Positions 1 through 64,000 of a stretch of 64,000 nucleotides of DNA are shown here, in pieces (the first letter of the stretch is position 1; each line of letters begins with the position of its first letter). Where the stretch lies: NCBI RefSeq assembly GCF_016864015.1, contig NZ_CP045067.1, positions 3,792,001 through 3,856,000 on the forward strand, given 5' to 3'. The notes under the pieces are model-generated. The model ran no database searches and was not told the DNA's origin. It saw only the letters and a list, made by a program, of their open reading frames with translations. The stretch comes from Lacinutrix sp. WUR7. Its GTDB lineage: Bacteria > Bacteroidota > Bacteroidia > Flavobacteriales > Flavobacteriaceae. Position numbers and translations under genes: made by a program.

Positions 1-34
1 TCTTAAATTTATACATTAATTAAATTTCATAAAT

Positions 35-535
35 ATGGCAACAGTAACCTTAAAAGGAAACCCAATACAAACTTCTGGAGAATTACCAAAAGTTGGAACC
101 AAAGCACCTGATTTTACATTAACAACAACAGATTTAGCGACTAAATCACTTTCTGATTTTGCAGGAAGCAAAGTGGTATTAAATATTTTTCCTAGTGTGG
201 ACACAGGAACTTGCGCACAATCTGTTAGAACATTTAATAAAGAAGCAAGTACCTTAAAGAACACCAAAGTACTTTGTATATCACGCGATTTACCATTTGC
301 ACAAGCACGTTTTTGTGGCGCAGAAGGTTTAGAAAATGTAGTGAACCTTTCCGATTATAAAGATGGAAGCTTCGGAAAAAACTACGGTTTAAATTTTGTT
401 AATGGTCCTTTAGATGCTTTAGATTCCCGTTGTGTAGTAGTAATAGACGAAAACGGAGTGATTACATACACAGAACAAGTACAAGAAATTGTGGATGAAC
501 CAAATTATAAAGCGGCACTAGAAGCTTTAAAATAA
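35..535 (+). CDS. tpx: Thiol peroxidase Tpx (atypical 2-Cys peroxiredoxin)
   Basis: A 166-residue peroxiredoxin of the Tpx family, which reduces hydrogen peroxide and alkyl hydroperoxides with electrons from thioredoxin. The peroxidatic cysteine is Cys60 in the motif SVDTGTC, and the resolving cysteine is Cys94 in ARFCGAEGL; both match the positions known for the family, as does the length. No signal peptide is seen, so it should be cytoplasmic. The start is ATG after an A-rich leader without a Shine-Dalgarno sequence, as is usual in this phylum. The dgkA gene follows 37 bases downstream on the same strand. Confidence 0.96.
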   Translation: MATVTLKGNPIQTSGELPKVGTKAPDFTLTTTDLATKSLSDFAGSKVVLNIFPSVDTGTCAQSVRTFNKEASTLKNTKVLCISRDLPFAQARFCGAEGLENVVNLSDYKDGSFGKNYGLNFVNGPLDALDSRCVVVIDENGVITYTEQVQEIVDEPNYKAALEALK

Positions 536-572
536 AATATTCATAAAAAGAGGTAGCTTTAAAAGTTATTCC

Positions 573-941
573 ATGACAAAAAAAGAATCTTTTCTTGTAA
601 ACAGAATTAAAAGTGTGAAATATGCTTTTAAAGGTGCCTTTCTATTAATAACCACAGAAAACAGTATTAAAGTCCAATTTTGTATTGGTATTATCATGAC
701 CATTCTAGGGTTTTATTACCAACTTTCTAGCACAGAATGGATAATACAAATATTATGTATCGCACTTATTCTGGCTTTAGAAGGTATGAACACTGCCATT
801 GAAGAAATTGCAGATTTTATTCACCCAGAGCATCATACAAAAATAGGAATTATTAAAGACCTTGCTGCCGGCGCTGTTTTTATTTTTGCAATTGCAGCAT
901 CTATTATAGGTTGCATTATATATATCCCAAAGATTTTTTAA
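573..941 (+). CDS. dgkA: Diacylglycerol kinase, prokaryotic DgkA type
   Basis: A 122-residue integral membrane protein of the small trimeric diacylglycerol/undecaprenol kinase family. The signature ALEGMNTAIEEIADF, with the conserved Glu-x-x-Asn-Thr-Ala-Ile-Glu pattern, lies at about residues 68-82. Three hydrophobic segments flank it, as in the family. It phosphorylates a lipid alcohol at the inner membrane, recycling diacylglycerol or undecaprenol. It lies between tpx and ftsK, a common flavobacterial arrangement. The substrate cannot be decided from sequence: Gram-positive homologues use undecaprenol. Confidence 0.92.
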   Translation: MTKKESFLVNRIKSVKYAFKGAFLLITTENSIKVQFCIGIIMTILGFYYQLSSTEWIIQILCIALILALEGMNTAIEEIADFIHPEHHTKIGIIKDLAAGAVFIFAIAASIIGCIIYIPKIF

Positions 942-1110
942 TATATTCCTTAGGAATTAATTTTCTTGAAAACATTGTTTACAATTTTTCAGAATAAAGT
1001 TTCGTTACCATTTGTAATTTGTATTTTTGTTTCCATCGGAACAAAATATATTTCAAAACACATTCAGAAAAATTAGAATTTAAAGATTTTCACTTTCGTG
1101 GAAAATAAGT

Positions 1111-3540
1111 ATGGCAAAAAAGAAAACGAAAACTGCAAAGACCACAAAGACTGCAACCAAGAAAACGAAAACATTAAAAGCACCAAGTTTTAAGTTATCC
1201 AACCAGCAAAAACTAGTATTAGGTAGTTTATTAATAATACTTGGTTTATTGCTTTTTATAGCTTTTCTATCTTTCTTTTTTACAGGAAAAGCAGACCAAA
1301 GCACTTTATCGGAATTTGCATCTAGAAACGTAGAAACACAAAACTGGTTAAGCAAATCTGGTGTTTGGTTAAGCGACTTTTTTATACAACGTGGTTTTGG
1401 TATTGCATCCTTTATATTCTCTGGTTTAATATTTCTTTCTGGTGTTTATGTTTTACTAAATCTAAAAAAAGAAAAACTAGGCAAACATTGGTTTTGGGGA
1501 ACATTAATAGTCATTTGGCTATCTATTCTATTTGGTTTTTTCGCATATAAAAATGACATATTAGGAGGTACTATTGGTTTTGAAATCAATGCATTTCTAC
1601 AAGATTATATTGGCAAAATAGGAACCATTCTATTACTTGTTTTTGGTCTAATCACCTATTTAGCGATTCGTTTTGAAATGACGGTTGATACGTTTAAAAA
1701 GATTTTCAGAAAAGCTAAAAAAGAAATTAATGAAGAGATAGAAGACTTTAAAGAAGAATTCACTCCTATAGATAATGATTTAACTGCGGAAGCGGAAGAA
1801 ATAAAAACAGCATATCAAGTTCCTTTAGATAATAAAGAACCTGAAATTAAAAAAGAAGTCAAAGTAGCAATTAAAACGGAAGACTTTCAAGTAGAAATAG
1901 CACAAGAAGAAGAAATTGAGGAAGTAATTCCAGAAAAGGTGGAAGAAGGTGAAATAGCCATGAAAGTGGAAAAAGTGGAAGAAGAACTTTCGGAAACCGA
2001 TAATCTTGCCAACAAACTGGTAGAAGACTTTGGACAATTTGATCCGACTTTAGAACTTGGTAATTACCAATTCCCACCTTTAGATTTATTAAAAAAATAC
2101 GATAACGAAGGTATTTCTATAAACCAAGAAGAGCTTGAAGAAAACAAAAACCGAATTGTTGAAACCTTAAGCAATTATAAAATTGGTATTGCAAGTATTA
2201 AAGCTACTATTGGTCCAACAGTAACATTATATGAAATTGTACCAGAAGCCGGAGTTCGTATTTCAAAAATTAAAAACCTAGAAGATGATATTGCCTTATC
2301 GCTTTCGGCGTTAGGTATTCGTATTATTGCTCCTATTCCTGGAAAAGGAACGATTGGTATTGAGGTACCAAATAAGAATTCGACGATTGTTTCTATGCGA
2401 TCTGTAATTGCTTCGCAGAAATTCCAAAAATCGGATATGCAATTACCTATTGCTTTTGGTAAAACCATTAGTAACGAAACCTTTGTGGTCGATTTAGCCA
2501 AGATGCCACACATGCTTATGGCTGGAGCAACAGGTCAAGGTAAATCGGTAGGTTTAAATGCGGTACTTACTTCCCTACTCTACAAAAAACATCCTGCAGA
2601 AGTGAAGTTTGTTTTAGTAGACCCTAAAAAAGTAGAGCTTACTTTATTTAATAAAATTGAGCGCCATTATTTAGCAAAACTACCAGACGAAGCAGAAGCA
2701 ATTATTACAGATAATACCAAAGTAATTAATACACTTAATTCACTTTGTATCGAAATGGATAACCGTTACGAAATGCTTAAGAATGCATTATGTCGTAACA
2801 TTGTAGAATATAACACCAAGTTTAAAGCACGTAAATTAAATCCGAATGACGGACATGCATTTTTACCATACATTGTTTTGGTGGTAGATGAGTTTGCCGA
2901 TTTAATTATGACTGCTGGTAAAGAAGTAGAAACTCCTGTTGCGCGTTTAGCACAATTAGCGCGTGCTATTGGAATTCATTTAATTGTTGCAACACAAAGA
3001 CCTTCGGTAAATGTAATTACAGGTATTATTAAAGCAAATTTCCCAGCAAGAATCGCTTTTAGAGTAACGAGTAAAATAGATTCTCGAACTATTTTAGATG
3101 GCTCTGGAGCAGACCAACTTATTGGTCGTGGAGATATGTTATATACCCAAGGAAACGAGTTAGTACGTATACAATGTGCTTTTGTAGATACGCCAGAAGT
3201 AGAAAGAATAGTCGATTTTATTGGTGCACAAAAAGCATATCCGGATGCACATTTACTTCCAGAGTACGTTGGTGAAGAAAGTGGCACAAGTCTTGATATA
3301 GATATAAGCGATAGAGATAAATTATTTCGCCAAGCTGCCGAACTAATTGTTATTGCACAACAAGGGTCTGCATCCTTATTGCAACGTAAGTTAAAATTAG
3401 GATACAATCGTGCAGGACGATTAATAGACCAATTGGAAGCTGCTGGAATTGTTGGCGGTTTTGAAGGAAGTAAAGCTAGACAAGTTTTAGTTCCAGATTT
3501 AGTAAGTCTTGATCAATTATTAGAAAACGAAAGTATATAA
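1111..3540 (+). CDS. ftsK: DNA translocase FtsK/SpoIIIE
   Basis: An 809-residue chromosome translocase acting at the septum. After a Lys/Thr-rich N-terminus come about four membrane segments (residues 35-190). An acidic, low-complexity linker (roughly 210-300) leads to the motor. Walker A is GATGQGKS at residues 472-479, and Walker B is in IVLVVDEFADL near residue 590. The C-terminal winged-helix gamma domain (about 735-805, with QRKLKLGYNRAGRLIDQLE) reads the KOPS-like orienting sequences. The linker is short compared with E. coli FtsK, as usual in this phylum. lolA follows 52 bases later. The 168 bases before the gene hold nothing I recognise. Confidence 0.97.
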   Translation: MAKKKTKTAKTTKTATKKTKTLKAPSFKLSNQQKLVLGSLLIILGLLLFIAFLSFFFTGKADQSTLSEFASRNVETQNWLSKSGVWLSDFFIQRGFGIASFIFSGLIFLSGVYVLLNLKKEKLGKHWFWGTLIVIWLSILFGFFAYKNDILGGTIGFEINAFLQDYIGKIGTILLLVFGLITYLAIRFEMTVDTFKKIFRKAKKEINEEIEDFKEEFTPIDNDLTAEAEEIKTAYQVPLDNKEPEIKKEVKVAIKTEDFQVEIAQEEEIEEVIPEKVEEGEIAMKVEKVEEELSETDNLANKLVEDFGQFDPTLELGNYQFPPLDLLKKYDNEGISINQEELEENKNRIVETLSNYKIGIASIKATIGPTVTLYEIVPEAGVRISKIKNLEDDIALSLSALGIRIIAPIPGKGTIGIEVPNKNSTIVSMRSVIASQKFQKSDMQLPIAFGKTISNETFVVDLAKMPHMLMAGATGQGKSVGLNAVLTSLLYKKHPAEVKFVLVDPKKVELTLFNKIERHYLAKLPDEAEAIITDNTKVINTLNSLCIEMDNRYEMLKNALCRNIVEYNTKFKARKLNPNDGHAFLPYIVLVVDEFADLIMTAGKEVETPVARLAQLARAIGIHLIVATQRPSVNVITGIIKANFPARIAFRVTSKIDSRTILDGSGADQLIGRGDMLYTQGNELVRIQCAFVDTPEVERIVDFIGAQKAYPDAHLLPEYVGEESGTSLDIDISDRDKLFRQAAELIVIAQQGSASLLQRKLKLGYNRAGRLIDQLEAAGIVGGFEGSKARQVLVPDLVSLDQLLENESI

Positions 3541-3592
3541 CAAATAAAAAACTAAATATTTTCGCATAAGCGGAAATGAAAAAAATTATTCC

Positions 3593-4228
3593 ATGAAGAA
3601 GTTAATTTTCATATTTACCATTTTAATAAGCATGACTAGTTTTGCTCAAAACGAAGCAAAATCCTTATTAGACGAAGTTTCTCAGAAAGTAAAAAGCTAC
3701 GATAATATAGCTATCGATTTTAAATATATGCTGCATAATAATGCCGAAAATATCAAACAAGAAACGCGTGGTGATGTAGTAATGCAAGGCGAAAAATACA
3801 AACTAAACATACTAGGTGTCACTAGAGTTTACGACGGAAAAATACTATATAGCATCAGTCCTGAAGACGAACAAGTAACCATTTCTACCGAAAGTATGGA
3901 TGAAGAAGGAAGCATTACGCCAAGTAAAATGTTGTCCTTTTACGAAGATGGGTTCACCTACAAAATGGACATTGTTCAAAATGTACAAGGAAGAAAAATA
4001 CAGTATGTACAATTAACTCCTATAGATTCTAATTCGGAAATCAAAACCGTTCTTTTAGGTATTGATGCACAAACAAAAAATATCTACAATTTAATTGAAA
4101 CAGGTAAAAATGGAACAAAAACCACTTTAACTGTTAATTCTTTTAAAACTAATGAGACTATATCAAAAACCTTATTTACCTTTGACAAAAGTAAGTTTAA
4201 AGACTACTACATAGAAAAATTAGATTAG
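3593..4228 (+). CDS. lolA: Outer-membrane lipoprotein carrier LolA-like protein
   Basis: A 211-residue periplasmic protein with a signal peptide (MKKLIFIFTILISMTSFAQ, cut after about residue 19) followed by a LolA-type half-barrel: alternating beta strands including an ETRGDVVMQGEKYKLNI strand pair and a YDGKILYSISPEDEQVTI stretch. LolA carries lipoproteins from the inner-membrane Lol transporter to the outer membrane. Its place between ftsK and an LptF/G-type permease is typical of Flavobacteriia and supports a role in envelope biogenesis. The family assignment rests on fold-level similarity and context. Confidence 0.88.
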   Translation: MKKLIFIFTILISMTSFAQNEAKSLLDEVSQKVKSYDNIAIDFKYMLHNNAENIKQETRGDVVMQGEKYKLNILGVTRVYDGKILYSISPEDEQVTISTESMDEEGSITPSKMLSFYEDGFTYKMDIVQNVQGRKIQYVQLTPIDSNSEIKTVLLGIDAQTKNIYNLIETGKNGTKTTLTVNSFKTNETISKTLFTFDKSKFKDYYIEKLD

Positions 4229-4259
4229 GTTAATTAAAGAATAGCAATACATTTAAAGT

Positions 4260-6089
4260 GTGAAAATATTAGACAGATACATTTTAAGCACTTATCTCAA
4301 AACCTTTATCAGCGTGTTTTTAATACTCATGCTGATTTTTGTTTTACAAACTATTTGGCTATTCATCAAAGAATTAGCGGGTAAAGACTTAGATTTAATT
4401 GTAGTTTTAAAGTTCTTACTGTACTACTCACCAAAGTTAATTCCGTTAGTATTACCACTAACCATCCTCCTTGCCTCTATTATGGTATTTGGTAATTTTG
4501 CCGAAAACTATGAGTTTGCAGCCATGAAATCTACAGGGATTTCACTACAACGCGCCATGACTGGTTTAGGAATCTTTATTGGTATACTTGGTATTACCAC
4601 CTTCTTTTTTAGCAATAGTGTAATCCCTTGGGGAGAATACAATTCATATAATTTACGTAACAATATTAAAAAACTAAAACCTGCAATGGCTATTGCGGAG
4701 GGACAGTTTAATGATGTTGGAGACTTTAATATTAAGGTAGAAGAAAAAAGTGGTCTAAACGGAAAAGACCTTAAAGGTGTTGTTATTCATAAAAAAAGTA
4801 GTACTTCTAGAGGTAACAAAAACAACACAACTATAGTATCTAAAACAGGTGAACTTATTGGTGATGATAAATCCAGTGTATTAAAACTAATACTACACGA
4901 TGGTTATTTTTATGATGATACACCTCCTAAAAAATTTAAGGACAGAGAAAAACATCCTTTAGTAAAGAGCGCTTTTAAAACATATACGTTCAACATTGAC
5001 TTAACGGAAGAGAACAACCAGGATTTAGATGAGAAAAATATTTCAGATAAATACAGCATGCTTAATGTAAAAGACTTAAACTATACTATTGATTCGCTTG
5101 CTCTGGAGAATAAAAAAGTTTACGATGAATTTTCTGAAAATCTATACAACAGATCACAAATTACATCCTTAGACAAAGGCTTAAAACCCAAAAAATATTC
5201 CATCTTTAATGGGGATATTTTAAGTTTGTATGATACTAAGAAAAACATGCAATTAATAGATTTAGCACTAAATTCTACGAATAGCACAAGGCAAATGATA
5301 GTCTCTAAAGAGAAATTCTTAAAAAATAAAAAACGTAATTACAACAAACATATCGTTGCTTTACATGAGAAATTCGCTTTAGGTTTTGCTTGTGTTATCT
5401 TATTTTTTGTTGGTGCTCCACTTGGTGCATTAATTAGAAAAGGAGGAATTGGCTTACCTATGGTTATTGCTATTCTATTATTTTTAACCTATCACTTTAT
5501 AGGGATTTTTGCAAAAAATAGTGCTAATGATGGAAGTATAAATCCGGTACTTGCCCCTTGGCTTTCTACTATTATTATGTTTCCTTTGGGAGTATTTTTA
5601 ACAAGAAGAGCAACGGCAGACAGAGGTTTATTTGAGTTTGATCATATTATTGAACCGATAAAAAAACTCTTTAAAATTAAATCCGATACAGAAACCGAAG
5701 TCGTTTTAAATACCGAAGAAAGTGCAGTTAATATAAAGAATATAGAGCAAGCAAAATCTATTTTTACAGCGTATAGCTTTCATTCTAAAACGGCATTAAT
5801 TTTCTATATCACAGGATTAATATTATTTATATTATTCTTTGTGTTTAAAAACAATGAACTTCCTAATTTTGCTTCGGCAGCAGTACAACTAAGTATCGTT
5901 TCGTTTGTAATGCTACTTATTTACTATATAAAATCGTTTTTAAACATAAATGCACTTTATGGATTCATGGATGAAAAAACAATTTCTAAAAAACCAACAA
6001 CACTACTTTTTGGTTATGTTTTTTATCCGTTGACGCATTTTTTAAGACGAAATAAAATTAATGAAGACTTTTCTAATACATTAAAATAA
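4260..6089 (+). CDS. LptF/LptG-family permease (YjgP/YjgQ)
   Basis: A 609-residue membrane protein of the LptF/LptG family, the permease half of the ABC transporter that extracts lipopolysaccharide from the inner membrane. Three membrane segments lie in residues 10-120 (ILDRYILSTYLKTF opens the first, the family's typical start). A periplasmic beta-rich region follows (about 130-365), then three more segments (about 375-455) and an extra C-terminal hydrophobic part (505-565) beyond the usual ~360-residue family length. The start codon is GTG at 4260; the conserved N-terminus begins directly there. Whether it works as LptF or LptG cannot be decided here. Confidence 0.9.
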   Translation: MKILDRYILSTYLKTFISVFLILMLIFVLQTIWLFIKELAGKDLDLIVVLKFLLYYSPKLIPLVLPLTILLASIMVFGNFAENYEFAAMKSTGISLQRAMTGLGIFIGILGITTFFFSNSVIPWGEYNSYNLRNNIKKLKPAMAIAEGQFNDVGDFNIKVEEKSGLNGKDLKGVVIHKKSSTSRGNKNNTTIVSKTGELIGDDKSSVLKLILHDGYFYDDTPPKKFKDREKHPLVKSAFKTYTFNIDLTEENNQDLDEKNISDKYSMLNVKDLNYTIDSLALENKKVYDEFSENLYNRSQITSLDKGLKPKKYSIFNGDILSLYDTKKNMQLIDLALNSTNSTRQMIVSKEKFLKNKKRNYNKHIVALHEKFALGFACVILFFVGAPLGALIRKGGIGLPMVIAILLFLTYHFIGIFAKNSANDGSINPVLAPWLSTIIMFPLGVFLTRRATADRGLFEFDHIIEPIKKLFKIKSDTETEVVLNTEESAVNIKNIEQAKSIFTAYSFHSKTALIFYITGLILFILFFVFKNNELPNFASAAVQLSIVSFVMLLIYYIKSFLNINALYGFMDEKTISKKPTTLLFGYVFYPLTHFLRRNKINEDFSNTLK

Positions 6090-6104
6090 GAATACCTTTG
6101 CAAC

Positions 6105-7262
6105 ATGATAACACCAACAAAAGAAAGCAATAAGAAAGAGTATACTCTAGATACTATTGAAGCAGCCATAACCGATATTAAAAACGGTAAAGTTATTATT
6201 GTTGTCGATGATGAAGATAGAGAAAACGAAGGCGATTTTATTGCCGCAGCAGAAAAAGTAACTCCGGAAATGATTAATTTCATGGCTACTCATGGTCGTG
6301 GACTAATTTGCGCGCCATTAACCGAAGATCGCTGTGAAGAATTAAATCTGGATATGATGGTACAAAACAACACTGTTTTACACCATACACCATTTACAGT
6401 ATCTGTCGATTTAATAGGACATGGTTGTACCACCGGAATTTCGGTACACGATAGGTCTAAGACGATTGAATTTTTAGTAAAAGAAGACACCAAACCCCAA
6501 GATTTAGGTCGTCCAGGACATATTTTTCCTTTACGTGCCAAAAACGGAGGTGTTTTACGTAGAACAGGACATACCGAAGCTTCTGTAGATTTAGCACGTT
6601 TAGCTGGCTTAAAACCTGCTGGGATTTTAGTAGAAATTTTAAATGAAGACGGAACCATGGCACGTTTACCACAATTGGTAAAAGTTGCGAAGAAATTCGA
6701 CTTAAAAATTATTTCTATCGAAGATCTAGTTGCTTACCGTATGGAGCACGATTCCTTAATAGAGAAAAAAGAAGACTTTAATATTGAAACGCGCTTTGGA
6801 AACTTTCGTTTAAGAGCATATCATCAAACCACAAACGACCAAATTCATATTGCACTAACCAAAGGTTCTTGGTCTGCAAACGAAACGGTTTTAACACGTG
6901 TAAACTCTACACTTGTTAATAATGACATACTTGGCACTTTAACCAATAATGCAGATGAAAAACTAGACGACATGTTTAAAGTGATTAACGATGCTGGAAA
7001 AGGTGCCGTTATTTTCATCAACCAGCAATCGCAATCGATGAATCTTTTAAAACGATTAAGTATTTTAAAAGAAACACAAACAGAAGGTGAAGTAGTAAAA
7101 GCGCCTAGTATTGAAATGGATTCTAAAGATTTCGGTATTGGCGCACAAATTCTACACGATTTAAATATCCATAAACTAAAATTAATCTCTAACACGCAAC
7201 AAACCAAACGTGTTGGTATGATTGGATATGGCTTGGAGATTGTAGAGTATGTAGGGTATTAA
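6105..7262 (+). CDS. ribB: RibBA-type protein: active-looking DHBP synthase with degraded GTP cyclohydrolase II domain
   Basis: A 385-residue two-domain riboflavin protein. The N-terminal half (about 15-220) is 3,4-dihydroxy-2-butanone-4-phosphate synthase with its key motifs intact: DDEDRENEGDF, HGRGLICAPL, GHIFPLRAKNGGVLRRTGHTEA split over two blocks, and NEDGTMARLP. The C-terminal half (about 225-385) aligns with GTP cyclohydrolase II, but the zinc site is gone. Where the family has three cysteines near HSECLTGDVFGSLRCDCG, this protein reads NSTLVNNDILGTLTNNAD. The usual arginine/glycine stretch (EGRGIGL) is replaced by SQSMNLL. The second domain is therefore probably not a GTP cyclohydrolase. 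The gene begins 15 bases after the permease, probably in the same operon. Confidence 0.93.
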   Translation: MITPTKESNKKEYTLDTIEAAITDIKNGKVIIVVDDEDRENEGDFIAAAEKVTPEMINFMATHGRGLICAPLTEDRCEELNLDMMVQNNTVLHHTPFTVSVDLIGHGCTTGISVHDRSKTIEFLVKEDTKPQDLGRPGHIFPLRAKNGGVLRRTGHTEASVDLARLAGLKPAGILVEILNEDGTMARLPQLVKVAKKFDLKIISIEDLVAYRMEHDSLIEKKEDFNIETRFGNFRLRAYHQTTNDQIHIALTKGSWSANETVLTRVNSTLVNNDILGTLTNNADEKLDDMFKVINDAGKGAVIFINQQSQSMNLLKRLSILKETQTEGEVVKAPSIEMDSKDFGIGAQILHDLNIHKLKLISNTQQTKRVGMIGYGLEIVEYVGY

Positions 7263-7299
7263 AAGAACCCGTTACCATATATATTTAAGTAAAAGAAAA

Positions 7300-7335
7300 G
7301 GGGAATTATTGTAGCTTGCGCTAGAATAGTTCCCC
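7300..7335. terminator. Hairpin between convergent ribB and a secreted-protein gene
   Basis: A long, slightly imperfect inverted repeat. GGGGAA pairs with TTCCCC, TATT with AATA, and TAGC with GCTA, around a TTGC loop. It lies between two convergent genes and can terminate both. No long T-tract follows on either strand. Confidence 0.75.
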
Positions 7336-7367
7336 TAATTACTTCGATTAATAGCATTTTTAAATTC

Positions 7368-8177
7368 TTATTCAATAAGCACTTTTCTAGTTAGTGTTTG
7401 TTGATTCGCATATATTTTCAGCAAATACATACCAGCATTTAATGTATTCACTTGTATTTGTTTGGTATCGTTACTACGTAAAACGAGTTTCCCCGTCACA
7501 TCATAAAGCGCTACTTTTTCTACTGGAAATGTAGCCGATATATGAATCACATTGGACGCAGGATTTGGGTATACCGAAAGCTTCACACTATCCGTAACCA
7601 AAATTTCATCTACAGACAAGGTTTCAAAATTAATACTATTTGCCGTTGCATCATGCGCTCCGAAATAATTGGTTGTTGTTCCTGTAAAACTCACATTTAA
7701 GAAATTTTCAGAAAAAGTAGCCAAAACAAAAGGATCGTCATTATTAGCTAACGTTATGGTACCTGTTGTTGGATTTGTTGTTGCTATAATATCAAAAACA
7801 GCCAATTGAATAGGCACGCCATTTTCGGCATTTATAAAATAATTAGTAACCCCTGGAACTCTCAATATTTGAAAAAGTTCTTTTCCAGCATCTGTACCAC
7901 TAGAATAACCAATCCATTCACCAGCCGGAATACCAGAATCTGCTGCTTGAAAATTACCAATGGATATCCCCAATCCTTCTGGTACATAAAAAGCAGCGCC
8001 AAGATCTGCCGTATTCCCATTTGGTGCATCAAAATTTGGTGTAGCTAGCAAAGCCATTTGATAGTTGTCTGTTGCAGGATTTACACCAAGAAAACTTAAA
8101 CTATACTGATAAGCATCTTGCGCCTGAAGCATTATGGTTAATAAGACTAAAACGAAAGTTAAATATTGTTTTTTCAT
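7368..8177 (-). CDS. Secreted protein with type IX secretion (Por) sorting domain
   Basis: A 269-residue exported protein of unknown function. The N-terminus is a signal peptide (MKKQYLTFVLVLLTIMLQAQ). The last ~75 residues are a classic type IX sorting domain: VYPNPASNVIHI, YDVTGKLV, LNAGMYLLKIYA and a final RKVLIE. The middle (about 25-190) is beta-rich and resembles PEP-CTERM/cohesin-like extracellular domains (LSFLGVNPATDNYQMALLA), but I do not recognise it. The product should cross the outer membrane through the type IX machinery and be attached or released. It is the last gene of a three-gene minus-strand group. Confidence 0.85.
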   Translation of the reverse strand: MKKQYLTFVLVLLTIMLQAQDAYQYSLSFLGVNPATDNYQMALLATPNFDAPNGNTADLGAAFYVPEGLGISIGNFQAADSGIPAGEWIGYSSGTDAGKELFQILRVPGVTNYFINAENGVPIQLAVFDIIATTNPTTGTITLANNDDPFVLATFSENFLNVSFTGTTTNYFGAHDATANSINFETLSVDEILVTDSVKLSVYPNPASNVIHISATFPVEKVALYDVTGKLVLRSNDTKQIQVNTLNAGMYLLKIYANQQTLTRKVLIE

Positions 8178-8205
8178 AATTGTAAATTTTAAAATGGTTT
8201 ATTTT

Positions 8206-9171
8206 TTAATTTGGAATTTGACTTAGTAATAGAAATAAATTGGAACCGGAACCATTATTCGGATGATTCAAAATAATATCCTTTATCATATTGGTGTCAT
8301 TATTAGCACCTAAATAGCGTACAGTTCCATCTAAATTAATATCTGCATTATTATATCCCGAAAACGGAATTAAATTAACACCAGAAGGATTATTAGGATG
8401 GTTTAACACTTCATCTTTAATAAAGTTAGTATCATTACCTCCCCCTAAATAACGAACGGCATTATCGCCATTTGCATTTCCTGCCCAAAGTGCCATATCA
8501 CCAGAAGCAAGTGTAATTTGCGCATGATTTCCAAAAGTGGGAAAACTACTGCTCTTAAAATTGACTACCGTTGCGGTATCTTCAGATAAACCAATAGTGG
8601 ATGCACTCATGGCTCCTAAATGATTTCTATGGTTTACCACCACATAATAGTTGCTTGGTGCTGCATTCATAAGTAGATTGGTTACACCATCTACACCTAC
8701 CACATCCCCATCCCGCTGTAGGAGTGCCGATTTACCATTAATGACTTTGGTATTATCAATTGCCGCTCTAAGTTCTACCCAAACCCAATCTACAATAGCA
8801 TTGTTTCCTGTAATGGTAAATACCGAAGCATCACAAGTAGCTGCATCTTTATACGGACTAGTAGTTGGCAGTAATGATGCACGTAAATTATCATTCATTA
8901 AACCAGTGACTGCTGGACTTAAAAGGGCACCTTGTAAAAACAGTTTCGGGTCTATTTTTATTTTAAAATTGGCGTTTATAAAACCTTCAGAAACCTGAAC
9001 TTGGTCTACCTTTAACTCCTGTATATGGACTTCACCAATAGTATAAAGTATACTTATGTTTCCAACAGTTTCCGAAGCTCCCCCACTATCGACACTAAAC
9101 GTATCTATAGTTTGTGCAGTACTGCATATGGTATAACTATAAAGGAATGCTAAAATTAATAATGTTTTCAT
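8206..9171 (-). CDS. Exported surface protein with duplicated dockerin-like C-terminal motif
   Basis: A 321-residue protein with a signal peptide (MKTLLILAFLYSYTICSTAQ). I do not recognise a named family, although similar exported proteins with the start IDTFSVDSGGASETVGNISILYTIGE occur in flavobacteria. Near the C-terminus a motif is present twice: GNANGDNAVRYLGGGNDTN followed by FIKDEVLNHPNNPSG, and DINLDGTVRYLGANNDTN followed by MIKDIILNHPNNGSG. Each opens with a D/N-rich loop like the calcium loop of dockerins, so calcium-dependent folding or interaction is possible. There is no Por tail. It lies 28 bases upstream of the type IX substrate and 17 bases downstream of the fibre-like gene, probably in one operon. 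Confidence 0.75.
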   Translation of the reverse strand: MKTLLILAFLYSYTICSTAQTIDTFSVDSGGASETVGNISILYTIGEVHIQELKVDQVQVSEGFINANFKIKIDPKLFLQGALLSPAVTGLMNDNLRASLLPTTSPYKDAATCDASVFTITGNNAIVDWVWVELRAAIDNTKVINGKSALLQRDGDVVGVDGVTNLLMNAAPSNYYVVVNHRNHLGAMSASTIGLSEDTATVVNFKSSSFPTFGNHAQITLASGDMALWAGNANGDNAVRYLGGGNDTNFIKDEVLNHPNNPSGVNLIPFSGYNNADINLDGTVRYLGANNDTNMIKDIILNHPNNGSGSNLFLLLSQIPN

Positions 9172-9188
9172 AATACTTCTTTTTTAGA

Positions 9189-10481
9189 TTATTTATAGGT
9201 AATAAATTGGAAATCACCTTGAATTAATGCTCCTGAAGCGTTATATAAGTAAACCAGTAATTTTCCGTTCACACTATTTACACGTTCTCCAAAAACAGCA
9301 GCAGAATTACTTGTAACAACAGTGGTATAGTGATACCAGAAATAATATTCTCCAGGAATCGTAATTTCATATCTACTTTCTGCTGCAACCCAAGTGGAGC
9401 TATAGTTTCCGGAACCTGAAGGTGTATTCCCGGCAGCTCTAACAAAACCGTATGCTAGTGGACCTACAGCAGCTGTAGTTTGTACGCTATTATCTTCAAA
9501 TTGCACCGATTTAAATTCAGCAGAACCATCACTATTTATAGCAGCAACGATATTCGATCCATTTTGCATTTCTATAAATTGAGAACCCGATGTAGATCCA
9601 GTAGGAACAATAAGTTCTATAAGATCTTTTCCTAAGGGTTGGTCCAAACTTTCAATACGAACGGTATTTGCTGTACCAGAAGTTTGCAGTACAGACAAAG
9701 GATTTACTGGCGTATTAGTACCAATACCAACGCGACCTTCATTTTGTGCCATCGTTACATCTCCATTAGATTTCAATCTCAATCTCACAGCTCCAGATAA
9801 TATGTCATCATTAGAGCTTGCAATCTGAAGTTCATTATTTGTAGCATTATTGAAGGACCAATCTATATTTGATGCTCCAGGTCGAAAAAGTTGCAGCGAT
9901 GCCGTTTCAGATACAGAAGTCACACGAGCTTTTGTAAATCCACTTCCCTTTACATCTAGTTCTGCAAGCGGTGTATTGGTACCAATTCCCACTTTCCCAT
10001 CATTATAAAAAGCATTTATACCATTGGTTTCCCAAACTGCATTTTCAACATCTTTAGCGACTAAAGCATAAGGCACCGTTTTAAATTGCGTGGTTCCTAA
10101 ATCGACTAAGCCAGCACCAACATTTACCTGCACGTTTAAATAATGATCATCATTTCCCCAATCTATTGCAGAAAAATTGTATCCAGATATCCCTTCTCCA
10201 ATATTAACGATAATCATGCCGTTGGCATCGGTATTTAAAGTATGGCTTTCTTGATACACATTATTAGTAAGTGCTACACCTTCATATATAGTAAATTGAA
10301 TACTTATTGGTGCAGACACCATCACGTTACCTGTTGCGTCTTTAATAACCGCTTTATAGTTAATTCCGTTTTGGGCAATGCTACTTAGCGTTAACAGTAA
10401 AGTCATAAATAAAGTGAGTGCTTTTTTACTCGCTAGATATTTACTCTTTTTGAATTCGTGGTTTTTGTAAAAATAGTTCAT
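9189..10481 (-). CDS. Exported phage-tail-fibre-like repeat protein
   Basis: A 430-residue protein with a hydrophobic export signal after a charged extension (hydrophobic core ALTLFMTLLLTLSSIAQ). An internal methionine at residue 27 (MTLLLTLSSIAQ) could be the true start. The N-terminal domain (INYKAVIKDATGNVM to VNVGAGLVDLGTTQFKTVPYALVA) is common in flavobacterial surface proteins. Two copies of VGIGTNTP followed by a short beta segment are typical of trimeric tail-spike or fibre shafts. The C-terminal ~100 residues form an unrecognised beta-rich domain. It is the first gene of the group and lacks a Por tail. Function unknown; a surface adhesin is the best inference. Confidence 0.75.
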   Translation of the reverse strand: MNYFYKNHEFKKSKYLASKKALTLFMTLLLTLSSIAQNGINYKAVIKDATGNVMVSAPISIQFTIYEGVALTNNVYQESHTLNTDANGMIIVNIGEGISGYNFSAIDWGNDDHYLNVQVNVGAGLVDLGTTQFKTVPYALVAKDVENAVWETNGINAFYNDGKVGIGTNTPLAELDVKGSGFTKARVTSVSETASLQLFRPGASNIDWSFNNATNNELQIASSNDDILSGAVRLRLKSNGDVTMAQNEGRVGIGTNTPVNPLSVLQTSGTANTVRIESLDQPLGKDLIELIVPTGSTSGSQFIEMQNGSNIVAAINSDGSAEFKSVQFEDNSVQTTAAVGPLAYGFVRAAGNTPSGSGNYSSTWVAAESRYEITIPGEYYFWYHYTTVVTSNSAAVFGERVNSVNGKLLVYLYNASGALIQGDFQFITYK

Positions 10482-10579
10482 GATTTTTGATTTTTATTTA
10501 ATGGATTAATAGCTGTTTACTTCTTATTTATACCTTAAAAATCAAAAGGTTAACATTTCACAATATTATTTTTTAAAAC

Positions 10580-10615
10580 AAAAAAAAACCCTTTTAAGCT
10601 ATTGCCTAAAAGGGA
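10580..10615 (-). terminator. Rho-independent terminator of the aminotransferase gene
   Basis: CCCTTTTA at 10589-10596 pairs with TAAAAGGG at 10607-10614. Read on the minus strand, the hairpin is followed by a run of T (the A-run at 10580-10588 on plus). It lies just past the stop of the minus-strand aminotransferase gene. Confidence 0.85.
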
Positions 10616-10638
10616 TTTGAAGAATTTATATCTTTTTT

Positions 10639-11832
10639 TTAAATCGAAGCACGAATTGCTGCAACCATTTTTTCTGCACGAAGTTTTACTTCTTCTTCCG
10701 TCCAAGATAATTTTATTAAACAAGAGATATTTCTAGCTATAAAATCGTCAGATTTCGAATAATCTGCAGTTTCTAAGTATTTCAATCCTTTTTTCACTTC
10801 TGCAGGAATAGGATATAATGTTTTTAAATCTTTAAGATGTTGCCATTTTCTAATATAATGCCATTGGTTATCATAATAATGAAAACAAGCATCGATACCA
10901 TTTTCTTTTAATGCTGCCGAAGCTTTTCTGGTGGTTTCTAAATCCGCTAAAAAGAAACTTAAAAACGAATAGCTTTCTTCTCCTCCTTCCGGAACCGTTC
11001 TAAAAACAACTTCTGGAATTTGTGCTAAAGCATCCCGAAGAATGGTATAATTTTTTTTCTGAATCGCTACAAATTCGTCTAATCTATTAATTTGTGCCAA
11101 ACCAACTGCTGCGTGTAATTCTGAAATACGGAAGTTATATCCTAAAAAAGGATGTGTTTCTGCACCTCTATCGTTTCCTTTATGGTCATGTCCGTGATCA
11201 CTAAAATGATCTGCATGCAATGCGTATTTCGGATTGTTTGTTAGTACCACACCACCTTCTCCAGCGGTAATTATTTTTACAAAATCTAAAGACAAACATC
11301 CCAAATCACCAATACTACCAAGAGGTTTCCCTTTATAGGTTGCTCCTGTTGCTTGTGAAGAATCTTCGATTAATATTAAATTATTCGTATCGCAAATATT
11401 TTTTAAAGCATCTAGATTTGCCATACTTCCGCACATATGGACAGGCATAACCGCTTTTGTATTTGGTGTAATTGCTTTTTTAACGGCTTCCGGATTTAAA
11501 GTTAGCGTATCATCGATATCCACTAAAACAGGAACAGCGCCAAGCATCATAATAGCTTCAAAACTGGCAACAAAAGTAAATGTAGGCATGATAACCTCAT
11601 CACCTGCTCCAATTCCTGCAGCAGCCATTGCAATAGAAACCGCAGCGGTACCACTAGACACTAATTGTGCGTGTTGTACTTGCAATTTATCTTGTAAAGC
11701 TTGTTCTAGTTCTTTTGCTTTCCAATGTCCGTTTCGCATGGCATCAAAACCATAGCGCATCAGCACACCATTTTCTAGTACATCGTTTACTTCTTTACGT
11801 TCTTTATCTCCAAAAAGTTCAAATCCAGGCAT
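10639..11832 (-). CDS. DegT/DnrJ/EryC1/StrS family PLP-dependent aminotransferase
   Basis: A 397-residue PLP enzyme of the sugar-aminotransferase family. PLP-binding features are visible: VSSGTAAVSIAMAAAGIGAGDEVIMPTFTF is the cofactor-phosphate region (given in parts: SGTAAVSIA, GDEVIMPTFTF), VEDSSQATGA is present in the form IEDSSQATGATYKG, and the Schiff-base lysine lies in DFVKIITAGEGGV. Such enzymes aminate keto-sugar nucleotides for glycan synthesis or act in secondary metabolism. No sugar pathway genes are adjacent, so the substrate is unknown. The gene is monocistronic, with a terminator on each side. Confidence 0.92.
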   Translation of the reverse strand: MPGFELFGDKERKEVNDVLENGVLMRYGFDAMRNGHWKAKELEQALQDKLQVQHAQLVSSGTAAVSIAMAAAGIGAGDEVIMPTFTFVASFEAIMMLGAVPVLVDIDDTLTLNPEAVKKAITPNTKAVMPVHMCGSMANLDALKNICDTNNLILIEDSSQATGATYKGKPLGSIGDLGCLSLDFVKIITAGEGGVVLTNNPKYALHADHFSDHGHDHKGNDRGAETHPFLGYNFRISELHAAVGLAQINRLDEFVAIQKKNYTILRDALAQIPEVVFRTVPEGGEESYSFLSFFLADLETTRKASAALKENGIDACFHYYDNQWHYIRKWQHLKDLKTLYPIPAEVKKGLKYLETADYSKSDDFIARNISCLIKLSWTEEEVKLRAEKMVAAIRASI

Positions 11833-11874
11833 AATTTATAGTAATTGTTATTGCAAATTTACGTTTAATATAAG

Positions 11875-11917
11875 GAATAAAAAAAGCGTCAAAACTATTC
11901 GTATTGACGCTTTTTTT
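11875..11917 (-). terminator. Rho-independent terminator of the thioredoxin-like gene
   Basis: GCGTCAA at 11886-11892 pairs with TTGACGC at 11904-11910. It has A-runs on the left and T-runs on the right, so it can work on both strands. It lies directly past the stop of the minus-strand thioredoxin gene. Confidence 0.85.
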
Positions 11918-11930
11918 ATATTTAATTTCA

Positions 11931-12392
11931 TTAATAATTCTCTAATACAGAATCTACAAATGCATCGTGTCTATCTGTTTCTCTTAAAAAGGTATATCCC
12001 GAAATTTCGCCAATAACCTTTCCACTTGCGTTAAGGGCAACAATATTTGGGTAACTACCGTTTTTATTATATTTATGTACTAGTGCTATATTTTTCTCCT
12101 TTTGTTCTGGAGAAATAATATCTATTCTTCTTGGCATATCTACCATTAAAAGCACCATGCTTTTTGCTTTCTCTTCAAATGCTGGCGAATTGAAAAAATC
12201 TTCTTTCAACATTTTACAAGGCGGACACCAATCACTTCCTGTGAAATATACTAAAATCGGTTTTTTCTCTTTAGAAGATACGGATTTTGCTTGATCAATA
12301 TCTGTTAACCAATTTAGGTTAGACATTTCTTCTTCTTGCGAAAAAACACTACTTACAAAAGCAAAAGCTACTATTAGAATTAGATTTTTCAT
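11931..12392 (-). CDS. Exported thioredoxin-family protein
   Basis: A 153-residue protein with a signal peptide (MKNLILIVAFAFVSSVFSQ) and a thioredoxin fold. The active site is GSDWCPPCKMLKEDF (CPPC at about residues 56-59), preceded by the strand KKPILVYFTG. The cis-proline region is probably YPNIVALNASGKV. It resembles periplasmic thioredoxins of the DsbD-C/DUF255-like type, which reduce or repair disulfides in the envelope. Its partner is not encoded nearby. Confidence 0.88.
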   Translation of the reverse strand: MKNLILIVAFAFVSSVFSQEEEMSNLNWLTDIDQAKSVSSKEKKPILVYFTGSDWCPPCKMLKEDFFNSPAFEEKAKSMVLLMVDMPRRIDIISPEQKEKNIALVHKYNKNGSYPNIVALNASGKVIGEISGYTFLRETDRHDAFVDSVLENY

Positions 12393-12460
12393 CTTTAAAA
12401 TGGATATGGTGATTTATACAAATGTATATTTTTTTTTAATATAACAACAATCTTGCCAGT

Positions 12461-13096
12461 TTATTGTTGGTGTAGGATTACCGATTCGGAAACCGTTTTT
12501 CTTACTTTTTTAAATCCGGCAAACATATCGTCTTCTGCGCGATAGCCAATTGGCATTATTAATACCGATTTTAATCCTTTGCTTTTTAAATCTAATATCT
12601 CGTCGTATTTCTCTGGGCTAAATCCTTCCATCGGACAAGAATCAATGCCTTGTGTAGCACAAACGGTTAGCATGTTTCCCATGGCTAGATAGGCTTGTTT
12701 GGTTGCCCAATCCTCAATGGCTTCTTGTTGTTTTTTAGAGAAGTCATCGATTAAAAAATCGCGAAACGGATTTAAAATAGCGTCTGGCGTATCTCTTATA
12801 TTTTTAATTCTATTAAAATAGTTTAGTATGAATTCTTTATTAATATTGGTTTCAATACAGAATACTAATACCTGCGATGCTTGTGCTACTTGCTGCTGAT
12901 TCATAGAATGTTCTACTAAATCTGCCTGCAATTTTTTATCCTGAATGACCACCAACTTTATAGGTTGTAAGCCATAAGATGTTGCTGTTAGATTAAATGC
13001 ATCACAGAGTATTTGTAAAGATTTTTTATCAACTAACAGTTCTTGGTTGAAGGTTTTTGTAGCATATCGCCAAGATAAATGGTCTATTATATTCAT
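12461..13096 (-). CDS. NAD(P)H-dependent nitroreductase (NfsB-like FMN oxidoreductase)
   Basis: A 211-residue flavoprotein of the nitroreductase superfamily. The N-terminal RYATKTF with SYGLQPIKLVVIQ, the central AIEDWATKQAYLAMGNML, and the C-terminal GIDSCPMEGFSPEKYDEIL with MPIGYRAEDD are the family's FMN- and dimer-forming motifs. It reduces nitroaromatics or quinones; the physiological substrate is unknown. It is transcribed alone. Confidence 0.93.
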   Translation of the reverse strand: MNIIDHLSWRYATKTFNQELLVDKKSLQILCDAFNLTATSYGLQPIKLVVIQDKKLQADLVEHSMNQQQVAQASQVLVFCIETNINKEFILNYFNRIKNIRDTPDAILNPFRDFLIDDFSKKQQEAIEDWATKQAYLAMGNMLTVCATQGIDSCPMEGFSPEKYDEILDLKSKGLKSVLIMPIGYRAEDDMFAGFKKVRKTVSESVILHQQ

Positions 13097-13205
13097 TCTA
13101 GTTACTTATTTTGGCAAAAATACTATTTGTAATGACTTAATAACCAAGTTCTGCAAAAACTTATTGGGAGCAGAATAAAAAAAAAGTAATAAAACTTCAC
13201 TTTTT

Positions 13206-13238
13206 TATTGGTAGGAACTAAAAAGGATTATATATTTG
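13206..13238 (+). promoter_or_regulatory. Bacteroidota-type promoter of tRNA-Ser
   Basis: A TATTG at 13206-13210 and TATATTTG at 13231-13238 match the phylum's -33 TTTG and -7 TAnnTTTG boxes, with a 20-base gap. The tRNA begins 37 bases after the -7 box. This is inferred from consensus only. Confidence 0.65.
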
Positions 13239-13274
13239 CACTCGCATTTGGAGAATATCCAATGAGGCACTCAA

Positions 13275-13359
13275 GGAGAATTGGCAGAGTGGTCGAATGC
13301 GGCAGTCTTGAAAACTGTTGAGGGTCACACCTCCGGGGGTTCGAATCCCTCATTCTCCG
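13275..13359 (+). tRNA. tRNA-Ser (anticodon UGA)
   Basis: The 7-bp acceptor stem is GGAGAAT/ATTCTCC, with discriminator G at 13359. The anticodon loop CTTGAAA carries TGA at 13309-13311, reading UCA codons. There is a long variable arm of the class II type, and the T arm contains the GGTTCGAATCC core. At 85 nt it fits tRNA-Ser. CCA is not encoded. Confidence 0.96.
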
Positions 13360-13700
13360 CAAAAGGAAAAACCATAACGAAAGTTATGGTTTTTTTGTTT
13401 TATATAAAATGCAAAGTTTTGCTTTAGTATTTTATGCAAAACAAAAATACAAATCAAGCTTTACTTGATTTGGTTTTCTATGCTTGTATTGGATAACCTT
13501 GGCGGGATATGCAATCCGAATGCTCCGCAAAAGGAAAAACCATAACGAAAGTTATGGTTTTTTTGTTTTATACAAAATGCAAAGTTTTGCTTTAATATTC
13601 CATGTAAACAAAAATACAAATCAAGCTTTACTTCATTTGGTTTTCTATGCTTGTATTGGATTACCTTGGCGGGATATGCAATCCGAATGCTCCGCAAAAG
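13355..13700 (+). repeat. 168-bp tandem duplication downstream of tRNA-Ser, each unit with a hairpin terminator
   Basis: Two near-identical units start with CTCCGCAAAAGG at 13355 and 13523, and a third, truncated copy (CTCCGCAAAAG) begins at 13690. The first unit starts inside the tRNA 3' end. Units differ at only a handful of positions plus one 1-base indel. Each contains the hairpin AAAACCATAAC-GAAA-GTTATGGTTTT followed by T-runs (about 13367-13398 and 13535-13565), and a second dyad built on AATCAAG/CTTGATT in copy 1. The first hairpin probably ends the tRNA transcript. Open frames through this stretch look spurious. Nothing else is seen in 13700-13800. Confidence 0.85.
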
Positions 13701-13800
13701 AACCCCATAAACTCCATATTTACGGTTTTATAATTCTAAATTGTACGATTCTTGTACGACTGGTAACTTCCATATTTCTACTACACCACAATGGGAAATC

Positions 13801-14541
13801 TTAAAACAACGTTTCATTCCATTCAGGAAAGGCAACTTTTTGAATAATAGTATTAATATTACTATCTACTTTCGGATTAAATAAATCGGTACTAACCGTA
13901 TACGTTTCTAAACTAGATTCTGGAAAATCTTCCAGTATTAAATCCTTAATATTCTTTTCGCTTAAATCTGAAGACAACCAATTAGAATAATTACTTTCCT
14001 TTAAAATTACTGGTTGCCTTTTTTTAACGTTATGAATTTTAGCAAATAATGGAGAAGCTTCTTTAGTTAAAATGGTAAAGGTGATATAAGTATCCATTAC
14101 AGAATAGAATCCCGCCAATGCTAATGGCTGTTTTTCTGCGTGCTGAATAAAGTATGGATATTTCTTTTTATTATATTCATGTGGTTCAAAAAAACCAGTT
14201 ACAGGAATTATGCAACGTTTCTCCATAACAGATTCCTTATAAAGAAAATGATCAAATATTTTTTCTGACCTTGCATTTAATCCGCCTCCATACTTAACAG
14301 CTTCTTTGTAAAATGCTTTTATTTGATCTGAAGGTTTATGCGAAGGAACAATTCCCCAGACACCAGGAGCTATTACTTCTGCTTTCTCTTGTGGAATTAC
14401 TAACATATTTGGATGTGCAAAACCATTTAAATGGTAATTTGGTGTATCAAAAACAGGACGTAAGTTATCGTTACTAATTTTAACTTTAAAATGCTTTTCA
14501 AGTTTTTTTGTTTTTTGAGTGGTACTAGTATGAAAACACAT
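13801..14541 (-). CDS. SRAP (YedK/HMCES) family protein
   Basis: A 246-residue SOS-response-associated peptidase-like protein. Residue Cys2 follows the initiator Met (MCFHTSTT) and is the nucleophile that forms the thiazolidine crosslink to abasic sites in single-stranded DNA. The conserved GFFEPHEY (Glu and His) and HNVKKRQPVIL motifs are present. The family shields abasic sites at stalled forks. It lies 34 bases after the DnaE-like gene and so probably belongs to the same damage-inducible operon. Confidence 0.93.
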   Translation of the reverse strand: MCFHTSTTQKTKKLEKHFKVKISNDNLRPVFDTPNYHLNGFAHPNMLVIPQEKAEVIAPGVWGIVPSHKPSDQIKAFYKEAVKYGGGLNARSEKIFDHFLYKESVMEKRCIIPVTGFFEPHEYNKKKYPYFIQHAEKQPLALAGFYSVMDTYITFTILTKEASPLFAKIHNVKKRQPVILKESNYSNWLSSDLSEKNIKDLILEDFPESSLETYTVSTDLFNPKVDSNINTIIQKVAFPEWNETLF

Positions 14542-14575
14542 TATCTATAATTTTAAGGAAAGTTATAAAATAAAT

Positions 14576-17533
14576 TTAACTTCCTCTCGGATCTAGTTTT
14601 AACGCTAATTTTCTGGACCAAACAATATCCAAACTGCAAAAATCGAAAGACACGGTTACTTTTCCGAAACAAGCATACACACCTAAACCATGAATGGGAT
14701 ATTTCTCTACCACTTTCGTAAAATGTACCGTATCAAAATAATTCCCTTCTTGATCTGTAAAGGTGCAAAAACGCAATATTTTTCCGTTAGAAGCTTTATG
14801 AAATCTAGTATTTACCAAAACGCCATAAAGTAAAACCGTTTTATTAATATGTGTATTCAAATCTTTAACCAAAATACTATCGTTTAGCGGCTCGTCAATT
14901 AAATCGAAATAATCACACAACGGAAACCCTAACAATTCCATTTGGTCATACGCTTCTTCTACAAAAGAAGTAGTAATGGTTGGCAAATCAAACTGCTTAT
15001 GTTCTGTTTTAAATAGTTTGGCTTGCGCTGTTTTTGCTTTAGAAACACGCAGTTTAAAAATAGCTTGCCACAACAATGCAATCTTAGATCGTTTTGTAAA
15101 CCGAAAAGCATCAATCCGAATCAGAATCGTTAACTGCTCTATGCTAATGGTGACTCTATCGATAAAATCGTCTAACGATTTAAACCTTCCATAAAGCTGT
15201 CTTTCGCTTAATATTCGTTTAACAACTAGAACTTCTAAACTTTTTAAATACCCAAAACCCAAATAAATACGTTTCCCTTTTATAATTGTTGGATGATCGC
15301 TGGTATTTACGCAAGGCGGATTAATAATTCCGCCACACATTTTAGTTTCATGAATATAATGTTCTGCACTATAAAATCCGCCGCCATTATTTAAAACAGC
15401 TACCATAAATTCTAAAGGAAAATAACATTTTAAATACAAGCTCTGATAGCTTTCTACCGCATAGGAAGCCGAATGCCCTTTTGCAAATGCATAGCCTGCA
15501 AAGCTTTTAATTTGGTTCCAGACTTCCAACGTTAATTCGTCTTTATAACCTCTAGCTTTACAATTAGCAATGAATTTTTCTTCTACAGCTACAAATTCCG
15601 ATTTCGAACGATATTTCCCGCTCATTCCTCTTCTTAGCACATCTGCTTCGCCTAACGTTAATCCTGCAAACTGATTCGCCACTTTTAGAACATCTTCTTG
15701 ATACACCATAATTCCGTAGGTATCTGGCATAATCTGAAGCAATATCGGATTGGCTTCTTTGCGTTTTTCAGGATGCCGTTGCCGCACTATAAATTCCTGT
15801 TTCATTCCAGATCCGGAAACACCTGGTCTAATAATAGAACTTGCTGCAACCAATCCTAAATAATCTTGTGTTTGTAGCTTTTGCATCAATCCGCGCATGG
15901 CTGGTGATTCTACATAATAGGCACCAATCGCTTTTCCGCTTTTAAGCAAATGATTAATCTTCGGATCTTTTTTAAACTTCTCGACTTGGGTAATATCAAT
16001 TGGCGGTAATTCTGGTCGGTTGTATCTTATAATTTCTATAGCTTCTTTAATTTTTGCTAATCCGCGTTGTCCTAAAATATCAAACTTAAAAACACCAACA
16101 TCTTCAGCAATCATCATATCAAATTGTACCGTTGGAAAGCCTTTTGGTGGCATGTCTGTTGCCGAATAATAATAAATTGGTTTATCTAGAATTAGAATAC
16201 CACAAGAATGCACGCTTATATAATTTGGAAAGCCTTTAATTAAATCGCCATATTTTAAAACTAAAGCGGAAATCTCATCTAGAGCATCTTTAGAGAATCG
16301 TCCGCTACTCAATTTATCGATTTCCTCTTTTGGCAAGCCGAATACTTTTCCCAATTCCCGAACAACCGCTTTATATTTAAAGGTATTATAGACTGCTAAC
16401 AGCGCCACGTTTTTAAAGCGTTTAAAAATATAGTTGGTAATATCTTCGCGATCTTTCCAAGAAAAATCAATATCAAAATCTGGTGGTGATGCGCGAAACG
16501 GATTGATAAAACGCTCAAAATACAAATCCAATTCAATAGGATCTACATCAGTAATTCCTATAATATAAGCGACAATACTATTGGCACCACTTCCTCTGCC
16601 AACGTGGATATAATCCATGCTTTTAGAATAGGTAATAATATCATAATTGATTAAAAAATAGGATACAAAATCCAAGTCCTTAATGGTTTTTAATTCGGTA
16701 GCTACACGTTGCATTACTTTTTCATTCGGATTCGAATACCTGCTATGCAATTTAGTAGCACACAAGGTTTCTAACATCTTATAATCTGCTTCCTTAGTCT
16801 CTAAATACACACTTTGGTTTTGTGGAGCTCTATCTTTTCCGAAGTAAAAATTAATGGTACAAGCATCTAAAAGCTGTGCTGTATTTTCTATAATAAACGG
16901 AAAATCTGCAAACGCTTTTTTCAGGTTTTCTAAAGACAGCATCACATCTGTTTCCCGGCATTCTTCCGTTTTTTGAAGCTTGCTTAACAAGGTGTTATTA
17001 TCTATTGCTCGCAATAATCGATGGGCATTAAAATCCCGTTGACTTCTAATAGTCACCTGTTGGTGAACGACTAGCTTTTCTTTAAAATCTTTATAAACGG
17101 AAAAAGGAAGCTTCCGAAGTTCTTCCGCAGAAACACCAATAAATTCATTCGCATAAAAAACAGTCTTTTCCTGTTGCAAAACCTGTTCAAACGGATAAAT
17201 AACAAAGGCATTTTCAAAGCTTGGTGCCACATTAGGGATTTTCGTTTTACTATGGCTATGCTGTGATAAAAAGGCATTCAATTCCTGAAAACCGGCATTA
17301 TTTTTCGCCAATCCCACAAACTGCTGTGCTGCGCCATTTCTAAAATCGATACCAACAATAGGTTTAATAGCATATTGTTTCGCTTTTTGGACAAAATTCA
17401 GACATGCCGAAGTATTATTAATATCGGTTAAAGCAAGGGTTTGGATACCGTTTTCTTTCGCTAATGCTAATAAATCGACTTCCGAAAAGGTACCAAAACG
17501 CAAGGAGTAATAGCTATGACAATTTATATACAT
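14576..17533 (-). CDS. DnaE-like DNA polymerase III alpha subunit of an SOS cassette (ImuC/DnaE2-like)
   Basis: A 985-residue C-family polymerase, shorter than replicative DnaE (~1150). The PHP domain is at residues 1-200. The palm carries the catalytic aspartates in SPPDFDIDFSWKD (near residue 350) and VGVFKFDILGQRG (near 485). A helix-hairpin-helix region (about 735-800) and an OB domain near the C-terminus (VLLYGVLVNTRFH) follow. The start ATG overlaps the stop of the Y-family polymerase gene as TAATG, so the two are translationally coupled. By analogy with ImuB/ImuC and DnaE2 it should be a translesion polymerase induced by DNA damage rather than the main replicase. Confidence 0.92.
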   Translation of the reverse strand: MYINCHSYYSLRFGTFSEVDLLALAKENGIQTLALTDINNTSACLNFVQKAKQYAIKPIVGIDFRNGAAQQFVGLAKNNAGFQELNAFLSQHSHSKTKIPNVAPSFENAFVIYPFEQVLQQEKTVFYANEFIGVSAEELRKLPFSVYKDFKEKLVVHQQVTIRSQRDFNAHRLLRAIDNNTLLSKLQKTEECRETDVMLSLENLKKAFADFPFIIENTAQLLDACTINFYFGKDRAPQNQSVYLETKEADYKMLETLCATKLHSRYSNPNEKVMQRVATELKTIKDLDFVSYFLINYDIITYSKSMDYIHVGRGSGANSIVAYIIGITDVDPIELDLYFERFINPFRASPPDFDIDFSWKDREDITNYIFKRFKNVALLAVYNTFKYKAVVRELGKVFGLPKEEIDKLSSGRFSKDALDEISALVLKYGDLIKGFPNYISVHSCGILILDKPIYYYSATDMPPKGFPTVQFDMMIAEDVGVFKFDILGQRGLAKIKEAIEIIRYNRPELPPIDITQVEKFKKDPKINHLLKSGKAIGAYYVESPAMRGLMQKLQTQDYLGLVAASSIIRPGVSGSGMKQEFIVRQRHPEKRKEANPILLQIMPDTYGIMVYQEDVLKVANQFAGLTLGEADVLRRGMSGKYRSKSEFVAVEEKFIANCKARGYKDELTLEVWNQIKSFAGYAFAKGHSASYAVESYQSLYLKCYFPLEFMVAVLNNGGGFYSAEHYIHETKMCGGIINPPCVNTSDHPTIIKGKRIYLGFGYLKSLEVLVVKRILSERQLYGRFKSLDDFIDRVTISIEQLTILIRIDAFRFTKRSKIALLWQAIFKLRVSKAKTAQAKLFKTEHKQFDLPTITTSFVEEAYDQMELLGFPLCDYFDLIDEPLNDSILVKDLNTHINKTVLLYGVLVNTRFHKASNGKILRFCTFTDQEGNYFDTVHFTKVVEKYPIHGLGVYACFGKVTVSFDFCSLDIVWSRKLALKLDPRGS

Positions 17534-18747
17534 TATAGTTTTCTATGTGCTAATACAACTGGTGGTTCGCCATTGAACGGGTTATTAAAACGCCCTATGG
17601 TTTTTGCGCCTATCGATCCTGCTTTTTGGATACTTAATTCGCCATATTTTCCTCTTATAGTATCCATAGCATGATACAAACGCAGCATTTCTTCGGTATC
17701 ATCAAAAAGGTTGATTTGGTAATTCCCACTAACAATATGCGTGAACTTTACGCCTACCAATCGGATTAATAATCGGCGTTGGTACAACTGATCAAAGAGT
17801 TCTAAAATTTTAGGAATAATCACATGGTCTGCACTGGTGTACGGAATCTTATGCTGTTTGGTGTAGGTATTAAAATCCGAATAACGAATCTTTACACTAA
17901 TACAAGCGGTTAGCTTCTCCCCTTTTCGCAACTGATAGGCAAGATTTTCTGCCATCGCAAAAACGGTCGTTCGCAATTTAGTGACATCAATAGTATCTTT
18001 GGTAAACGTGCGTTCTGTAGAAATAGACTTCCGTTCATGAAAAGGAATTAATGGCGGGTTATCGATACCATTGGCACGTTTCCAAATGGTTCTACCGTTT
18101 ACTCCCAAAGCGCTGACTAACATTTCCACAGGCATTTGTTGTACCACACGAACGGTATCTACGCCTAAATTTCTTAAAATTTGATAGGTTTTCGTACCCA
18201 CCGAAGGTATTTTCTTAATCGATAAAGGTGCTAAAAACGATTTTTCAAAACCAGGATCTATTTGCAATTGGTTATTGGGTTTCGCTTCGCCTGTAGCAAC
18301 CTTGGAAACAATCTTATTTGCCGATAACCCGAAGGAAATTGGCAAACCGGTTTCTCGAATGATAGTTGCTCGCAATTCCGAAGCATACTTATAGCTTCCA
18401 AAAAAGGTATCCATACCACTTAAATCGGCATAAAACTCATCGATACTCGCCTTTTCAAAAAGGGGAACTTTCTCCTTAATAATTTCGGTCACCAGATGGG
18501 ATTGTTTGGTATAAATGGAAGCATTGCCACGAATGACTACTGCTTCCGGACATAAACGTCGTGCCACCTTCATTGCCATACCAGAATGCACTCCAAAACG
18601 TCTAGTTTCATAGCTACAAGCAGCCACAACACCTCTATCTCCAGTGCCTCCAACCAGTAATGGTCTTTTCTGTAAACGACTATCTATCAGTCGTTCACAA
18701 GACACAAAAAAGGTATCTAAATCCAGATGCAAAATATTTTTTTTCAT
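17533..18747 (-). CDS. Y-family DNA polymerase (DinB/UmuC-like)
   Basis: A 404-residue translesion polymerase. Palm motifs are intact: DLDTFFVSCERL (first metal aspartate near residue 8) and ASIDEFYADLSGMD (Asp-Glu pair near residue 103). CSYETRRFGVHSGMAM is the fingers motif. The thumb HhH (IPSVGTKTYQILRNLGV) and the little finger (240-350) follow. Because the catalytic residues are intact, it is not an inactive ImuB type. It is the first gene of the minus-strand operon facing the LexA-like repressor. Confidence 0.95.
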   Translation of the reverse strand: MKKNILHLDLDTFFVSCERLIDSRLQKRPLLVGGTGDRGVVAACSYETRRFGVHSGMAMKVARRLCPEAVVIRGNASIYTKQSHLVTEIIKEKVPLFEKASIDEFYADLSGMDTFFGSYKYASELRATIIRETGLPISFGLSANKIVSKVATGEAKPNNQLQIDPGFEKSFLAPLSIKKIPSVGTKTYQILRNLGVDTVRVVQQMPVEMLVSALGVNGRTIWKRANGIDNPPLIPFHERKSISTERTFTKDTIDVTKLRTTVFAMAENLAYQLRKGEKLTACISVKIRYSDFNTYTKQHKIPYTSADHVIIPKILELFDQLYQRRLLIRLVGVKFTHIVSGNYQINLFDDTEEMLRLYHAMDTIRGKYGELSIQKAGSIGAKTIGRFNNPFNGEPPVVLAHRKL

Positions 18748-18748
18748 G

Positions 18749-18796
18749 TTGTAAAATTAGCTACATTTACAAGCAATTATTGCTTATATTTGTAGC
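18749..18796. promoter_or_regulatory. Divergent operator/promoter between the Y-polymerase and LexA-like genes
   Basis: The 52-base gap is packed with symmetry. TTGTAAA (18749-18755) and TTTACAA (18766-18772) form one dyad. AAGCAATTATTGCTT (18771-18785) is a perfect palindrome. GCTACA (18760-18765) mirrors TGTAGC (18791-18796) around the same centre. A TATATTTG -7 box for the repressor gene is at 18785-18792. The symmetric layout fits a repressor controlling both directions; that the S24 protein binds here is inferred. Confidence 0.7.
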
Positions 18797-18799
18797 ATT

Positions 18800-19573
18800 A
18801 TGAAATTTATATCTAAAAACATACGTCATTTAAGAAGTTTAAAAGGAGTTACGCAAGAAGTGCTTGCCGAAGATTTACAGGTAACCCGATCACGTATAAG
18901 TTCTTACGAAGAAGGTCGCTCTGCGCCTACCATTGAAATGCTCATTCAATTGTCGGATTATTTTAAACTTCCTATAGATATTTTGCTTCGCAATGATTTA
19001 ACGAAAGCAAAAGACACGTCGTTTATCGAATTAGGAAACCAGCGTGTACTCTTTCCTATTACTGTAGATAGCGATAATGAAAACCTCATTGAAATTGTTC
19101 CTGTAAAAGCTTCTGCAGGGTATTTAGCAGGATATGACGACCCGGAATATATTGAGCAACTTCAAAAAATAAAATTGCCGTTTTTACCAACAGGAAAACA
19201 TCGAGCATTTCCTATTAAAGGAGATTCCATGCTTCCCATGAAAAATGGCGCATTTGTTATTGGCCGTTTTGTAGAAGATAGAAGTGAAATAAAAACAGGA
19301 AAAACCTATGTTTTAATCACCTTAAATGATGGTATGGTCTATAAACGCGTGTACAATAATATCGATTTGAATGGCTCTTTGTTACTCATGTCAGACAATA
19401 AAATATACAACGATTATAGTGTGCCAATTAATGAAGTATTAGAACTTTGGGAGTTTACTTGTAGTATTAATACCCAAGAATACACCGAAGAAGAACTAAA
19501 AATTAGTAGTATTCTCGGTATGTTTAACGAATTAGGCGTAGAATTAAAAGCTTTAGAACGAATTATAAGATGA
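18800..19573 (+). CDS. LexA-like XRE/S24 transcriptional repressor
   Basis: A 257-residue repressor. An XRE helix-turn-helix lies at residues 5-60 (GVTQEVLAEDLQVTRSRISSYEEG). The C-terminal S24 self-cleavage domain has an Ala-Gly cleavage site in KASAGYLAG (about 105), nucleophile Ser in GDSMLP (about 141) and base Lys in YKRVYN (about 180). It should be cut upon RecA activation and de-repress the flanking DNA-damage genes. It diverges from the polymerase operon and overlaps the next gene by 4 bases (ATGA). Confidence 0.92.
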   Translation: MKFISKNIRHLRSLKGVTQEVLAEDLQVTRSRISSYEEGRSAPTIEMLIQLSDYFKLPIDILLRNDLTKAKDTSFIELGNQRVLFPITVDSDNENLIEIVPVKASAGYLAGYDDPEYIEQLQKIKLPFLPTGKHRAFPIKGDSMLPMKNGAFVIGRFVEDRSEIKTGKTYVLITLNDGMVYKRVYNNIDLNGSLLLMSDNKIYNDYSVPINEVLELWEFTCSINTQEYTEEELKISSILGMFNELGVELKALERIIR

Positions 19574-20904
19574 TGTACACCATTATTGATGTGGAAACTA
19601 GCGGAACTAGTAACCGAATTACAGAGATTTCCATTTTTAAATACGACGGAAAACAAATTGTAGATGAGTTTACATCGCTTGTCAATCCCGAAGTGATCAT
19701 TCCAGTATATATTACTTCCTTAACCGGAATTGATAATGTGATGGTTGCTAATGCGCCTACTTTTTCGGAAATCGCAGCCGATGTATTAGCCATTACCGAA
19801 GACACCACTTTTGTAGCACATAATGTCAACTTCGATTATAATGTGATACGTAATGAATTCAAGGCTTTAGATATCGATTTCAATCGAAAGAAACTATGTA
19901 CTATTCGTTTGTCACGCAAGCTCATTCCGGGGCATAAATCGTATAGCTTAGGAAAACTTTGTGCTGCTTTACATATTGATATTGTTGGCAGACATAGAGC
20001 ACGTGGCGATGCCGAAGCAACCGTTGTTTTGTTTGAAATGCTATTGCAGAAAGAAGGTGCCGAAACAGTTTTTAATGACTTCTTAAAGAAAACCTCTAAA
20101 GAAGCGACATTGCCTTCGCATTTACCGACTTCCGTGTTTAATAACCTATCGGATAAAGCAGGGATTTATTATTTTAAAAATAAGAAAGGCAAGATCCTTT
20201 ACATTGGAAAAGCGAAGAATATCAAGAAACGTGTTTTAAGCCATTTTTACAGCAAGGCACAGAAATCTTTAGATCTTTGTCGGGAAACTTCTGATATTGA
20301 CTTTGAGCTCTCTGGAAGTGAACTTATCGCTTTCCTAATGGAAGATGCTGCGATTAAACAGCATTATCCGGAATTTAATGTGGTTTCCAAACGCGCACCA
20401 AAAGCCTACGCTATTTTTAGCTATGAAGATAGAAAAGGAATAACCCATTTGGCATACAATACCTTAAAAGCAACACCAAACGCCTTGCAAACCTTTTCTA
20501 CTATTGCCGATTGCAGACAGTATCTAGAAAAAATGTGTACGGAATTTGAACTGTGTCCGAAGTTTTGCCATTTACAAGAAGCGGTTACACAATGCTCCCA
20601 TTATAAGATTACGACTTGCAAAGGCGTTTGTTGCGATACCGAAACGGTAAACGATTATAATGCAAGGGTCACGGCAGCAATTACCTATATCACGGAAAGC
20701 AAACAAGATTTAGTGCTCAAACAAAAAGGACGAAACGCGCAGGAAGAGGCTTTTGTACTTATTAAAAAGAATGTGTATTTGGGATATGGTTTTGTGGATA
20801 AATCGGAACAAATAACGACTCCTGAGGATTTAGAGAATTTCTTGATTCCGCAAAAGGATAATTTGGATGTGCAGAAGATATTGCGAACGGTATTGCGCGT
20901 GTAG
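19570..20904 (+). CDS. DnaQ-like exonuclease fused to GIY-YIG/UvrC-like endonuclease (Cho-like)
   Basis: A 444-residue fusion. Residues 1-165 form a DEDDh 3'-5' exonuclease (IIDVETSG, HNVNFDYN, HRARGDAEA). Residues 185-275 form a GIY-YIG nuclease (GIYYFKNKKGKILYIGKAKNIKKR) like UvrC-N and Cho. The C-terminal part contains a cysteine-rich segment (CTEFELCPKFCH with later CKGVCC) as in Cho-type proteins. Overlap with the repressor gene suggests co-induction by DNA damage. Likely roles are incision and trimming at lesions, complementing UvrC. A second methionine follows the first, so the start could be 3 bases later. Confidence 0.92.
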   Translation: MMYTIIDVETSGTSNRITEISIFKYDGKQIVDEFTSLVNPEVIIPVYITSLTGIDNVMVANAPTFSEIAADVLAITEDTTFVAHNVNFDYNVIRNEFKALDIDFNRKKLCTIRLSRKLIPGHKSYSLGKLCAALHIDIVGRHRARGDAEATVVLFEMLLQKEGAETVFNDFLKKTSKEATLPSHLPTSVFNNLSDKAGIYYFKNKKGKILYIGKAKNIKKRVLSHFYSKAQKSLDLCRETSDIDFELSGSELIAFLMEDAAIKQHYPEFNVVSKRAPKAYAIFSYEDRKGITHLAYNTLKATPNALQTFSTIADCRQYLEKMCTEFELCPKFCHLQEAVTQCSHYKITTCKGVCCDTETVNDYNARVTAAITYITESKQDLVLKQKGRNAQEEAFVLIKKNVYLGYGFVDKSEQITTPEDLENFLIPQKDNLDVQKILRTVLRV

Positions 20905-20927
20905 TTAAGTGATCTGATTATTTTTTG

Positions 20928-21008
20928 GTCATTACGAGGCACGAAGCAATCTGTTTGTTGTTTACGAAAACTTAATGAGGTTGCTTTGTCCTACGTCCTC
21001 GCAATGAC
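20928..21008. repeat. Dispersed repeat element R1, inverted pair
   Basis: The left arm at 20928-20952 (GTCATTACGAGGCACGAAGC and following) is matched in inverted orientation by 20978-21008, which ends in CTCGCAATGAC. Together they form an imperfect hairpin of about 80 bases. The same family occurs at 21323-21350, 21360-21388, 21412-21458 and 21845-21879. Confidence 0.85.
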
Positions 21009-21024
21009 AGTAAAGACAGTGACG

Positions 21025-21312
21025 TTACAATGCATCAAACAAATCCTTCCACTCTGGATTCATACTTTCTATTAATTCTATTTTTTGTGCTCTGCTTCCA
21101 CCTTTTAATTGTTTTTCTCTAGCAATAGCATCTCCAATCCTTTGGTGCGCTTCATGATATACCAACTTGTCTACATTGTATCTTGCTGTAAACGATTTTT
21201 TATTATGTTTTTCTTTATGTTGTAGTATGCGTATTTTTAAATACGCCGTTACACCAACATAAAGTGTTGTATTATTTTTATTGGCTAGTATGTAAATGTA
21301 ACCTGGTTTCAT
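21025..21312 (-). CDS. Small GIY-YIG nuclease-domain protein (YhbQ/URI-like)
   Basis: A 95-residue stand-alone GIY-YIG domain: PGYIYILANKNNTTLYVGVT is the signature, followed by the Arg in LKIRILQHKEKH and the C-terminal EKQLKGGSRAQKIELIESMNPEWKDL. I choose the ATG at 21312. An upstream in-frame ATG at 21327 is contributed by the neighbouring repeat element and adds only MTHTI. Members of the family are thought to be structure-specific endonucleases of unknown role. The gene sits tightly between copies of a dispersed repeat family. Confidence 0.9.
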   Translation of the reverse strand: MKPGYIYILANKNNTTLYVGVTAYLKIRILQHKEKHNKKSFTARYNVDKLVYHEAHQRIGDAIAREKQLKGGSRAQKIELIESMNPEWKDLFDAL

Positions 21313-21322
21313 AATTGTATGT

Positions 21323-21458
21323 GTCATTGCGAGGCACGAAGCAATCTGTTTCTCTTTTGGTCATTGCGAGGTACGAAGCAATCTGTTTAATGATTACGTT
21401 TCCATTCATAAGACTGCTTCAGGTTTACTTCGTTACCTCGCAAAGCTCTCAGTGACAG
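21323..21458. repeat. Dispersed repeat elements R2, R3 (direct) and R4 (inverted)
   Basis: R2 is at 21323-21350 and R3 at 21360-21388, both of the form GTCATTGCGAGG-ACGAAGCAATCTG. R4 at 21412-21458 is a diverged inverted copy (GCTTC...TTCGTTACCTCGCAA...GTGAC). They lie immediately upstream of the GIY-YIG gene. Confidence 0.85.
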
Positions 21459-21471
21459 TCTAAAATGAATG

Positions 21472-21840
<369 letters not shown>

Positions 21841-21844
21841 TTAT

Positions 21845-21879
21845 GTCATTGCAAGCGTAGCGAAGCAATCTGTTTGTTG
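21845..21879. repeat. Dispersed repeat element R5
   Basis: GTCATTGCAAGCGTAGCGAA and the following GCAATCTGTTTGTTG match the R1-R3 family; the tail CTGTTTGTTG is shared exactly with R1. Confidence 0.8.
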
Positions 21880-21982
21880 TTTACAATTTAATTTTTTTTT
21901 TCAATTATTGAATGATTTGACAAACAATAAAAATTGCAGATCCAACTCTGTCGGACCTACAATTAAGATAGTATTTTAATAC

Positions 21983-22393
21983 CTATACTTTTAAATATTC
22001 AAGAACCTGTTTCCAAGATTCATAAGGTTTACTACCAAACATAATATGTTCTCCCTCAAAATCGGCTACGCCATGGTTTTTAGTATCATCAATAATATAA
22101 TCCCCTTTTACTAAGTTTTTATGATGTGTAAGTATGAGTCTGTTTTTAGCTTCCAAACCTATATGTTTTTCAACCCATAAACGTTTTTCCATCCAACAAT
22201 GTGGATTACTCCAAACCGGAGTGGTAACAATATAACAATCATAATTATTGCTTAATTTTTTAAAAGCATCAATAGCTCCATCCATTGGTTTATTGTTTAA
22301 GAAAAACCCAATTGTATTCTTCTTTTCTATAAATGGTCCTTCCCCCAATTCTACTAATACACCATCCATGTCAAATAATACTATTTTTTTCAT
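21983..22393 (-). CDS. 5'(3')-deoxyribonucleotidase (NT5C-type HAD phosphatase)
   Basis: A 136-residue HAD-superfamily protein. The nucleophile motif is LFDMDGVLVELGEGP (Asp8 and Asp10 in DMDGV), motif II is IVTTP, and the C-terminal DYIIDDTKNHG supplies the metal-binding aspartates. TTPVWSNPHCWMEKRLWVEKH with LTHHKNLVKGD is characteristic of the NT5C deoxyribonucleotidase family, which removes phosphate from nucleoside monophosphates. Only 5 bases separate it from the upstream 97-residue gene, which in turn overlaps the viperin gene. It therefore probably acts on the same nucleotide pool, perhaps limiting modified monophosphates. Confidence 0.87.
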   Translation of the reverse strand: MKKIVLFDMDGVLVELGEGPFIEKKNTIGFFLNNKPMDGAIDAFKKLSNNYDCYIVTTPVWSNPHCWMEKRLWVEKHIGLEAKNRLILTHHKNLVKGDYIIDDTKNHGVADFEGEHIMFGSKPYESWKQVLEYLKV

Positions 22394-22398
22394 CCTTT

Positions 22399-22692
22399 TT
22401 AAATTTTACTAATTAATAAATAATTTTGTTTCCTTTTTGATGCATTATACTCTTGGAATTCACAATAAAAACAAGTGATTAAAGTGTTATTATCTATCTT
22501 TATAAATAATTCTTTGTTCGCGTTTTTATTTATTTTCCTTATCACGTTTCTACTAACAACCAGAAGTGTATTACTATTTTTAAATTCTATTTTTCTTAAA
22601 ATTTGGATTAAAAGATTATCGCTAATTTGTCTGTCCCATTGTCTGTAATTAAAATGTTCTGTTTTATTAAAACCTGCTATAGAGTTTCTCAT
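22399..22692 (-). CDS. Hypothetical protein of the viperin operon (weakly DUF4258-like)
   Basis: A 97-residue protein I cannot assign. The stretch EHFNYRQWDRQISDNLLIQIL resembles the H-x-x-R-x-x-x-R-x-I-S start of DUF4258 proteins, and later strands (LLVVSRNVIRKI, LFIKIDNNTLITCFYC) fit that small alpha/beta layout; this similarity is weak. Its ATG overlaps the stop of the viperin gene (ATGA), so the two are translationally coupled. It is quite basic. Whether it is an accessory, toxin-like or regulatory protein is unknown. Confidence 0.72.
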   Translation of the reverse strand: MRNSIAGFNKTEHFNYRQWDRQISDNLLIQILRKIEFKNSNTLLVVSRNVIRKINKNANKELFIKIDNNTLITCFYCEFQEYNASKRKQNYLLISKI

Positions 22693-24116
22693 GATACGCT
22701 TTCCTCCTTTCTTAAATCTTGGTTCTTGTCATTTTCCCAATCATAAATACCACCTCTTTTTTCAAATTTATCCAAATCATAATCCATTGTTTTTAGAGCC
22801 TCTTGTATACCAACCTCTAAAATGGGTTTACTATAGTTATGTGTTCCTTGTGCATTATCAAAAAAGCGTCCTGCAGGATCTACCATAACATAACTTCCTT
22901 TAATTTCATCATTAGATTCTGGAACTATAGTTTTTACATCTTTATGCGTGTTTAAAAAATGAGAGTATTCTGCATTTGTAATTTTAAATTCATCAATTTT
23001 ATTATCATTCTGACCTTTTATTGGTAATACTTGCAATACTTTCCAACGTTTTGGTTTTGCATGTTCAATAAAATCTACTAAGTTGTCTTTATAGTTTACT
23101 TTGTTAACTACAGTATTAATTTTTAAGCCATAACCATATTGATGAATTTTATCTATCAAGTCATAATAAAATGCTTTGCTTAAGGCTCTTTTTCCTGTAA
23201 TTGCTCTCCCTATTTTAATATTATTTTCATCTTCTAAACTATCTATACTTACTGCAATCCAGTCTAGGTACGGTTTATTGTTTTCTAAAAATGCATCTGT
23301 TAATTTACTACCATTAGTAACAATCATAGTAGTCATACCTAATTGTTTTGCTGTTTTAATAAGGTTTGGCAACCACTTACAAAGCAAAGGTTCTCCGCCA
23401 GCAAAAGTTATTTTTTCAAATCCTGCTGCTGCTATTTTTCTTACTACTTCTAAAGCTTCGGTTTCTGGTAAATGTCCTTTTGGTAAAATGGTTTGTTTTA
23501 CGTCTTGAAAGGTTGCAAAACAAAACTTACAGCGCATGTTGCATGGTTCCCATAAATGAAAGTTTATACTTGGAATTTTAGTTACACTATTACTCTTTTG
23601 ATAATGTTCCATTATTAAGTCTGCAACTTCATTGGCTGTTAAATCGCCCGTATTAATAACCAAATCATAGTTTTTATCATTAGTAAAATCTACACCATAG
23701 TTTTCTTGAAATCGATCTTTCATAATTTGGTTTCTTTGCTTAATAGCTTTGGCACTTGTGGACTCGTCACTTCTATTCGCTTCATGTATTCTTTTAGAAG
23801 CACTTTCATCAGATGCTTTTAATAATACATGAAATGCATTTTTTATAAAGTGGAATCCTAATCTATAATCAATTACAAGATTCTCTTTGCTATTACATTC
23901 TAATCTAAACTTCTCATCTATTTCAGTATCCAATTCTGGTTGTGTTTTACATTTCTCTTGAAATTCGTTAATAGTCAATCCATACTTTTCCATTGCATAT
24001 TTCCTAGAATAATTTCCAACAGAAATAAACTCAAAGTTTAATTGTTCTTGAATACGTTTTCCTACTGTAGATTTTCCTGTTCCTGCAAATCCGCTTAATG
24101 TTATTTTGGTTTTCAT
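22689..24116 (-). CDS. Prokaryotic viperin with N-terminal nucleotide kinase domain
   Basis: A 475-residue fusion. Residues 1-172 form a P-loop kinase of the (d)CMP-kinase type (GFAGTGKST at 9-17; lid SKRIHEANRSDES). Residues 182-475 form a radical-SAM viperin: Cys192, Cys196 and Cys199 in CNMRCKFC, FAGGEPL, LKINTVVNKVN, KRWKVLQVLPIKGQN, VPESN and KRGGIYDW all parallel animal viperin. Viperins dehydrate CTP, GTP or UTP to 3'-deoxy-3',4'-didehydro nucleotides that stop phage transcription. The kinase likely supplies the triphosphate, as CMPK2 does beside animal viperin. I choose ATG 24116, because the upstream in-frame ATG at 24140 lies within a hairpin. A small unknown gene and a nucleotidase follow. 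Confidence 0.94.
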   Translation of the reverse strand: MKTKITLSGFAGTGKSTVGKRIQEQLNFEFISVGNYSRKYAMEKYGLTINEFQEKCKTQPELDTEIDEKFRLECNSKENLVIDYRLGFHFIKNAFHVLLKASDESASKRIHEANRSDESTSAKAIKQRNQIMKDRFQENYGVDFTNDKNYDLVINTGDLTANEVADLIMEHYQKSNSVTKIPSINFHLWEPCNMRCKFCFATFQDVKQTILPKGHLPETEALEVVRKIAAAGFEKITFAGGEPLLCKWLPNLIKTAKQLGMTTMIVTNGSKLTDAFLENNKPYLDWIAVSIDSLEDENNIKIGRAITGKRALSKAFYYDLIDKIHQYGYGLKINTVVNKVNYKDNLVDFIEHAKPKRWKVLQVLPIKGQNDNKIDEFKITNAEYSHFLNTHKDVKTIVPESNDEIKGSYVMVDPAGRFFDNAQGTHNYSKPILEVGIQEALKTMDYDLDKFEKRGGIYDWENDKNQDLRKEESVS

Positions 24117-24132
24117 AATTTTTGGTTTTTTT

Positions 24133-24163
24133 AATCTCATCCTTAAACTAAAAGGATGAGATT
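24133..24163. promoter_or_regulatory. Perfect 12-bp inverted repeat upstream of the viperin gene
   Basis: AATCTCATCCTT (24133-24144) pairs with AAGGATGAGATT (24152-24163) across a 7-base loop. In minus-strand mRNA it lies between the small upstream gene and the viperin start. It is followed by A residues, not T, so it is not a classical terminator. It could act as an attenuator, processing site or partial terminator. Confidence 0.7.
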
Positions 24164-24173
24164 AGGTTAGTTT

Positions 24174-24317
24174 TTACTTGTTTGCGTTTTTAGCTCCTGC
24201 ACTTTGTGCTCTTGCTGTAAAACTTCCTTTTGTTACACCTCCTGAATTTGAAGATCTAGCAGTACTACTTTGTATTCTCGCAGCTGCTTTACTTGTCATT
24301 GGTCTTGATTTACTCAT
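24174..24317 (-). CDS. Small SMP-like protein (47 residues)
   Basis: A short gene read from ATG at 24317 to TAA at 24174. The product is Ser/Ala/Lys-rich and basic: MSKSRPMTSKAAARIQSSTA, then an SNSGGVTKGSFTARAQSAGA region. The pattern matches small seed-maturation-protein-like (SMP domain) bacterial proteins with KAAARIQS and FTARAQSAGAKN boxes, which I recall as widespread and often stress-linked. It is probably intrinsically disordered. It lies 57 bases upstream of the viperin gene on the same strand and might be co-transcribed through the hairpin. Confidence 0.72.
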   Translation of the reverse strand: MSKSRPMTSKAAARIQSSTARSSNSGGVTKGSFTARAQSAGAKNANK

Positions 24318-24426
24318 GTTTTTAAATATTTATTAAATACTCAAAGACTTATTATTTAGTAGGCTTTCTACTAATTATCCTTTGATTACACCTGCAATGT
24401 CGAGAAGAATAGAATTATATTATTAC

Positions 24427-24456
24427 ATTTGGGATAGAGAGGCTATATTTGGGATA
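24427..24456. promoter_or_regulatory. Direct repeat ATTTGGGATA x2, candidate LytTR binding site
   Basis: The 10-mer ATTTGGGATA occurs at 24427-24436 and again at 24447-24456, a 20-base period (two helical turns on the same face). LytTR regulators bind paired direct repeats of about this size and spacing. The site lies between the divergent viperin-side and LytS/LytTR genes, about 90 bases before the kinase start. Binding is inferred. Confidence 0.6.
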
Positions 24457-24544
24457 TCGAGTACTTTTTTTGTGATATTAAAAAAAGAGTAGATTTAAAA
24501 ATCCCTTTTTTAGAGAAGTAACTACTAACAACTAGACAATTTTT

Positions 24545-25576
24545 ATGTATTACTATTCAGAGTTAAATGAACAAATAGAAGTATTAAGAACCGCAACTTT
24601 TATACTATTAGGTTTATTAATATTAATAGTCATTAGAAATTGGTATAACCTGTTCAGAAAACGATCCTTCCGAAAAAAGAACAAACAGTTAAAAAAAGAA
24701 TTAGAAGTAACTAAATTAGCCGCTTCCAAATATGATGTACAGTTAAAAAAAGGAGAAAGCTTAGAAAGAAAATTAAATAAAAAACACACGGAAATCTTCC
24801 AACTACAACAAGAAATGGAAGATTACAAACAAAAATTCTATTCCTATTTAAGTCAAAAAGAAAAAGAAATAGCACAACACAAAGAAGCTAATAATCACCA
24901 AAAAAGAGCTTACGAACGTTTTGTAAACTATAAAAATGTGGAAGCTAACAATACCAGACTCGGTGCGCATTTTATTAAAAATGTAATTAGTCAGATTTAT
25001 GTGGACATGGAGGAAACCGATAATAGTTACAAGTCCTTTCTAGGAATTAACTATAAAATGGGTAAAAACAAAAATAAAGTACCGCCAATAAAAGCCTTAA
25101 AAAACATTTTTAAGCTATTAGATTATAACGTCTCAGCTTTAAATAAAGAAAACACCTCTTTAGAAGAAGAATTAGAACATATCACTATGTTTTTAGATCT
25201 TATTAAATATCTTAAACCAAATGCGAACATACAGTTTGATAATAGTTTAAGACAAGAACAAAAAGAAAACATAAAGATCAAACCCACTTTGTTTTTCCCT
25301 TTTGTAGAAAACGCATTAAAGCATGGAAGCTTAAACAATACAGACTCGTTTATAAGTATTGTGTTAAAAGAAAATAAAAACAAGCAACTAACCTACTGCT
25401 TGGTGAATAGTGCAGAACAGCGATTAGATTATGAAACCAAAGTCGCAGAATCTTCAAATTTTGGGCTAAATGCTTTACAACAATTACTAACTGCCTATTA
25501 TCCAAATAGCAAACTAGAACATAAAACATTGCCCAATAATCAATATTTGTCGGAACTAACCTTAAGCTTAAATTAA
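24545..25576 (+). CDS. LytS-type sensor histidine kinase
   Basis: A 343-residue membrane kinase. A single hydrophobic segment (FILLGLLILIVIRNW, residues 17-35) is followed by a coiled-coil stretch (about 40-135) rich in Lys/Glu. The phosphoacceptor region is LGAHFIKNVISQIY (His near residue 141), as in the HisKA_7/LytS family. The ATPase N-box is FFPFVENALKHGSL (near 248) and a reduced G-box is SNFGLNALQQLL. There is no periplasmic sensor domain, so it may sense membrane or internal signals. The stop is directly followed by the response regulator ATG. Confidence 0.92.
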   Translation: MYYYSELNEQIEVLRTATFILLGLLILIVIRNWYNLFRKRSFRKKNKQLKKELEVTKLAASKYDVQLKKGESLERKLNKKHTEIFQLQQEMEDYKQKFYSYLSQKEKEIAQHKEANNHQKRAYERFVNYKNVEANNTRLGAHFIKNVISQIYVDMEETDNSYKSFLGINYKMGKNKNKVPPIKALKNIFKLLDYNVSALNKENTSLEEELEHITMFLDLIKYLKPNANIQFDNSLRQEQKENIKIKPTLFFPFVENALKHGSLNNTDSFISIVLKENKNKQLTYCLVNSAEQRLDYETKVAESSNFGLNALQQLLTAYYPNSKLEHKTLPNNQYLSELTLSLN

Positions 25577-26377
25577 ATGATAAAGTATATACTTGTAGAC
25601 GATGACCAAAGTGTTTTAAAATCTGTTAAAGTTAAAATTGATACTCTATCAAAAGATTACGATTTACAACACGTAAAAAGCTATGACAGTTCTAAACAAG
25701 CTTTCCAGGAGATAAACGAAGATGATTTTGATTTACTCATTGTAGATTTTGAAATGCCTGTGTATAACGGTATTGAATTAGCTCAAAAAATAGCAACGAA
25801 TAAAAAAGTTATTTTTTTAACGTCTACAACTAATAATGAAAAAAAAGTAATCAATAGTCTAGATATCTCTGGTTTCTTAAGCAAACCTTTTGATATTGAA
25901 GAATTTGAAGAAATTTTGAAAAATAAGATTTTGGGGAAAGTGAAAACTACTTTTAATAAAAATAGTACAAACTTCATCACTTTACCAATTGGCAGCAACA
26001 AAGAAGTGCGTTTTAGACCTGAACAAGTCTATTACATTAGTACTTCCTTAATTAGTAATGGATGGAAGCCTAGTAAGAAATCTCAGAAATTTGAAAAAAT
26101 TAAGGCAGATAAACCTCATAAAAACTACTTACATATTTATGGTGAAAATGATGAAATGTTATTTGAAAATGTAAGAATGAAGATTATAGATATAAATAAA
26201 GAACTATTCCGTTATAATTTCGAAAAAATCAGCCAAAGCACTATTATCAATATGTCTCATATAAAAGAAAGAAAGAATACTACTGTTTATTTATATAACT
26301 GCAAAACAGAATTTGAAATCACAGATAGAGAAAAAACAGGATTTATGGGAAAATTAAGGGCTAAATTTAAGGTTTAG
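25577..26377 (+). CDS. LytTR-family response regulator
   Basis: A 266-residue regulator. The receiver domain (1-120) has the acidic pair in LVDDDQS, the phospho-Asp in LLIVDFEMPVYNG (near 56) and the Lys in FLSKPF (near 104). The C-terminal LytTR DNA-binding domain (about 140-265) has the family's GSNKEVRFRPEQVYYIS start and later FEKISQSTIINMSHI. It starts immediately after the kinase gene and should be its partner. Targets may include its own promoter through the ATTTGGGATA repeats. Confidence 0.94.
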   Translation: MIKYILVDDDQSVLKSVKVKIDTLSKDYDLQHVKSYDSSKQAFQEINEDDFDLLIVDFEMPVYNGIELAQKIATNKKVIFLTSTTNNEKKVINSLDISGFLSKPFDIEEFEEILKNKILGKVKTTFNKNSTNFITLPIGSNKEVRFRPEQVYYISTSLISNGWKPSKKSQKFEKIKADKPHKNYLHIYGENDEMLFENVRMKIIDINKELFRYNFEKISQSTIINMSHIKERKNTTVYLYNCKTEFEITDREKTGFMGKLRAKFKV

Positions 26378-26474
26378 CATCAATAACAATTCTAAAAGCT
26401 ATAACACGCTACTTCCTAACCCGATATCAAACACTACATTCTCAATTACCGCATAAAGAATATAAAAAACACCT

Positions 26475-27374
26475 CTAATACCTTAAAAACGTAGCTTTCA
26501 ACATTCCCTTAATTTCATCAACCAAAGTAATTGGTTCCATCACCTTAACACTACTACCATACATTAAAATGCGTTCTACAAGTGATCGATTAGGAATTAC
26601 ATCCAATGAGATTTGAAACGCAATATTTGTATCCAGAAGTATTTGCTGGGAATGATGTAAAGGCAATGTTTTTACATACTGTCCTTGTTCTGGAGTAAAA
26701 GACAATACTACTCTTTGTTTGGTGTTTTCGGAATACACCATACCAATAACATCATGATACAGGTAGTTAATATCCACATCTGTATTGGGTTCAAACGTAT
26801 TTTCAGTTAACTGTACGTTAGACACTCTATCCATTCCAAAATTCCTAAATTCTTTTACGCCTTCTTGTTCTCCAATAATATACCAACGATTAGCATACTC
26901 TTTTAATAAATAGGGTTTTAACAATCGTTTTGTAGTTGTGTTTTTCTGAAAATTATAATGCGTAAAGCTAATTTCTCTATGTTGCTTTATTGCTGTTAAA
27001 AACAGCTCTAAATATTGTATTCCTTGAAGTCCTTCACTATTATCAAAAACAATATGCTCTAAAGATTTGCTTTTAGTTTTAAAACTTTCTTTTAGCAAAT
27101 CTGCTGTATTTACTAATTCTAAAAAACGAACAAAGTTTTCAAAATTCGGACTATTATCATAATCAATATAATAGTTGTTTCTAGAACTATCATATAACAC
27201 CTCAACCCCAAACTCATTTCTTAAATCATCAAAATCACGTTGAATTGTTCGCTTGGTATGCTCAAAACCATTATCAAATAAAAAGTCTTTTATAGCTTCA
27301 AAAGAAGTATCTCGTCCATTTTTAATTTTTTCTATGATTAATGAATACCGTTTTATTTTTCCTTGTACAGACAT
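26475..27374 (-). CDS. WYL-domain transcriptional regulator (BrxR/CapW-like)
   Basis: A 299-residue protein with an N-terminal winged helix (SVQGKIKRYSLIIEKIKNGR to RTIQRDFDDLRNEFGVEV, residues 1-60) and a WYL domain (about 130-205; LLKEYANRWYIIGEQ and FRNFGMDRVSNVQ). A WCX-like C-terminal domain (RVVLSFTPEQGQYVKTLPLHHSQQ) follows. WYL regulators repress many phage-defence operons and respond to nucleic-acid ligands. It is the last gene of the minus-strand defence array, 9 bases after the preceding gene, and most likely controls the module beginning at 29501. Confidence 0.92.
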   Translation of the reverse strand: MSVQGKIKRYSLIIEKIKNGRDTSFEAIKDFLFDNGFEHTKRTIQRDFDDLRNEFGVEVLYDSSRNNYYIDYDNSPNFENFVRFLELVNTADLLKESFKTKSKSLEHIVFDNSEGLQGIQYLELFLTAIKQHREISFTHYNFQKNTTTKRLLKPYLLKEYANRWYIIGEQEGVKEFRNFGMDRVSNVQLTENTFEPNTDVDINYLYHDVIGMVYSENTKQRVVLSFTPEQGQYVKTLPLHHSQQILLDTNIAFQISLDVIPNRSLVERILMYGSSVKVMEPITLVDEIKGMLKATFLRY

Positions 27375-27383
27375 TTTTACTAT

Positions 27384-27989
27384 TTAAGAAATTAACTCTA
27401 ATCCAGTATACTCATTTACTAATTCCTTCCAGCTTACAGGTGTTTTTATAAAAGTCTCCACAGTCCCACCAATAGCGGTGAAATCCACGTTTATTTCATA
27501 ACCTTCTGAAGCATAATCATTTTCTAAGTACTGATTATACTCTAAAACCAAACCTTCTAAATCTTCAAGAAGATCATAATCTAAGCGATCCGCATAATCG
27601 AGATATCTCATACTGTGAATAACTGTTTTCACACCGTTGACAACCATATAAATCGCTATGCGGTTATGCATATCGACACTGTTTATTTTAAATTTTTTCT
27701 CTGGATATTTACTCAAATACTCTATACCATTACCAGAGTCAAAATACTGCTGTAAATCTATTCGGGCTTGTTTGTCAGTGGTTTGAGAAATCCCCAAACC
27801 ACTGTACAATACATCTAAAATACTTCCGTAATGCTGAAAAACTTGTTTTCTAGCTTCTATTGGTGACACATGATGAAACTCTTTTTTTGTTTCTACCAAA
27901 TCGGCTTTAGTAGGTGTTTCATTATGAGATTCATCATGAATATTGGGTACTGCTCTTCGCCAGTATTTAGTTTCTATTTGGTAGTGCAT
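27384..27989 (-). CDS. Hypothetical protein next to a PD-(D/E)XK nuclease and WYL regulator
   Basis: A 201-residue protein that I do not recognise. It begins with a charged segment (HYQIETKYWRRAVPNIHDES). A mostly helical middle and a beta-rich part (KKFKINSVDMHNRIAIYMVV, then VKTVIHSMRYLDYADRLDYD) follow, and it ends with EINVDFTAIGGTVETFIKTP. There is no signal or membrane segment. I choose ATG 27989; a TTG lies 6 bases upstream in frame. It is 12 bases after the nuclease gene and 9 before the WYL gene, so it works with that module. Confidence 0.75.
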   Translation of the reverse strand: MHYQIETKYWRRAVPNIHDESHNETPTKADLVETKKEFHHVSPIEARKQVFQHYGSILDVLYSGLGISQTTDKQARIDLQQYFDSGNGIEYLSKYPEKKFKINSVDMHNRIAIYMVVNGVKTVIHSMRYLDYADRLDYDLLEDLEGLVLEYNQYLENDYASEGYEINVDFTAIGGTVETFIKTPVSWKELVNEYTGLELIS

Positions 27990-28001
27990 GGTCAATAAAT
28001 A

Positions 28002-29165
28002 CTAGTTTACTTTTTTAAATTTTTCTAGCCATTTTTCAAAATGAACACGATCATTATTTCTTTCATTTTCAAACCATTCACAACAAACCCAATAACTATT
28101 GCCATTAATTTCAATTGGGTCTTTCCAATAATGTAAAGGACTAGTACTATTAATTTTATCTTCTAATAATGGATATTGTATATCAAATAATTCTTTAGAC
28201 TTTTCCTGAGACTTCATTTGTGAAATTTCGTCATTATTAATAAAATTCCCTGCAACTAATTCATTAAGTTTTCTTTGTACAAATTTTCCGATTTTTTCCT
28301 TTTCATTGTTATTTTTAAACTGATCTGCAATATTTTTGGCTGTATCTCTTATACTTGGTTCAACATGTAAATTCGTCTGTAAAGACTCAACTGCTTTTTG
28401 TATTAAATCCTTATTTTCCTCCCAAAACTGAGTTAACAAATCACTTTCTTCCTTTGTAATTGCCATAAATTGATGTGTGTTTTTAATGTTTTCTACTGGA
28501 TTCCTTAATGCTATAATGTAATCTTTTAATATATGAAAAGTAGAATCATTAAGATCCTCGTCGAAAAGCGGTGTTATTATTAAATCTAATATATTTTGAT
28601 AATTGATCTGTATAAAATCTTTACATATACATTCAGGACTTTCTAATTGATCTAATTCAAAAAGCGAAATCGGAGTTAAATAAACAAAGAAAGTATTTAT
28701 ATCATTGTTATTCTTATTATTAATCGAATCAAAATAACGCAGTGTTTGTTTATTAAACTCACCACTATATACCTTGTTCTCAACAATTATTTGCAATTTA
28801 AATTCGTCAATATTACATTCAATTATTAAATCAATTTCTCCATTAATTCCTTCTCTAAAATTTTCTATTACTTTTAATGAATTAATAGAATAATCTCCAA
28901 GTACTAGTTTTTTATACAACTCCATATCAATTGTATTTTCATTAAAAAACTTGCTAGCAATTAAAACATCAATTAAATATCCCACTGCAACCTCTGAAAC
29001 CATACATTCTTTACTAAAAAGCCATTTCAAAAATGAAGTATGCCTAATTTCTTTCCTATTTACCCCATAAATCTCCATTAAAGATTTAGTAGAATAAATA
29101 TCCATCAGCTTCTTCGTCGATTGACTATTTTTAAAAGCTATAATTCTTTTTGTTAATTCTTTCAT
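28002..29165 (-). CDS. PD-(D/E)XK nuclease family protein
   Basis: A 387-residue protein of the PDDEXK_4-type family. An N-terminal helical part precedes the nuclease core at about residues 85-150: GEIDLIIECNIDEF supplies the Glu and Asp, and LQIIVENKVYSGE the E-x-K pair, followed by KQTLRYFD. The C-terminal ~200 residues are helical and end in a beta-rich segment with PIEINGNSYWVCCEWF. Such proteins are common in restriction and defence loci, although their exact function is mostly untested. It shares its core architecture with the gene at 41334-42587. Confidence 0.85.
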   Translation of the reverse strand: MKELTKRIIAFKNSQSTKKLMDIYSTKSLMEIYGVNRKEIRHTSFLKWLFSKECMVSEVAVGYLIDVLIASKFFNENTIDMELYKKLVLGDYSINSLKVIENFREGINGEIDLIIECNIDEFKLQIIVENKVYSGEFNKQTLRYFDSINNKNNNDINTFFVYLTPISLFELDQLESPECICKDFIQINYQNILDLIITPLFDEDLNDSTFHILKDYIIALRNPVENIKNTHQFMAITKEESDLLTQFWEENKDLIQKAVESLQTNLHVEPSIRDTAKNIADQFKNNNEKEKIGKFVQRKLNELVAGNFINNDEISQMKSQEKSKELFDIQYPLLEDKINSTSPLHYWKDPIEINGNSYWVCCEWFENERNNDRVHFEKWLEKFKKVN

Positions 29166-29216
29166 TCACTTAGTGTTAAATTAATTTTACTGAGAAGATA
29201 TTATTGTTATTATTGA

Positions 29217-29501
29217 CTACAACCACTCCATAACCGTTTTGTGTAACAAATACTGGTTAAATTGTTTGGACACCTTTTTAAAAGAAAGCCGTTCTCCTTT
29301 ATTTTTATTTACATAATGATAAGCGCGCATTGTTAGTGCTAACTCCTCGTGCGTCTTTAGTTGTAATATATTAATGTTTACTGTTTTTAAACAGTTCGCT
29401 ACAAACTGTTTCAAGTTATTTGCGCTGGATTGCGCTTCGTTAAAAGTCATATTCTCATATACTTCTAAATAGTCTTTAAATTCCTTTAATACGTTATCCA
29501 T
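29217..29501 (-). CDS. Hypothetical small helical protein
   Basis: A 94-residue protein, probably all-helical (NVLKEFKDYLEVYENMTFNE to the C-terminal LLHKTVMEWL), that I do not recognise. I choose ATG 29501; an in-frame TTG 24 bases upstream is less likely. It is the first gene of a four-gene unit (this gene, PD-(D/E)XK nuclease, unknown, WYL regulator), behind a candidate operator at 29542-29558. Confidence 0.7.
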   Translation of the reverse strand: MDNVLKEFKDYLEVYENMTFNEAQSSANNLKQFVANCLKTVNINILQLKTHEELALTMRAYHYVNKNKGERLSFKKVSKQFNQYLLHKTVMEWL

Positions 29502-29541
29502 TGTTTTATTTTTTAATGAATACAAATATCATATGGCAGCT

Positions 29542-29558
29542 ACGACAAAATATGTCGT
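29542..29558. promoter_or_regulatory. Palindrome ACGACA-AAATA-TGTCGT, candidate WYL operator
   Basis: A perfect 6-bp inverted repeat with a 5-base centre lies in the 73-base gap between mcrC and the start of the WYL-linked unit, 41 bases before ATG 29501. AT-rich promoter-like sequence (GATATTTG on minus) lies just downstream. WYL repressors of the BrxR/CapW type bind such dyads upstream of their own operon; binding here is inferred. Confidence 0.6.
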
Positions 29559-29574
29559 CATCACAAAAAATCTT

Positions 29575-30831
29575 TTATTTAGTTAGATTTAAACCTGTAA
29601 TTTGCAATATACTCTTCCCTATAGAATTGTCTAAACTCCCATCCCCATCCAAAACAGATACAAAGCCCATTTTACATTGATGGTCAATTTCTGAGGTTTC
29701 ATCACTTACATGTTTTGAATAATCATCTGTTAAATAAGATTTAAACTTATTTTCGGCATAATCACCAGGATATAAAAGCATCGCTTTTTCGGCATCCCAA
29801 AAACGACAATAGGTATACATCTGTCTTAAATCAGAAACAGAAGCAGAACTCTTTTGTGGTCGTTTCCATTTTGTATCGATGATAAAAGTTTTCTTGCCTT
29901 GTCGTAATACAATATCTGGTCTTAAACTATTACTTCCCCAAAACGATTTAGATTCCTGACCAGACACTTCCATATTGGTGCCTTCACATGCTTTTTGTAA
30001 TTGCTTTAAAATATAGGTTTCCCACAACTCATTCATATCAAATAGTAGCGATAACATCTTTTCTTTACCACTGGTAATATCTGGCGAGTAATTTAGAATA
30101 ATCAATCTTGCTAATTCTAATGCATAACCATAACTATTCGTTTTTCTGTTTAGTTGGATTGCATTTAACTGTTTTGCTGTAATGGTTTTAGTTTCGACTT
30201 CTGGAAAGTTTATTTGCACTCTATTTACTAAGTCTTGTAATCTAGAACCACTAGTAAACTGACTAACAACAGTTAAAGCTTTTTGTAATACTTGGTGTAA
30301 AAAGTGATTGCTATCATATACTTGATGTGTAGTATAAAAACGTTCTTTATGCACTATATTTTTTCTAATATGACCAGCAAATTCTAATTTTCCTTTTAAA
30401 GCTTTTGTATTATTGGTTTGCTTTCTATATTTTTTAATTAATCCTTTTCTAACTAAACTTTCTACTTCTAGTAAATACAATTCAAAATATACTTCTAATA
30501 AATTTAGGTGTTGCCTTTTTACATGAGCAGCACCAGAAGACTCTGCTTTAAGCTTACCACAAGCCTGTAACATTTTTAATAATACACCTTTCCATTTATT
30601 ATCAGCATCCTCTTTATCCGCTTTTGGGTGTATCTCAATTGTTAAACCATCCACTTGAATAACACCAACGTACTGATTAAACTTGATGCCTTTAGCAATA
30701 GGCTCAAAGTAATTACCATCGTGGTATTCATTCAGTTTTAAAAGTGCATCTAAATGCGTTTGTTTAAAACCTTTTTCACCAATACACAATCGTTGATGCT
30801 CAAAAACAGCTATGTTATTACGTTTTGTCAA
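29575..30831 (-). CDS. mcrC: McrC, nuclease subunit of McrBC-type restriction
   Basis: A 418-residue McrC protein. The N-terminal part contacts the McrB ring, and the middle contains the conserved ALKGKLEFAGHIRKN and VYDSNHFLHQVLQKAL stretches. The C-terminal PD-(D/E)XK nuclease reads LRPDIVLRQGKKTFIIDTKWK (Asp and D-x-K) near residues 300-320. McrBC cuts DNA containing modified cytosine, thus phage or foreign-methylated DNA. Its start directly abuts the mcrB stop. Confidence 0.95.
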   Translation of the reverse strand: MTKRNNIAVFEHQRLCIGEKGFKQTHLDALLKLNEYHDGNYFEPIAKGIKFNQYVGVIQVDGLTIEIHPKADKEDADNKWKGVLLKMLQACGKLKAESSGAAHVKRQHLNLLEVYFELYLLEVESLVRKGLIKKYRKQTNNTKALKGKLEFAGHIRKNIVHKERFYTTHQVYDSNHFLHQVLQKALTVVSQFTSGSRLQDLVNRVQINFPEVETKTITAKQLNAIQLNRKTNSYGYALELARLIILNYSPDITSGKEKMLSLLFDMNELWETYILKQLQKACEGTNMEVSGQESKSFWGSNSLRPDIVLRQGKKTFIIDTKWKRPQKSSASVSDLRQMYTYCRFWDAEKAMLLYPGDYAENKFKSYLTDDYSKHVSDETSEIDHQCKMGFVSVLDGDGSLDNSIGKSILQITGLNLTK

Positions 30832-33342
30832 TTAATTTTCAAGTATTTCTTTTTTACCAAGTAATTCGGAAACTGCATCCATAATAGTATCTGCATTTAC
30901 TAGGTTTAGTTTATAACTAGGTATTTTAAAATCGTTTGCATTTTCATAATCAAAACTTGCAAAATCGACTTTATCATTCTTTATTTTTTCAATAAATCCT
31001 TTTCCAAGCACTAAACCAATTTTACCATAATCCCCATAAAAGTATTCTTGTAATAATGGTACTATTTTATTGTTAAAAGCATTTGCTAATTTTTTAGTAG
31101 AATCAACATTTACAAAGTAAGAATGTCCAATAGTATGATCTCTATCTATTAATAATTCTATACGTAGATTAATGGCTTCTAATATTCCTGACAGCTCAAC
31201 ATCCTCTACATATTCATTTTCAATAACACTATAATCAGGCATCATTTCTTTAAATTCAAACCTACGACGTAAAGCTGTATCTAAGGCTTCTACACTTCTG
31301 TCAGCAGTATTCATGGTGCCATAAATATCTAGGTTTGATGGTACACTAAATTCTTTTTTAGAGTAAGGTAATTTAATGCTTAATTCATTCTTAGCGCCTT
31401 TTCGCTTATCCACTTCAATAAGTGTAATTAGTTCTCCAAAAATAGCAGAGACATTTCCTCTATTTATTTCATCTATAAAAATAGCATATCTATTATCTGG
31501 ATCGTTTTTAGCTCTAATGCATAATTCTTTAAACACACCATTCTCTATTCGATACCCTAAATTTGTGGTTTCCTCTCCTTCTTCTGGAGAAATTGGTTTT
31601 ATACCTTCTATAAAATCTTCGTAAGCAAAAGATTGGTGAAAAGTTACAAAGTCATAGTTTTTAATTTCTTTTTGAGGACTAATATTAAAGTCATTTACAT
31701 CTTTTAAAATATCCAATATTTCTGGGCTTTGTTCTTTTACCTCATCCGATAACAATTGCCATGTTTTGTTTTTATTCTTATCGAAAATTAATGGATTCTG
31801 ACGTTGCTTATAAGCTACGTTTTCAGATTCTTCAATAGTATGCATCTGTAAAGTTCCCCATAATGTTGCTCTTACATTTTTAGATTCAGAAAGTGCTGCT
31901 TTTTTAGCAACCCATCTGTTTTCTAAAATATCATTTACTCTAGCTGTTCCAATTTCAACAAGCGCTAAAGCAACAACTTGCCACCAAGTTAATTTAGTAA
32001 CGGTTTCTTCAAAATACTTCTCTTTGGTTACCGCGTTTTCTTTCAGTGTATAGTTATCAAACAATTGAGCTTTTAAATAATAGGTTTTTCCTGTTCCAGG
32101 AGGTCCATAAAGTATTTGGTTTGTAGCAGTACTATTTATTTTTTGAAATGAATCCTTTTTAACAGTAATACCATGCCCTTCTTTAATAAATTCTATAAAT
32201 GCTTTTATAGAATCAGAATATAAACCCTTACTACCATAAGATGGATCAGCAGAATAATAATATTTAGTTTTTTTATTTTTTTGATTTTCTATTAAATCTT
32301 GATACAACAATGTGAGTGTTGCTATATTTTTTTCAGAATAGATATCTTTATTTAAAAGCTCATTTAAAATATCTATAGCTCTTAAATAATAATTTATTTT
32401 ATCACTACTTTCATTTCCTTTTAGCCAGTTTGAGTATTGTACCTTTATTATCTCAGACTGATTGTTTGGCCTATATTTATCAAATCGTTTTTTTAGTTTC
32501 TCTTTCATATTCGAAAACTCTTCTTTAGAAATTCTATGAGCGTCAAATGTTGGGTTTACCTTTTTTTCTACTTCTATTTGATTATTTATTATTGGTATTA
32601 ATTTAGATAAATCCCTGTCTACATCTTTTAGCATAACAGCTATGTCTGTATATGATTCTTGTTTTGGTTTTGTTCTAATCGTATACATCTTATTATCAAC
32701 ACCACTAACACGCTTAACACCAATGCTTTCCGCGACAAATTCAAACGCAGATTTTATTAAATTTAAAGCGGATTTATTTTGAGTATTATGAGGAGAATTT
32801 GTTTGCGACAACTTAAAATCATAACTAAATTTGGAATAGTCAGAAGAAATTTCAAAAATTAAACCAATACAATCACTTGAGGAACCAGGGAAATTCACTG
32901 GTAATGTCCAAAATGTAACTGCGAAATAGCGTGATTTTTCTGTACCAATAAAATAATCTAATTCAGCACCTTTAGAGCCATTTTGCCTTAAAGAAAATGT
33001 GAAATTTTCATCTTGTTTATTTTTATTATTTAACCAATTATAAACTTGTTTCTCATAATCTTTATAAGTAATCATACCTTTCTCTTTTTTTACAATCGTA
33101 AATCCATTACGTTCAAAAGCATTAAAACAGTCTGTACCTTTTCCGCCTTTAAAATAGCGTTCTATTTTTCTACCTTCTGCATGAAAATTAGCATAAGCCA
33201 TTATGGCTTTTGGTGGATACGTTTTATTATTATAAAAAACATCATAAGTTGATGAAGGTCCGAACTCATTTGGATATCCTTTTTCTTCAAAGTCTTTTAT
33301 AGCTTGTAATATATGATCTTTAGTTACTTGATTGAATAGCAT
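30832..33342 (-). CDS. mcrB: McrB-like AAA+ GTPase with N-terminal recognition domains
   Basis: An 836-residue protein. Residues 1-85 resemble the ScoMcrA/DUF-type N-terminal domain (NNKTYPPKAIMAYANFHAEG). Residues ~90-250 form a DUF3578-like MrcB_N domain (LRQNGSKGAELDYFIG). The AAA+ part has Walker A LYGPPGTGKTYYL (near 415), Walker B FIDEINRGN (near 620) and the McrB signature MNTADRS (near 675), with a VTFHQSFAYEDFIEG motif between. It powers and targets the McrC nuclease. Two different N-terminal modules suggest specificity other than the E. coli RmC site. Confidence 0.94.
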   Translation of the reverse strand: MLFNQVTKDHILQAIKDFEEKGYPNEFGPSSTYDVFYNNKTYPPKAIMAYANFHAEGRKIERYFKGGKGTDCFNAFERNGFTIVKKEKGMITYKDYEKQVYNWLNNKNKQDENFTFSLRQNGSKGAELDYFIGTEKSRYFAVTFWTLPVNFPGSSSDCIGLIFEISSDYSKFSYDFKLSQTNSPHNTQNKSALNLIKSAFEFVAESIGVKRVSGVDNKMYTIRTKPKQESYTDIAVMLKDVDRDLSKLIPIINNQIEVEKKVNPTFDAHRISKEEFSNMKEKLKKRFDKYRPNNQSEIIKVQYSNWLKGNESSDKINYYLRAIDILNELLNKDIYSEKNIATLTLLYQDLIENQKNKKTKYYYSADPSYGSKGLYSDSIKAFIEFIKEGHGITVKKDSFQKINSTATNQILYGPPGTGKTYYLKAQLFDNYTLKENAVTKEKYFEETVTKLTWWQVVALALVEIGTARVNDILENRWVAKKAALSESKNVRATLWGTLQMHTIEESENVAYKQRQNPLIFDKNKNKTWQLLSDEVKEQSPEILDILKDVNDFNISPQKEIKNYDFVTFHQSFAYEDFIEGIKPISPEEGEETTNLGYRIENGVFKELCIRAKNDPDNRYAIFIDEINRGNVSAIFGELITLIEVDKRKGAKNELSIKLPYSKKEFSVPSNLDIYGTMNTADRSVEALDTALRRRFEFKEMMPDYSVIENEYVEDVELSGILEAINLRIELLIDRDHTIGHSYFVNVDSTKKLANAFNNKIVPLLQEYFYGDYGKIGLVLGKGFIEKIKNDKVDFASFDYENANDFKIPSYKLNLVNADTIMDAVSELLGKKEILEN

Positions 33343-33440
33343 ATTATATAATTAATTTATTATTACAAAGAGCTAATTCAAAATCCTACAGAGAATTATG
33401 TCTCGCTTTTTTGGAAAAATTAAAAAAGTAATACTGAACA

Positions 33441-36101
33441 TTACTTTTTAAAACTTTGTTCTAAACCCATTTCTCTAATTTTATCTAACCATTCATAAAT
33501 CATGGTTTGGCAATATTTAGGTTTTCCGTCTTCATTCTTTTCTTTTTCCATGGCAATAGCTAACAAAGCATATTCATTTTCTAGAGAAGTGCCAAAAACA
33601 CCTTGATCGTCTGTGTTTATGGATACAAATAATTGTGGACATTCTTTTATCTTATCAAAATCAGTTTCTAAGTGTAAATTGAAAAAATTCTTTATAGGGT
33701 GTTTGTTATATTTATCTATAGTTCCAATTAAATAATTGGATGTTGGATTACATTCAATTCCTATATTCATTTGTACGATGTAGTTTTGATATTCTTTTTG
33801 AATACTAGTAACTAATTTTATATAAGCCTCTGTAATTTCAAATTGCTTTATTTCTTTACCCTTCTTTTTTATTGCAGGATTAAAATGATATTGCTGATAC
33901 AAAAATTTAGTTTTGCTGTCATTTCTTATGTTTCCTCTTTTAGGATAAAAATGATTAATTCTACATCTTTCCCAATAGGTAATATTCGGAATGTCTTCTA
34001 TTTTGTCATCTATATCTTCTAAATATAAATATGGATCATCTCCTCTTAATTTCCATGCATCAAAATATATTTCATGTTTAAAATCTATATTATAAAATCT
34101 AGAATCTTTATCAAAATAACATTGATAAATTTCTCTAAATAAAGAATCAAATAACTTTTCTAATTTATAGATTTCGCTTGTATGGTCATTTATGTTGTAT
34201 TTTCTAACCTTAGCCAACAACCAAGCAATATTATCTAATAACATCTCTTTCGGAATCAATAATTTTCTTCCTTTAAAATCAAAATATGCTTTAACATCTA
34301 TTCCTAGTGCCAATGCATGTCCTATTCTATCGCCTTGGCAAAATTTTAGAAACTTAATGCTTTCATCAATACATCTAATTCCATCTATAATATCATAAAA
34401 ATCTTCTCCTGCATGATAAGTAGCATACAGTTTATTTTCTACAATCTCTTTCTTTAAATGATTGTATTTTCCATTTAATTTATGGTCTTTTAAATACCTA
34501 AAGGCTTGTGCAAAAACTTCTGGTCTTGCATTAAATTCATTTGAAGCAGCATCAATACCTCTTATCAATTTTGCTTTGGTAGAATACGATTCTCTAAGTT
34601 GTACGATTGCTCTGGCTTGTTTTTTCACATCTTTTCTTAATTGATGATGCCTTGGTAATACTTCTTGAGCCAATTTGTAATTCGTATTCTTCTCTTTAAA
34701 CTTAATAAAATGGACTGTATAAAAATGTTTTTCTTTGTTTGCTTTATACGTACCTAAAACCTTTTTGAGAGGAATATTATAGTGTGTCTGTTTTAATGCT
34801 TTAGGATCACTATTAATTTGATATTTCTTTAAACTCGTATTAATAGCTAATGCGGTGTCTTTAGGAGCAATTCTAGTTTCAAAAGAAGTTATATTTTGAA
34901 ACTTTGTACTATCATTAATAGCCATTTGTAATAAGGCTGTTTCATAAATACTATTATCTGGAATAAAGTATTCTTTTCTATCCTGATACGTAGAAAAGTT
35001 AGCAAAACCAACCTTTTTATTTACCTGAATCAATTCTGATCTAAATTGATTTTTGATGGATATATATGCGTGTAATAATTTTTCTATCTTAAAGCTTTCT
35101 TTTTTTTCTGCATAGATATACTTCAAAGCTCTGTAGAGTAACTGCCTTTCACCATACATTATAAAAGAACCTTCAAAGTTATTAATATGCATGTCTTTAG
35201 TGATGGCATAATCTGCTACGTCTTGCTTTCCTTTATGATAAAACTCATAGCCGTAAAGTTTCTTTTTCTCGTTTATTTCAATTTGAATATTAGACAAATT
35301 CATTAATACCTCAAACGAATCGTTTTTATTAGAATTTGGATATAATAAGTACTTAAAATCAGCTACGTTAATTTCACTATTTTCATCTAATAAAAATTGA
35401 AATAACACCAGTCTAATTTTCGAAGCTTTATAAACAAGGATGTCTATTTCTTTATTTTGATTATTAAAGGAATGAGAGGTAGTACCATTTAATTTGAGTC
35501 CTTTTTTTAATTTCTTAAACTTTTCAGTATGATGATTACTATTGATCGTATTCATTAAAGAAATCCAATTCAAATCGAAAACGGGAGCAGAACCCTTTAA
35601 ATGAAAATGATTTTCTGCAATCCCTTTATCTAATAATTTTTTTAGTCTGTTATTGTTTGAAAAAGCAACGGTTCTCCAAGAAAAGAAATTTCTTTTTCTT
35701 TTAGAACGGTTATCCATATAGGCAAAGTAAGAACAGGTAAATAAATCCTCTCCTAAAGAAAAAGACAAATCTCTCCAACGTAATAAATGCTCATAACAAA
35801 CAAAAGGTTCTTTGTCTCGTTCTATTAAAACTTGTTTATTAAAATGAGTTAATAAATTAAAAATGGATTTATTACTACTTTTTCCTTGATACACATCTAG
35901 TAGCCAATCTGAATCTAACTTTTTATATAAGTTTTCAATTTCATCAAAACTATAGTTATCAAAGAGGGACAAGCCTTGTTCTAAAAAACCTGTTTTAGAA
36001 AAAATATCATTTTCTAAAACATTACTGTATATATGCTGAAGTATTAAATCAGGACAAGTATTATTAAAAATTGCTTCTATGGATTTTCTAAGATTATCCA
36101 T
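33441..36101 (-). CDS. rdrB: RdrB, adenosine deaminase of a RADAR anti-phage system
   Basis: An 886-residue protein with the complete metal-dependent adenosine deaminase signature spread over a large scaffold: HFH at 165-167 (ENHFHLKGS), YHAGED at 562-567, DRIGHALALG at 591-600, ECNPTSN at 783-789 and NTDDQGVFG at 829-837. Free adenosine deaminases are ~350 residues, while RdrB proteins are ~800-900, with insertions for dodecamer assembly. RADAR deaminates adenosine in RNA and/or ATP/dATP during infection. It follows and overlaps by 8 bases the second part of rdrA, the gene order of known RADAR loci. Confidence 0.9.
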   Translation of the reverse strand: MDNLRKSIEAIFNNTCPDLILQHIYSNVLENDIFSKTGFLEQGLSLFDNYSFDEIENLYKKLDSDWLLDVYQGKSSNKSIFNLLTHFNKQVLIERDKEPFVCYEHLLRWRDLSFSLGEDLFTCSYFAYMDNRSKRKRNFFSWRTVAFSNNNRLKKLLDKGIAENHFHLKGSAPVFDLNWISLMNTINSNHHTEKFKKLKKGLKLNGTTSHSFNNQNKEIDILVYKASKIRLVLFQFLLDENSEINVADFKYLLYPNSNKNDSFEVLMNLSNIQIEINEKKKLYGYEFYHKGKQDVADYAITKDMHINNFEGSFIMYGERQLLYRALKYIYAEKKESFKIEKLLHAYISIKNQFRSELIQVNKKVGFANFSTYQDRKEYFIPDNSIYETALLQMAINDSTKFQNITSFETRIAPKDTALAINTSLKKYQINSDPKALKQTHYNIPLKKVLGTYKANKEKHFYTVHFIKFKEKNTNYKLAQEVLPRHHQLRKDVKKQARAIVQLRESYSTKAKLIRGIDAASNEFNARPEVFAQAFRYLKDHKLNGKYNHLKKEIVENKLYATYHAGEDFYDIIDGIRCIDESIKFLKFCQGDRIGHALALGIDVKAYFDFKGRKLLIPKEMLLDNIAWLLAKVRKYNINDHTSEIYKLEKLFDSLFREIYQCYFDKDSRFYNIDFKHEIYFDAWKLRGDDPYLYLEDIDDKIEDIPNITYWERCRINHFYPKRGNIRNDSKTKFLYQQYHFNPAIKKKGKEIKQFEITEAYIKLVTSIQKEYQNYIVQMNIGIECNPTSNYLIGTIDKYNKHPIKNFFNLHLETDFDKIKECPQLFVSINTDDQGVFGTSLENEYALLAIAMEKEKNEDGKPKYCQTMIYEWLDKIREMGLEQSFKK

Positions 36102-37617
36102 TATTTATTATAGAATTATCAATTAAGTTTAATAATTCATTTTTAACATCATTCGAATCTCTAGATGAATCATCCATTTTTATTCTTAAATCTCTTATTA
36201 AATCAATATAATTTGGAGAAGTGTTAGGTATTTCTTCGAGCCTAGTTATTAAATTTGTTATTACTGTTTTTGTATTAATCCTATTTATTATATTGGATTT
36301 ATATTTCTTAACTAGAGAATAAGCATCTTTATTAATAGGATACTTTTTTTTCTCTAAACTTTTTTCTGGTATTTCAAACACTTTTCTTAAAACTAAACTA
36401 ACCTTTTCTTTGTTTGTTTCGTTGCTCCAATATTGAAGTAAAGGATGGTTTAATAATTTTCCGAAATCAAAATTATAATCTTTATTTAGGTCATCAATTA
36501 GTTCAGGTATTCCTCTAACAATATATTCATATAAGTATGTGTCAAAATGGATTAGAGAATCTTTAGTTCCTGCCCTTTTGTACATTAAATTAATAAACTT
36601 ATTAAATAAAGCTATGTTGAATATTTGAAAATAATCATTATCTGGTTGTAATGAATTTTTCCATTCCTCCATTTCTATATATAGATCAGTTTTTTTGACT
36701 TTATCAGATATAGTATTTGGAATATAAGTTTGAAGTATGTTCTTTGGGGATAATGTATTGTATAAAAATGAAATAGCATTGAATGTTACAGATTCAAAGG
36801 GATTTCCAGGTCTATTTATTGTTCTACTTTTTATTTCATCATCAGAAGTCACATAGTTCATATTATCACCTAAGCGATCAAAAAAAGATGATAACCAAAA
36901 GTATAACTCTTCATTATTACCATCAATATCTAGGCTAGAAATTAACTCAAATATTTTTTTTGGAGACTTATGTATTTCAAAATAATCTCTAGGTTTTCCT
37001 TTTCTTTCAGATGGTAAATATTTTATAGATCTATTAGTTAATTGATCATTGATTAAATAATAAAAGTCAGAATTATTATAATTCAATAAATTATTTTTTA
37101 AAGCTTCAGATATTCTTATTGAATAGTAATTTGATAAGTAAGTTAAAAAAAAAGGAGTCTCTTTTTCTGAAAAAAATCTTGTTTTTTCAAGGAACCTTAT
37201 AATAGATAAAAGGTCACCGTAGGATACATTATTAGAATTTGTTGCTTGTGTTAAAGAATATAAATTATCTATTGAGCTTTCTAGTTTATCTTTGTAAATA
37301 ACACCCAATCCATTAATTATTTTTCTATTTAAAACTTTATTAGACGTATTATTTAATTCATTAAAGAATTGAACATTTTCTTTAGATAAATTACTATTAA
37401 TTTCACTCATTAAATATTCTTTAAAAGAATCAAGAGAGCTTTCTCTATATATAAAAGTAACTGTATTTATATATTCTCTTATATTGGCAGGAATAATAAT
37501 GTTCTCTTCTGAATCATCTTTAATAATAACGAAGTTGGCTTTATCTTTAACTACTTTAATAAAAGTATCTACAATATTTTTATCTTCGGAATAAATTGTT
37601 TTATTATTTGTTTTCAT
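36094..37617 (-). CDS. rdrA: RdrA C-terminal part (separate reading frame segment)
   Basis: A 507-residue, largely helical protein without an ATPase motif. It lies in the same frame as the upstream ATPase segment: that gene ends in TAA, then GGC, then this ATG. Together they would give ~830 residues, the size of intact RdrA. A WLSSFFDRLGDNMNYV segment and the C-terminal helices fit the scaffold half of RdrA, but I cannot confirm this by alignment. It overlaps rdrB by 8 bases. Either the product is a separate subunit of a naturally split RdrA, or the gene was broken by a nonsense mutation. Confidence 0.75.
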   Translation of the reverse strand: MKTNNKTIYSEDKNIVDTFIKVVKDKANFVIIKDDSEENIIIPANIREYINTVTFIYRESSLDSFKEYLMSEINSNLSKENVQFFNELNNTSNKVLNRKIINGLGVIYKDKLESSIDNLYSLTQATNSNNVSYGDLLSIIRFLEKTRFFSEKETPFFLTYLSNYYSIRISEALKNNLLNYNNSDFYYLINDQLTNRSIKYLPSERKGKPRDYFEIHKSPKKIFELISSLDIDGNNEELYFWLSSFFDRLGDNMNYVTSDDEIKSRTINRPGNPFESVTFNAISFLYNTLSPKNILQTYIPNTISDKVKKTDLYIEMEEWKNSLQPDNDYFQIFNIALFNKFINLMYKRAGTKDSLIHFDTYLYEYIVRGIPELIDDLNKDYNFDFGKLLNHPLLQYWSNETNKEKVSLVLRKVFEIPEKSLEKKKYPINKDAYSLVKKYKSNIINRINTKTVITNLITRLEEIPNTSPNYIDLIRDLRIKMDDSSRDSNDVKNELLNLIDNSIINNG

Positions 37618-37623
37618 GCCTTA
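37618..37623 (-). other. In-frame TAA splitting rdrA
   Basis: On the minus strand the codons read ATA AGC TAT TAA GGC ATG AAA ACA. The stop (37621-37623) and following Gly codon lie in the same frame as both rdrA halves, so a one-base change in the TAA would restore a continuous ~833-residue gene. Confidence 0.95.
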
Positions 37624-38598
37624 ATAGCTTATTATAACTTTAGTTGATTGGGTAGTTGATAAATCAGGTGTTTTTAACCTTCTTTCAATTGGAAATAGCT
37701 TAGTTAAATATTTATTTGATTTATTTGAAATAATTTCTGATAATTCTAAATCATTATTATTCTGTTTGTACTCAAAAAGTGTTTTATATTCTTTTATGAT
37801 TTCGTTATTAATAGAATCTTGTAATTGTTCCATTTTACAGGCAATTAAAATAATTACATTACTTTGAATTAAGAATTGGCGAATATCTTCTAACATTTCA
37901 TAAGCACCAGAAATGTTCAAATCAAAATCATCTATAGGAATTAATAAAAAACCTTTTTTATCTTTTGAATTATCAATTCCGTACATGCAAAGTAGATATT
38001 CATCTACTAATTTTTTAAAATTCTCTTTCAAGTTTGTACCGAAAGCTAAATCACTTAAAGCTTCAATAGCTTCTTTTTCGTAAACATCAGACTTTCCGTT
38101 ATGAACTACTTTAAGGTTGTTAAATACCTTTTGAAACTGTTTTATTAAATCTCGTTTACGGTCATTTTTAATAGTATTTTCTTTCTTTAATTTCTTCTGA
38201 AACTTAGAAAACATTTTAGATATGATAATTTCAAAAAGTTTATCTTCATTTCTAAATAAAGAAGGATCAATAATGTCTAAAGATTTTATTTTAGCTTTTT
38301 CAAGATTAGGAGTGGCTCTCCAAAAATCATCATCAGATTTCTTGTTTTTTAAAGCATCTGCAAAAGAAATCATAGAAGAACTTTTACCTGTACCACGTTC
38401 TCCTGTAAAAGCGATTACATTATTGTAATCATCATTACTAATACTTTTATTACTAGCAACTGTATTTGCTTGTAAAATGATCTCTTCTACATTTTTTGTA
38501 GCTTGTGTATATACTTCTTTAAAAATAGAGTCTTTAAATTCCTTAGTTTTCTCAATTTTAATTTTATATTCTTCTCCTATATTAATTTCTAATGCCAT
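37621..38598 (-). CDS. rdrA: RdrA N-terminal ATPase part, ended by an in-frame TAA
   Basis: A 325-residue P-loop ATPase. Walker A is TGERGTGKSS (65-74), Walker B is LLIPIDDFD (218-226) and a sensor-like strand is NVIILIACK (247-255). The last conserved part is TKLFPIERRLKTPDL (about 303-317). RdrA of RADAR is a single ~850-900 residue AAA+ protein forming a heptameric ring that assists RdrB. Here the ORF ends with TAT TAA GGC ATG and continues in frame. It starts 43 bases after hsdS. Confidence 0.83.
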   Translation of the reverse strand: MALEINIGEEYKIKIEKTKEFKDSIFKEVYTQATKNVEEIILQANTVASNKSISNDDYNNVIAFTGERGTGKSSSMISFADALKNKKSDDDFWRATPNLEKAKIKSLDIIDPSLFRNEDKLFEIIISKMFSKFQKKLKKENTIKNDRKRDLIKQFQKVFNNLKVVHNGKSDVYEKEAIEALSDLAFGTNLKENFKKLVDEYLLCMYGIDNSKDKKGFLLIPIDDFDLNISGAYEMLEDIRQFLIQSNVIILIACKMEQLQDSINNEIIKEYKTLFEYKQNNNDLELSEIISNKSNKYLTKLFPIERRLKTPDLSTTQSTKVIISY

Positions 38599-38641
38599 TT
38601 TTTTTCTTTTTTATTTCAATTTTCAATACTGATAAAAGTGT

Positions 38642-39841
38642 TTACAACTCTCCTTTAAAAGCCTGATCTAACAAACTGCTTTTTAAAGCTTTTAAATGTG
38701 TTAATTTTTCCGTTTGAGTTTTTACTAAATTATTTGAAACATCGAAAATTGTTTTAATTCTACAAACAATTTCAGATTGCTCTTTTATGGATAAAACAGG
38801 AATTTCAATGCTTAATAAATCTTTATCTGAAATTGCTGGATATTGTGCTCCTTTTATAAAAGGTTGAATGTATTCTTGAACTTTTTCTGAAATTAAAAAG
38901 TAAAACAAATACTCATTATTCAATAATTCATTATTAGTTCTTAAAAGGCAAAAACCTGTTGAAGCAATAGGATTATTATATTCTGCTGAAACAATTGCAA
39001 TATTTTTTAAATTAGGTCTTGTTGTAGCAAAAACAATATCACCTTTTTCAACAACTTTTCTTGCTCTACTTGGGGCATCATTACCTTTAAGTATTTTAGG
39101 ACTTTTAATCTGAAAAATAGTTCTATCAACTGAAGTAATATCTATGTAAGTAAACTCATTATTTGAATATTCTGCTTTTGGACTTAATGTTTTTGTTTTT
39201 AATACTAAGTCTTTTATTGGTTTTGATTTCTTATTTGAATTCCCAAAATCCTCATCCAACACAGAACCCATTAAAGCCTGCGTATGCAAAATATTTTCTT
39301 CTAGTAAACTAATAGCCTGGTCTATTTTGGCAAACAAACCATCTAATTTTGTAACAATGCGTTGTTGTTCTGGTAATGGTGGAAGTGGGATAGGGATCTG
39401 TTTCAATTCTTTTACAGAGACAATGTTTTTTATTGCAGCACCAATCGATTCTAATTCACCTTGAAGAACATAATTCTCAAACCAAAATTTAAAATATGGT
39501 GTTGTAATAATATCATTATTTAAAGAAATTTTCAACAAAGCCTGATTAATTATTCCTTGTTCAATATTTTGAGGGGCAACTGCTATTTTTCCAATAGTTC
39601 CTGAACAAGAAATAATTATGTCCCCTGATTTAACTTCGAATCCTTTTAATTCTTCAAACTTGTCTTTGTTGACATAATAATGACCTAAACTAAAATCATC
39701 TTTAATAGCATTCTTTTGTTCGTATACTTTATAGCCTTTTTCTACAAAGAAAGACTTCTTTAAAGCACTGCCAAAAGGACCTCTTTTAATACTTGTCTTT
39801 CCCTTCTTTACAATTTCGGGTAAAAATGCAAATTTATCCAT
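38642..39841 (-). CDS. hsdS: Type I restriction-modification specificity subunit HsdS
   Basis: A 399-residue specificity subunit with two target-recognition domains (about 1-150 and 205-345), each followed by a conserved helix: PLPPLPEQQRIVTKLDGLFA (151-170) and a second IPVLSIKEQSEIVCRI with final LKSSLLDQAFKGEL. It selects the bipartite DNA site for both modification and restriction. It overlaps hsdM by 8 bases. RADAR begins 43 bases downstream on the same strand. Confidence 0.95.
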   Translation of the reverse strand: MDKFAFLPEIVKKGKTSIKRGPFGSALKKSFFVEKGYKVYEQKNAIKDDFSLGHYYVNKDKFEELKGFEVKSGDIIISCSGTIGKIAVAPQNIEQGIINQALLKISLNNDIITTPYFKFWFENYVLQGELESIGAAIKNIVSVKELKQIPIPLPPLPEQQRIVTKLDGLFAKIDQAISLLEENILHTQALMGSVLDEDFGNSNKKSKPIKDLVLKTKTLSPKAEYSNNEFTYIDITSVDRTIFQIKSPKILKGNDAPSRARKVVEKGDIVFATTRPNLKNIAIVSAEYNNPIASTGFCLLRTNNELLNNEYLFYFLISEKVQEYIQPFIKGAQYPAISDKDLLSIEIPVLSIKEQSEIVCRIKTIFDVSNNLVKTQTEKLTHLKALKSSLLDQAFKGEL

Positions 39842-41333
39842 TAATCAAGCTTTCAATTTGGTTCATTAATGTATTTATTTGGCTATCGTTTTGCTTAATG
39901 GCAGTTAAAAGATCTTTTGGGCTTTGGTGTATTACTTCAACTACTTTGTGCGGGTTTTTTGCGCTAAGGTCGTAGTCTTTTATGTCGGCTACATTAACTG
40001 TCCAATTATGGCAGTCTTTACCTGTTTTAGCATTGGTAGCATTTCTTTCTTTTGGGTTATGAAATAAGTGTACAAACTCTTTTATGTGTTCGTAAGAAAT
40101 TGGTTTGTTTTTAGTTAGCGTATGAGGTGGAGTAACATCATAATACCAAATATTGTTGGTAGCACCTTTTCTGTCAAAATAAATAATATTGGTTTTTACA
40201 CCACTATAAGGTAAAAACACACCACTAGGCAAACTAACAATAGTATGTACATTATAGTTTTCTAACAAGGTTTGTTTTACTTTGGTAAACGCATTGTTAG
40301 TTTGAAACAAAACACCTTCTGGTACTACAATAGAAGCTCTTCCTTCTAGTTTTAGCATTTTCATAAAATGCTGCATAAACAAGATTTCTGTTGCGTTACT
40401 TTCTACAGGAAAGTTTTGTTGTATTTGCTTTTTTTCCTTACCTCCAAATGGTGGGTTTGCTAAAATAACATCGTGTCTATCTTTTTCTTGGTAATCGCGT
40501 ATGTTTTGGGTTAGCGTATTGCCTTTAAAAACATTCGGGCTTTCTATTCCATGTAGAATCATGTTCATCATGCCCATTACATACCCCAAACTTGTTTTTT
40601 CTTGCCCGAAAAAAGTATCGTTTTGTATGGTTTCCCAATCTTTAGCAGATAGTTTTTCTTTTTTACCATCTTGGGTTAAAAAATCGAACGCTTCCACTAA
40701 AAAACCACCAGAACCAACTGCACCATCATATATGGTATCACCTACTTTAATATCGGTAGTTTCTACCATGGCTTTTATAATGGCTCTTGGTGTGTAAAAT
40801 TCACCCGAGTTTCCTCCATCAGTTCCCATACTTTTTAATAGGTTTTCATATACTTGAGAAAGCTCAAAAAGTTCATCGCTACTCTGAAAATCTAAAGCAT
40901 CTATAATATCTAAAACCTCACGTAATGTATGTCCGCTCGCAATTCTATTGTCTAAATATTCAAAGATTGCACCTATTTTGTAAGTTAAACTTTTAGGATC
41001 GTTGGTAGTGCTTTTAAAGGCTTTTAAATATGGAAATAGTGTGTTGTTTACAAAGTCTATTAAATCGTCACCTGTTAAGGCACGTTTTACATCGAGTTTG
41101 TTGTTTTCATCTTTTGGACATGCCCATTGTTGCCAGCGTAAATCTTTACGTAAAACATGTGTGTAGTCTGTGCCTTCTAAAAAGGCTTCGTCTGCTTTAT
41201 TGTCTTCGTAATCGTTTAAGAATTTAAGAAACAGAATCCATGATATTTGCTCTGTGTAGTGCATTGCACCAGAAATACCATCGTCGCGTCTAAGGATGTC
41301 TGTAATTCTGTCTATGTTGTTTTGTATGCTCAT
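39834..41333 (-). CDS. hsdM: Type I restriction-modification methyltransferase HsdM
   Basis: A 499-residue N6-adenine methyltransferase. The N-terminal HsdM helical domain (INNIDRITDILRRDDGISG-like start; TEQISWILFLKFL) leads to GEFYTPRAII and the SAM motif DGAVGSGGFLVEA (near 205), where the more usual PACGTGGF is altered. The catalytic NPPFGGKEKK lies near 292. With HsdS it methylates host DNA. Its start abuts the PD-(D/E)XK gene. Confidence 0.95.
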   Translation of the reverse strand: MSIQNNIDRITDILRRDDGISGAMHYTEQISWILFLKFLNDYEDNKADEAFLEGTDYTHVLRKDLRWQQWACPKDENNKLDVKRALTGDDLIDFVNNTLFPYLKAFKSTTNDPKSLTYKIGAIFEYLDNRIASGHTLREVLDIIDALDFQSSDELFELSQVYENLLKSMGTDGGNSGEFYTPRAIIKAMVETTDIKVGDTIYDGAVGSGGFLVEAFDFLTQDGKKEKLSAKDWETIQNDTFFGQEKTSLGYVMGMMNMILHGIESPNVFKGNTLTQNIRDYQEKDRHDVILANPPFGGKEKKQIQQNFPVESNATEILFMQHFMKMLKLEGRASIVVPEGVLFQTNNAFTKVKQTLLENYNVHTIVSLPSGVFLPYSGVKTNIIYFDRKGATNNIWYYDVTPPHTLTKNKPISYEHIKEFVHLFHNPKERNATNAKTGKDCHNWTVNVADIKDYDLSAKNPHKVVEVIHQSPKDLLTAIKQNDSQINTLMNQIESLING

Positions 41334-42587
41334 TTAGTTTTCTTTCAATTCTCGGATACCTTCCCATTTTAAAATTGTATTTATGTATCCAGTGACTTCT
41401 TTCCATAGGTTACTTACAATTTGTTTTCTTTTTTCAGGATTGGCTAATGCCAATGTTGTTTCATTATTAAATGTTTCAAAATCGATATTTTGTTTAGGGA
41501 ATTTCCAATGAATCCAAGGTGAATCTTTATCACCGAAAAAGTCATTAGAAATATTCTTTTTTAAAAAATCTGAAAAATCTGTTTTTTTAATTTCCCATTT
41601 CTTTTTGTCTAAGTTCAAATAGTTAATGAGTAAACCATAATCTAAACGATCTTCTCCTCGTTCAATCATAAAACAAATCTCTTCATCTTTAAAATTAAAA
41701 AGTTTTAACATTAAACCATATTCAAAATCTTTGTTTCTACTAGAATGAATTACACCATTTAGAAATTTATCATTAAATAAAAATTCTTCAACGATAGGAT
41801 AAGGTTTTAATTCATTTGGAATTTGAGTAAATAACTCGTTCCAAAAATCCATTTCTGTATGCCATTTCATATGTATCCAATTATCTGCCAAAAATTGTGC
41901 TTGCTTCATATAATCAGCATGACCTAAAAGATTTAATAATTCTTTACGTTCTTTTACCTCATTACTCATAGTAAGATGATTTAATAGTTGTTGGTATTGC
42001 ACAATGGTTTCCCTGATTACAGGTTGTGTGGCACATTCTTTTAAACATAAAGACAACCATGGATTTATAAATTTCTTATATGATTTACTATAAAGCTTAT
42101 TTTCAATAATTTCTAATGGTAAGTTCTCAATACTTTGAAATGATGGTGGTTTACCATCGAGACTTAAATAAACTATATAAATATCTTTTATCCTACTATT
42201 AGAAACTATTTTATAATACCTAGATAATTGTTTTGGTTGGTCTCCAGCGTAGATTTTATTTTCAATAATAATTGCTTGCGATGAATTTTGGATTAGCAAA
42301 TCAATATTATCCTTTTCACAATGTACCTCTATATTATCTAGATTAAATTTAATGTTTAGTTGATTTATAAATAACTCTAAAAACGCATTTTTTTTATTAT
42401 GAGTTCCTAATGGAGATAATAATTCAAATAAAAATTGAGAATGTAAGCTTACCTCTTCATGTCCTGCACGAATAATTCTAAAAATATTGAAATCATGCTT
42501 AGACTTTTCATTTTTATGTTTGTTTGAAATAATTCTTAGATCTTTAAGAAACATCTCTAGGTCACTATGTTTTATTATTTGCTTCAT
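41334..42587 (-). CDS. PD-(D/E)XK nuclease family protein inserted between hsdR and hsdM
   Basis: A 417-residue protein with a PD-(D/E)XK core at about residues 85-140: CEKDNIDLLIQNSSQAIIIE, then NKIYAGDQPKQLSRYYK, giving I-D-L and E-N-K. An N-terminal HEEVSLHSQFLFELLSPLG motif is typical of this PDDEXK_4-type family. The remainder is an unassigned helical and beta-rich region. It abuts hsdR and hsdM with no spacing, so it must be co-expressed with the type I system. It shares the core with the gene at 28002-29165. Its role (extra nuclease, immunity, or separate system) is unknown. Confidence 0.85.
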   Translation of the reverse strand: MKQIIKHSDLEMFLKDLRIISNKHKNEKSKHDFNIFRIIRAGHEEVSLHSQFLFELLSPLGTHNKKNAFLELFINQLNIKFNLDNIEVHCEKDNIDLLIQNSSQAIIIENKIYAGDQPKQLSRYYKIVSNSRIKDIYIVYLSLDGKPPSFQSIENLPLEIIENKLYSKSYKKFINPWLSLCLKECATQPVIRETIVQYQQLLNHLTMSNEVKERKELLNLLGHADYMKQAQFLADNWIHMKWHTEMDFWNELFTQIPNELKPYPIVEEFLFNDKFLNGVIHSSRNKDFEYGLMLKLFNFKDEEICFMIERGEDRLDYGLLINYLNLDKKKWEIKKTDFSDFLKKNISNDFFGDKDSPWIHWKFPKQNIDFETFNNETTLALANPEKRKQIVSNLWKEVTGYINTILKWEGIRELKEN

Positions 42588-44894
42588 TTATCCAGCTCTA
42601 TAAATATTTTCTTGCAATTTGTAATAAGCTCCTAAAAGTGTTTTCATATCTCCGAAAGCAGTTTTAGCATCTTTAGTAGTGCCTAATTTTAGTTTTACCA
42701 AATCCCCTAATTTATCACGTTGTAATTCTTCAATACCATACTCTTCATAATGATTTAATATAAAGGCTAAAAAGTCTTTAGCTTCCAAGTTTTTATAGAC
42801 CTCAAAAAATTCTGGTTCATCTTTCACAAATTTTACACGCTGTTTACGTGTCATTAAATTAGAATTGAAAGATATGTGAGAGAGTACATCAAAAATATCA
42901 CAGTCTGGTGTGGCTATCATATTTCTTAGGTCGTTTAATTGTTCGTTATCGAAACCTAAATCGCCTAGTTTTATTAATAAATCTGCTCGTGTATCTGGAT
43001 TAGACCATATTTTACGCAAATGCGTTTCGTCTTTATAAATAGTAGGCAACTCCCCAATTAGCTTTTCTAAAAACTCACGAGCCGTTAATGGTTTTCCATT
43101 TTCGTCTATATAACGTGTATCAATATCTGTAACTTTTAATTGTCTTCCATTAGAGAGTTCTATAATTAATTTTTCTTTTCGTTCGTAAGGTTCTCCTGGT
43201 TCATTAACTTTTGGTTTACGTGGAGGTTTTGGTGTTGGTTCTCCTCCTGTTCCTTCGCCTTCTGGCTCTTCAGGTTCGCCATCCCAAGCTGCATCGTAAA
43301 ACAAGTTGGTAGCTCCTACAAAATCTATAATAGTAAAAAAATCTTTACCATCAAACACACGCGTACCACGACCAATAATTTGTTTAAACTCAACCATAGA
43401 TCCAATGGGTGCGGTTAATACAATATTGCGCACATTTCTTGCATCAACTCCAGTGGTTAGCATCTTTGAAGAGGTTAAAATCACAGGAATATCTTTATCA
43501 TTATCCTGAAAAGCTTCTAGTAATTCTCTACCATGTTTTCCTTCGTCACTAGTTACACGTACACAGTAATTAATATCTGTAACTGTTTTGTGCTTGTTTA
43601 TGTAATCTCTTAAATCGAGAGCGTGATCTTGGTTAGCACAAAACACAATGGTCTTATCCATTTTGCCAATCTCTTTCAAAATAGTTTGCGCAACCAACTC
43701 AATACGTTGTTTTACAGTAATGCTATTATTAAAATCTTTAAGTTCGTAACGATCTTTTTTTACTTCACCTTGAATAATTTTGCTATCGTTGGTATGAATG
43801 TATTCGTCTATATTGGTTGTAACGCGTTTTACTTTATATGGTGTTAAAAACCCATCCTGAATCCCATCTTTTAGAGAATACTCATAAATAGGTTGGCCGA
43901 AATATTTGTAGGTATCTACGTTATCGTCTCGTTTTGGAGTAGCTGTTAAACCTAAATGTACTGCTGGGCTAAAATGATCTAATATAGCTCGCCAAGATCC
44001 TTCTTCATTAGCTGAACCTCTGTGGCATTCATCAATTACAATTAAATCGAAAAAATCACTTGGATATTCTTTGTAAAAACCACCAATATCTTCTCGTTCT
44101 GCAATAGCTTGATAAATAGCAAAAAAGATAAAAGCATTTGTTGGCACTACGCCATTACGTTTTTTAACTTCTTCTCCATCAATTTTAATAACATCCTTTT
44201 CGTAAGGATTAAATGTATTGATGGCTTGATCTGCCAGCACGTTTCTATCTGCTAAAAATAACACACGAGGTCTTCTGTTTTCTCCTTCTATATTCCATTT
44301 GGCTTGCAATAACTTATGTACTATTTGAAAAGAAATAAAGGTTTTACCAGTTCCGGTTGCTAAAGTTAAAAGAATACGTTTTTGTCCATCAGCAATACTT
44401 TCCATTGTTTTACTTACTGCAATTTCTTGGTAATAACGTGGTCCAAAGTTTCCTGTAAGTAAAAAAGGAATATTATGTAATTGTTCTTTTAATTCATTTT
44501 TTACTCCAAAAAGTCTGTTGTATAATTCTTGAGGTGTTGGAAAATTATCCACGTAGCCTCCTTTTCCTATTCTTCTATCAAACTCATAAATTTGCTTACC
44601 ATTTGTAGCGTAAACAAAGTTTATTTTTAATTTTTCGGCATACTCTAATGCTTGTTGTAATCCTTTTGTTGGATGATCTCCTAACTTTTTGGCTTCAACA
44701 ATAGCTAAATTAGTATTGTTATATTTTAATAGATAATCCAGGAACAAACGCTTACCTCGCTTGTTTCCTAATAATTTTCTTCCATCCGTAAAATAATATT
44801 CTCTAACAATATGAATAGCATCCCATTGACTATCAGATAGTTTAGGATCTATAAAATTTGCTCTAGTATCAGACTCTGATATGTGTTTTGCCAT
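42588..44894 (-). CDS. hsdR: Type I restriction endonuclease HsdR (EcoEI-like)
   Basis: A 768-residue motor-nuclease. The N-terminal HsdR nuclease core (D in LFLDYLLKYNN, E-x-K in LAIVEAKKLGD, residues 45-75) precedes the SF2 helicase: Walker A LATGTGKTFISF (near 178), DECH (IDECHRGS near 290), LGLTATPKR, and motif VI QIIGRGTRVFDG (near 505). A Gly/Pro-rich linker (EEPEGEGTGGEPTPKPPRKP) leads to the EcoEI_R_C-type domain. It translocates and cuts unmodified DNA. It is the first gene of the 18.4-kb minus-strand defence array. Confidence 0.95.
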   Translation of the reverse strand: MAKHISESDTRANFIDPKLSDSQWDAIHIVREYYFTDGRKLLGNKRGKRLFLDYLLKYNNTNLAIVEAKKLGDHPTKGLQQALEYAEKLKINFVYATNGKQIYEFDRRIGKGGYVDNFPTPQELYNRLFGVKNELKEQLHNIPFLLTGNFGPRYYQEIAVSKTMESIADGQKRILLTLATGTGKTFISFQIVHKLLQAKWNIEGENRRPRVLFLADRNVLADQAINTFNPYEKDVIKIDGEEVKKRNGVVPTNAFIFFAIYQAIAEREDIGGFYKEYPSDFFDLIVIDECHRGSANEEGSWRAILDHFSPAVHLGLTATPKRDDNVDTYKYFGQPIYEYSLKDGIQDGFLTPYKVKRVTTNIDEYIHTNDSKIIQGEVKKDRYELKDFNNSITVKQRIELVAQTILKEIGKMDKTIVFCANQDHALDLRDYINKHKTVTDINYCVRVTSDEGKHGRELLEAFQDNDKDIPVILTSSKMLTTGVDARNVRNIVLTAPIGSMVEFKQIIGRGTRVFDGKDFFTIIDFVGATNLFYDAAWDGEPEEPEGEGTGGEPTPKPPRKPKVNEPGEPYERKEKLIIELSNGRQLKVTDIDTRYIDENGKPLTAREFLEKLIGELPTIYKDETHLRKIWSNPDTRADLLIKLGDLGFDNEQLNDLRNMIATPDCDIFDVLSHISFNSNLMTRKQRVKFVKDEPEFFEVYKNLEAKDFLAFILNHYEEYGIEELQRDKLGDLVKLKLGTTKDAKTAFGDMKTLLGAYYKLQENIYRAG

Positions 44895-45040
44895 TGATTT
44901 GATTTAAACTTAAAACAATCAGCTATTAAAATTCTTAAGGAGATTCCAATATATAACCTTTTTAAAAAATAAGGAGGTAATACATCGAAAAAACAAATTT
45001 TATCAGCCTAACAAACCTACCCCCATTCCCACACAAATCC

Positions 45041-45056
45041 TTACGGATACCCGTAA
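45041..45056. promoter_or_regulatory. Inverted repeat TTACGG-ATAC-CCGTAA
   Basis: A perfect 6-bp dyad 21 bases before the TGATCTAGATCA site upstream of the Hsp20 gene. The core ACGGATACC recurs at 53087-53095. It could be a regulator site or the end of the hsdR-side spacer; the binding protein is unknown. Confidence 0.45.
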
Positions 45057-45076
45057 ACAAAATTATTTCACTACTC

Positions 45077-45088
45077 TGATCTAGATCA
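45077..45088. promoter_or_regulatory. TGAY-N4-RTCA dyad (CRP/FNR type) upstream of Hsp20
   Basis: TGATCTAGATCA is a perfect 12-base palindrome, 66 bases before the Hsp20 ATG. It matches the half-sites of FNR boxes (TTGAT-N4-ATCAA) except at the outer bases. Confidence 0.65.
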
Positions 45089-45154
45089 TTTGTTAAGTAA
45101 CACATTGATTTTAAATTAGCTACTCATTAATTGTTTAACTTAAATCTAAAAATT

Positions 45155-45589
45155 ATGTCACTAGTAAAATTTAAAAGAACCCCTTTAGAAAATCTTATTC
45201 CAGCAGATTTATTTGATACCAATAATTTCTTTGAAAATCGTTTGTGGAATAAGAAACTCGATGAACCTGCATTGAATATTAAGGAGACAGATAATGCCTT
45301 TGAAGTGGAATTAGCTGCGCCTGGTTTTGCAAAGAAAGATTTTGATGTAACCATTGATAATGGCTGCTTAAATATTTCAGCGGAAAGCTCCAACACGAAA
45401 GAAGAAAAAGACGACGACTATACGCGTAAAGAGTTTAGTTACAATTCTTTTGAAAAAAGACTACAACTTCCAGATTCTGTAAAAGAAGAAGACGTAAAAG
45501 CGAAATACAAAGACGGTGTTCTTAGCTTTAATCTAGCTAAAACAGAAGCATCTAAAAATCATAAGCCGAAGAAAATAGAGATTGCTTAA
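45155..45589 (+). CDS. Hsp20/alpha-crystallin small heat-shock protein
   Basis: A 144-residue small heat-shock protein. The alpha-crystallin domain runs over residues ~40-140: ALNIKETDNAFEVELAAPGF, AKKDFDVTIDNGCLNISAE, YNSFEKRLQLPDSV and the terminal YKDGVLSFNLAK. It holds unfolding proteins in an ATP-independent way. I choose ATG 45155; a TTG at 45131 is in frame but lies outside the domain. The upstream dyad at 45077 suggests CRP/FNR-type control, and a terminator follows. Confidence 0.95.
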   Translation: MSLVKFKRTPLENLIPADLFDTNNFFENRLWNKKLDEPALNIKETDNAFEVELAAPGFAKKDFDVTIDNGCLNISAESSNTKEEKDDDYTRKEFSYNSFEKRLQLPDSVKEEDVKAKYKDGVLSFNLAKTEASKNHKPKKIEIA

Positions 45590-45623
45590 TTTATGATTTT
45601 TATTTTAGAGTAATTCAAATCAA

Positions 45624-45668
45624 CCTCTTGCCTAAACTTAAATTAAAAGTATTGGCAAGGGGTTTTTA
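45624..45668 (+). terminator. Rho-independent terminator of the Hsp20 gene
   Basis: CCTCTTGCC (45624-45632) pairs with GGCAAGGGG (45654-45662), with one G-T wobble, followed by TTTTTAAA. It lies 35 bases after the stop codon. Confidence 0.85.
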
Positions 45669-45718
45669 AATATTTTACCTTTACAAAGGTATTGGTTATA
45701 ATTAAAATAGCAACTATT

Positions 45719-48364
45719 ATGTTAGCCCCTTTCACTCTTTCCATAAAAATTATTGTAGAAAAATTGAATAGTAATTCCGATTACGGTTTAACTGAAAATG
45801 AGGTTAAGCAACGAATCAAAAAGTATGGAAAAAATGATATAACCTCTAATAAGCCCAAGAAAAAATGGAAAATACTTATAGACCAATTTAATAGTCCAAT
45901 TATTTTTATTCTTGCCATAGCGGCAGTACTTACATTTCTTTTTAATAACGATTTACTAGAGACTATAGCCATAATTACAGTTGTCTTAATAACAATAACG
46001 ATTGGTTTTGTAATGGAATTACAGGGTATTCGTTCTCTTGAAGCACTTCGCCTAATGGGATTTACAGAATGTGTGGTTTTACGTGAAGGAAAAATTAAAA
46101 CAATAAAATCATCACTAGTAGTTCCTGGAGATATCATTTTTATCGAAGCTGGAGATGTGGTTTCAGCTGATGCACGCTTAATAACAATAGATAATTTAAC
46201 TGTTAAAGAAGCTAGCTTAACAGGCGAAAGTAGAACCATATATAAGGATACAAGTTCGCTTAGTAAAGAAACCATATTATCAGGTAGGAAGAATATGGTA
46301 TTTAAGGGAACAACGGTAGAGCAAGGTTCTGCAAAAGCAATCGTGATACATACTGGATCTCACACGCAACTTGGAAAAATTCAAAAAATGGGAAGCGATG
46401 TTGAAGAACAACCAACACTATTAGAAAAAAAGTTAAATAAATTAAGTAAAGGGCTTATTTGGCTCACCTTAATTTTTGCAGTTCTCATTATTATTACAGG
46501 ATATTTAAGAACTCAGGATATGCTAATGATTATAGAAACAGCAGTGGCACTCGCTGTTGCAGCAATACCAGAAGGACTTCCTGTAGTAGCAACCATTGCT
46601 TTAGCAAGAGGAATGCTAAAACTCTCTAAACGTCAAGTCATTATTAAACAAATGGAATCAGTCGAAACATTGGGAGCAACAAATATTATTTGCACTGATA
46701 AAACAGGAACACTTACTGAAGATAAAATGCAAGTGCACACACTGGTTGTTGAAGGTGAAATTTTAAGCGAAATACGAAACAAACACAGTGCTTACTTTAG
46801 TGATATAAAGCAATCTAAAGCTTTTAATGCTATAATGAGGACTAGTATTTTGTGTAATAATGTTGATATAAATGCTGAAGAAATGAGAGGTGATAGCATT
46901 GAAGTTGCACTTATTCAATTTGCTGAAAAATTACAATTTAATCCAAAAATAATTAAAAAAAATAATCCTGAAAAAATAGAAATTCCTTTTAATACATCCA
47001 GTAAGTTAATGGCAACATTAAATAAAAACGGTAATGGTTATACTGTTTATGTAAAGGGAGCATTTGAGAGTATTATTAATCATTGCGAAACCATCTTAAA
47101 AGATAATAAAGCACAAGAATTTGAAAATAAAAAAGAATGGACTAATCGTGTGAATGATATGGCTTCTCAAGGTCTAAGAGTATTAGCTTTTGCATTTAAA
47201 AATTATGAAACCAAACCTAAAAAAGAAGATTTATTATCACATATAACTTTTTTAGGAGTTATTGGCTTTTTAGATCCTGCCAGAGAAGATGTAAAACCAA
47301 CAATAAAAATTTATAAAGAAGCTGGTATTAAAGTTGTTATGATGACAGGAGATCATCCTGGAACTGCAAAAAAAATTGCTGAAGAAATAGGATTAATATC
47401 AAAAAATGCAGCTTCAAATAGTATTATACATGGTAAAGATTTACATTTTGAAGACCAAACCGATCATACAATAAAAACGAAACTACTTGATGCTTCGGTT
47501 TTTGCAAGAGTCACACCAGAACAAAAATTAAATCTAGTAGCATTTTATCAAAAGAATAAAAATGTTGTGGGTATGTTTGGCGATGGAATAAACGATATAC
47601 CTGCATTACGAAAAGCAGATATTGGTATTGCTATGGGTATTAGGGGAACGCAAGCTGCGCGAGAGGCTGCCGATATAATTCTTAAAAATGACAAATTTAC
47701 AACCATGGAGCTTGCCATTAGTCAAGGTCGTGCTGTTTTTGATCATATAAGGCAGTTTGTAGTGTATTTACTATCGTGTAATTTGGCAGAAGTGGTTTCT
47801 GTGGGTTTAGCAGCATTACTTAATTTGCCAGCTCCTTTACTGCCACTACAAATCTTATTTCTAAATCTCGTTACAGATATATTTCCTGCATTAGCTTTAG
47901 GTATGGGAAAAGGTGAAGCGGATATTATGAAACGACAACCAAGAAAAGCTAACGAACCCATTATGACGCGAAAACTTTGGTTGTCTACCATTATCTACGG
48001 ACTTTGTATAACGCTTGCTGTTGTTGGTATTACAGCCTATTCTTATTTTGTATTACAACTAGCTGCCCAAACAATAAACAATATGGCTTTCTATACTTTA
48101 GTCTTGGCGCAGTTGCTTAACGTATTTAACATGACTAAAAATAATATACCTTTCATTAATAATGAAATCACGAATAATCCTTGGGTATGGGCTGCGATTA
48201 TACTATCGTTATTTATTACCATCAGTGCATATTATATATCTCCTGTTGCAAAAACACTTTTCTTAACTGAGTTATCGATAGAACAAATAGGTTTGGTATT
48301 TGTTTTTGCCATAGGTTCATTGGCTTTAGCGCAGATTATAAAACGTTTTGGAGGTACATTTTAA
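45719..48364 (+). CDS. Cation-transporting P-type ATPase (Ca2+-type, P2A)
   Basis: An 881-residue pump. Cation ATPase N-domain (1-70); phosphorylated Asp in ICTDKTGTLTE (near 325); hinge MTGDHPGTA and MFGDGINDIPAL. Ion-site residues match SERCA-type pumps: Glu in AIPEGLPVV (M4), Asn and Glu in SCNLAEVV (M5), Asn and Asp in LFLNLVTDIFPALALG (M6). It should export Ca2+ (or Mn2+) across the inner membrane. I choose ATG 45719; the in-frame TTG at 45692 is less likely. It lies between Hsp20 and the esterase fusion, which recalls CtpF in mycobacterial dormancy loci. Confidence 0.94.
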   Translation: MLAPFTLSIKIIVEKLNSNSDYGLTENEVKQRIKKYGKNDITSNKPKKKWKILIDQFNSPIIFILAIAAVLTFLFNNDLLETIAIITVVLITITIGFVMELQGIRSLEALRLMGFTECVVLREGKIKTIKSSLVVPGDIIFIEAGDVVSADARLITIDNLTVKEASLTGESRTIYKDTSSLSKETILSGRKNMVFKGTTVEQGSAKAIVIHTGSHTQLGKIQKMGSDVEEQPTLLEKKLNKLSKGLIWLTLIFAVLIIITGYLRTQDMLMIIETAVALAVAAIPEGLPVVATIALARGMLKLSKRQVIIKQMESVETLGATNIICTDKTGTLTEDKMQVHTLVVEGEILSEIRNKHSAYFSDIKQSKAFNAIMRTSILCNNVDINAEEMRGDSIEVALIQFAEKLQFNPKIIKKNNPEKIEIPFNTSSKLMATLNKNGNGYTVYVKGAFESIINHCETILKDNKAQEFENKKEWTNRVNDMASQGLRVLAFAFKNYETKPKKEDLLSHITFLGVIGFLDPAREDVKPTIKIYKEAGIKVVMMTGDHPGTAKKIAEEIGLISKNAASNSIIHGKDLHFEDQTDHTIKTKLLDASVFARVTPEQKLNLVAFYQKNKNVVGMFGDGINDIPALRKADIGIAMGIRGTQAAREAADIILKNDKFTTMELAISQGRAVFDHIRQFVVYLLSCNLAEVVSVGLAALLNLPAPLLPLQILFLNLVTDIFPALALGMGKGEADIMKRQPRKANEPIMTRKLWLSTIIYGLCITLAVVGITAYSYFVLQLAAQTINNMAFYTLVLAQLLNVFNMTKNNIPFINNEITNNPWVWAAIILSLFITISAYYISPVAKTLFLTELSIEQIGLVFVFAIGSLALAQIIKRFGGTF

Positions 48365-48413
48365 TGTATCAAAAATATTGCTTAGCAATTCAAGAAACTA
48401 AAATGACTTAAGA

Positions 48414-48425
48414 TGACCTGTATCA
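48414..48425. promoter_or_regulatory. TGAY-N4-RTCA dyad upstream of the PCMT/esterase gene
   Basis: TGACCTGTATCA, 55 bases before the ATG at 48481, in the same relative position as the sites before Hsp20 and patatin. Confidence 0.55.
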
Positions 48426-48480
48426 TTCCATAATTGATTACGTCTTAATAAATTTATAAGTCTATTAAAATATATAAGCG

Positions 48481-50424
48481 ATGAAGGATATTAATATTAC
48501 AGAACAATTAAAGGATAAGGGCATAAGCAATACATTACTTTTAAAAGCATTTCATGATATTCCTAAAGCTTTTTTTTTATCAGAAACGTTGCATCCCTAT
48601 TATTACGAAAATTTAAGCGTTGGGAAATCCAGCGAAAAAACAGAACCAAGAGTTATTGTAATTGCCAGAATGTTAGAGCAATTGGAAATAAAAAAAGAAG
48701 AAAACATCCTTATTATTGGTGTAGATTCTGTTTATATTTTGGCAGTCCTTGCTAAAATTTATAAAAATGTTTATGCTGTTGAAACAACCGAAACTTATGC
48801 AAATTGGGCATTAGAAGTATTAAAAACAATTGATATTACCAATGTGCATATAAAAATAGGTTCTCTTGAAAAAGGATGGAAAGAGAACGCACCATTTAAT
48901 GCTATTTTAAGTGCTTCAGAATTTGACAAAACTCCAAAATTACTAAAGGAACAATTAAAAGTTGGATCTAAATTATTGGCACCAATTGGTCCAGATTGGG
49001 CACATATTATATTAGAAACTATAGAACGGATTTCTGAAACCGAATTTGTTACAAAAGCATTAAGAGATAATTATTTTATTCCGAAGCCAAAAATACTTCC
49101 TCAAATAGGTGCTGAAACCTATCCAGAAAATGAAATTATAGATGAAATAGGCATCAGTTCCATTCCTTTTAAAACTATTAAAAAGTTTCCAATAGATGGG
49201 TTATTAGAGAGAATTGGTGATGCTAAAGTTGTGTTATTAGGTGAATCTTCTCACGGAACTTCAGAGTTTTATGCAACCAGACAAGAAATCACAAAAGCAC
49301 TTATAGAAAAAAAAGGGTTTAATCTTGTTTGCGCAGAAGCAGATTGGTCTGATGCTGAACAAATTAATAATTATGTACAAAACGAATATACATCAAAAAA
49401 TTGGATGCCTTTTAAGCGCTTTCCAGAATGGATGTGGAAAAATACAGATGTACTCAATTTTGTAGAATGGCTTAAAAAATATAATACCAAACATAATAAT
49501 ACCATCGGGTTTTATGGCTTGGATTTATATGGATTAGAGAATTCTATTGATTTAGTAATTAACTATCTACAGGATGTTGACCCTGACTTGGCAGCACTTG
49601 CAAAATTACGTTACTCATGCATTATGCCATATATGTTAAACCCAGCAGTATATGGACAACTAGTAAAAAATGATAAATTAAAGAGTTGTGAGAAGGAAGT
49701 TTTAAAAATGTTGTTTGATTTATTAAAAAACAAAAATAAACTGAACCATTCTAAAGCCTATTTTTACGCCTACCAAAATGCTACAGTTGTAGTGGATGCA
49801 GAACGCTATTATAAAGCCATGTACTATGGTAATGCAGAATCTTGGAACTTACGGGATTTTCATATGTTTTATACATTAAAGTCATTATTATCTTATTCTG
49901 GCAAAGATTCTAAAGCCATAGTTTGGGCGCATAATTCTCATATTGGTAATGCCTTGGCAACAGAAATGTATTCTAGAGGTGAAATAAATATTGGGCATTT
50001 ATGTAAAGAAAATTTTGGTGACAAATGTTATAATATTGGTTTTGGAACACATACAGGAACTGTAGCAGCCTCCAAAAATTGGGGAGAACCTATGGAAATT
50101 ATGAGTATAAATAATTCTCTGGAAGATAGCTATGAAAACCTTTGTCATAGAACAAATGTACCTAACTTTACATTGCCTTTACGCGAAGAACATGTTGAAA
50201 AAAAATTAAGAGATTTTTTAAGCACACCAAGACTTGAGCGCGCTATTGGCGTTATTTATAGACCAGAAACAGAACGAATGAGTCATTATTTTAAAGCTGC
50301 TTTACCTTCGCAATTTGACGAGTATATTTGGTTTAATAAAACAAAAGCCATTACACCAATAGCAACTCAAACAGAAAGGACTAAGCTTATAGATTTTCAC
50401 CCTTTTGGGCAAATGGATAGATAG
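48481..50424 (+). CDS. PCMT-like domain fused to erythromycin-esterase-family domain
   Basis: A 647-residue fusion. Residues 1-215 resemble protein-L-isoaspartate methyltransferase (LLKAFHDIPKAFFL, ENLSVGKSSEKTEPRVIVIA), but the SAM loop usually read as E-I-G-T-G-S-G-Y is IGVDSVY here, so methyl transfer is doubtful. Residues ~235-640 form an erythromycin-esterase (EreA/B-like) domain with intact LLGESSHGTSEFYATRQ, CAEADWSDAEQIN and VWAHNSHIGNA, supplying the catalytic His and Glu residues. The substrate is unknown; chromosomal members are generally not antibiotic determinants. A mycobacterial dormancy protein carries the same esterase domain fused to a phosphoribosyltransferase. Confidence 0.9.
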   Translation: MKDINITEQLKDKGISNTLLLKAFHDIPKAFFLSETLHPYYYENLSVGKSSEKTEPRVIVIARMLEQLEIKKEENILIIGVDSVYILAVLAKIYKNVYAVETTETYANWALEVLKTIDITNVHIKIGSLEKGWKENAPFNAILSASEFDKTPKLLKEQLKVGSKLLAPIGPDWAHIILETIERISETEFVTKALRDNYFIPKPKILPQIGAETYPENEIIDEIGISSIPFKTIKKFPIDGLLERIGDAKVVLLGESSHGTSEFYATRQEITKALIEKKGFNLVCAEADWSDAEQINNYVQNEYTSKNWMPFKRFPEWMWKNTDVLNFVEWLKKYNTKHNNTIGFYGLDLYGLENSIDLVINYLQDVDPDLAALAKLRYSCIMPYMLNPAVYGQLVKNDKLKSCEKEVLKMLFDLLKNKNKLNHSKAYFYAYQNATVVVDAERYYKAMYYGNAESWNLRDFHMFYTLKSLLSYSGKDSKAIVWAHNSHIGNALATEMYSRGEINIGHLCKENFGDKCYNIGFGTHTGTVAASKNWGEPMEIMSINNSLEDSYENLCHRTNVPNFTLPLREEHVEKKLRDFLSTPRLERAIGVIYRPETERMSHYFKAALPSQFDEYIWFNKTKAITPIATQTERTKLIDFHPFGQMDR

Positions 50425-50432
50425 AAACAAAA

Positions 50433-51065
50433 TTAATCTACTGTATTCTTATTCAGCAAGATTTTAACTTCTGCGTCATCAACCTGATCAAAGGTTTCAT
50501 AAAATTGACCTACAGCTCTAAAATTTTCAGGAGTAGATAGACAGATAACCTCGTCCACAAAAGGCGTGTTTTTCAGCTTTATTAAGGCACTTTTAGAAGA
50601 CACTGGAATAGCTACCACAATTTTTTTGGGTTGTTCTTCGTGTAACATTTCAATAGTTGATATAATAGTGTTTCCTGTAGCAATGCCATCGTCTATAATA
50701 ATTAATATTTTACCTTTTAATTGAAGTGGTGTTTTTTTACCATAAAACTCTTGATAACGTTTGGCAAGTAAGGCTTTAATCCTTTTAGTCTCTTCGTCAA
50801 TATAACTCTGAGATACTTCTAAAGCTGTATCACTTAAAACCCGACTTTTCAAGGTGACTGCACCAATGGCAAATTCTTTGTGAAGTGGATGTCCTATTTT
50901 TTTTGAAAGAACCACTTCCAAAGGCAAATGTAATTGCTTTGCCACGACATAACCTAAAGGAACACCTCCTCTAGGAATGGCTAAAACTAGTGCGTTTTCG
51001 TTTTTATAAACTCTCAGTTCTGCAGCTAATAAAGTGCCAGCTTCAATTCTATCTTTAAAAATCAT
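50433..51065 (-). CDS. Phosphoribosyltransferase-family protein
   Basis: A 210-residue type I PRTase. The N-terminal flap region is RIEAGTLLAAELRVYKNENA with LAIPRGGVPLGYVVAKQL, and the PRPP loop is ILIIIDDGIATGNTIIS (near 120-136). Such proteins bind PRPP, but the base is unknown; homologues are found in dormancy or stress loci. It is the last gene of a unit with an alpha/beta hydrolase (5-base gap) and a damaged lipoprotein gene. It converges on the esterase fusion gene. Confidence 0.92.
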   Translation of the reverse strand: MIFKDRIEAGTLLAAELRVYKNENALVLAIPRGGVPLGYVVAKQLHLPLEVVLSKKIGHPLHKEFAIGAVTLKSRVLSDTALEVSQSYIDEETKRIKALLAKRYQEFYGKKTPLQLKGKILIIIDDGIATGNTIISTIEMLHEEQPKKIVVAIPVSSKSALIKLKNTPFVDEVICLSTPENFRAVGQFYETFDQVDDAEVKILLNKNTVD

Positions 51066-51070
51066 TTCTT

Positions 51071-51706
51071 CTATGCTTTTAAATATTCAGTAAACCAATT
51101 GGAGGTTAATTTTGCAACAGCTTCTAACTTTCCTGGTTCAGAAAATAAATGTGTTGCACCTTCTATGATTTCAATTTTCTTGATTCCCTGTAATTGAGCA
51201 TAAGCCTTTTGGTTTAATTCTATTACAATGCCATCGTTACCTCCAATAATTAAAAGTGTTGGAATATTTATTTTATCTAAAATGGGTTCTGCTAAATCTG
51301 GTCGTCCTCCTCTAGAAACAATAGCTTTTATATTATCACCCAAAATTGATGCTGCAATTAGCGCAGACGCAGCACCTGTACTTGCACCAAAAAATCCGAT
51401 GGGAACATTTTGTGTTTCTTTTTGTTTATCTATCCATTGGGTTACTATTACCAATCTTTGAGCAAGTAGATTTACATTAAACCTGTTTTCACGGATTAAA
51501 TCTTCTGTTTCAGTTAATAAATCAAACAATAATGATGAAAACCCTTCATTTAAAAGCAAGTCTGCAACATAGTTATTTCGACTACTCATTCTGCTACTTC
51601 CACTTCCGTGAGAAAAGATGATAAGTCCCTTTTGATTTTCAGCAAGTCGTAAACGACCTTTTAAAGTAATGTCTTCTATTGGAATATTTATTTCTTTATA
51701 ATTCAC
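51071..51706 (-). CDS. Alpha/beta hydrolase (dienelactone-hydrolase-like)
   Basis: A 211-residue hydrolase. The oxyanion strand region is GLIIFSHGSGSSRMSSRN; the nucleophile elbow is GFFGASTGAASAL (Ser near residue 104); acidic residue in LLIIGGNDGIV; His in EGATHLF. Paired with the PRTase gene 5 bases downstream. In mycobacteria a DosR-regulated protein (Rv0571c, as I recall) carries a PRTase and a dienelactone hydrolase in one chain, so the two activities probably act together. Substrate unknown. Confidence 0.92.
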   Translation of the reverse strand: MNYKEINIPIEDITLKGRLRLAENQKGLIIFSHGSGSSRMSSRNNYVADLLLNEGFSSLLFDLLTETEDLIRENRFNVNLLAQRLVIVTQWIDKQKETQNVPIGFFGASTGAASALIAASILGDNIKAIVSRGGRPDLAEPILDKINIPTLLIIGGNDGIVIELNQKAYAQLQGIKKIEIIEGATHLFSEPGKLEAVAKLTSNWFTEYLKA

Positions 51707-51712
51707 AGTTTG

Positions 51713-52344
51713 CTAATCTATTATTGCAGTCTTAGTGACTGGCAATTTTATAAGAACATCTACATCTGTCCATAATTTTGATATGCCGTCAGTTCGTTTG
51801 TGAAGATCATAGCATTCTTTATTAAAAGATTGCATCGCTTCTTCTCCATTCCATGTATTTAAATCTATTTTGGCCTCCATAACTATGGTGTCCTTTTTAA
51901 AGGAATAGGTATACTCTAAAGGATGTGCCTCGGTATTCATCTGTAAACTAACAATCCCTTTTCCTTCCTTTGTCTCCAACACAGCACCTTCTATAGTGGA
52001 AGTGTTAAATACCTTAAAAAAAGATACTCTTAATTTCGGGTCTCTTATTTCGGAATTAGAATTTACCGATGCGGTAAAGATTGCAATTTTAGACTGTTTT
52101 AGTAATTCTTCAATCGAAGAGGCTTCATTACTTCCTGAAAATTTAAAATCTTCAAACTTCCCACTAACACCAAGTTTATTGGGTAAACTTATAGGCTGTC
52201 CATAAAACGGAAATACCAACAGTATCTATAGAATACAAAGGATTTTCTTGAATGTTTACCTTTTCAGTTACTGTTGTATTTGTTGTATCTTTTTTTGAGG
52301 TATTACAAAAAAAAATAAGCAGTGTTTTTAAATAGTTGTTTCAT
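51713..52344 (-). pseudogene. YceI-like lipoprotein gene with two frameshifts
   Basis: The intact frame from about 52190 to 51713 codes a YceI-like domain (NKLGVSGKFEDFKFSGSNEA, SIEELLKQSKIAIFTASVNSN, final DVDVLIKLPVTK). Upstream, two other frames continue the same protein. From ATG 52344 the start reads MKQLF, then after one extra A (A5 run near 52327) TLLIFFCNTSKKDTT, a lipobox with Cys. That frame runs to VGISVLWTAYKFT and must shift again at an ACCC run near 52182 to reach NKLGV. Removing one base at each place gives a continuous lipoprotein. It is either a pseudogene or two homopolymer errors. It opens the operon with the hydrolase and PRTase. Confidence 0.8.
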
Positions 52345-52508
52345 AAAATGTTTTTTTTTAAGACAATTCTTTATCATTCATATAATTTCAAATTTTTTTA
52401 TTATTCAAAAGAATCTTTTTATACTTTAAAACGGTATCCTATAGATGCGATTTACAAGTTTCTTCTATAGCAATTCAAATCATACAACATTAAATAAAAT
52501 TATTAAGA

Positions 52509-52949
52509 TTACTCTTTATAGATATTTAATACCTTTCCTGTACTAGTAAATGTAATTTCTATTTCTTCATTCCATCCTTTTTCTAACTCTACTTTATAAG
52601 TGATTACGCCTTCTTTTTCGTTAGACTCTACACCATCTATTCTATAATCTGCATATTGCGTTTTTAGTAAGGTTGCAAGTGCAGATGGTAACTCTACATG
52701 CGAAATTTCTTTTTCTACACGCACCTTTGTTCCTTCTCTGTTGAACCAAACTTCGCGCTCCATGTTTCCTACGTCAAACGTTACTTTAAAGTCATTACCA
52801 TTTCGTTTCCACTCTATGTTTTGCGCTTTAGGATATTCTTTTAAAAGTCCTTCTGTAAAACTTTGTGGCACTGCTGTTTTTGTTAATTCTTGCGCACTTA
52901 ATGTTGCTGTTGCAAATAATACGAATACTAATAATTTTAAATTTTTCAT
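52509..52949 (-). CDS. Exported PepSY-like (DUF2874) protein
   Basis: A 146-residue periplasmic protein with a signal peptide (MKNLKLLVFVLFATATLSAQ). Two related PepSY-like halves follow: VPQSFTEGLLKEYPKAQNIEWKRN-type (FTEGLLKEYPKAQNIEWK, FKVTFDVGNMEREVWFNREG) and HVELPSALATLLKTQY with YKVELEKGWNEEIEITFTSTG. This BLIP-like fold is frequent in Bacteroidota, and the role is unknown. It is transcribed alone. The gaps on both sides (164 and 176 bases) hold no gene. Confidence 0.85.
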   Translation of the reverse strand: MKNLKLLVFVLFATATLSAQELTKTAVPQSFTEGLLKEYPKAQNIEWKRNGNDFKVTFDVGNMEREVWFNREGTKVRVEKEISHVELPSALATLLKTQYADYRIDGVESNEKEGVITYKVELEKGWNEEIEITFTSTGKVLNIYKE

Positions 52950-53125
52950 GTTATATATATTTAATTAATAATCCTTAAATGGGTGAGATATGTATGCATT
53001 TCTTACCCCACTCCCAACTTGTTTTTTACTTTTTTATATTGCTTTCCTGAAAATTATTCACCAGCGTGATCGTTGATTAGAAAAACACGGATACCGCTTT
53101 AGCCATGCATATCATTTGAATGTGC

Positions 53126-53509
53126 TTAATGTATGTTCTCAAAATATTTTTTTACAAATGCATTTTTTTCATTTTCAGTCATCTTATCTGCAGATGCCAC
53201 ATCTATTTTTACATCTTTAAAATGGGAATCTTTATTCAGAAAATTATGTAGTTCTGTTTTTGCATTTGTTGGACCAAACAAAAGCACATGATCATATTTC
53301 AAAATAACATCTGCAATTTCTTTATAATATTCTTCTTGCATTTGTTGTCTTTTATTGTGCATCAAGCTTTCACTTCTTTTTAATGCTTCTTCTTTGGTGC
53401 TTTCATTAAATTTGGACACTATAGAACGACTGTCTTTCTTAGCATTTAAATCCAATAAATTTGCAGTGGAATGATCCATCCAAATACCTAACCTTTTTTG
53501 CGTTTTCAT
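53126..53509 (-). CDS. Small eRF1/pelota-like (baeRF-type) domain protein
   Basis: A 127-residue cytoplasmic protein. The start RLGIWMDHSTANLLDL and the later HVLLFGPTNAKTELHNFL resemble the core strands of bacterial/archaeal eRF1-domain-3 (baeRF, 'host attachment') proteins, which may act on stalled ribosomes. The middle is a Lys/Glu-rich helix. The assignment is moderate. Its position in a stress-gene region and the TGAY-N4-RTCA dyad 204 bases upstream suggest stress induction. Confidence 0.7.
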   Translation of the reverse strand: MKTQKRLGIWMDHSTANLLDLNAKKDSRSIVSKFNESTKEEALKRSESLMHNKRQQMQEEYYKEIADVILKYDHVLLFGPTNAKTELHNFLNKDSHFKDVKIDVASADKMTENEKNAFVKKYFENIH

Positions 53510-53553
53510 ATGTTTTCTATTAAAATTGTTATTTAATACTTTAAGTAACTTGA

Positions 53554-53718
53554 TTATTTATTCAGAATAACTTTTGAAACTTTTCCCATTCCATCTATCT
53601 GTAAAGAAAACCAGTTTTTACCATCTAATTCTTTATTTTTAGATGCTATATCTTCTTTGAAATGATGTATATGGATATACTCAAAAGTACAGATAGCAAT
53701 GAAGCATTCCAATGACAT
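53554..53718 (-). CDS. Possible 54-residue ORF or gene remnant
   Basis: An open frame from ATG 53718 to TAA 53554 coding a 54-residue product. Its second half (KNKELDGKNWFSLQIDGMGK and following VSKVILN) looks like real protein, while the start overlaps the TGACATAAGTCA dyad. I do not recognise it. It may be the remaining 3' end of a lost gene rather than a functional one. Confidence 0.3.
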   Translation of the reverse strand: MSLECFIAICTFEYIHIHHFKEDIASKNKELDGKNWFSLQIDGMGKVSKVILNK

Positions 53719-53730
53719 AAGTCATGCTTC
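53701..53730. promoter_or_regulatory. TGAY-N4-RTCA dyad inside a larger inverted repeat
   Basis: TGACATAAGTCA (53713-53724) is flanked by GAAGCAT (53701-53707) and ATGCTTC (53724-53730). It lies upstream of the eRF1-like gene and past the end of the efflux operon. Confidence 0.55.
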
Positions 53731-53805
53731 TTATATTAATCACAAAAAAATAAGGCGTGTAATTTTCTCGGAATCAAATACCTATCCGAAAAACAATTCG
53801 TTGTA

Positions 53806-54987
53806 TTAGGACAAAGCAGGTTTCCATTTCATTACCTGTTTTTGTAAATAACGGAATCTTAAAAAAGCCGCTATATACCCTAGCAATAATAGAAGTAGTA
53901 GATGAATGATCTCGTGGGAATACAAATTACTTGAAACTCCCATAACCGTTATTTTCTTTAGGAATGCAAAAAAAGGCTGTAACGGAATCAGATTCGAAAT
54001 AAACTGCAAAAAAAGTGGCATTTCCGGGATCGACCAGGTTATTCCGGTAACTAAAAAAATAGGATAAGAGGTAAACGCCATGACTTCCATTGCTCTTGCT
54101 TGCGATTTAAAAAAGGAAGACACAAACCATCCATATAAAAGGGTTGTAAAAAAGAATAGTACCGAAACCGCAATTAGTGTAAAATAACTACCATGAATTG
54201 GTAAATTGAAAAAAGGAAAAACTACCAAATAAGTGAATAGCATATAGGCAGAGTATAATATTAAATAGAATCCTGTTTTGCCAAATATATAATTAATGAA
54301 GTTATTTTTGCTCGCTTTAAAATCAAGGTTCATTTCTCCTTTTTGACGATTGGAAGCCACACTTTCAGACAAACCAATGAGTAAGGTCTGGTGCAGAATT
54401 AATAGCAGTAATGCTGGTAATAAAAAATCTCCATAATTATTGGTAGGATTATATACTGCGTTAACCTGAGCTGTTATAGGATTTGCCTTTTGTTTTGCGA
54501 AAGAAGGATTAACACCTTTAGACTCAAAAAACTTTTGTCGTACTTCTAAAGCATAATCTAATGCAACAAGATTTACGGCCTTATTAATATCGTTAGAGGA
54601 TAAAAACTTGGTGTTATTTAATATTAGTCCAATAGGTGTACTTTCATTCTTCTTTAATTTTTTTTCGAAACCATTAGGAATAGTAATAATGCCTTGTATT
54701 TCGAAAGCTTGCAATCCTTTTTCAGCTTCTAAAAGACTTGTATACGTTTTGGTAATTGCTATTTTTTGTGTCGCATTCACCTTGTTTAGAAAAGTCCTAC
54801 TACTTTTTGTATGATCTAAATCCACAATTCCAACGCTTACTTTTTCTTCATCTTTATTACTATAAGTCGAGCCCATCAACAAAAAATAAAGCAAAGGCGC
54901 AACTAGCAAAGCCAACAAAATACTGTGATCATTAAATACCAGTTCGGCTTCTTTTTTTAATAATTTCCAAATAACATTTAGGTTCAT
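53806..54987 (-). CDS. ABC-2 type transporter permease
   Basis: A 393-residue membrane protein of the ABC-2 exporter permease family (YhhJ/YbhR type). One N-terminal membrane segment (ILLALLVAPLLYFLLMGST), a large extracytoplasmic domain (about 50-175), then five C-terminal segments with the family motif TSYPIFLVTGITWSIPEMP. Its start overlaps the stop of the preceding permease gene by 4 bases. It is the last gene of the TolC/HlyD/permease operon, which contains no ATP-binding protein. Confidence 0.92.
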   Translation of the reverse strand: MNLNVIWKLLKKEAELVFNDHSILLALLVAPLLYFLLMGSTYSNKDEEKVSVGIVDLDHTKSSRTFLNKVNATQKIAITKTYTSLLEAEKGLQAFEIQGIITIPNGFEKKLKKNESTPIGLILNNTKFLSSNDINKAVNLVALDYALEVRQKFFESKGVNPSFAKQKANPITAQVNAVYNPTNNYGDFLLPALLLLILHQTLLIGLSESVASNRQKGEMNLDFKASKNNFINYIFGKTGFYLILYSAYMLFTYLVVFPFFNLPIHGSYFTLIAVSVLFFFTTLLYGWFVSSFFKSQARAMEVMAFTSYPIFLVTGITWSIPEMPLFLQFISNLIPLQPFFAFLKKITVMGVSSNLYSHEIIHLLLLLLLGYIAAFLRFRYLQKQVMKWKPALS

Positions 54988-56171
54988 ACTATAGTTAATT
55001 TTGGAGTTATAAAAATGTGCTTCCTATTCATAATAAGTCCTAATGCTATCAAAAACACACCTACAATAAGAAATACCATCAATTTCCACACCTCTGGCCA
55101 AATAAAAAACAAAGGAGTGTCTAATTGATAGATTTTAAGAAACGCTGTCAAAAAATGCGTATATGGTATTGCTTGTGCATACACGCTATTAAACCAAGGC
55201 ATTGCCCAAATAGGAAATGTAAAACCACTAAAAACGAATGCTGGCGAATTATAAAAAACGGCAATATCTAATGCGATAATTTGATTTTTCACTATTAATG
55301 AAAGTCCGAAACCAAGTAAAATATTAACACTTAAAAAAAGAATTAATAGCGCTAATAAATGTATGCTATTCCCATAGATAGGGATTCTAAAAACTGGAAA
55401 AACAACAGCGAATATGAGTCCGCACAATCCTAACCCATATACCAAAAACGCAAAATATTTCCCCAAAATCATGGCTAAAATATTTCCTTTTGCCGTTGCA
55501 TATAACTGATTATACGTTTGCGATTCCCATTCCTTATTAAAAGCTCTTGATGCTGCTAAAAAAATAATCATTTGTAATAAAACAGTAGTTAAACCTGGCA
55601 ATAAATAATAGACATAATTATATTGCGGATTCCCTAAAACTCTTGTATTTATTTTAATAGGTAGCACGGTTCCCATAATTTTTGAAGGATTAATTCCCAA
55701 TGGTGCTATTCTTTTCATCACTACTGCGCCACTAAGTGACTGAGTAACTCCTACTCCCGCTTTATACAAGAGATTTCCAAAAACAATATTGGTAGAATTG
55801 GTATATATTTTTACCTGAACGGGATTACTTTTAAGCACATCTTTGTGAAAATCTTTTGGGATATAAAAAACGCCTTGCACATGGTCTTTAACAAAAGCAC
55901 TTTCTATAGCATCTTTAGACGACAAATATTGGGTGACATTTAGATAGGGAGAAGATTCCAAAAAACGAATATACATACGACTTAACGTACTGTTATCATT
56001 ATCATAAACAGCAATAGAAACCTCTCTAAGAGATCCTTTGTAATATATAGAACCTAATAAAAAAAAAACAATAAAAGGAATAATAACAAAGAGATTTCTA
56101 ATCGATTTCTGCTTTGCTAGTCTTAGCATTTCCCTTTTAAAAACTTGATATATAGGCCAATTTTTAAACAT
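54984..56171 (-). CDS. ABC-2 type transporter permease
   Basis: A 395-residue paralogue of the downstream permease: N-terminal membrane segment (LFVIIPFIVFFLLGSIYY), an extracytoplasmic region with VSIAVYDNDNSTLSRMYIRF, and C-terminal segments with YNSPAFVFSGFTFPIWAMP. The pair would form a heterodimeric exporter channel. It starts 4 bases after the HlyD gene's stop. The substrate is unknown; drugs or lipids are typical of such systems. Confidence 0.92.
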   Translation of the reverse strand: MFKNWPIYQVFKREMLRLAKQKSIRNLFVIIPFIVFFLLGSIYYKGSLREVSIAVYDNDNSTLSRMYIRFLESSPYLNVTQYLSSKDAIESAFVKDHVQGVFYIPKDFHKDVLKSNPVQVKIYTNSTNIVFGNLLYKAGVGVTQSLSGAVVMKRIAPLGINPSKIMGTVLPIKINTRVLGNPQYNYVYYLLPGLTTVLLQMIIFLAASRAFNKEWESQTYNQLYATAKGNILAMILGKYFAFLVYGLGLCGLIFAVVFPVFRIPIYGNSIHLLALLILFLSVNILLGFGLSLIVKNQIIALDIAVFYNSPAFVFSGFTFPIWAMPWFNSVYAQAIPYTHFLTAFLKIYQLDTPLFFIWPEVWKLMVFLIVGVFLIALGLIMNRKHIFITPKLTIV

Positions 56172-56175
56172 CTAT

Positions 56176-57150
56176 TTATTTGTAAATCTGAATCGACATA
56201 CCTGGACGTAAATCTTCAATACGTTCTTGAGGTTTTAAGTGAATCTCAAAAGTCTTAAGCTCGTATTCCCCTTTCGCTTTTACCGGAACCCAAGTAGCAA
56301 AATCGGCCATAGGAGCTATATAAGTGACTTTAAAATTAACTTCATCATTAGCCAATCCTGGCACTTTTGCTTTATATAGATTATCCATTTTAAAATCAGC
56401 CAAATCATCTTCTCTTACATTAAATACGGCATAGATTTTTTCTGGTCGTTGTATTGTTACTATAGGGTATCCTGCATCCATAACTTCTCCTTCTTCTGCT
56501 ATTTGATTACTTACCACCCCAGAAATGGGCGCTGTAATCTGCAATTCGTCATAATATGTCTCTACTTCTTTATAAGCACCTTGTGCACTTTCATAACTCC
56601 CGTAGGCTGCTCTAACATCTTCTTTTCTTGCTCCATTTTTAGACATTTCCCAAATAGATTTCGCAGCATTCATTTGCTCTTTTGCAGCGTCGTATTTAAA
56701 CTGAAGCTCATCCATTTCTTGTTTAGATATAATACTATCGGCATAAAGTGCTTGGTATCTTTTATAGGTTTTCTCTGCAAAATCAAACTGACTTTTAGCC
56801 ATTTGATATTGGTTTTCAAGCGCACTAATTTCTTCTTTTCGAGCACCAGATTCTGCTTTATCAACCAAAGAACGGGCTGCTTTCACCATACCTTCCGCTT
56901 GGTTTTTTTTGGCATCTAGTACATCAGGTTCTAAGGTTGCCAAAACATCTCCTTTTTTAACCGTATTTCCTTTTTCAATTAATATAGAAAGTACTCTTCC
57001 CGGAATTTCAGAAGATACATTGACCTCTGTAGTTTCTAATAAACCCGAATATACTTCCTGTTCTGGAGTACTTGCTTTCACCATAAAAAATATTATGGCG
57101 AACACGATAATTACTACAGGAATCACTAATGTGATGTATGCTTTTTTCAT
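56176..57150 (-). CDS. HlyD-family periplasmic adaptor (membrane fusion protein)
   Basis: A 324-residue adaptor with an N-terminal membrane anchor (ITLVIPVVIIVFAIIFFMV), a split lipoyl domain (VSSEIPGRVLSILIEKGNTV with later APISGVVSNQIAEEGEVMDAG), a long coiled-coil hairpin (about 75-185, containing two similar SGARKEE / NGARKED turns) and a beta-barrel. It links the two permeases with the TolC-type channel and resembles E. coli YbhG. It lies 8 bases after the TolC gene. Confidence 0.94.
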   Translation of the reverse strand: MKKAYITLVIPVVIIVFAIIFFMVKASTPEQEVYSGLLETTEVNVSSEIPGRVLSILIEKGNTVKKGDVLATLEPDVLDAKKNQAEGMVKAARSLVDKAESGARKEEISALENQYQMAKSQFDFAEKTYKRYQALYADSIISKQEMDELQFKYDAAKEQMNAAKSIWEMSKNGARKEDVRAAYGSYESAQGAYKEVETYYDELQITAPISGVVSNQIAEEGEVMDAGYPIVTIQRPEKIYAVFNVREDDLADFKMDNLYKAKVPGLANDEVNFKVTYIAPMADFATWVPVKAKGEYELKTFEIHLKPQERIEDLRPGMSIQIYK

Positions 57151-57158
57151 ATTAACAT

Positions 57159-58640
57159 TTATTTACTCCCAATCATTGGAATAATTTTTTCTGGTTCTCC
57201 AACGCTTGTATACAGACTAGCAATTGCTTTATAATAATCGTTTAAAGCAACCAATTGTTCTACTTTTGATTTTTCATATAATAAAGAGGCATCTATTACA
57301 TCTATAGATTTCCCTAAACCTTCTTCAAAACGTCGCGTATTGATTCTAAGATTTTCTTTAGCCAGATCTACTGTTGTTAGATGGCTATGGTATAGTTTTC
57401 TTTGATTAAGAACATTGATATAGTTACTCTTAACTAGCAAATGAATCTGTTCTGTGGCATATTGTTTGGCGTTTTCTACTTCCTTTTGCAAATGAGAACT
57501 TGCTTTTAACTTATTTACATCTTTAAATCCATTAAAAATATTAATCTGAGCTTGCACCCCAACAATAAACCTTGAAGGAATAATTGGTAACTGATCACGA
57601 TACATATTATAAGTACCAAAAGCGGCCACGTTAGGAAGAAATTTAGACTTTTCAAGAGTATGAGACTGCTTTGCCATAATCTCTTTTTGATCGATTAATT
57701 CTAAAACAGGTTGCTGTGTATAAGCGGTATTTAAAAGTTGATTAAAGTCTAGATTTAGTTCGTGATATGGAATACTATCCATTACCTGAAAGATTTCAGA
57801 ATCTGGCATACTCATCGTGGTACGCAGCGCCATTTTTGCTAATTGCAATGTATTCTGATCCTTACTTAAATCTCTCTCTGCATTGGCAACTGCTACTTCT
57901 GCTCTTAATAAAACATGTTTAGGAAGAATCTCCAATTGAATAGCACGTGCTGCTTGTTCCTTATGTTTTAGCATTCCGTTATAAACTTCAAACCGTGTTT
58001 TAACCACTTGTTTTAAGAGTACCACATCTAAATAACGTTCTATAAGTTCGTGAGCAATGTCATTTTTAACCTGTTTCAACTCTATGTTTGCCGTCTCTAA
58101 CTCTGCTTCGGCATATTTTTTACCAGCAATTATTTTCCCTCCTGTAAAAATAGGTTGTGTTGCTGTAATTGCTGCTGTTGGAATTTGTTGATTATCAACA
58201 ACAACATTATATGCTGGAAGGTCTCCCAAAGCATTTACTATCGTACTATAAGCAGCTTCTGAGGTTATTCCTGACAAACCTATTTCATCCCCATAGGTTT
58301 CTACAAATGCTGCTCCATATTTACCACCTAAATCATCTAAAGAGCTTTTAACCTGCGAGGTATTTACTTCCATATTCTCACTTAAATAGGTGTAACCAGC
58401 TAAAAAATTAATAGAAGGCAAAAAATTTCCTTTGGCCGCTTTGTCTTCGTAAATTTTTTGGGTTACGCGCTCCGAATACCGTTTTATTTGCTCATTATTA
58501 GAATAACTCCATGCTAACGCCTCCGCAATACTTAATTCTCGATCTTGTCCTTTTACAAACAAAGGTAATAGCACTAGAATGCTTAAAGCTAACAATGCTT
58601 TTAAAGGAATATTTACATTTTTTTTATTCGGATTTTTCAT
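57159..58640 (-). CDS. TolC-family outer-membrane efflux protein
   Basis: A 493-residue outer-membrane factor with a signal peptide (LLALSILVLLPLFVKGQ) and two internally repeated OEP halves: SIAEALAWSYSNNEQIKRY at the start and TAYTQQPVLELIDQKEIMAK in the second half, plus the long helices of the periplasmic barrel. It forms the exit channel for the adaptor and permeases encoded downstream. It is the first gene of the operon, with a CRP/FNR-type dyad 66 bases upstream. Confidence 0.94.
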   Translation of the reverse strand: MKNPNKKNVNIPLKALLALSILVLLPLFVKGQDRELSIAEALAWSYSNNEQIKRYSERVTQKIYEDKAAKGNFLPSINFLAGYTYLSENMEVNTSQVKSSLDDLGGKYGAAFVETYGDEIGLSGITSEAAYSTIVNALGDLPAYNVVVDNQQIPTAAITATQPIFTGGKIIAGKKYAEAELETANIELKQVKNDIAHELIERYLDVVLLKQVVKTRFEVYNGMLKHKEQAARAIQLEILPKHVLLRAEVAVANAERDLSKDQNTLQLAKMALRTTMSMPDSEIFQVMDSIPYHELNLDFNQLLNTAYTQQPVLELIDQKEIMAKQSHTLEKSKFLPNVAAFGTYNMYRDQLPIIPSRFIVGVQAQINIFNGFKDVNKLKASSHLQKEVENAKQYATEQIHLLVKSNYINVLNQRKLYHSHLTTVDLAKENLRINTRRFEEGLGKSIDVIDASLLYEKSKVEQLVALNDYYKAIASLYTSVGEPEKIIPMIGSK

Positions 58641-58706
58641 CTGCTTATAAAAAATACATATTTCAAATTATTCCTCAAAGGTACTTCCTCTTAGAAAAAA
58701 AATGAA

Positions 58707-58718
58707 TGACTTAAATCA
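58707..58718. promoter_or_regulatory. TGAY-N4-RTCA dyad upstream of the TolC operon
   Basis: TGACTTAAATCA, 66 bases before the ATG of the minus-strand TolC gene, the same distance as the Hsp20 site. Confidence 0.55.
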
Positions 58719-58780
58719 TGTACAAAGAGGATATCAATTAATCTTTATTTTAGAATTCATATTATTAGTTTACTACTTTT

Positions 58781-58879
58781 CGTTTTTATTCGGAAACAAA
58801 CCATGTTAAGAAAGTACAAATTGCTGCAAATGATACAGGTTTTAAATTCTCTTCGACATCGCAACTTTATTTCAAATAA
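58781..58879 (+). pseudogene. Possible remnant of an AraC-type helix-turn-helix gene
   Basis: The frame ending at TAA 58879 reads SETNHVKKVQIAANDTGFKF then SSTSQLYFK. This matches the pattern V-x-x-(V/I)-A-x-x-T-G-F-x-S-S-S-x-F of the second AraC HTH. No start codon or N-terminal domain precedes it; a stop lies at 58766-58768. Confidence 0.35.
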
Positions 58880-59053
58880 TTATTAATCCAAAAAGACATC
58901 TCTATTTCTAATCCATATTTAATTACTAGGAAAGGCGGTGGACAGAGAATTTACGAGAGATTAAATGGACAATCAACAACACTATTAAAGACTAAAAATA
59001 GCCCATTAAAAAAATGATGGAACAAAAATTTTGAACCCTAATTAATGAGCAAC

Positions 59054-59065
59054 TGATAATAATCA
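59054..59065. promoter_or_regulatory. TGAY-N4-RTCA dyad upstream of the patatin operon
   Basis: TGATAATAATCA, 54 bases before ATG 59120, comparable to the sites before Hsp20 and the esterase fusion. Confidence 0.55.
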
Positions 59066-59119
59066 TTATTTTTATGTAATCAACGTATTACATTTACATT
59101 AAAATAACACAACTCACAA

Positions 59120-59884
59120 ATGAATACAGGATTAGTCCTTTCTGGAGGAGGAGCTCGAGGAGCAGCTCATATTGGTGCTATAAAAGCGCTTGAAGAATCT
59201 GGCATTTTTCCAACACATATTTCAGGAACAAGTGCAGGTGCTATTATTGGCGCTTTATATGCAGCAGGTGTAGGTTGGACGGAAATGTTAGATTTTTTCA
59301 AAAATATATCCATCTTTCAAACCACTAGATATGCACGTAATAAACCCGGATTTATAAATTCGGAAAAATTCTATAATGACCTCAAAACATATCTTCCTAT
59401 TGATGATTTTAGTGCTTTAAAAAAACCGCTATTTATCACTGCTGCAAATGTTATTGACGGTTCCTTAAAAGTTTTTAGTAAAGGACAACTCATTAAACCT
59501 ATTATCGCTTCGGCATCTTTTCCAGGGGTTTTTACACCGACCGAAATTAATGGGAAATTCTATATTGATGGCGGTACTTTAAATAATTTTCCTGTAGAGC
59601 CGTTACAAAAAAACTGTGATAAAATTATTGGTGTATACGTTAATCCGCTAAAAAAAATTAGCATTAAAGATTTAAAACATTCGTATAGCGTAGTAGAAAG
59701 AGCCTATAAAATTAAAGTTGCTAACGAGTCGATGTCAAAATTCTCCGATTGTGATTTAATTATTTCTCCGGAAGGATTAATTAATTTCGGCACTTTTGAC
59801 ATGAACAGTATAGATGCTATTTTTAGTTTGGGATATACTGCTACAAAAAAAGCGCTGGAAGAAAACAATAATTTATTAGCATAG
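59120..59884 (+). CDS. Patatin-like phospholipase (RssA/NTE-like)
   Basis: A 254-residue patatin-fold acyl hydrolase. The oxyanion loop is SGGGARGAAHIGAIKAL (residues 8-24), the nucleophile Ser is in GTSAGAIIG (about 37-39), and the catalytic Asp is in IDGGTLNNFPV (near 156). No signal peptide, so it acts in the cytoplasm, probably on phospholipids or lysophospholipids. It is the first gene of an operon with MscS, a PAS kinase and a response regulator. Confidence 0.94.
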   Translation: MNTGLVLSGGGARGAAHIGAIKALEESGIFPTHISGTSAGAIIGALYAAGVGWTEMLDFFKNISIFQTTRYARNKPGFINSEKFYNDLKTYLPIDDFSALKKPLFITAANVIDGSLKVFSKGQLIKPIIASASFPGVFTPTEINGKFYIDGGTLNNFPVEPLQKNCDKIIGVYVNPLKKISIKDLKHSYSVVERAYKIKVANESMSKFSDCDLIISPEGLINFGTFDMNSIDAIFSLGYTATKKALEENNNLLA

Positions 59885-59939
59885 TAATTATACACATCGT
59901 CTTTTATTGAAAAATACAAGACTAGTATTAAATAATAAA

Positions 59940-60995
59940 ATGAATATTGATAACATTTTAACATCGCTACATTTAAAATCTTGGATCACGTATAGTTTGG
60001 TACTTCTATGCTGTATATTACTCGGTCTACTTTTAAGATGGATTTTATTTTCAATTATTAAATTTTCTAACCGAAGAAAACCTACCGTTTTAAAAGCGCA
60101 GTTATTTAAACATTTAAAAGCACCAGCCAAATTTCTCCTACCCATTTTATTTATTTACAGCTCGCTTTCTCTTTTAGAATTAGACTCCTTTTGGCATAAA
60201 ATTATTGAAAGTCTTATTATTATTAATCTCTCTTGGATACTAATTGCTTTATTAAATGCTTCAGAAGAAGTAGTTAAGGAAAAATTCATGGTTAATGGCA
60301 GCCATAAAACAAAGGATAGAAAAGTATTGACGCAACTACGCTTTTTAAAAAGCCTTTCTATTGTTATTATTTTCACACTTGCCATTGCTGCCATACTATG
60401 GAATATTCCAGGAGTAAGAAAACTAGGTACCACTATACTTACCTCTGCTGGTGTTATTGGAATTATAGCAGGTGTTGCAGCACAAAAATCGATTGCAAAC
60501 CTAATTACCGGATTTCAAATCGCATTTACCCAACCTATTAAAATAGATGACGAAGTGGTTATTGAAGACGAATTTGGTACCGTAGAAGATATTACATTAA
60601 CCTATGTTGTTATTAAAACTTGGGATCAAAGACGATTGGTTTTACCTCTTAATTATTTTAATGATCATTCTTTTGTAAACTGGACCTTTAACTCTACCGA
60701 ATTAATTGGCTCTGTTTTTCTCTATGTAGATTATACCTTTCCTGTTTCTGTTTTAAGAACGAAACTCATGGATATTTTAAAAGAACATCCTTTATGGAAT
60801 AAAAAAACAGGAGAACTTTTGGTGACAAAAAGCAATGAAAAAGCCATGGAACTACGAGCTACATTTAGTGCAAAAAATGCTTCAGACACTTGGACGATGC
60901 GTTGTGATATACGGGAACAATTAATAGATTTTATACAAGAAAAACACCCCGCATCTTTACCTAAAATAAGAGAAATGGAAGTATTTAAAATATAA
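59940..60995 (+). CDS. Mechanosensitive ion channel of the MscS family
   Basis: A 351-residue channel. Hydrophobic segments lie at about 17-40, 60-85, 90-110 and 145-165. The pore helix and beta domain follow (TTILTSAGVIGIIAGVAAQK then SIANLITGFQIAFTQPIKIDD), with IEDEFGTVEDITLTYVVIKTWDQRRLVLPLN split over the vestibule. It relieves osmotic pressure. I choose ATG 59940; a TTG 33 bases upstream is in frame. It lies 55 bases after the patatin gene and 30 before the kinase gene. Confidence 0.94.
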   Translation: MNIDNILTSLHLKSWITYSLVLLCCILLGLLLRWILFSIIKFSNRRKPTVLKAQLFKHLKAPAKFLLPILFIYSSLSLLELDSFWHKIIESLIIINLSWILIALLNASEEVVKEKFMVNGSHKTKDRKVLTQLRFLKSLSIVIIFTLAIAAILWNIPGVRKLGTTILTSAGVIGIIAGVAAQKSIANLITGFQIAFTQPIKIDDEVVIEDEFGTVEDITLTYVVIKTWDQRRLVLPLNYFNDHSFVNWTFNSTELIGSVFLYVDYTFPVSVLRTKLMDILKEHPLWNKKTGELLVTKSNEKAMELRATFSAKNASDTWTMRCDIREQLIDFIQEKHPASLPKIREMEVFKI

Positions 60996-61025
60996 ACATT
61001 AAAGACTATCTATAAAACAGAAAAA

Positions 61026-63800
61026 ATGATAGATGAATTAAAAGATAATATCCTTTTTAAAAGTATTTTCCATTCTTCCGTAGAAGGGATTTTGGTTATA
61101 AATGATTCTGGTGTTATTATTAAAGCCAATCCTGCTAGCGAGCAAATGTTTGGTTATAACAAACAAGAATTAATTAATAAAACAGTAGAGGATCTTATTC
61201 CAAACCAATTCAAAAAAAATCACAAATCCCATAGAGACAAATATTCAAAAAAACCCAAATCAAGACGAATGGGATTGGATTTAGATTTATGGGGATTGAA
61301 AAAAGATGGTTCACAATTTCCCTTAGAAATAAGTTTAAGCCCTACAGAAATTGAGAATAAACAGCTTGTAATTGCTTTTGTAATAGACATAACAGAACGT
61401 ATGGCTGCAAAACAAGCGTTATTAGCTAGTGAAAGCCGAATGGCAGAAGCGCAACGTCTTGCTCATGTAGGAAATTGGCATTGGAATATACAAACAGACG
61501 AGAGAAGTTGGTCTGACGAATTTTACAGAATCCTTGGTCTTCCTCCTGGAGATAAAAGATTAAATTCAGAATCTGTAAGAAGTTTTATTCATCCAGATGA
61601 TAAAGAAAGTACAATACAAGCGATAAATGAAGCTGTAAAAAATAAAACACCATATAAACACAAACAAAAAATTGTTAGACCAGATGGTACTGTAAGACAC
61701 ATTTTAGCAAAAGGTAAAACTATATATGATGCAGCAGGCAAGCCAGAAGAACTATATGGTAGCATCCAGGATATTACAAGACATAAAGACATTGAATTAA
61801 AACTAAAAAAGAGTAAAGAAAAAACTCAAGCCTTACTACAAGCTTTACCAGATGTAATGATTCTTTATGATAAGCATGGGAATCATCTAGAAGTTCATGC
61901 TCCTGAAAACTATCAACTTGTTGCTCCTTACGATGACCATATAGGTAATAATATTGATAAGATACTTCCAAAAAAGGTTTGCGACAAAATAAGAAAGGGG
62001 TTTGCCGATTGCGAAAAAACGAAAGAAAATCAAATTGTAGAGTACTCACTTACCATTATGGGCAAGTTGACACATTTTGAATCCCGAATAGTAAAAACAG
62101 ACACCAATAATTTTTTATGCATCATACGAGATATTACTGAAAGTGAAAATGCAGAAAAAAAGATTCTAGACAACGAACAAAGACTCCGATTAGCTTTAGA
62201 AGCAGGCGAGTTTGGTTCTTGGGATTGGAATTTACTTTCCGATACAATAGTAAGAGACAAATATCAAAACTCTTTATTTGGAATGGAAGCAGAAGAAAAT
62301 ATAATTAACTATTCCGATTTTTTAAATAAAATACATCCCGAAGATAGAGATAAGGTACAATTAGCAATAACGCAAGCAATAAAAAAAACCAGTAATTATA
62401 ACGTACAATACAGAATAACACATCCTGATTTATCGATACATTGGCTTCAAGAAAAAGGAAAGGTTTTTAAAAACCAAAAAGGCAAACCAGAACGTATAAT
62501 AGGCGTAACTAATAGTATTACAAAGCAAAAGTTAGCAGAAGAAAAATTAAAAGAAAGTGAAGAAAAACTGCGGGAGTACACTTTTGTATTAGAAGAAAAA
62601 GTAGCAGAACGAACCAAAGAATTGACTACGGTTGTTCAAAAATTAGTAGAATCTAATTTAAGCCTTGAAGACCAAATAAATGAAACTAAGGAGGCAGAGA
62701 ACAAAGCTTTAAGTAGTATGTCATTACTTCATGATATTTCTCATAATTTTCCAAAGGGATTTGTTGCTGTTTGTAATTCAGATTTTAATCTTCTATTAGT
62801 TGAAGGAGAAGAAGTAGATGAATTAGGTTTTAAAGGTCTAGCAAGTGCAAAAACCTTAATTAATGATGTCATAGGTGTTCCCGATGATGTAAAGGAGAAG
62901 GTAAAACGAAATGTTCTAAAAACGTTTCAAGGCGAACATTGCTCTTTCGAGGTAGAATATCAAAACAGAACGTATTTAATAAATTCTACACCACTTTACG
63001 ATGCCGAAAACAAAATAAATCAAGTGTTGATGGTACATCACAATATCACACATCAAAAAGAGACCGAACTTGAAATGTTAAATACGCTTAAAAAAGAACG
63101 AGAGTTAAGCGAATTAAAATCGCGGTTTATCTCTATGGCTTCACATGAATTTAGAACGCCTTTAAGTGCTATTCTGTCTTCAGCGATACTCATTGAGAAA
63201 CAAAATGAGCCTGGAAAAGAAGATAAAAGAATAGGTTATGTAACTAAAATTAGATCGAATGTAAAAAACCTCGTCGTGATACTAAATGACTTTCTTTCTT
63301 TAGGCAAACTACAAGAAGGTAAAGTCATTGCGCATCCAGAGTCCTTCAATCTTATTGATTTTTCTAAATCGTTAATTGAAGAAATGGAGGACATCAAAAA
63401 AGAGGACCAGATCATCAATTTACAATGTGAGCATTCTTCTATTAAAGTGTTTTTAGATTCAAAACTTCTAAAACACATCCTTTACAATTTAGTATCGAAT
63501 GCTATAAAGTATTCCGAAGAACAACAAGAAATCAACATTAAAATAGCAATTAAAAACCAGTTGGTGTGCATAGACATAAAAGATAAAGGTATTGGTATTC
63601 CAGCCGAAGATCAAGACCATTTGTTTCAACGTTTTTATCGTGCGAATAATGCTTCCAATATTCAAGGCACTGGTTTAGGATTAAATATAGTAAAACAATA
63701 TACCGAATTAATGGGTGGTACCATTACCTTTAAAAGTGAAATAAATAAAGGATCTACCTTTTCTATAACCTTTCCTTTAAATGAAACAAAAGATGAATAA
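61026..63800 (+). CDS. Multi-PAS hybrid-free sensor histidine kinase
   Basis: A 924-residue soluble kinase without membrane segments. Four or five PAS domains: ~8-130 (SSVEGILVINDSGVIIKANP), ~145-260 (ending GSIQDITRHKD), ~268-375 (ALLQALPDVMILYDKHGNH), ~385-505 (ending GVTNSITKQK), then a coiled coil and a shorter PAS-like part (~570-675). HisKA follows with phosphoacceptor His707 in SMASHEFRTPLSAILSS, and an ATPase with N-box LYNLVSNAIKYSEE and G-boxes DKGIGIPAED and GTGLGLNIVKQY. There is no receiver, so it should pass phosphate to the next gene product, which overlaps its end by 8 bases. PAS domains suggest redox, ligand or oxygen sensing. Confidence 0.93.
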   Translation: MIDELKDNILFKSIFHSSVEGILVINDSGVIIKANPASEQMFGYNKQELINKTVEDLIPNQFKKNHKSHRDKYSKKPKSRRMGLDLDLWGLKKDGSQFPLEISLSPTEIENKQLVIAFVIDITERMAAKQALLASESRMAEAQRLAHVGNWHWNIQTDERSWSDEFYRILGLPPGDKRLNSESVRSFIHPDDKESTIQAINEAVKNKTPYKHKQKIVRPDGTVRHILAKGKTIYDAAGKPEELYGSIQDITRHKDIELKLKKSKEKTQALLQALPDVMILYDKHGNHLEVHAPENYQLVAPYDDHIGNNIDKILPKKVCDKIRKGFADCEKTKENQIVEYSLTIMGKLTHFESRIVKTDTNNFLCIIRDITESENAEKKILDNEQRLRLALEAGEFGSWDWNLLSDTIVRDKYQNSLFGMEAEENIINYSDFLNKIHPEDRDKVQLAITQAIKKTSNYNVQYRITHPDLSIHWLQEKGKVFKNQKGKPERIIGVTNSITKQKLAEEKLKESEEKLREYTFVLEEKVAERTKELTTVVQKLVESNLSLEDQINETKEAENKALSSMSLLHDISHNFPKGFVAVCNSDFNLLLVEGEEVDELGFKGLASAKTLINDVIGVPDDVKEKVKRNVLKTFQGEHCSFEVEYQNRTYLINSTPLYDAENKINQVLMVHHNITHQKETELEMLNTLKKERELSELKSRFISMASHEFRTPLSAILSSAILIEKQNEPGKEDKRIGYVTKIRSNVKNLVVILNDFLSLGKLQEGKVIAHPESFNLIDFSKSLIEEMEDIKKEDQIINLQCEHSSIKVFLDSKLLKHILYNLVSNAIKYSEEQQEINIKIAIKNQLVCIDIKDKGIGIPAEDQDHLFQRFYRANNASNIQGTGLGLNIVKQYTELMGGTITFKSEINKGSTFSITFPLNETKDE

Positions 63801-64000
63801 AATACTATTAATTGAGGACAATCAAGACGTACGAGAAAATACCGCGGATATTCTTGAATTAAATAATTATGCCGTCATTACTGCAGAAAATGGTGAAATA
63901 GGTGTTAAAAAAGCCCTAAAACATCATCCTGATATTATTATATGCGATATAATGATGCCTATTTTAGATGGCTATGGTGTTTTTGAAAGCTTAAGTAAAA
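63793..64000 (+). CDS. Response regulator, N-terminal part (cut by window end)
   Basis: The first 69 residues of a CheY-like receiver: KILLIEDNQDVRENTADILE holds the acidic pair, and DIIICDIMMPILDGYGVFES holds the phospho-Asp. It runs past the end of the window, so the output domain is unknown. ATG 63793 overlaps the kinase stop; an in-frame ATG at 63781 would add four residues. Confidence 0.9.
   Translation, partial: MNKILLIEDNQDVRENTADILELNNYAVITAENGEIGVKKALKHHPDIIICDIMMPILDGYGVFESLSK

Follow-up and report, generated by a model that had tools for sequence, protein, structure and literature searches.

In animals, CMPK2 and viperin are a pair of separate, interferon-induced genes that are co-induced by infection, and prokaryotic viperins, described by Bernheim et al. 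in 2021, are reportedly radical SAM enzymes. In two-component systems of the LytS/LytTR type, the LytTR protein binds direct repeats near the target promoter, placed ~21 bp, or about two helical turns, from one another. The locus examined here, in a 64,000-nucleotide stretch of Lacinutrix sp. WUR7 DNA (the window), resembles the animal pair in associating a CMP-kinase-type enzyme with viperin; in contrast to it, the two form one polypeptide and are accompanied by a bacterial sensor-regulator pair. With the viperins of Bernheim et al. (2021), as cited in PMC10865869, it shares a viperin of the radical SAM type, from which ddh-nucleotide production is expected. Among PADLOC viperin systems, the same fusion is modeled as PDLC02905, and NERD (PDLC02906) type genes occupy the upstream slot elsewhere; however, no PADLOC model matches the 97-residue protein (p97), the NT5C-type protein, the small protein or the histidine kinase of this locus. 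Our analysis suggests that expression of the operon is turned on by a membrane sensor and a DNA-binding regulator dedicated to it, as in many related viperins of bacteria. Literature searches found nothing on the switching of bacterial viperins: no paper contained both "viperin" and "LytTR" in a search that lay outside the founding paper, and none retrieved with viperin, response regulator and prokaryotic bore on viperin switching in the portions of text available. A regulator already reported in Bernheim et al. 2021 would lower the novelty of this association.

Operon layout and the kinase-viperin fusion

The operon comprises four minus-strand genes, beginning with one for a small 47-aa protein (24174..24317) and continuing with the kinase-viperin fusion (22689..24116), the p97 gene (22399..22692), which overlaps the viperin stop by 4 bp, and a gene for a 136-aa NT5C-type HAD phosphatase (21983..22393), which follows p97 after 5 bp. 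A terminator-like hairpin on the same strand (21932..21964) marks its end and is one of 2 such sites in the 64-kb stretch, against 0.7 expected. This four-gene layout, proposed in a preliminary description that covered positions 21983-24116, is confirmed as real, with the small-protein gene lying outside those positions. Just beyond them also lie a histidine kinase/LytTR pair and a set of direct repeats that the same description does not mention. The window lies within a defence island; no match in plasmid and phage records covers >80% of the fusion.

The open frame of the fusion extends back to 24140 (483 aa) and encodes 475 aa when read from the ATG at 24116. The latter is the likely start, since the matching residue is the open-frame start in 8/10 fused N-type ORFs and a hairpin covers the upstream ATG. 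A (d)CMP-kinase-like domain (Pfam Cytidylate_kin2, PF13189, 59.8 bits, cut-off 28; NCBIfam TIGR02173, 92.2 bits, below the cut-off of 102.1; PADLOC VakA, PDLC02911, 114 bits) precedes a radical SAM viperin domain (Radical_SAM, 71.3 bits, cut-off 29.5; viperin equivalog NF038283, 336.8 bits, cut-off 180). The key viperin motif and the kinase P-loop are both present: the CxxxCxxC cysteines C200, C204 and C207 are invariant in a seven-row alignment, and the P-loop reads GFAGTGKS. As a novelty the fusion does not stand, being already catalogued as the PADLOC model "Viperin-kinase fusion" (PDLC02905), which it matches with a score of 987.5 bits and an alignment spanning positions 1-473 of the 474-position model. 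It is of a known type, and the novelty appears to sit in the adjoining regulator pair and repeats. Across viperin loci the kinase domain is fused N-terminally, fused C-terminally or encoded adjacently.

A two-component pair beside viperins

Divergent from the viperin operon, the plus strand encodes a LytS-like membrane histidine kinase (24545..25576) and a LytTR-type response regulator (25577..26377). The kinase has one N-terminal TM-like stretch by hydropathy (residues 10-37), an H-box and an N-box, and its residues H142, N146, N256, H260 and G307 are invariant in 25/25 aligned relatives (25 of 26, the cut kinase of survey locus L030 being left out). Pfam His_kinase is found at E≤0.01 in 19/25 of these, and the window copy scores 18.1 bits, below the cut-off of 25.2. 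The regulator carries Response_reg (65.5 bits) and LytTR (28.9 bits) domains, both above cut-off. In the alignment of 40 of the 41 linked regulators (that of L012, cut by a contig end, was left out), D57 and K103 are invariant in 40/40, and at E≤0.01 the receiver domain is recognized in 40/40 and LytTR in 35/40; PADLOC matches the window's regulator only with candidate PDC-M60 models, over the receiver part (best 1.5e-5). The H-box histidine, N-box, receiver aspartate and LytTR domain of LytS/LytTR systems are all found here, with the Pfam His_kinase match sub-threshold. Kinase and regulator domains are shared with BtsSR and YpdAB as far as the accessible parts of their descriptions go; unlike those systems, the present pair has one TM-like stretch, no sensor domain that could be recognized, and apparently one main target site, before the defence operon.

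We surveyed viperin loci ranked by similarity to the window protein. There were 87 (the window, L010-L015 and L016-L095), of which 79 were counted; L025 and L029, which duplicate the contigs of L012 and L013, and L076, L078, L082, L085, L089 and L091, with no viperin ORF in the greedy ORF chain, were dropped. For the phylum count, seven loci (the window and L010-L015) were assigned to Bacteroidota by hand. A phylum-wide viperin search gave just 2/395 genomes, those listed all being of the window's family, so the survey has no independent replicate. A response regulator lies within three upstream ORFs in 41/79 viperin loci, comprising 40/59 from Bacteroidota and including 12/12 of the N-fused type. 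Viperin as such does not need the regulator, since it is missing from 19/59 Bacteroidota loci and from 19/19 loci of other named phyla. Regulators make up 41/442 ORFs within three of a viperin and 5/636 farther ORFs (Fisher 5e-12), and histidine kinases 26 of 442 and 1 of 636, respectively. In 15/41 regulator-linked loci no histidine kinase lies within three ORFs, some of these loci (for example L043) being cut by a contig end. Regulator linkage maps to 14 changes on the tree, related loci not being independent. The regulators of L041, where a NERD-type gene stands between regulator and viperin, and of L064, a 487-aa hit unlike the others, may be chance neighbours. NERD-type genes occupy the upstream slot in other loci, L011 and L038 being those scanned from that BLAST cluster; L032, grouped with them by hand, is not recognized by PADLOC.

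Direct repeats between the divergent genes

Three 9-bp direct repeats on the minus strand (24428..24477) read TATCACAAA, TATCCCAAA and TATCCCAAA, with spacings of 21 and 20 bp. The repeat-pair pattern has 0.00 expected occurrences in window shuffles and is found only at the viperin locus in the 3.99-Mb genome, where the reversed-pattern control gives 0; a pattern with spacing fixed at 22 bp had no genome match. The same triple repeat occurs in 11/12 N-fused-type loci. A full triple is missing from L028, and L012 and L022 show two units only. Elsewhere in all scanned loci (3.05 Mb, both strands counted) there are only two second copies of the triple, one of which, in L084, is followed directly by a gene whose product resembles the window's small protein. 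The repeat unit varies from TATCMCAAA in the divergent group to TTTCATTAC-like in the same-strand group.

The same periodicity is seen in 24 same-strand loci, where the regulator gene directly precedes viperin and the gap carries 21-bp-periodic repeats. In the 95 bp that follow the regulator gene, 21-bp periodicity gives z 9.9 (0/500 shuffles as high) and, after thinning to 8 loci, z 6.7 (0/1000 shuffles); all these shuffles preserve base composition only. Control regions upstream of the kinase/regulator genes (n=23 of 24, L030 being omitted as its upstream sequence is missing) give z 1.3, and those upstream of viperins with no regulator (n=38, excluding L016, L018, L019, L022 and L026, where short spurious ORFs intervene) give z -0.2; the control thinned to 24 gives z 0.2. 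At least two direct repeats phased by ~21 bp, the consensus arrangement of LytTR-type promoters, are present, and the repeats at 24428-24477 are probable response-regulator binding sites.

Accessory genes and readings of the locus

Among the 442 ORFs within three of a viperin are 15 relatives of p97 and 13 of the NT5C-type phosphatase, against 0 of 636 more distant ORFs in those loci. NT5C relatives are present in 12/28 kinase-bearing loci and 1/51 loci without the kinase (Fisher 6e-6), which bears out the view that kinase, viperin and phosphatase travel together; in the sole kinase-less locus with an NT5C relative, L015, the neighbour gene looks TMPK-like by eye. After correction for the tree, neither NT5C nor p97 co-occurs significantly with the kinase, the NT5C test having had no power. 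The N-fused type has p97 in 10/12 loci and NT5C in 9/12 (truncated in L049), and C-fused loci have each in 3/8, with L039 ending just after viperin. Kinase, phosphatase and p97 are recurrent but optional partners of viperin. The four-part unit of the preliminary description stands insofar as its partners recur; the linkage of the nucleotidase and 97-residue genes is optional across fused loci, so the unlinked relatives that it had named as evidence against the unit are, in part, found.

The phosphatase matches PF06941 (55.7 bits, cut-off 24.8). Its model (pLDDT 92.7) lies closest, among solved structures, to 5'(3')-deoxyribonucleotidases (best E 1.8e-10, TMq 0.80). In 12 aligned rows, D8 and D10 of the HAD DxD motif are nearly invariant (L020 has N at position 10, and the L017 ORF is without the first residues), while D102 and D103 are invariant. 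The DxD and motif IV acids of NT5C are found; most of the cap region is not, with 7 residues between the two aligned blocks compared with 45 between motifs I and II in mouse 2jao, the first block not being significant alone. As this 136-aa protein lacks most of the NT5C cap, its family membership does not reveal its substrate. The NT5C-like family, considered as viperin-specific, was rejected as such, with relatives at 1e-8 in 81/395 genomes; its three closest relatives (58-100% identity) are the viperin-linked ones. The AlphaFold2 model of p97 has pLDDT 83.7.

We favour, with a probability of roughly 0.6, the view that the locus is an antiphage viperin regulon, induced through a dedicated sensor and predicted to make ddh-nucleotides. 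From the gene content, conserved catalytic motifs, recurrent regulator pair and conserved repeats, all visible in the DNA, we infer binding, induction, the chemistry of each enzyme and the antiphage effect. The LytS-like kinase, with its one TM helix, would phosphorylate its LytTR partner on D57; the regulator would bind the three ~21-bp-phased repeats between the divergent genes and turn on the small disordered protein, kinase-viperin, p97 and phosphatase. Viperin would then convert a ribonucleoside triphosphate by dehydration into a ddh-nucleotide, and this product would halt RNA synthesis by the phage; the fused CMP-kinase-like domain may feed the substrate pool or re-phosphorylate the analogue monophosphate, and the phosphatase may trim monophosphates (substrate or analogue) as a counterpart to the kinase.

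The sensor's signal would be the cue by which the bacterium recognizes infection before it releases a chain terminator that is toxic, a question that is directly testable because the dedicated sensor has essentially one target site. The recurrent partners (a kinase at either end, the NT5C-type phosphatase, p97 and the small disordered protein) are candidates for supplying, tuning and surviving ddh-nucleotides. More tentatively, and at somewhat below even odds, many Bacteroidota viperins may constitute a true inducible immune response, in which infection is detected by a sensor kinase in the membrane that serves this purpose alone, and viperin, kinase and helpers are turned on by a LytTR switch with almost no other target. 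Such a response would be the bacterial counterpart of the interferon-stimulated viperin gene of animals. Close relatives would carry a NERD-type protein in place of this switch, and in viperins of myxobacteria a sigma-factor-like gene occupies that position.

The phosphatase and p97 might alternatively be a protective or toxin-like add-on that acts with viperin in abortive infection, p97 being an RNA-binding or RelE/HicA-like toxin and the nearly capless phosphatase an RNA-end or self-protection enzyme. HicA and RelE genes have been found beside prokaryotic viperins (PMC10865869, in the part available to us), and the likeness extends to a small gene directly beside viperin, here with the 4-bp overlap; the T4 Pnkp 3'-phosphatase is, moreover, the phosphatase's next structural match (E 1.5e-4). 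We consider this rather unlikely: Pfam, PADLOC and the fold search all fail to place p97 recognizably with HicA or RelE, and the phosphatase is far nearer to nucleotidases (E about 1e-10). The fold search of p97 against the PDB gave no confident match (best E 0.65), the idea of a BrnT/RelE-like toxin found no support, with only weak fold similarity to BrnT (E 4.9) and to the H. pylori toxin 4ltt (E 0.86), and Pfam found no toxin family in the 15 p97 members, each within three ORFs of a viperin, the only match being Casc1_C (4/15, best E 0.0018), which we take as chance.

A self-contained chain-terminator pathway, as originally proposed, in which kinase, viperin and nucleotidase channel and tune analogues and the two-component pair is incidental, would fit the co-occurrence of kinase and NT5C and the fusion of the kinase at either end or its adjacency. 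Channelling between these enzymes may occur; as a whole we find the pathway distinctly unlikely, as it overlooks the best-supported feature of the locus, the regulator pair, as the response regulator adjoins viperin in 41 of 79 loci (kinase domain 28, p97 15, NT5C 13), and as the promoter repeats recur nowhere else in the genome and the tree-corrected kinase-NT5C test had no power. Very improbable, finally, is that the pair is a general stress regulator found in defence islands by chance, with viperin constitutive. LytTR genes are common (15 in the genome), and relatives of another small-protein family adjoin other operons; against this, histidine kinase relatives at E≤1e-20 occur in only 3/395 family genomes, each adjoining viperin, the repeat pattern marks a single site, and regulators are concentrated near viperins (41/442 ORFs vs 5/636 away from them).

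The 47-aa protein, present in one copy in the genome, is of low complexity and probably disordered, judged by eye, and matches Ifi-6-16 (25.6 bits, cut-off 29.1) and seed maturation protein (18.3 bits, cut-off 22), in both cases below threshold and with no other match. The small proteins were rejected as viperin-specific: the NRGKQLNPN-type protein occurs in 9/395 genomes, only 3 with viperin, and its relatives also adjoin other operons. Between the small gene and kinase-viperin, a minus-strand stem-loop (24130..24166) has z -7.1. Over 9 sequences, from which its structure was also drawn, 88.6% of cells are paired and 4 pairs changed on both sides, compared with at most 59.8% paired and 3 two-sided pairs in slid controls.

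Operon architecture and the kinase-viperin fusion

The operon occupies minus-strand positions 24317-21983, with the gene order 47-aa gene, kinase-viperin fusion, 97-aa gene (p97) and 136-aa gene for an NT5C-type HAD phosphatase; all members of the four-part layout of the preliminary description (small protein, kinase-viperin, 97-residue protein, nucleotidase) are thus present. The PADLOC "Viperin-kinase fusion" model is covered nearly end to end by the window fusion at 987.5 bits, and the fusion as such is therefore an already catalogued kind. Its viperin part (336.8 bits) exceeds the NCBIfam equivalog cut-off of 180, while the kinase part lies above the Pfam Cytidylate_kin2 cut-off and below the NCBIfam (d)CMP kinase cut-off. 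The fusion start originally placed at 24116 is supported by relatives with the kinase domain before viperin (N-fused), since the open frame begins at the equivalent residue in eight of ten such ORFs. The interval from the small gene to this start contains a conserved stem-loop, and a terminator-like hairpin is found downstream of the phosphatase gene. By eye, an alignment of the leader before the small gene (A7) shows a possible second hairpin at 24320-24390 (-) and in relatives, e.g., L010, L016, and L018.

We compared 79 viperin loci, comprising the best 80 of 106 relatives from a GTDB scan, the window and six family-genome loci, minus two duplicates and six in which no viperin ORF was called. 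Of these, 10 carry an N-fused kinase, 8 the same kinase domain fused after viperin (L013/L029, L027, L028, L030, L034, L039, L087, L094; the reverse of the window order), and 10 an adjacent kinase, L022 and L026 included. The linkage of a fused or adjacent kinase to an NT5C neighbor, which bears on a proposed survey of prokaryotic viperin (pVip) loci, appears as an enrichment (12 of 28 kinase loci vs. 1 of 51 others; Fisher 6e-6), not as a feature of every kinase locus. p97 is distributed similarly (13/28 vs. 2/51; Fisher 9e-6); for both genes, informative pairs were too few to decide in a paired test based on the tree. The nearest structural matches to the NT5C-type protein model (pLDDT 92.7), which lacks most of the cap, are 5'(3')-deoxyribonucleotidases; the L049 copy is an 82-aa ORF, and looser relatives are frequent (81 of 395 family genomes). 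The p97 model (pLDDT 83.7) gave no confident structure match in a fold search.

A divergent regulator pair linked to viperin

Upstream of the operon and divergent from it, at 24545-26377, lie a LytS-like histidine kinase with one TM-like stretch (24545-25576, +) and a LytTR-domain response regulator (25577-26377, +). Across the compared loci, response regulators account for 41 of 442 ORFs within three of viperin vs. 5 of 636 farther ORFs (Fisher 5e-12, related loci being treated as independent). Counted in the same way, again with related loci as independent, are histidine kinases (26 near vs. 1 farther), p97 (15 vs. 0), and NT5C (13 vs. 0). Regulator-linked viperins make up 40 of 59 Bacteroidota loci and 0 of 19 from other named phyla; one further case, L081 (Saccharibacteria), carries no phylum label. 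The divergent pair accompanies all 12 N-fused-type loci, a set that includes L022, with a 59-aa fragment as its kinase ORF, and L026, with kinase and viperin in separate ORFs. For 15 of 41 regulators, no histidine kinase was found within three ORFs.

All 40 of 40 regulators keep the receiver aspartate and lysine, and all 25 of 25 histidine kinases the H- and N-box residues, with a LytTR domain in 35/40 and a His_kinase domain in 19/25 at E<=0.01. With scoring limited to the five top candidates of each genome, relatives of the window histidine kinase at E<=1e-20 appeared in 3 of 395 family genomes, all three of them viperin genomes with the gene adjoining viperin. Among the seven family viperin genomes, a far-diverged pair adjoins viperin in two more (G033, G390), and a large upstream gene takes its place in G113 and G002. 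The viperin-linked regulator is the weakest match of the 15 LytTR genes in the window's genome.

Our literature search, in which broader queries were judged by top-ranked matches only, found no paper combining "viperin" with "LytTR". Papers joining viperin, response regulator, and prokaryotic were, by title and abstract, on cancer stem cells and fish vaccines, besides a WYL paper whose examined passages mention viperin in passing (PMC9122601). HicA and RelE genes are reported to adjoin pVips (PMC10865869); the examined passages of PMC10732462 contain neither CMPK2 nor operon, and a term search of PMC9642334 gave neither kinase nor fusion.

Phased direct repeats between regulators and operon

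Three direct repeats, TATCACAAA, TATCCCAAA, and TATCCCAAA, spaced by 21 and 20 bp, lie between the regulator pair and the operon. LytTR proteins bind phased direct repeats of such spacing. The repeat-pair pattern, with 0.00 expected occurrences in window shuffles, was found at the viperin locus only in the entire 3.99-Mb genome, and the reversed-pattern control gave zero. The 21/20 triple (<=1 mismatch per unit) recurs in 11 of 12 loci of the N-fused type. Two units are present in L022 and in L012, and none in L028. Elsewhere in the scanned loci (3.05 Mb, both strands counted) it occurs only twice, as second copies in L084, 5' of a look-alike of the window small protein plus another small gene, and in L016, 5' of two different small genes. 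These second copies before small genes suggest, at the sequence level, a small regulon of the viperin operon and small disordered proteins.

A 21-bp periodicity is also present in the first 95 bp past the regulator stop at the 24 same-strand loci with a regulator directly 5' of viperin, where a scan of spacings 12-33 peaked at 21 (z 10.7) and a rerun gave z 9.9, reached by 0/500 shuffles. When each viperin cluster (65% identity) was thinned to a single representative, 8 loci remained and z was 6.7, with 0/1000 shuffles as high. Control regions gave z 1.3 (5' of kinase/regulator genes, 23 rows), z -0.2 (5' of 38 regulator-less viperins), and z 0.2 (the latter thinned to 24).

Alternative upstream genes and genomic setting

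Other loci carry a large protein directly 5' of viperin; the two scanned both match PADLOC "Viperin-associated NERD" (L038, 514 bits; L011, 25.8 bits). L011, L023, and L024, whose viperin domains are 82-84% identical to that of the window, have such a large gene upstream (the L024 copy is cut by the contig end) and neither a kinase domain nor a regulator nearby. In five Chloroflexota and Dehalococcoidia loci (L070, L071, L073, L074, L077), a large protein 3' of viperin falls into a BLAST cluster with the NERD-type group; that of L070 looks TPR-like by eye. Six myxobacterial loci (L068, L075, L079, L080, L083, L086) share another upstream gene family, possibly a further dedicated regulator judging from the one member scanned (L080), which has sigma-70 region 4 above cut-off and, by eye, hydrophobic segments.

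Viperin is an accessory gene, detected at E<=1e-60 in 7 of 397 family genomes and in neither of two other same-genus genomes of that draw. The window is a defense island, with type I restriction-modification, RADAR-like genes, a restriction AAA gene, and PDC-S26 candidates. The RADAR-like genes (33441-38598, -) adjoin the type I locus and match RdrB at 105 bits and the N-terminal part of RdrA at 64 bits; the RdrA-like 325-aa ORF (37621-38598, -) covers just the initial third of its model, and the ORF after it (36094-37617, 507 aa) gave no match, so the gene may be split or broken. Two proteins match the PADLOC candidate PDC-S26 (28002-29165, -; 41334-42587, -). The former adjoins a 203-aa gene and a WYL regulator, both found in the same order beside the L010 viperin locus, where the preceding gene was not found to be related to this PDC-S26 protein. 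A 46-aa NRGKQLNPN small protein also occurs in genomes where our search found no viperin, next to a GIY-YIG-like gene (L128) or a MoxR/AAA-type gene (L132-L134) as judged by eye, and may be a mobile gene that heads several stress or defense operons.
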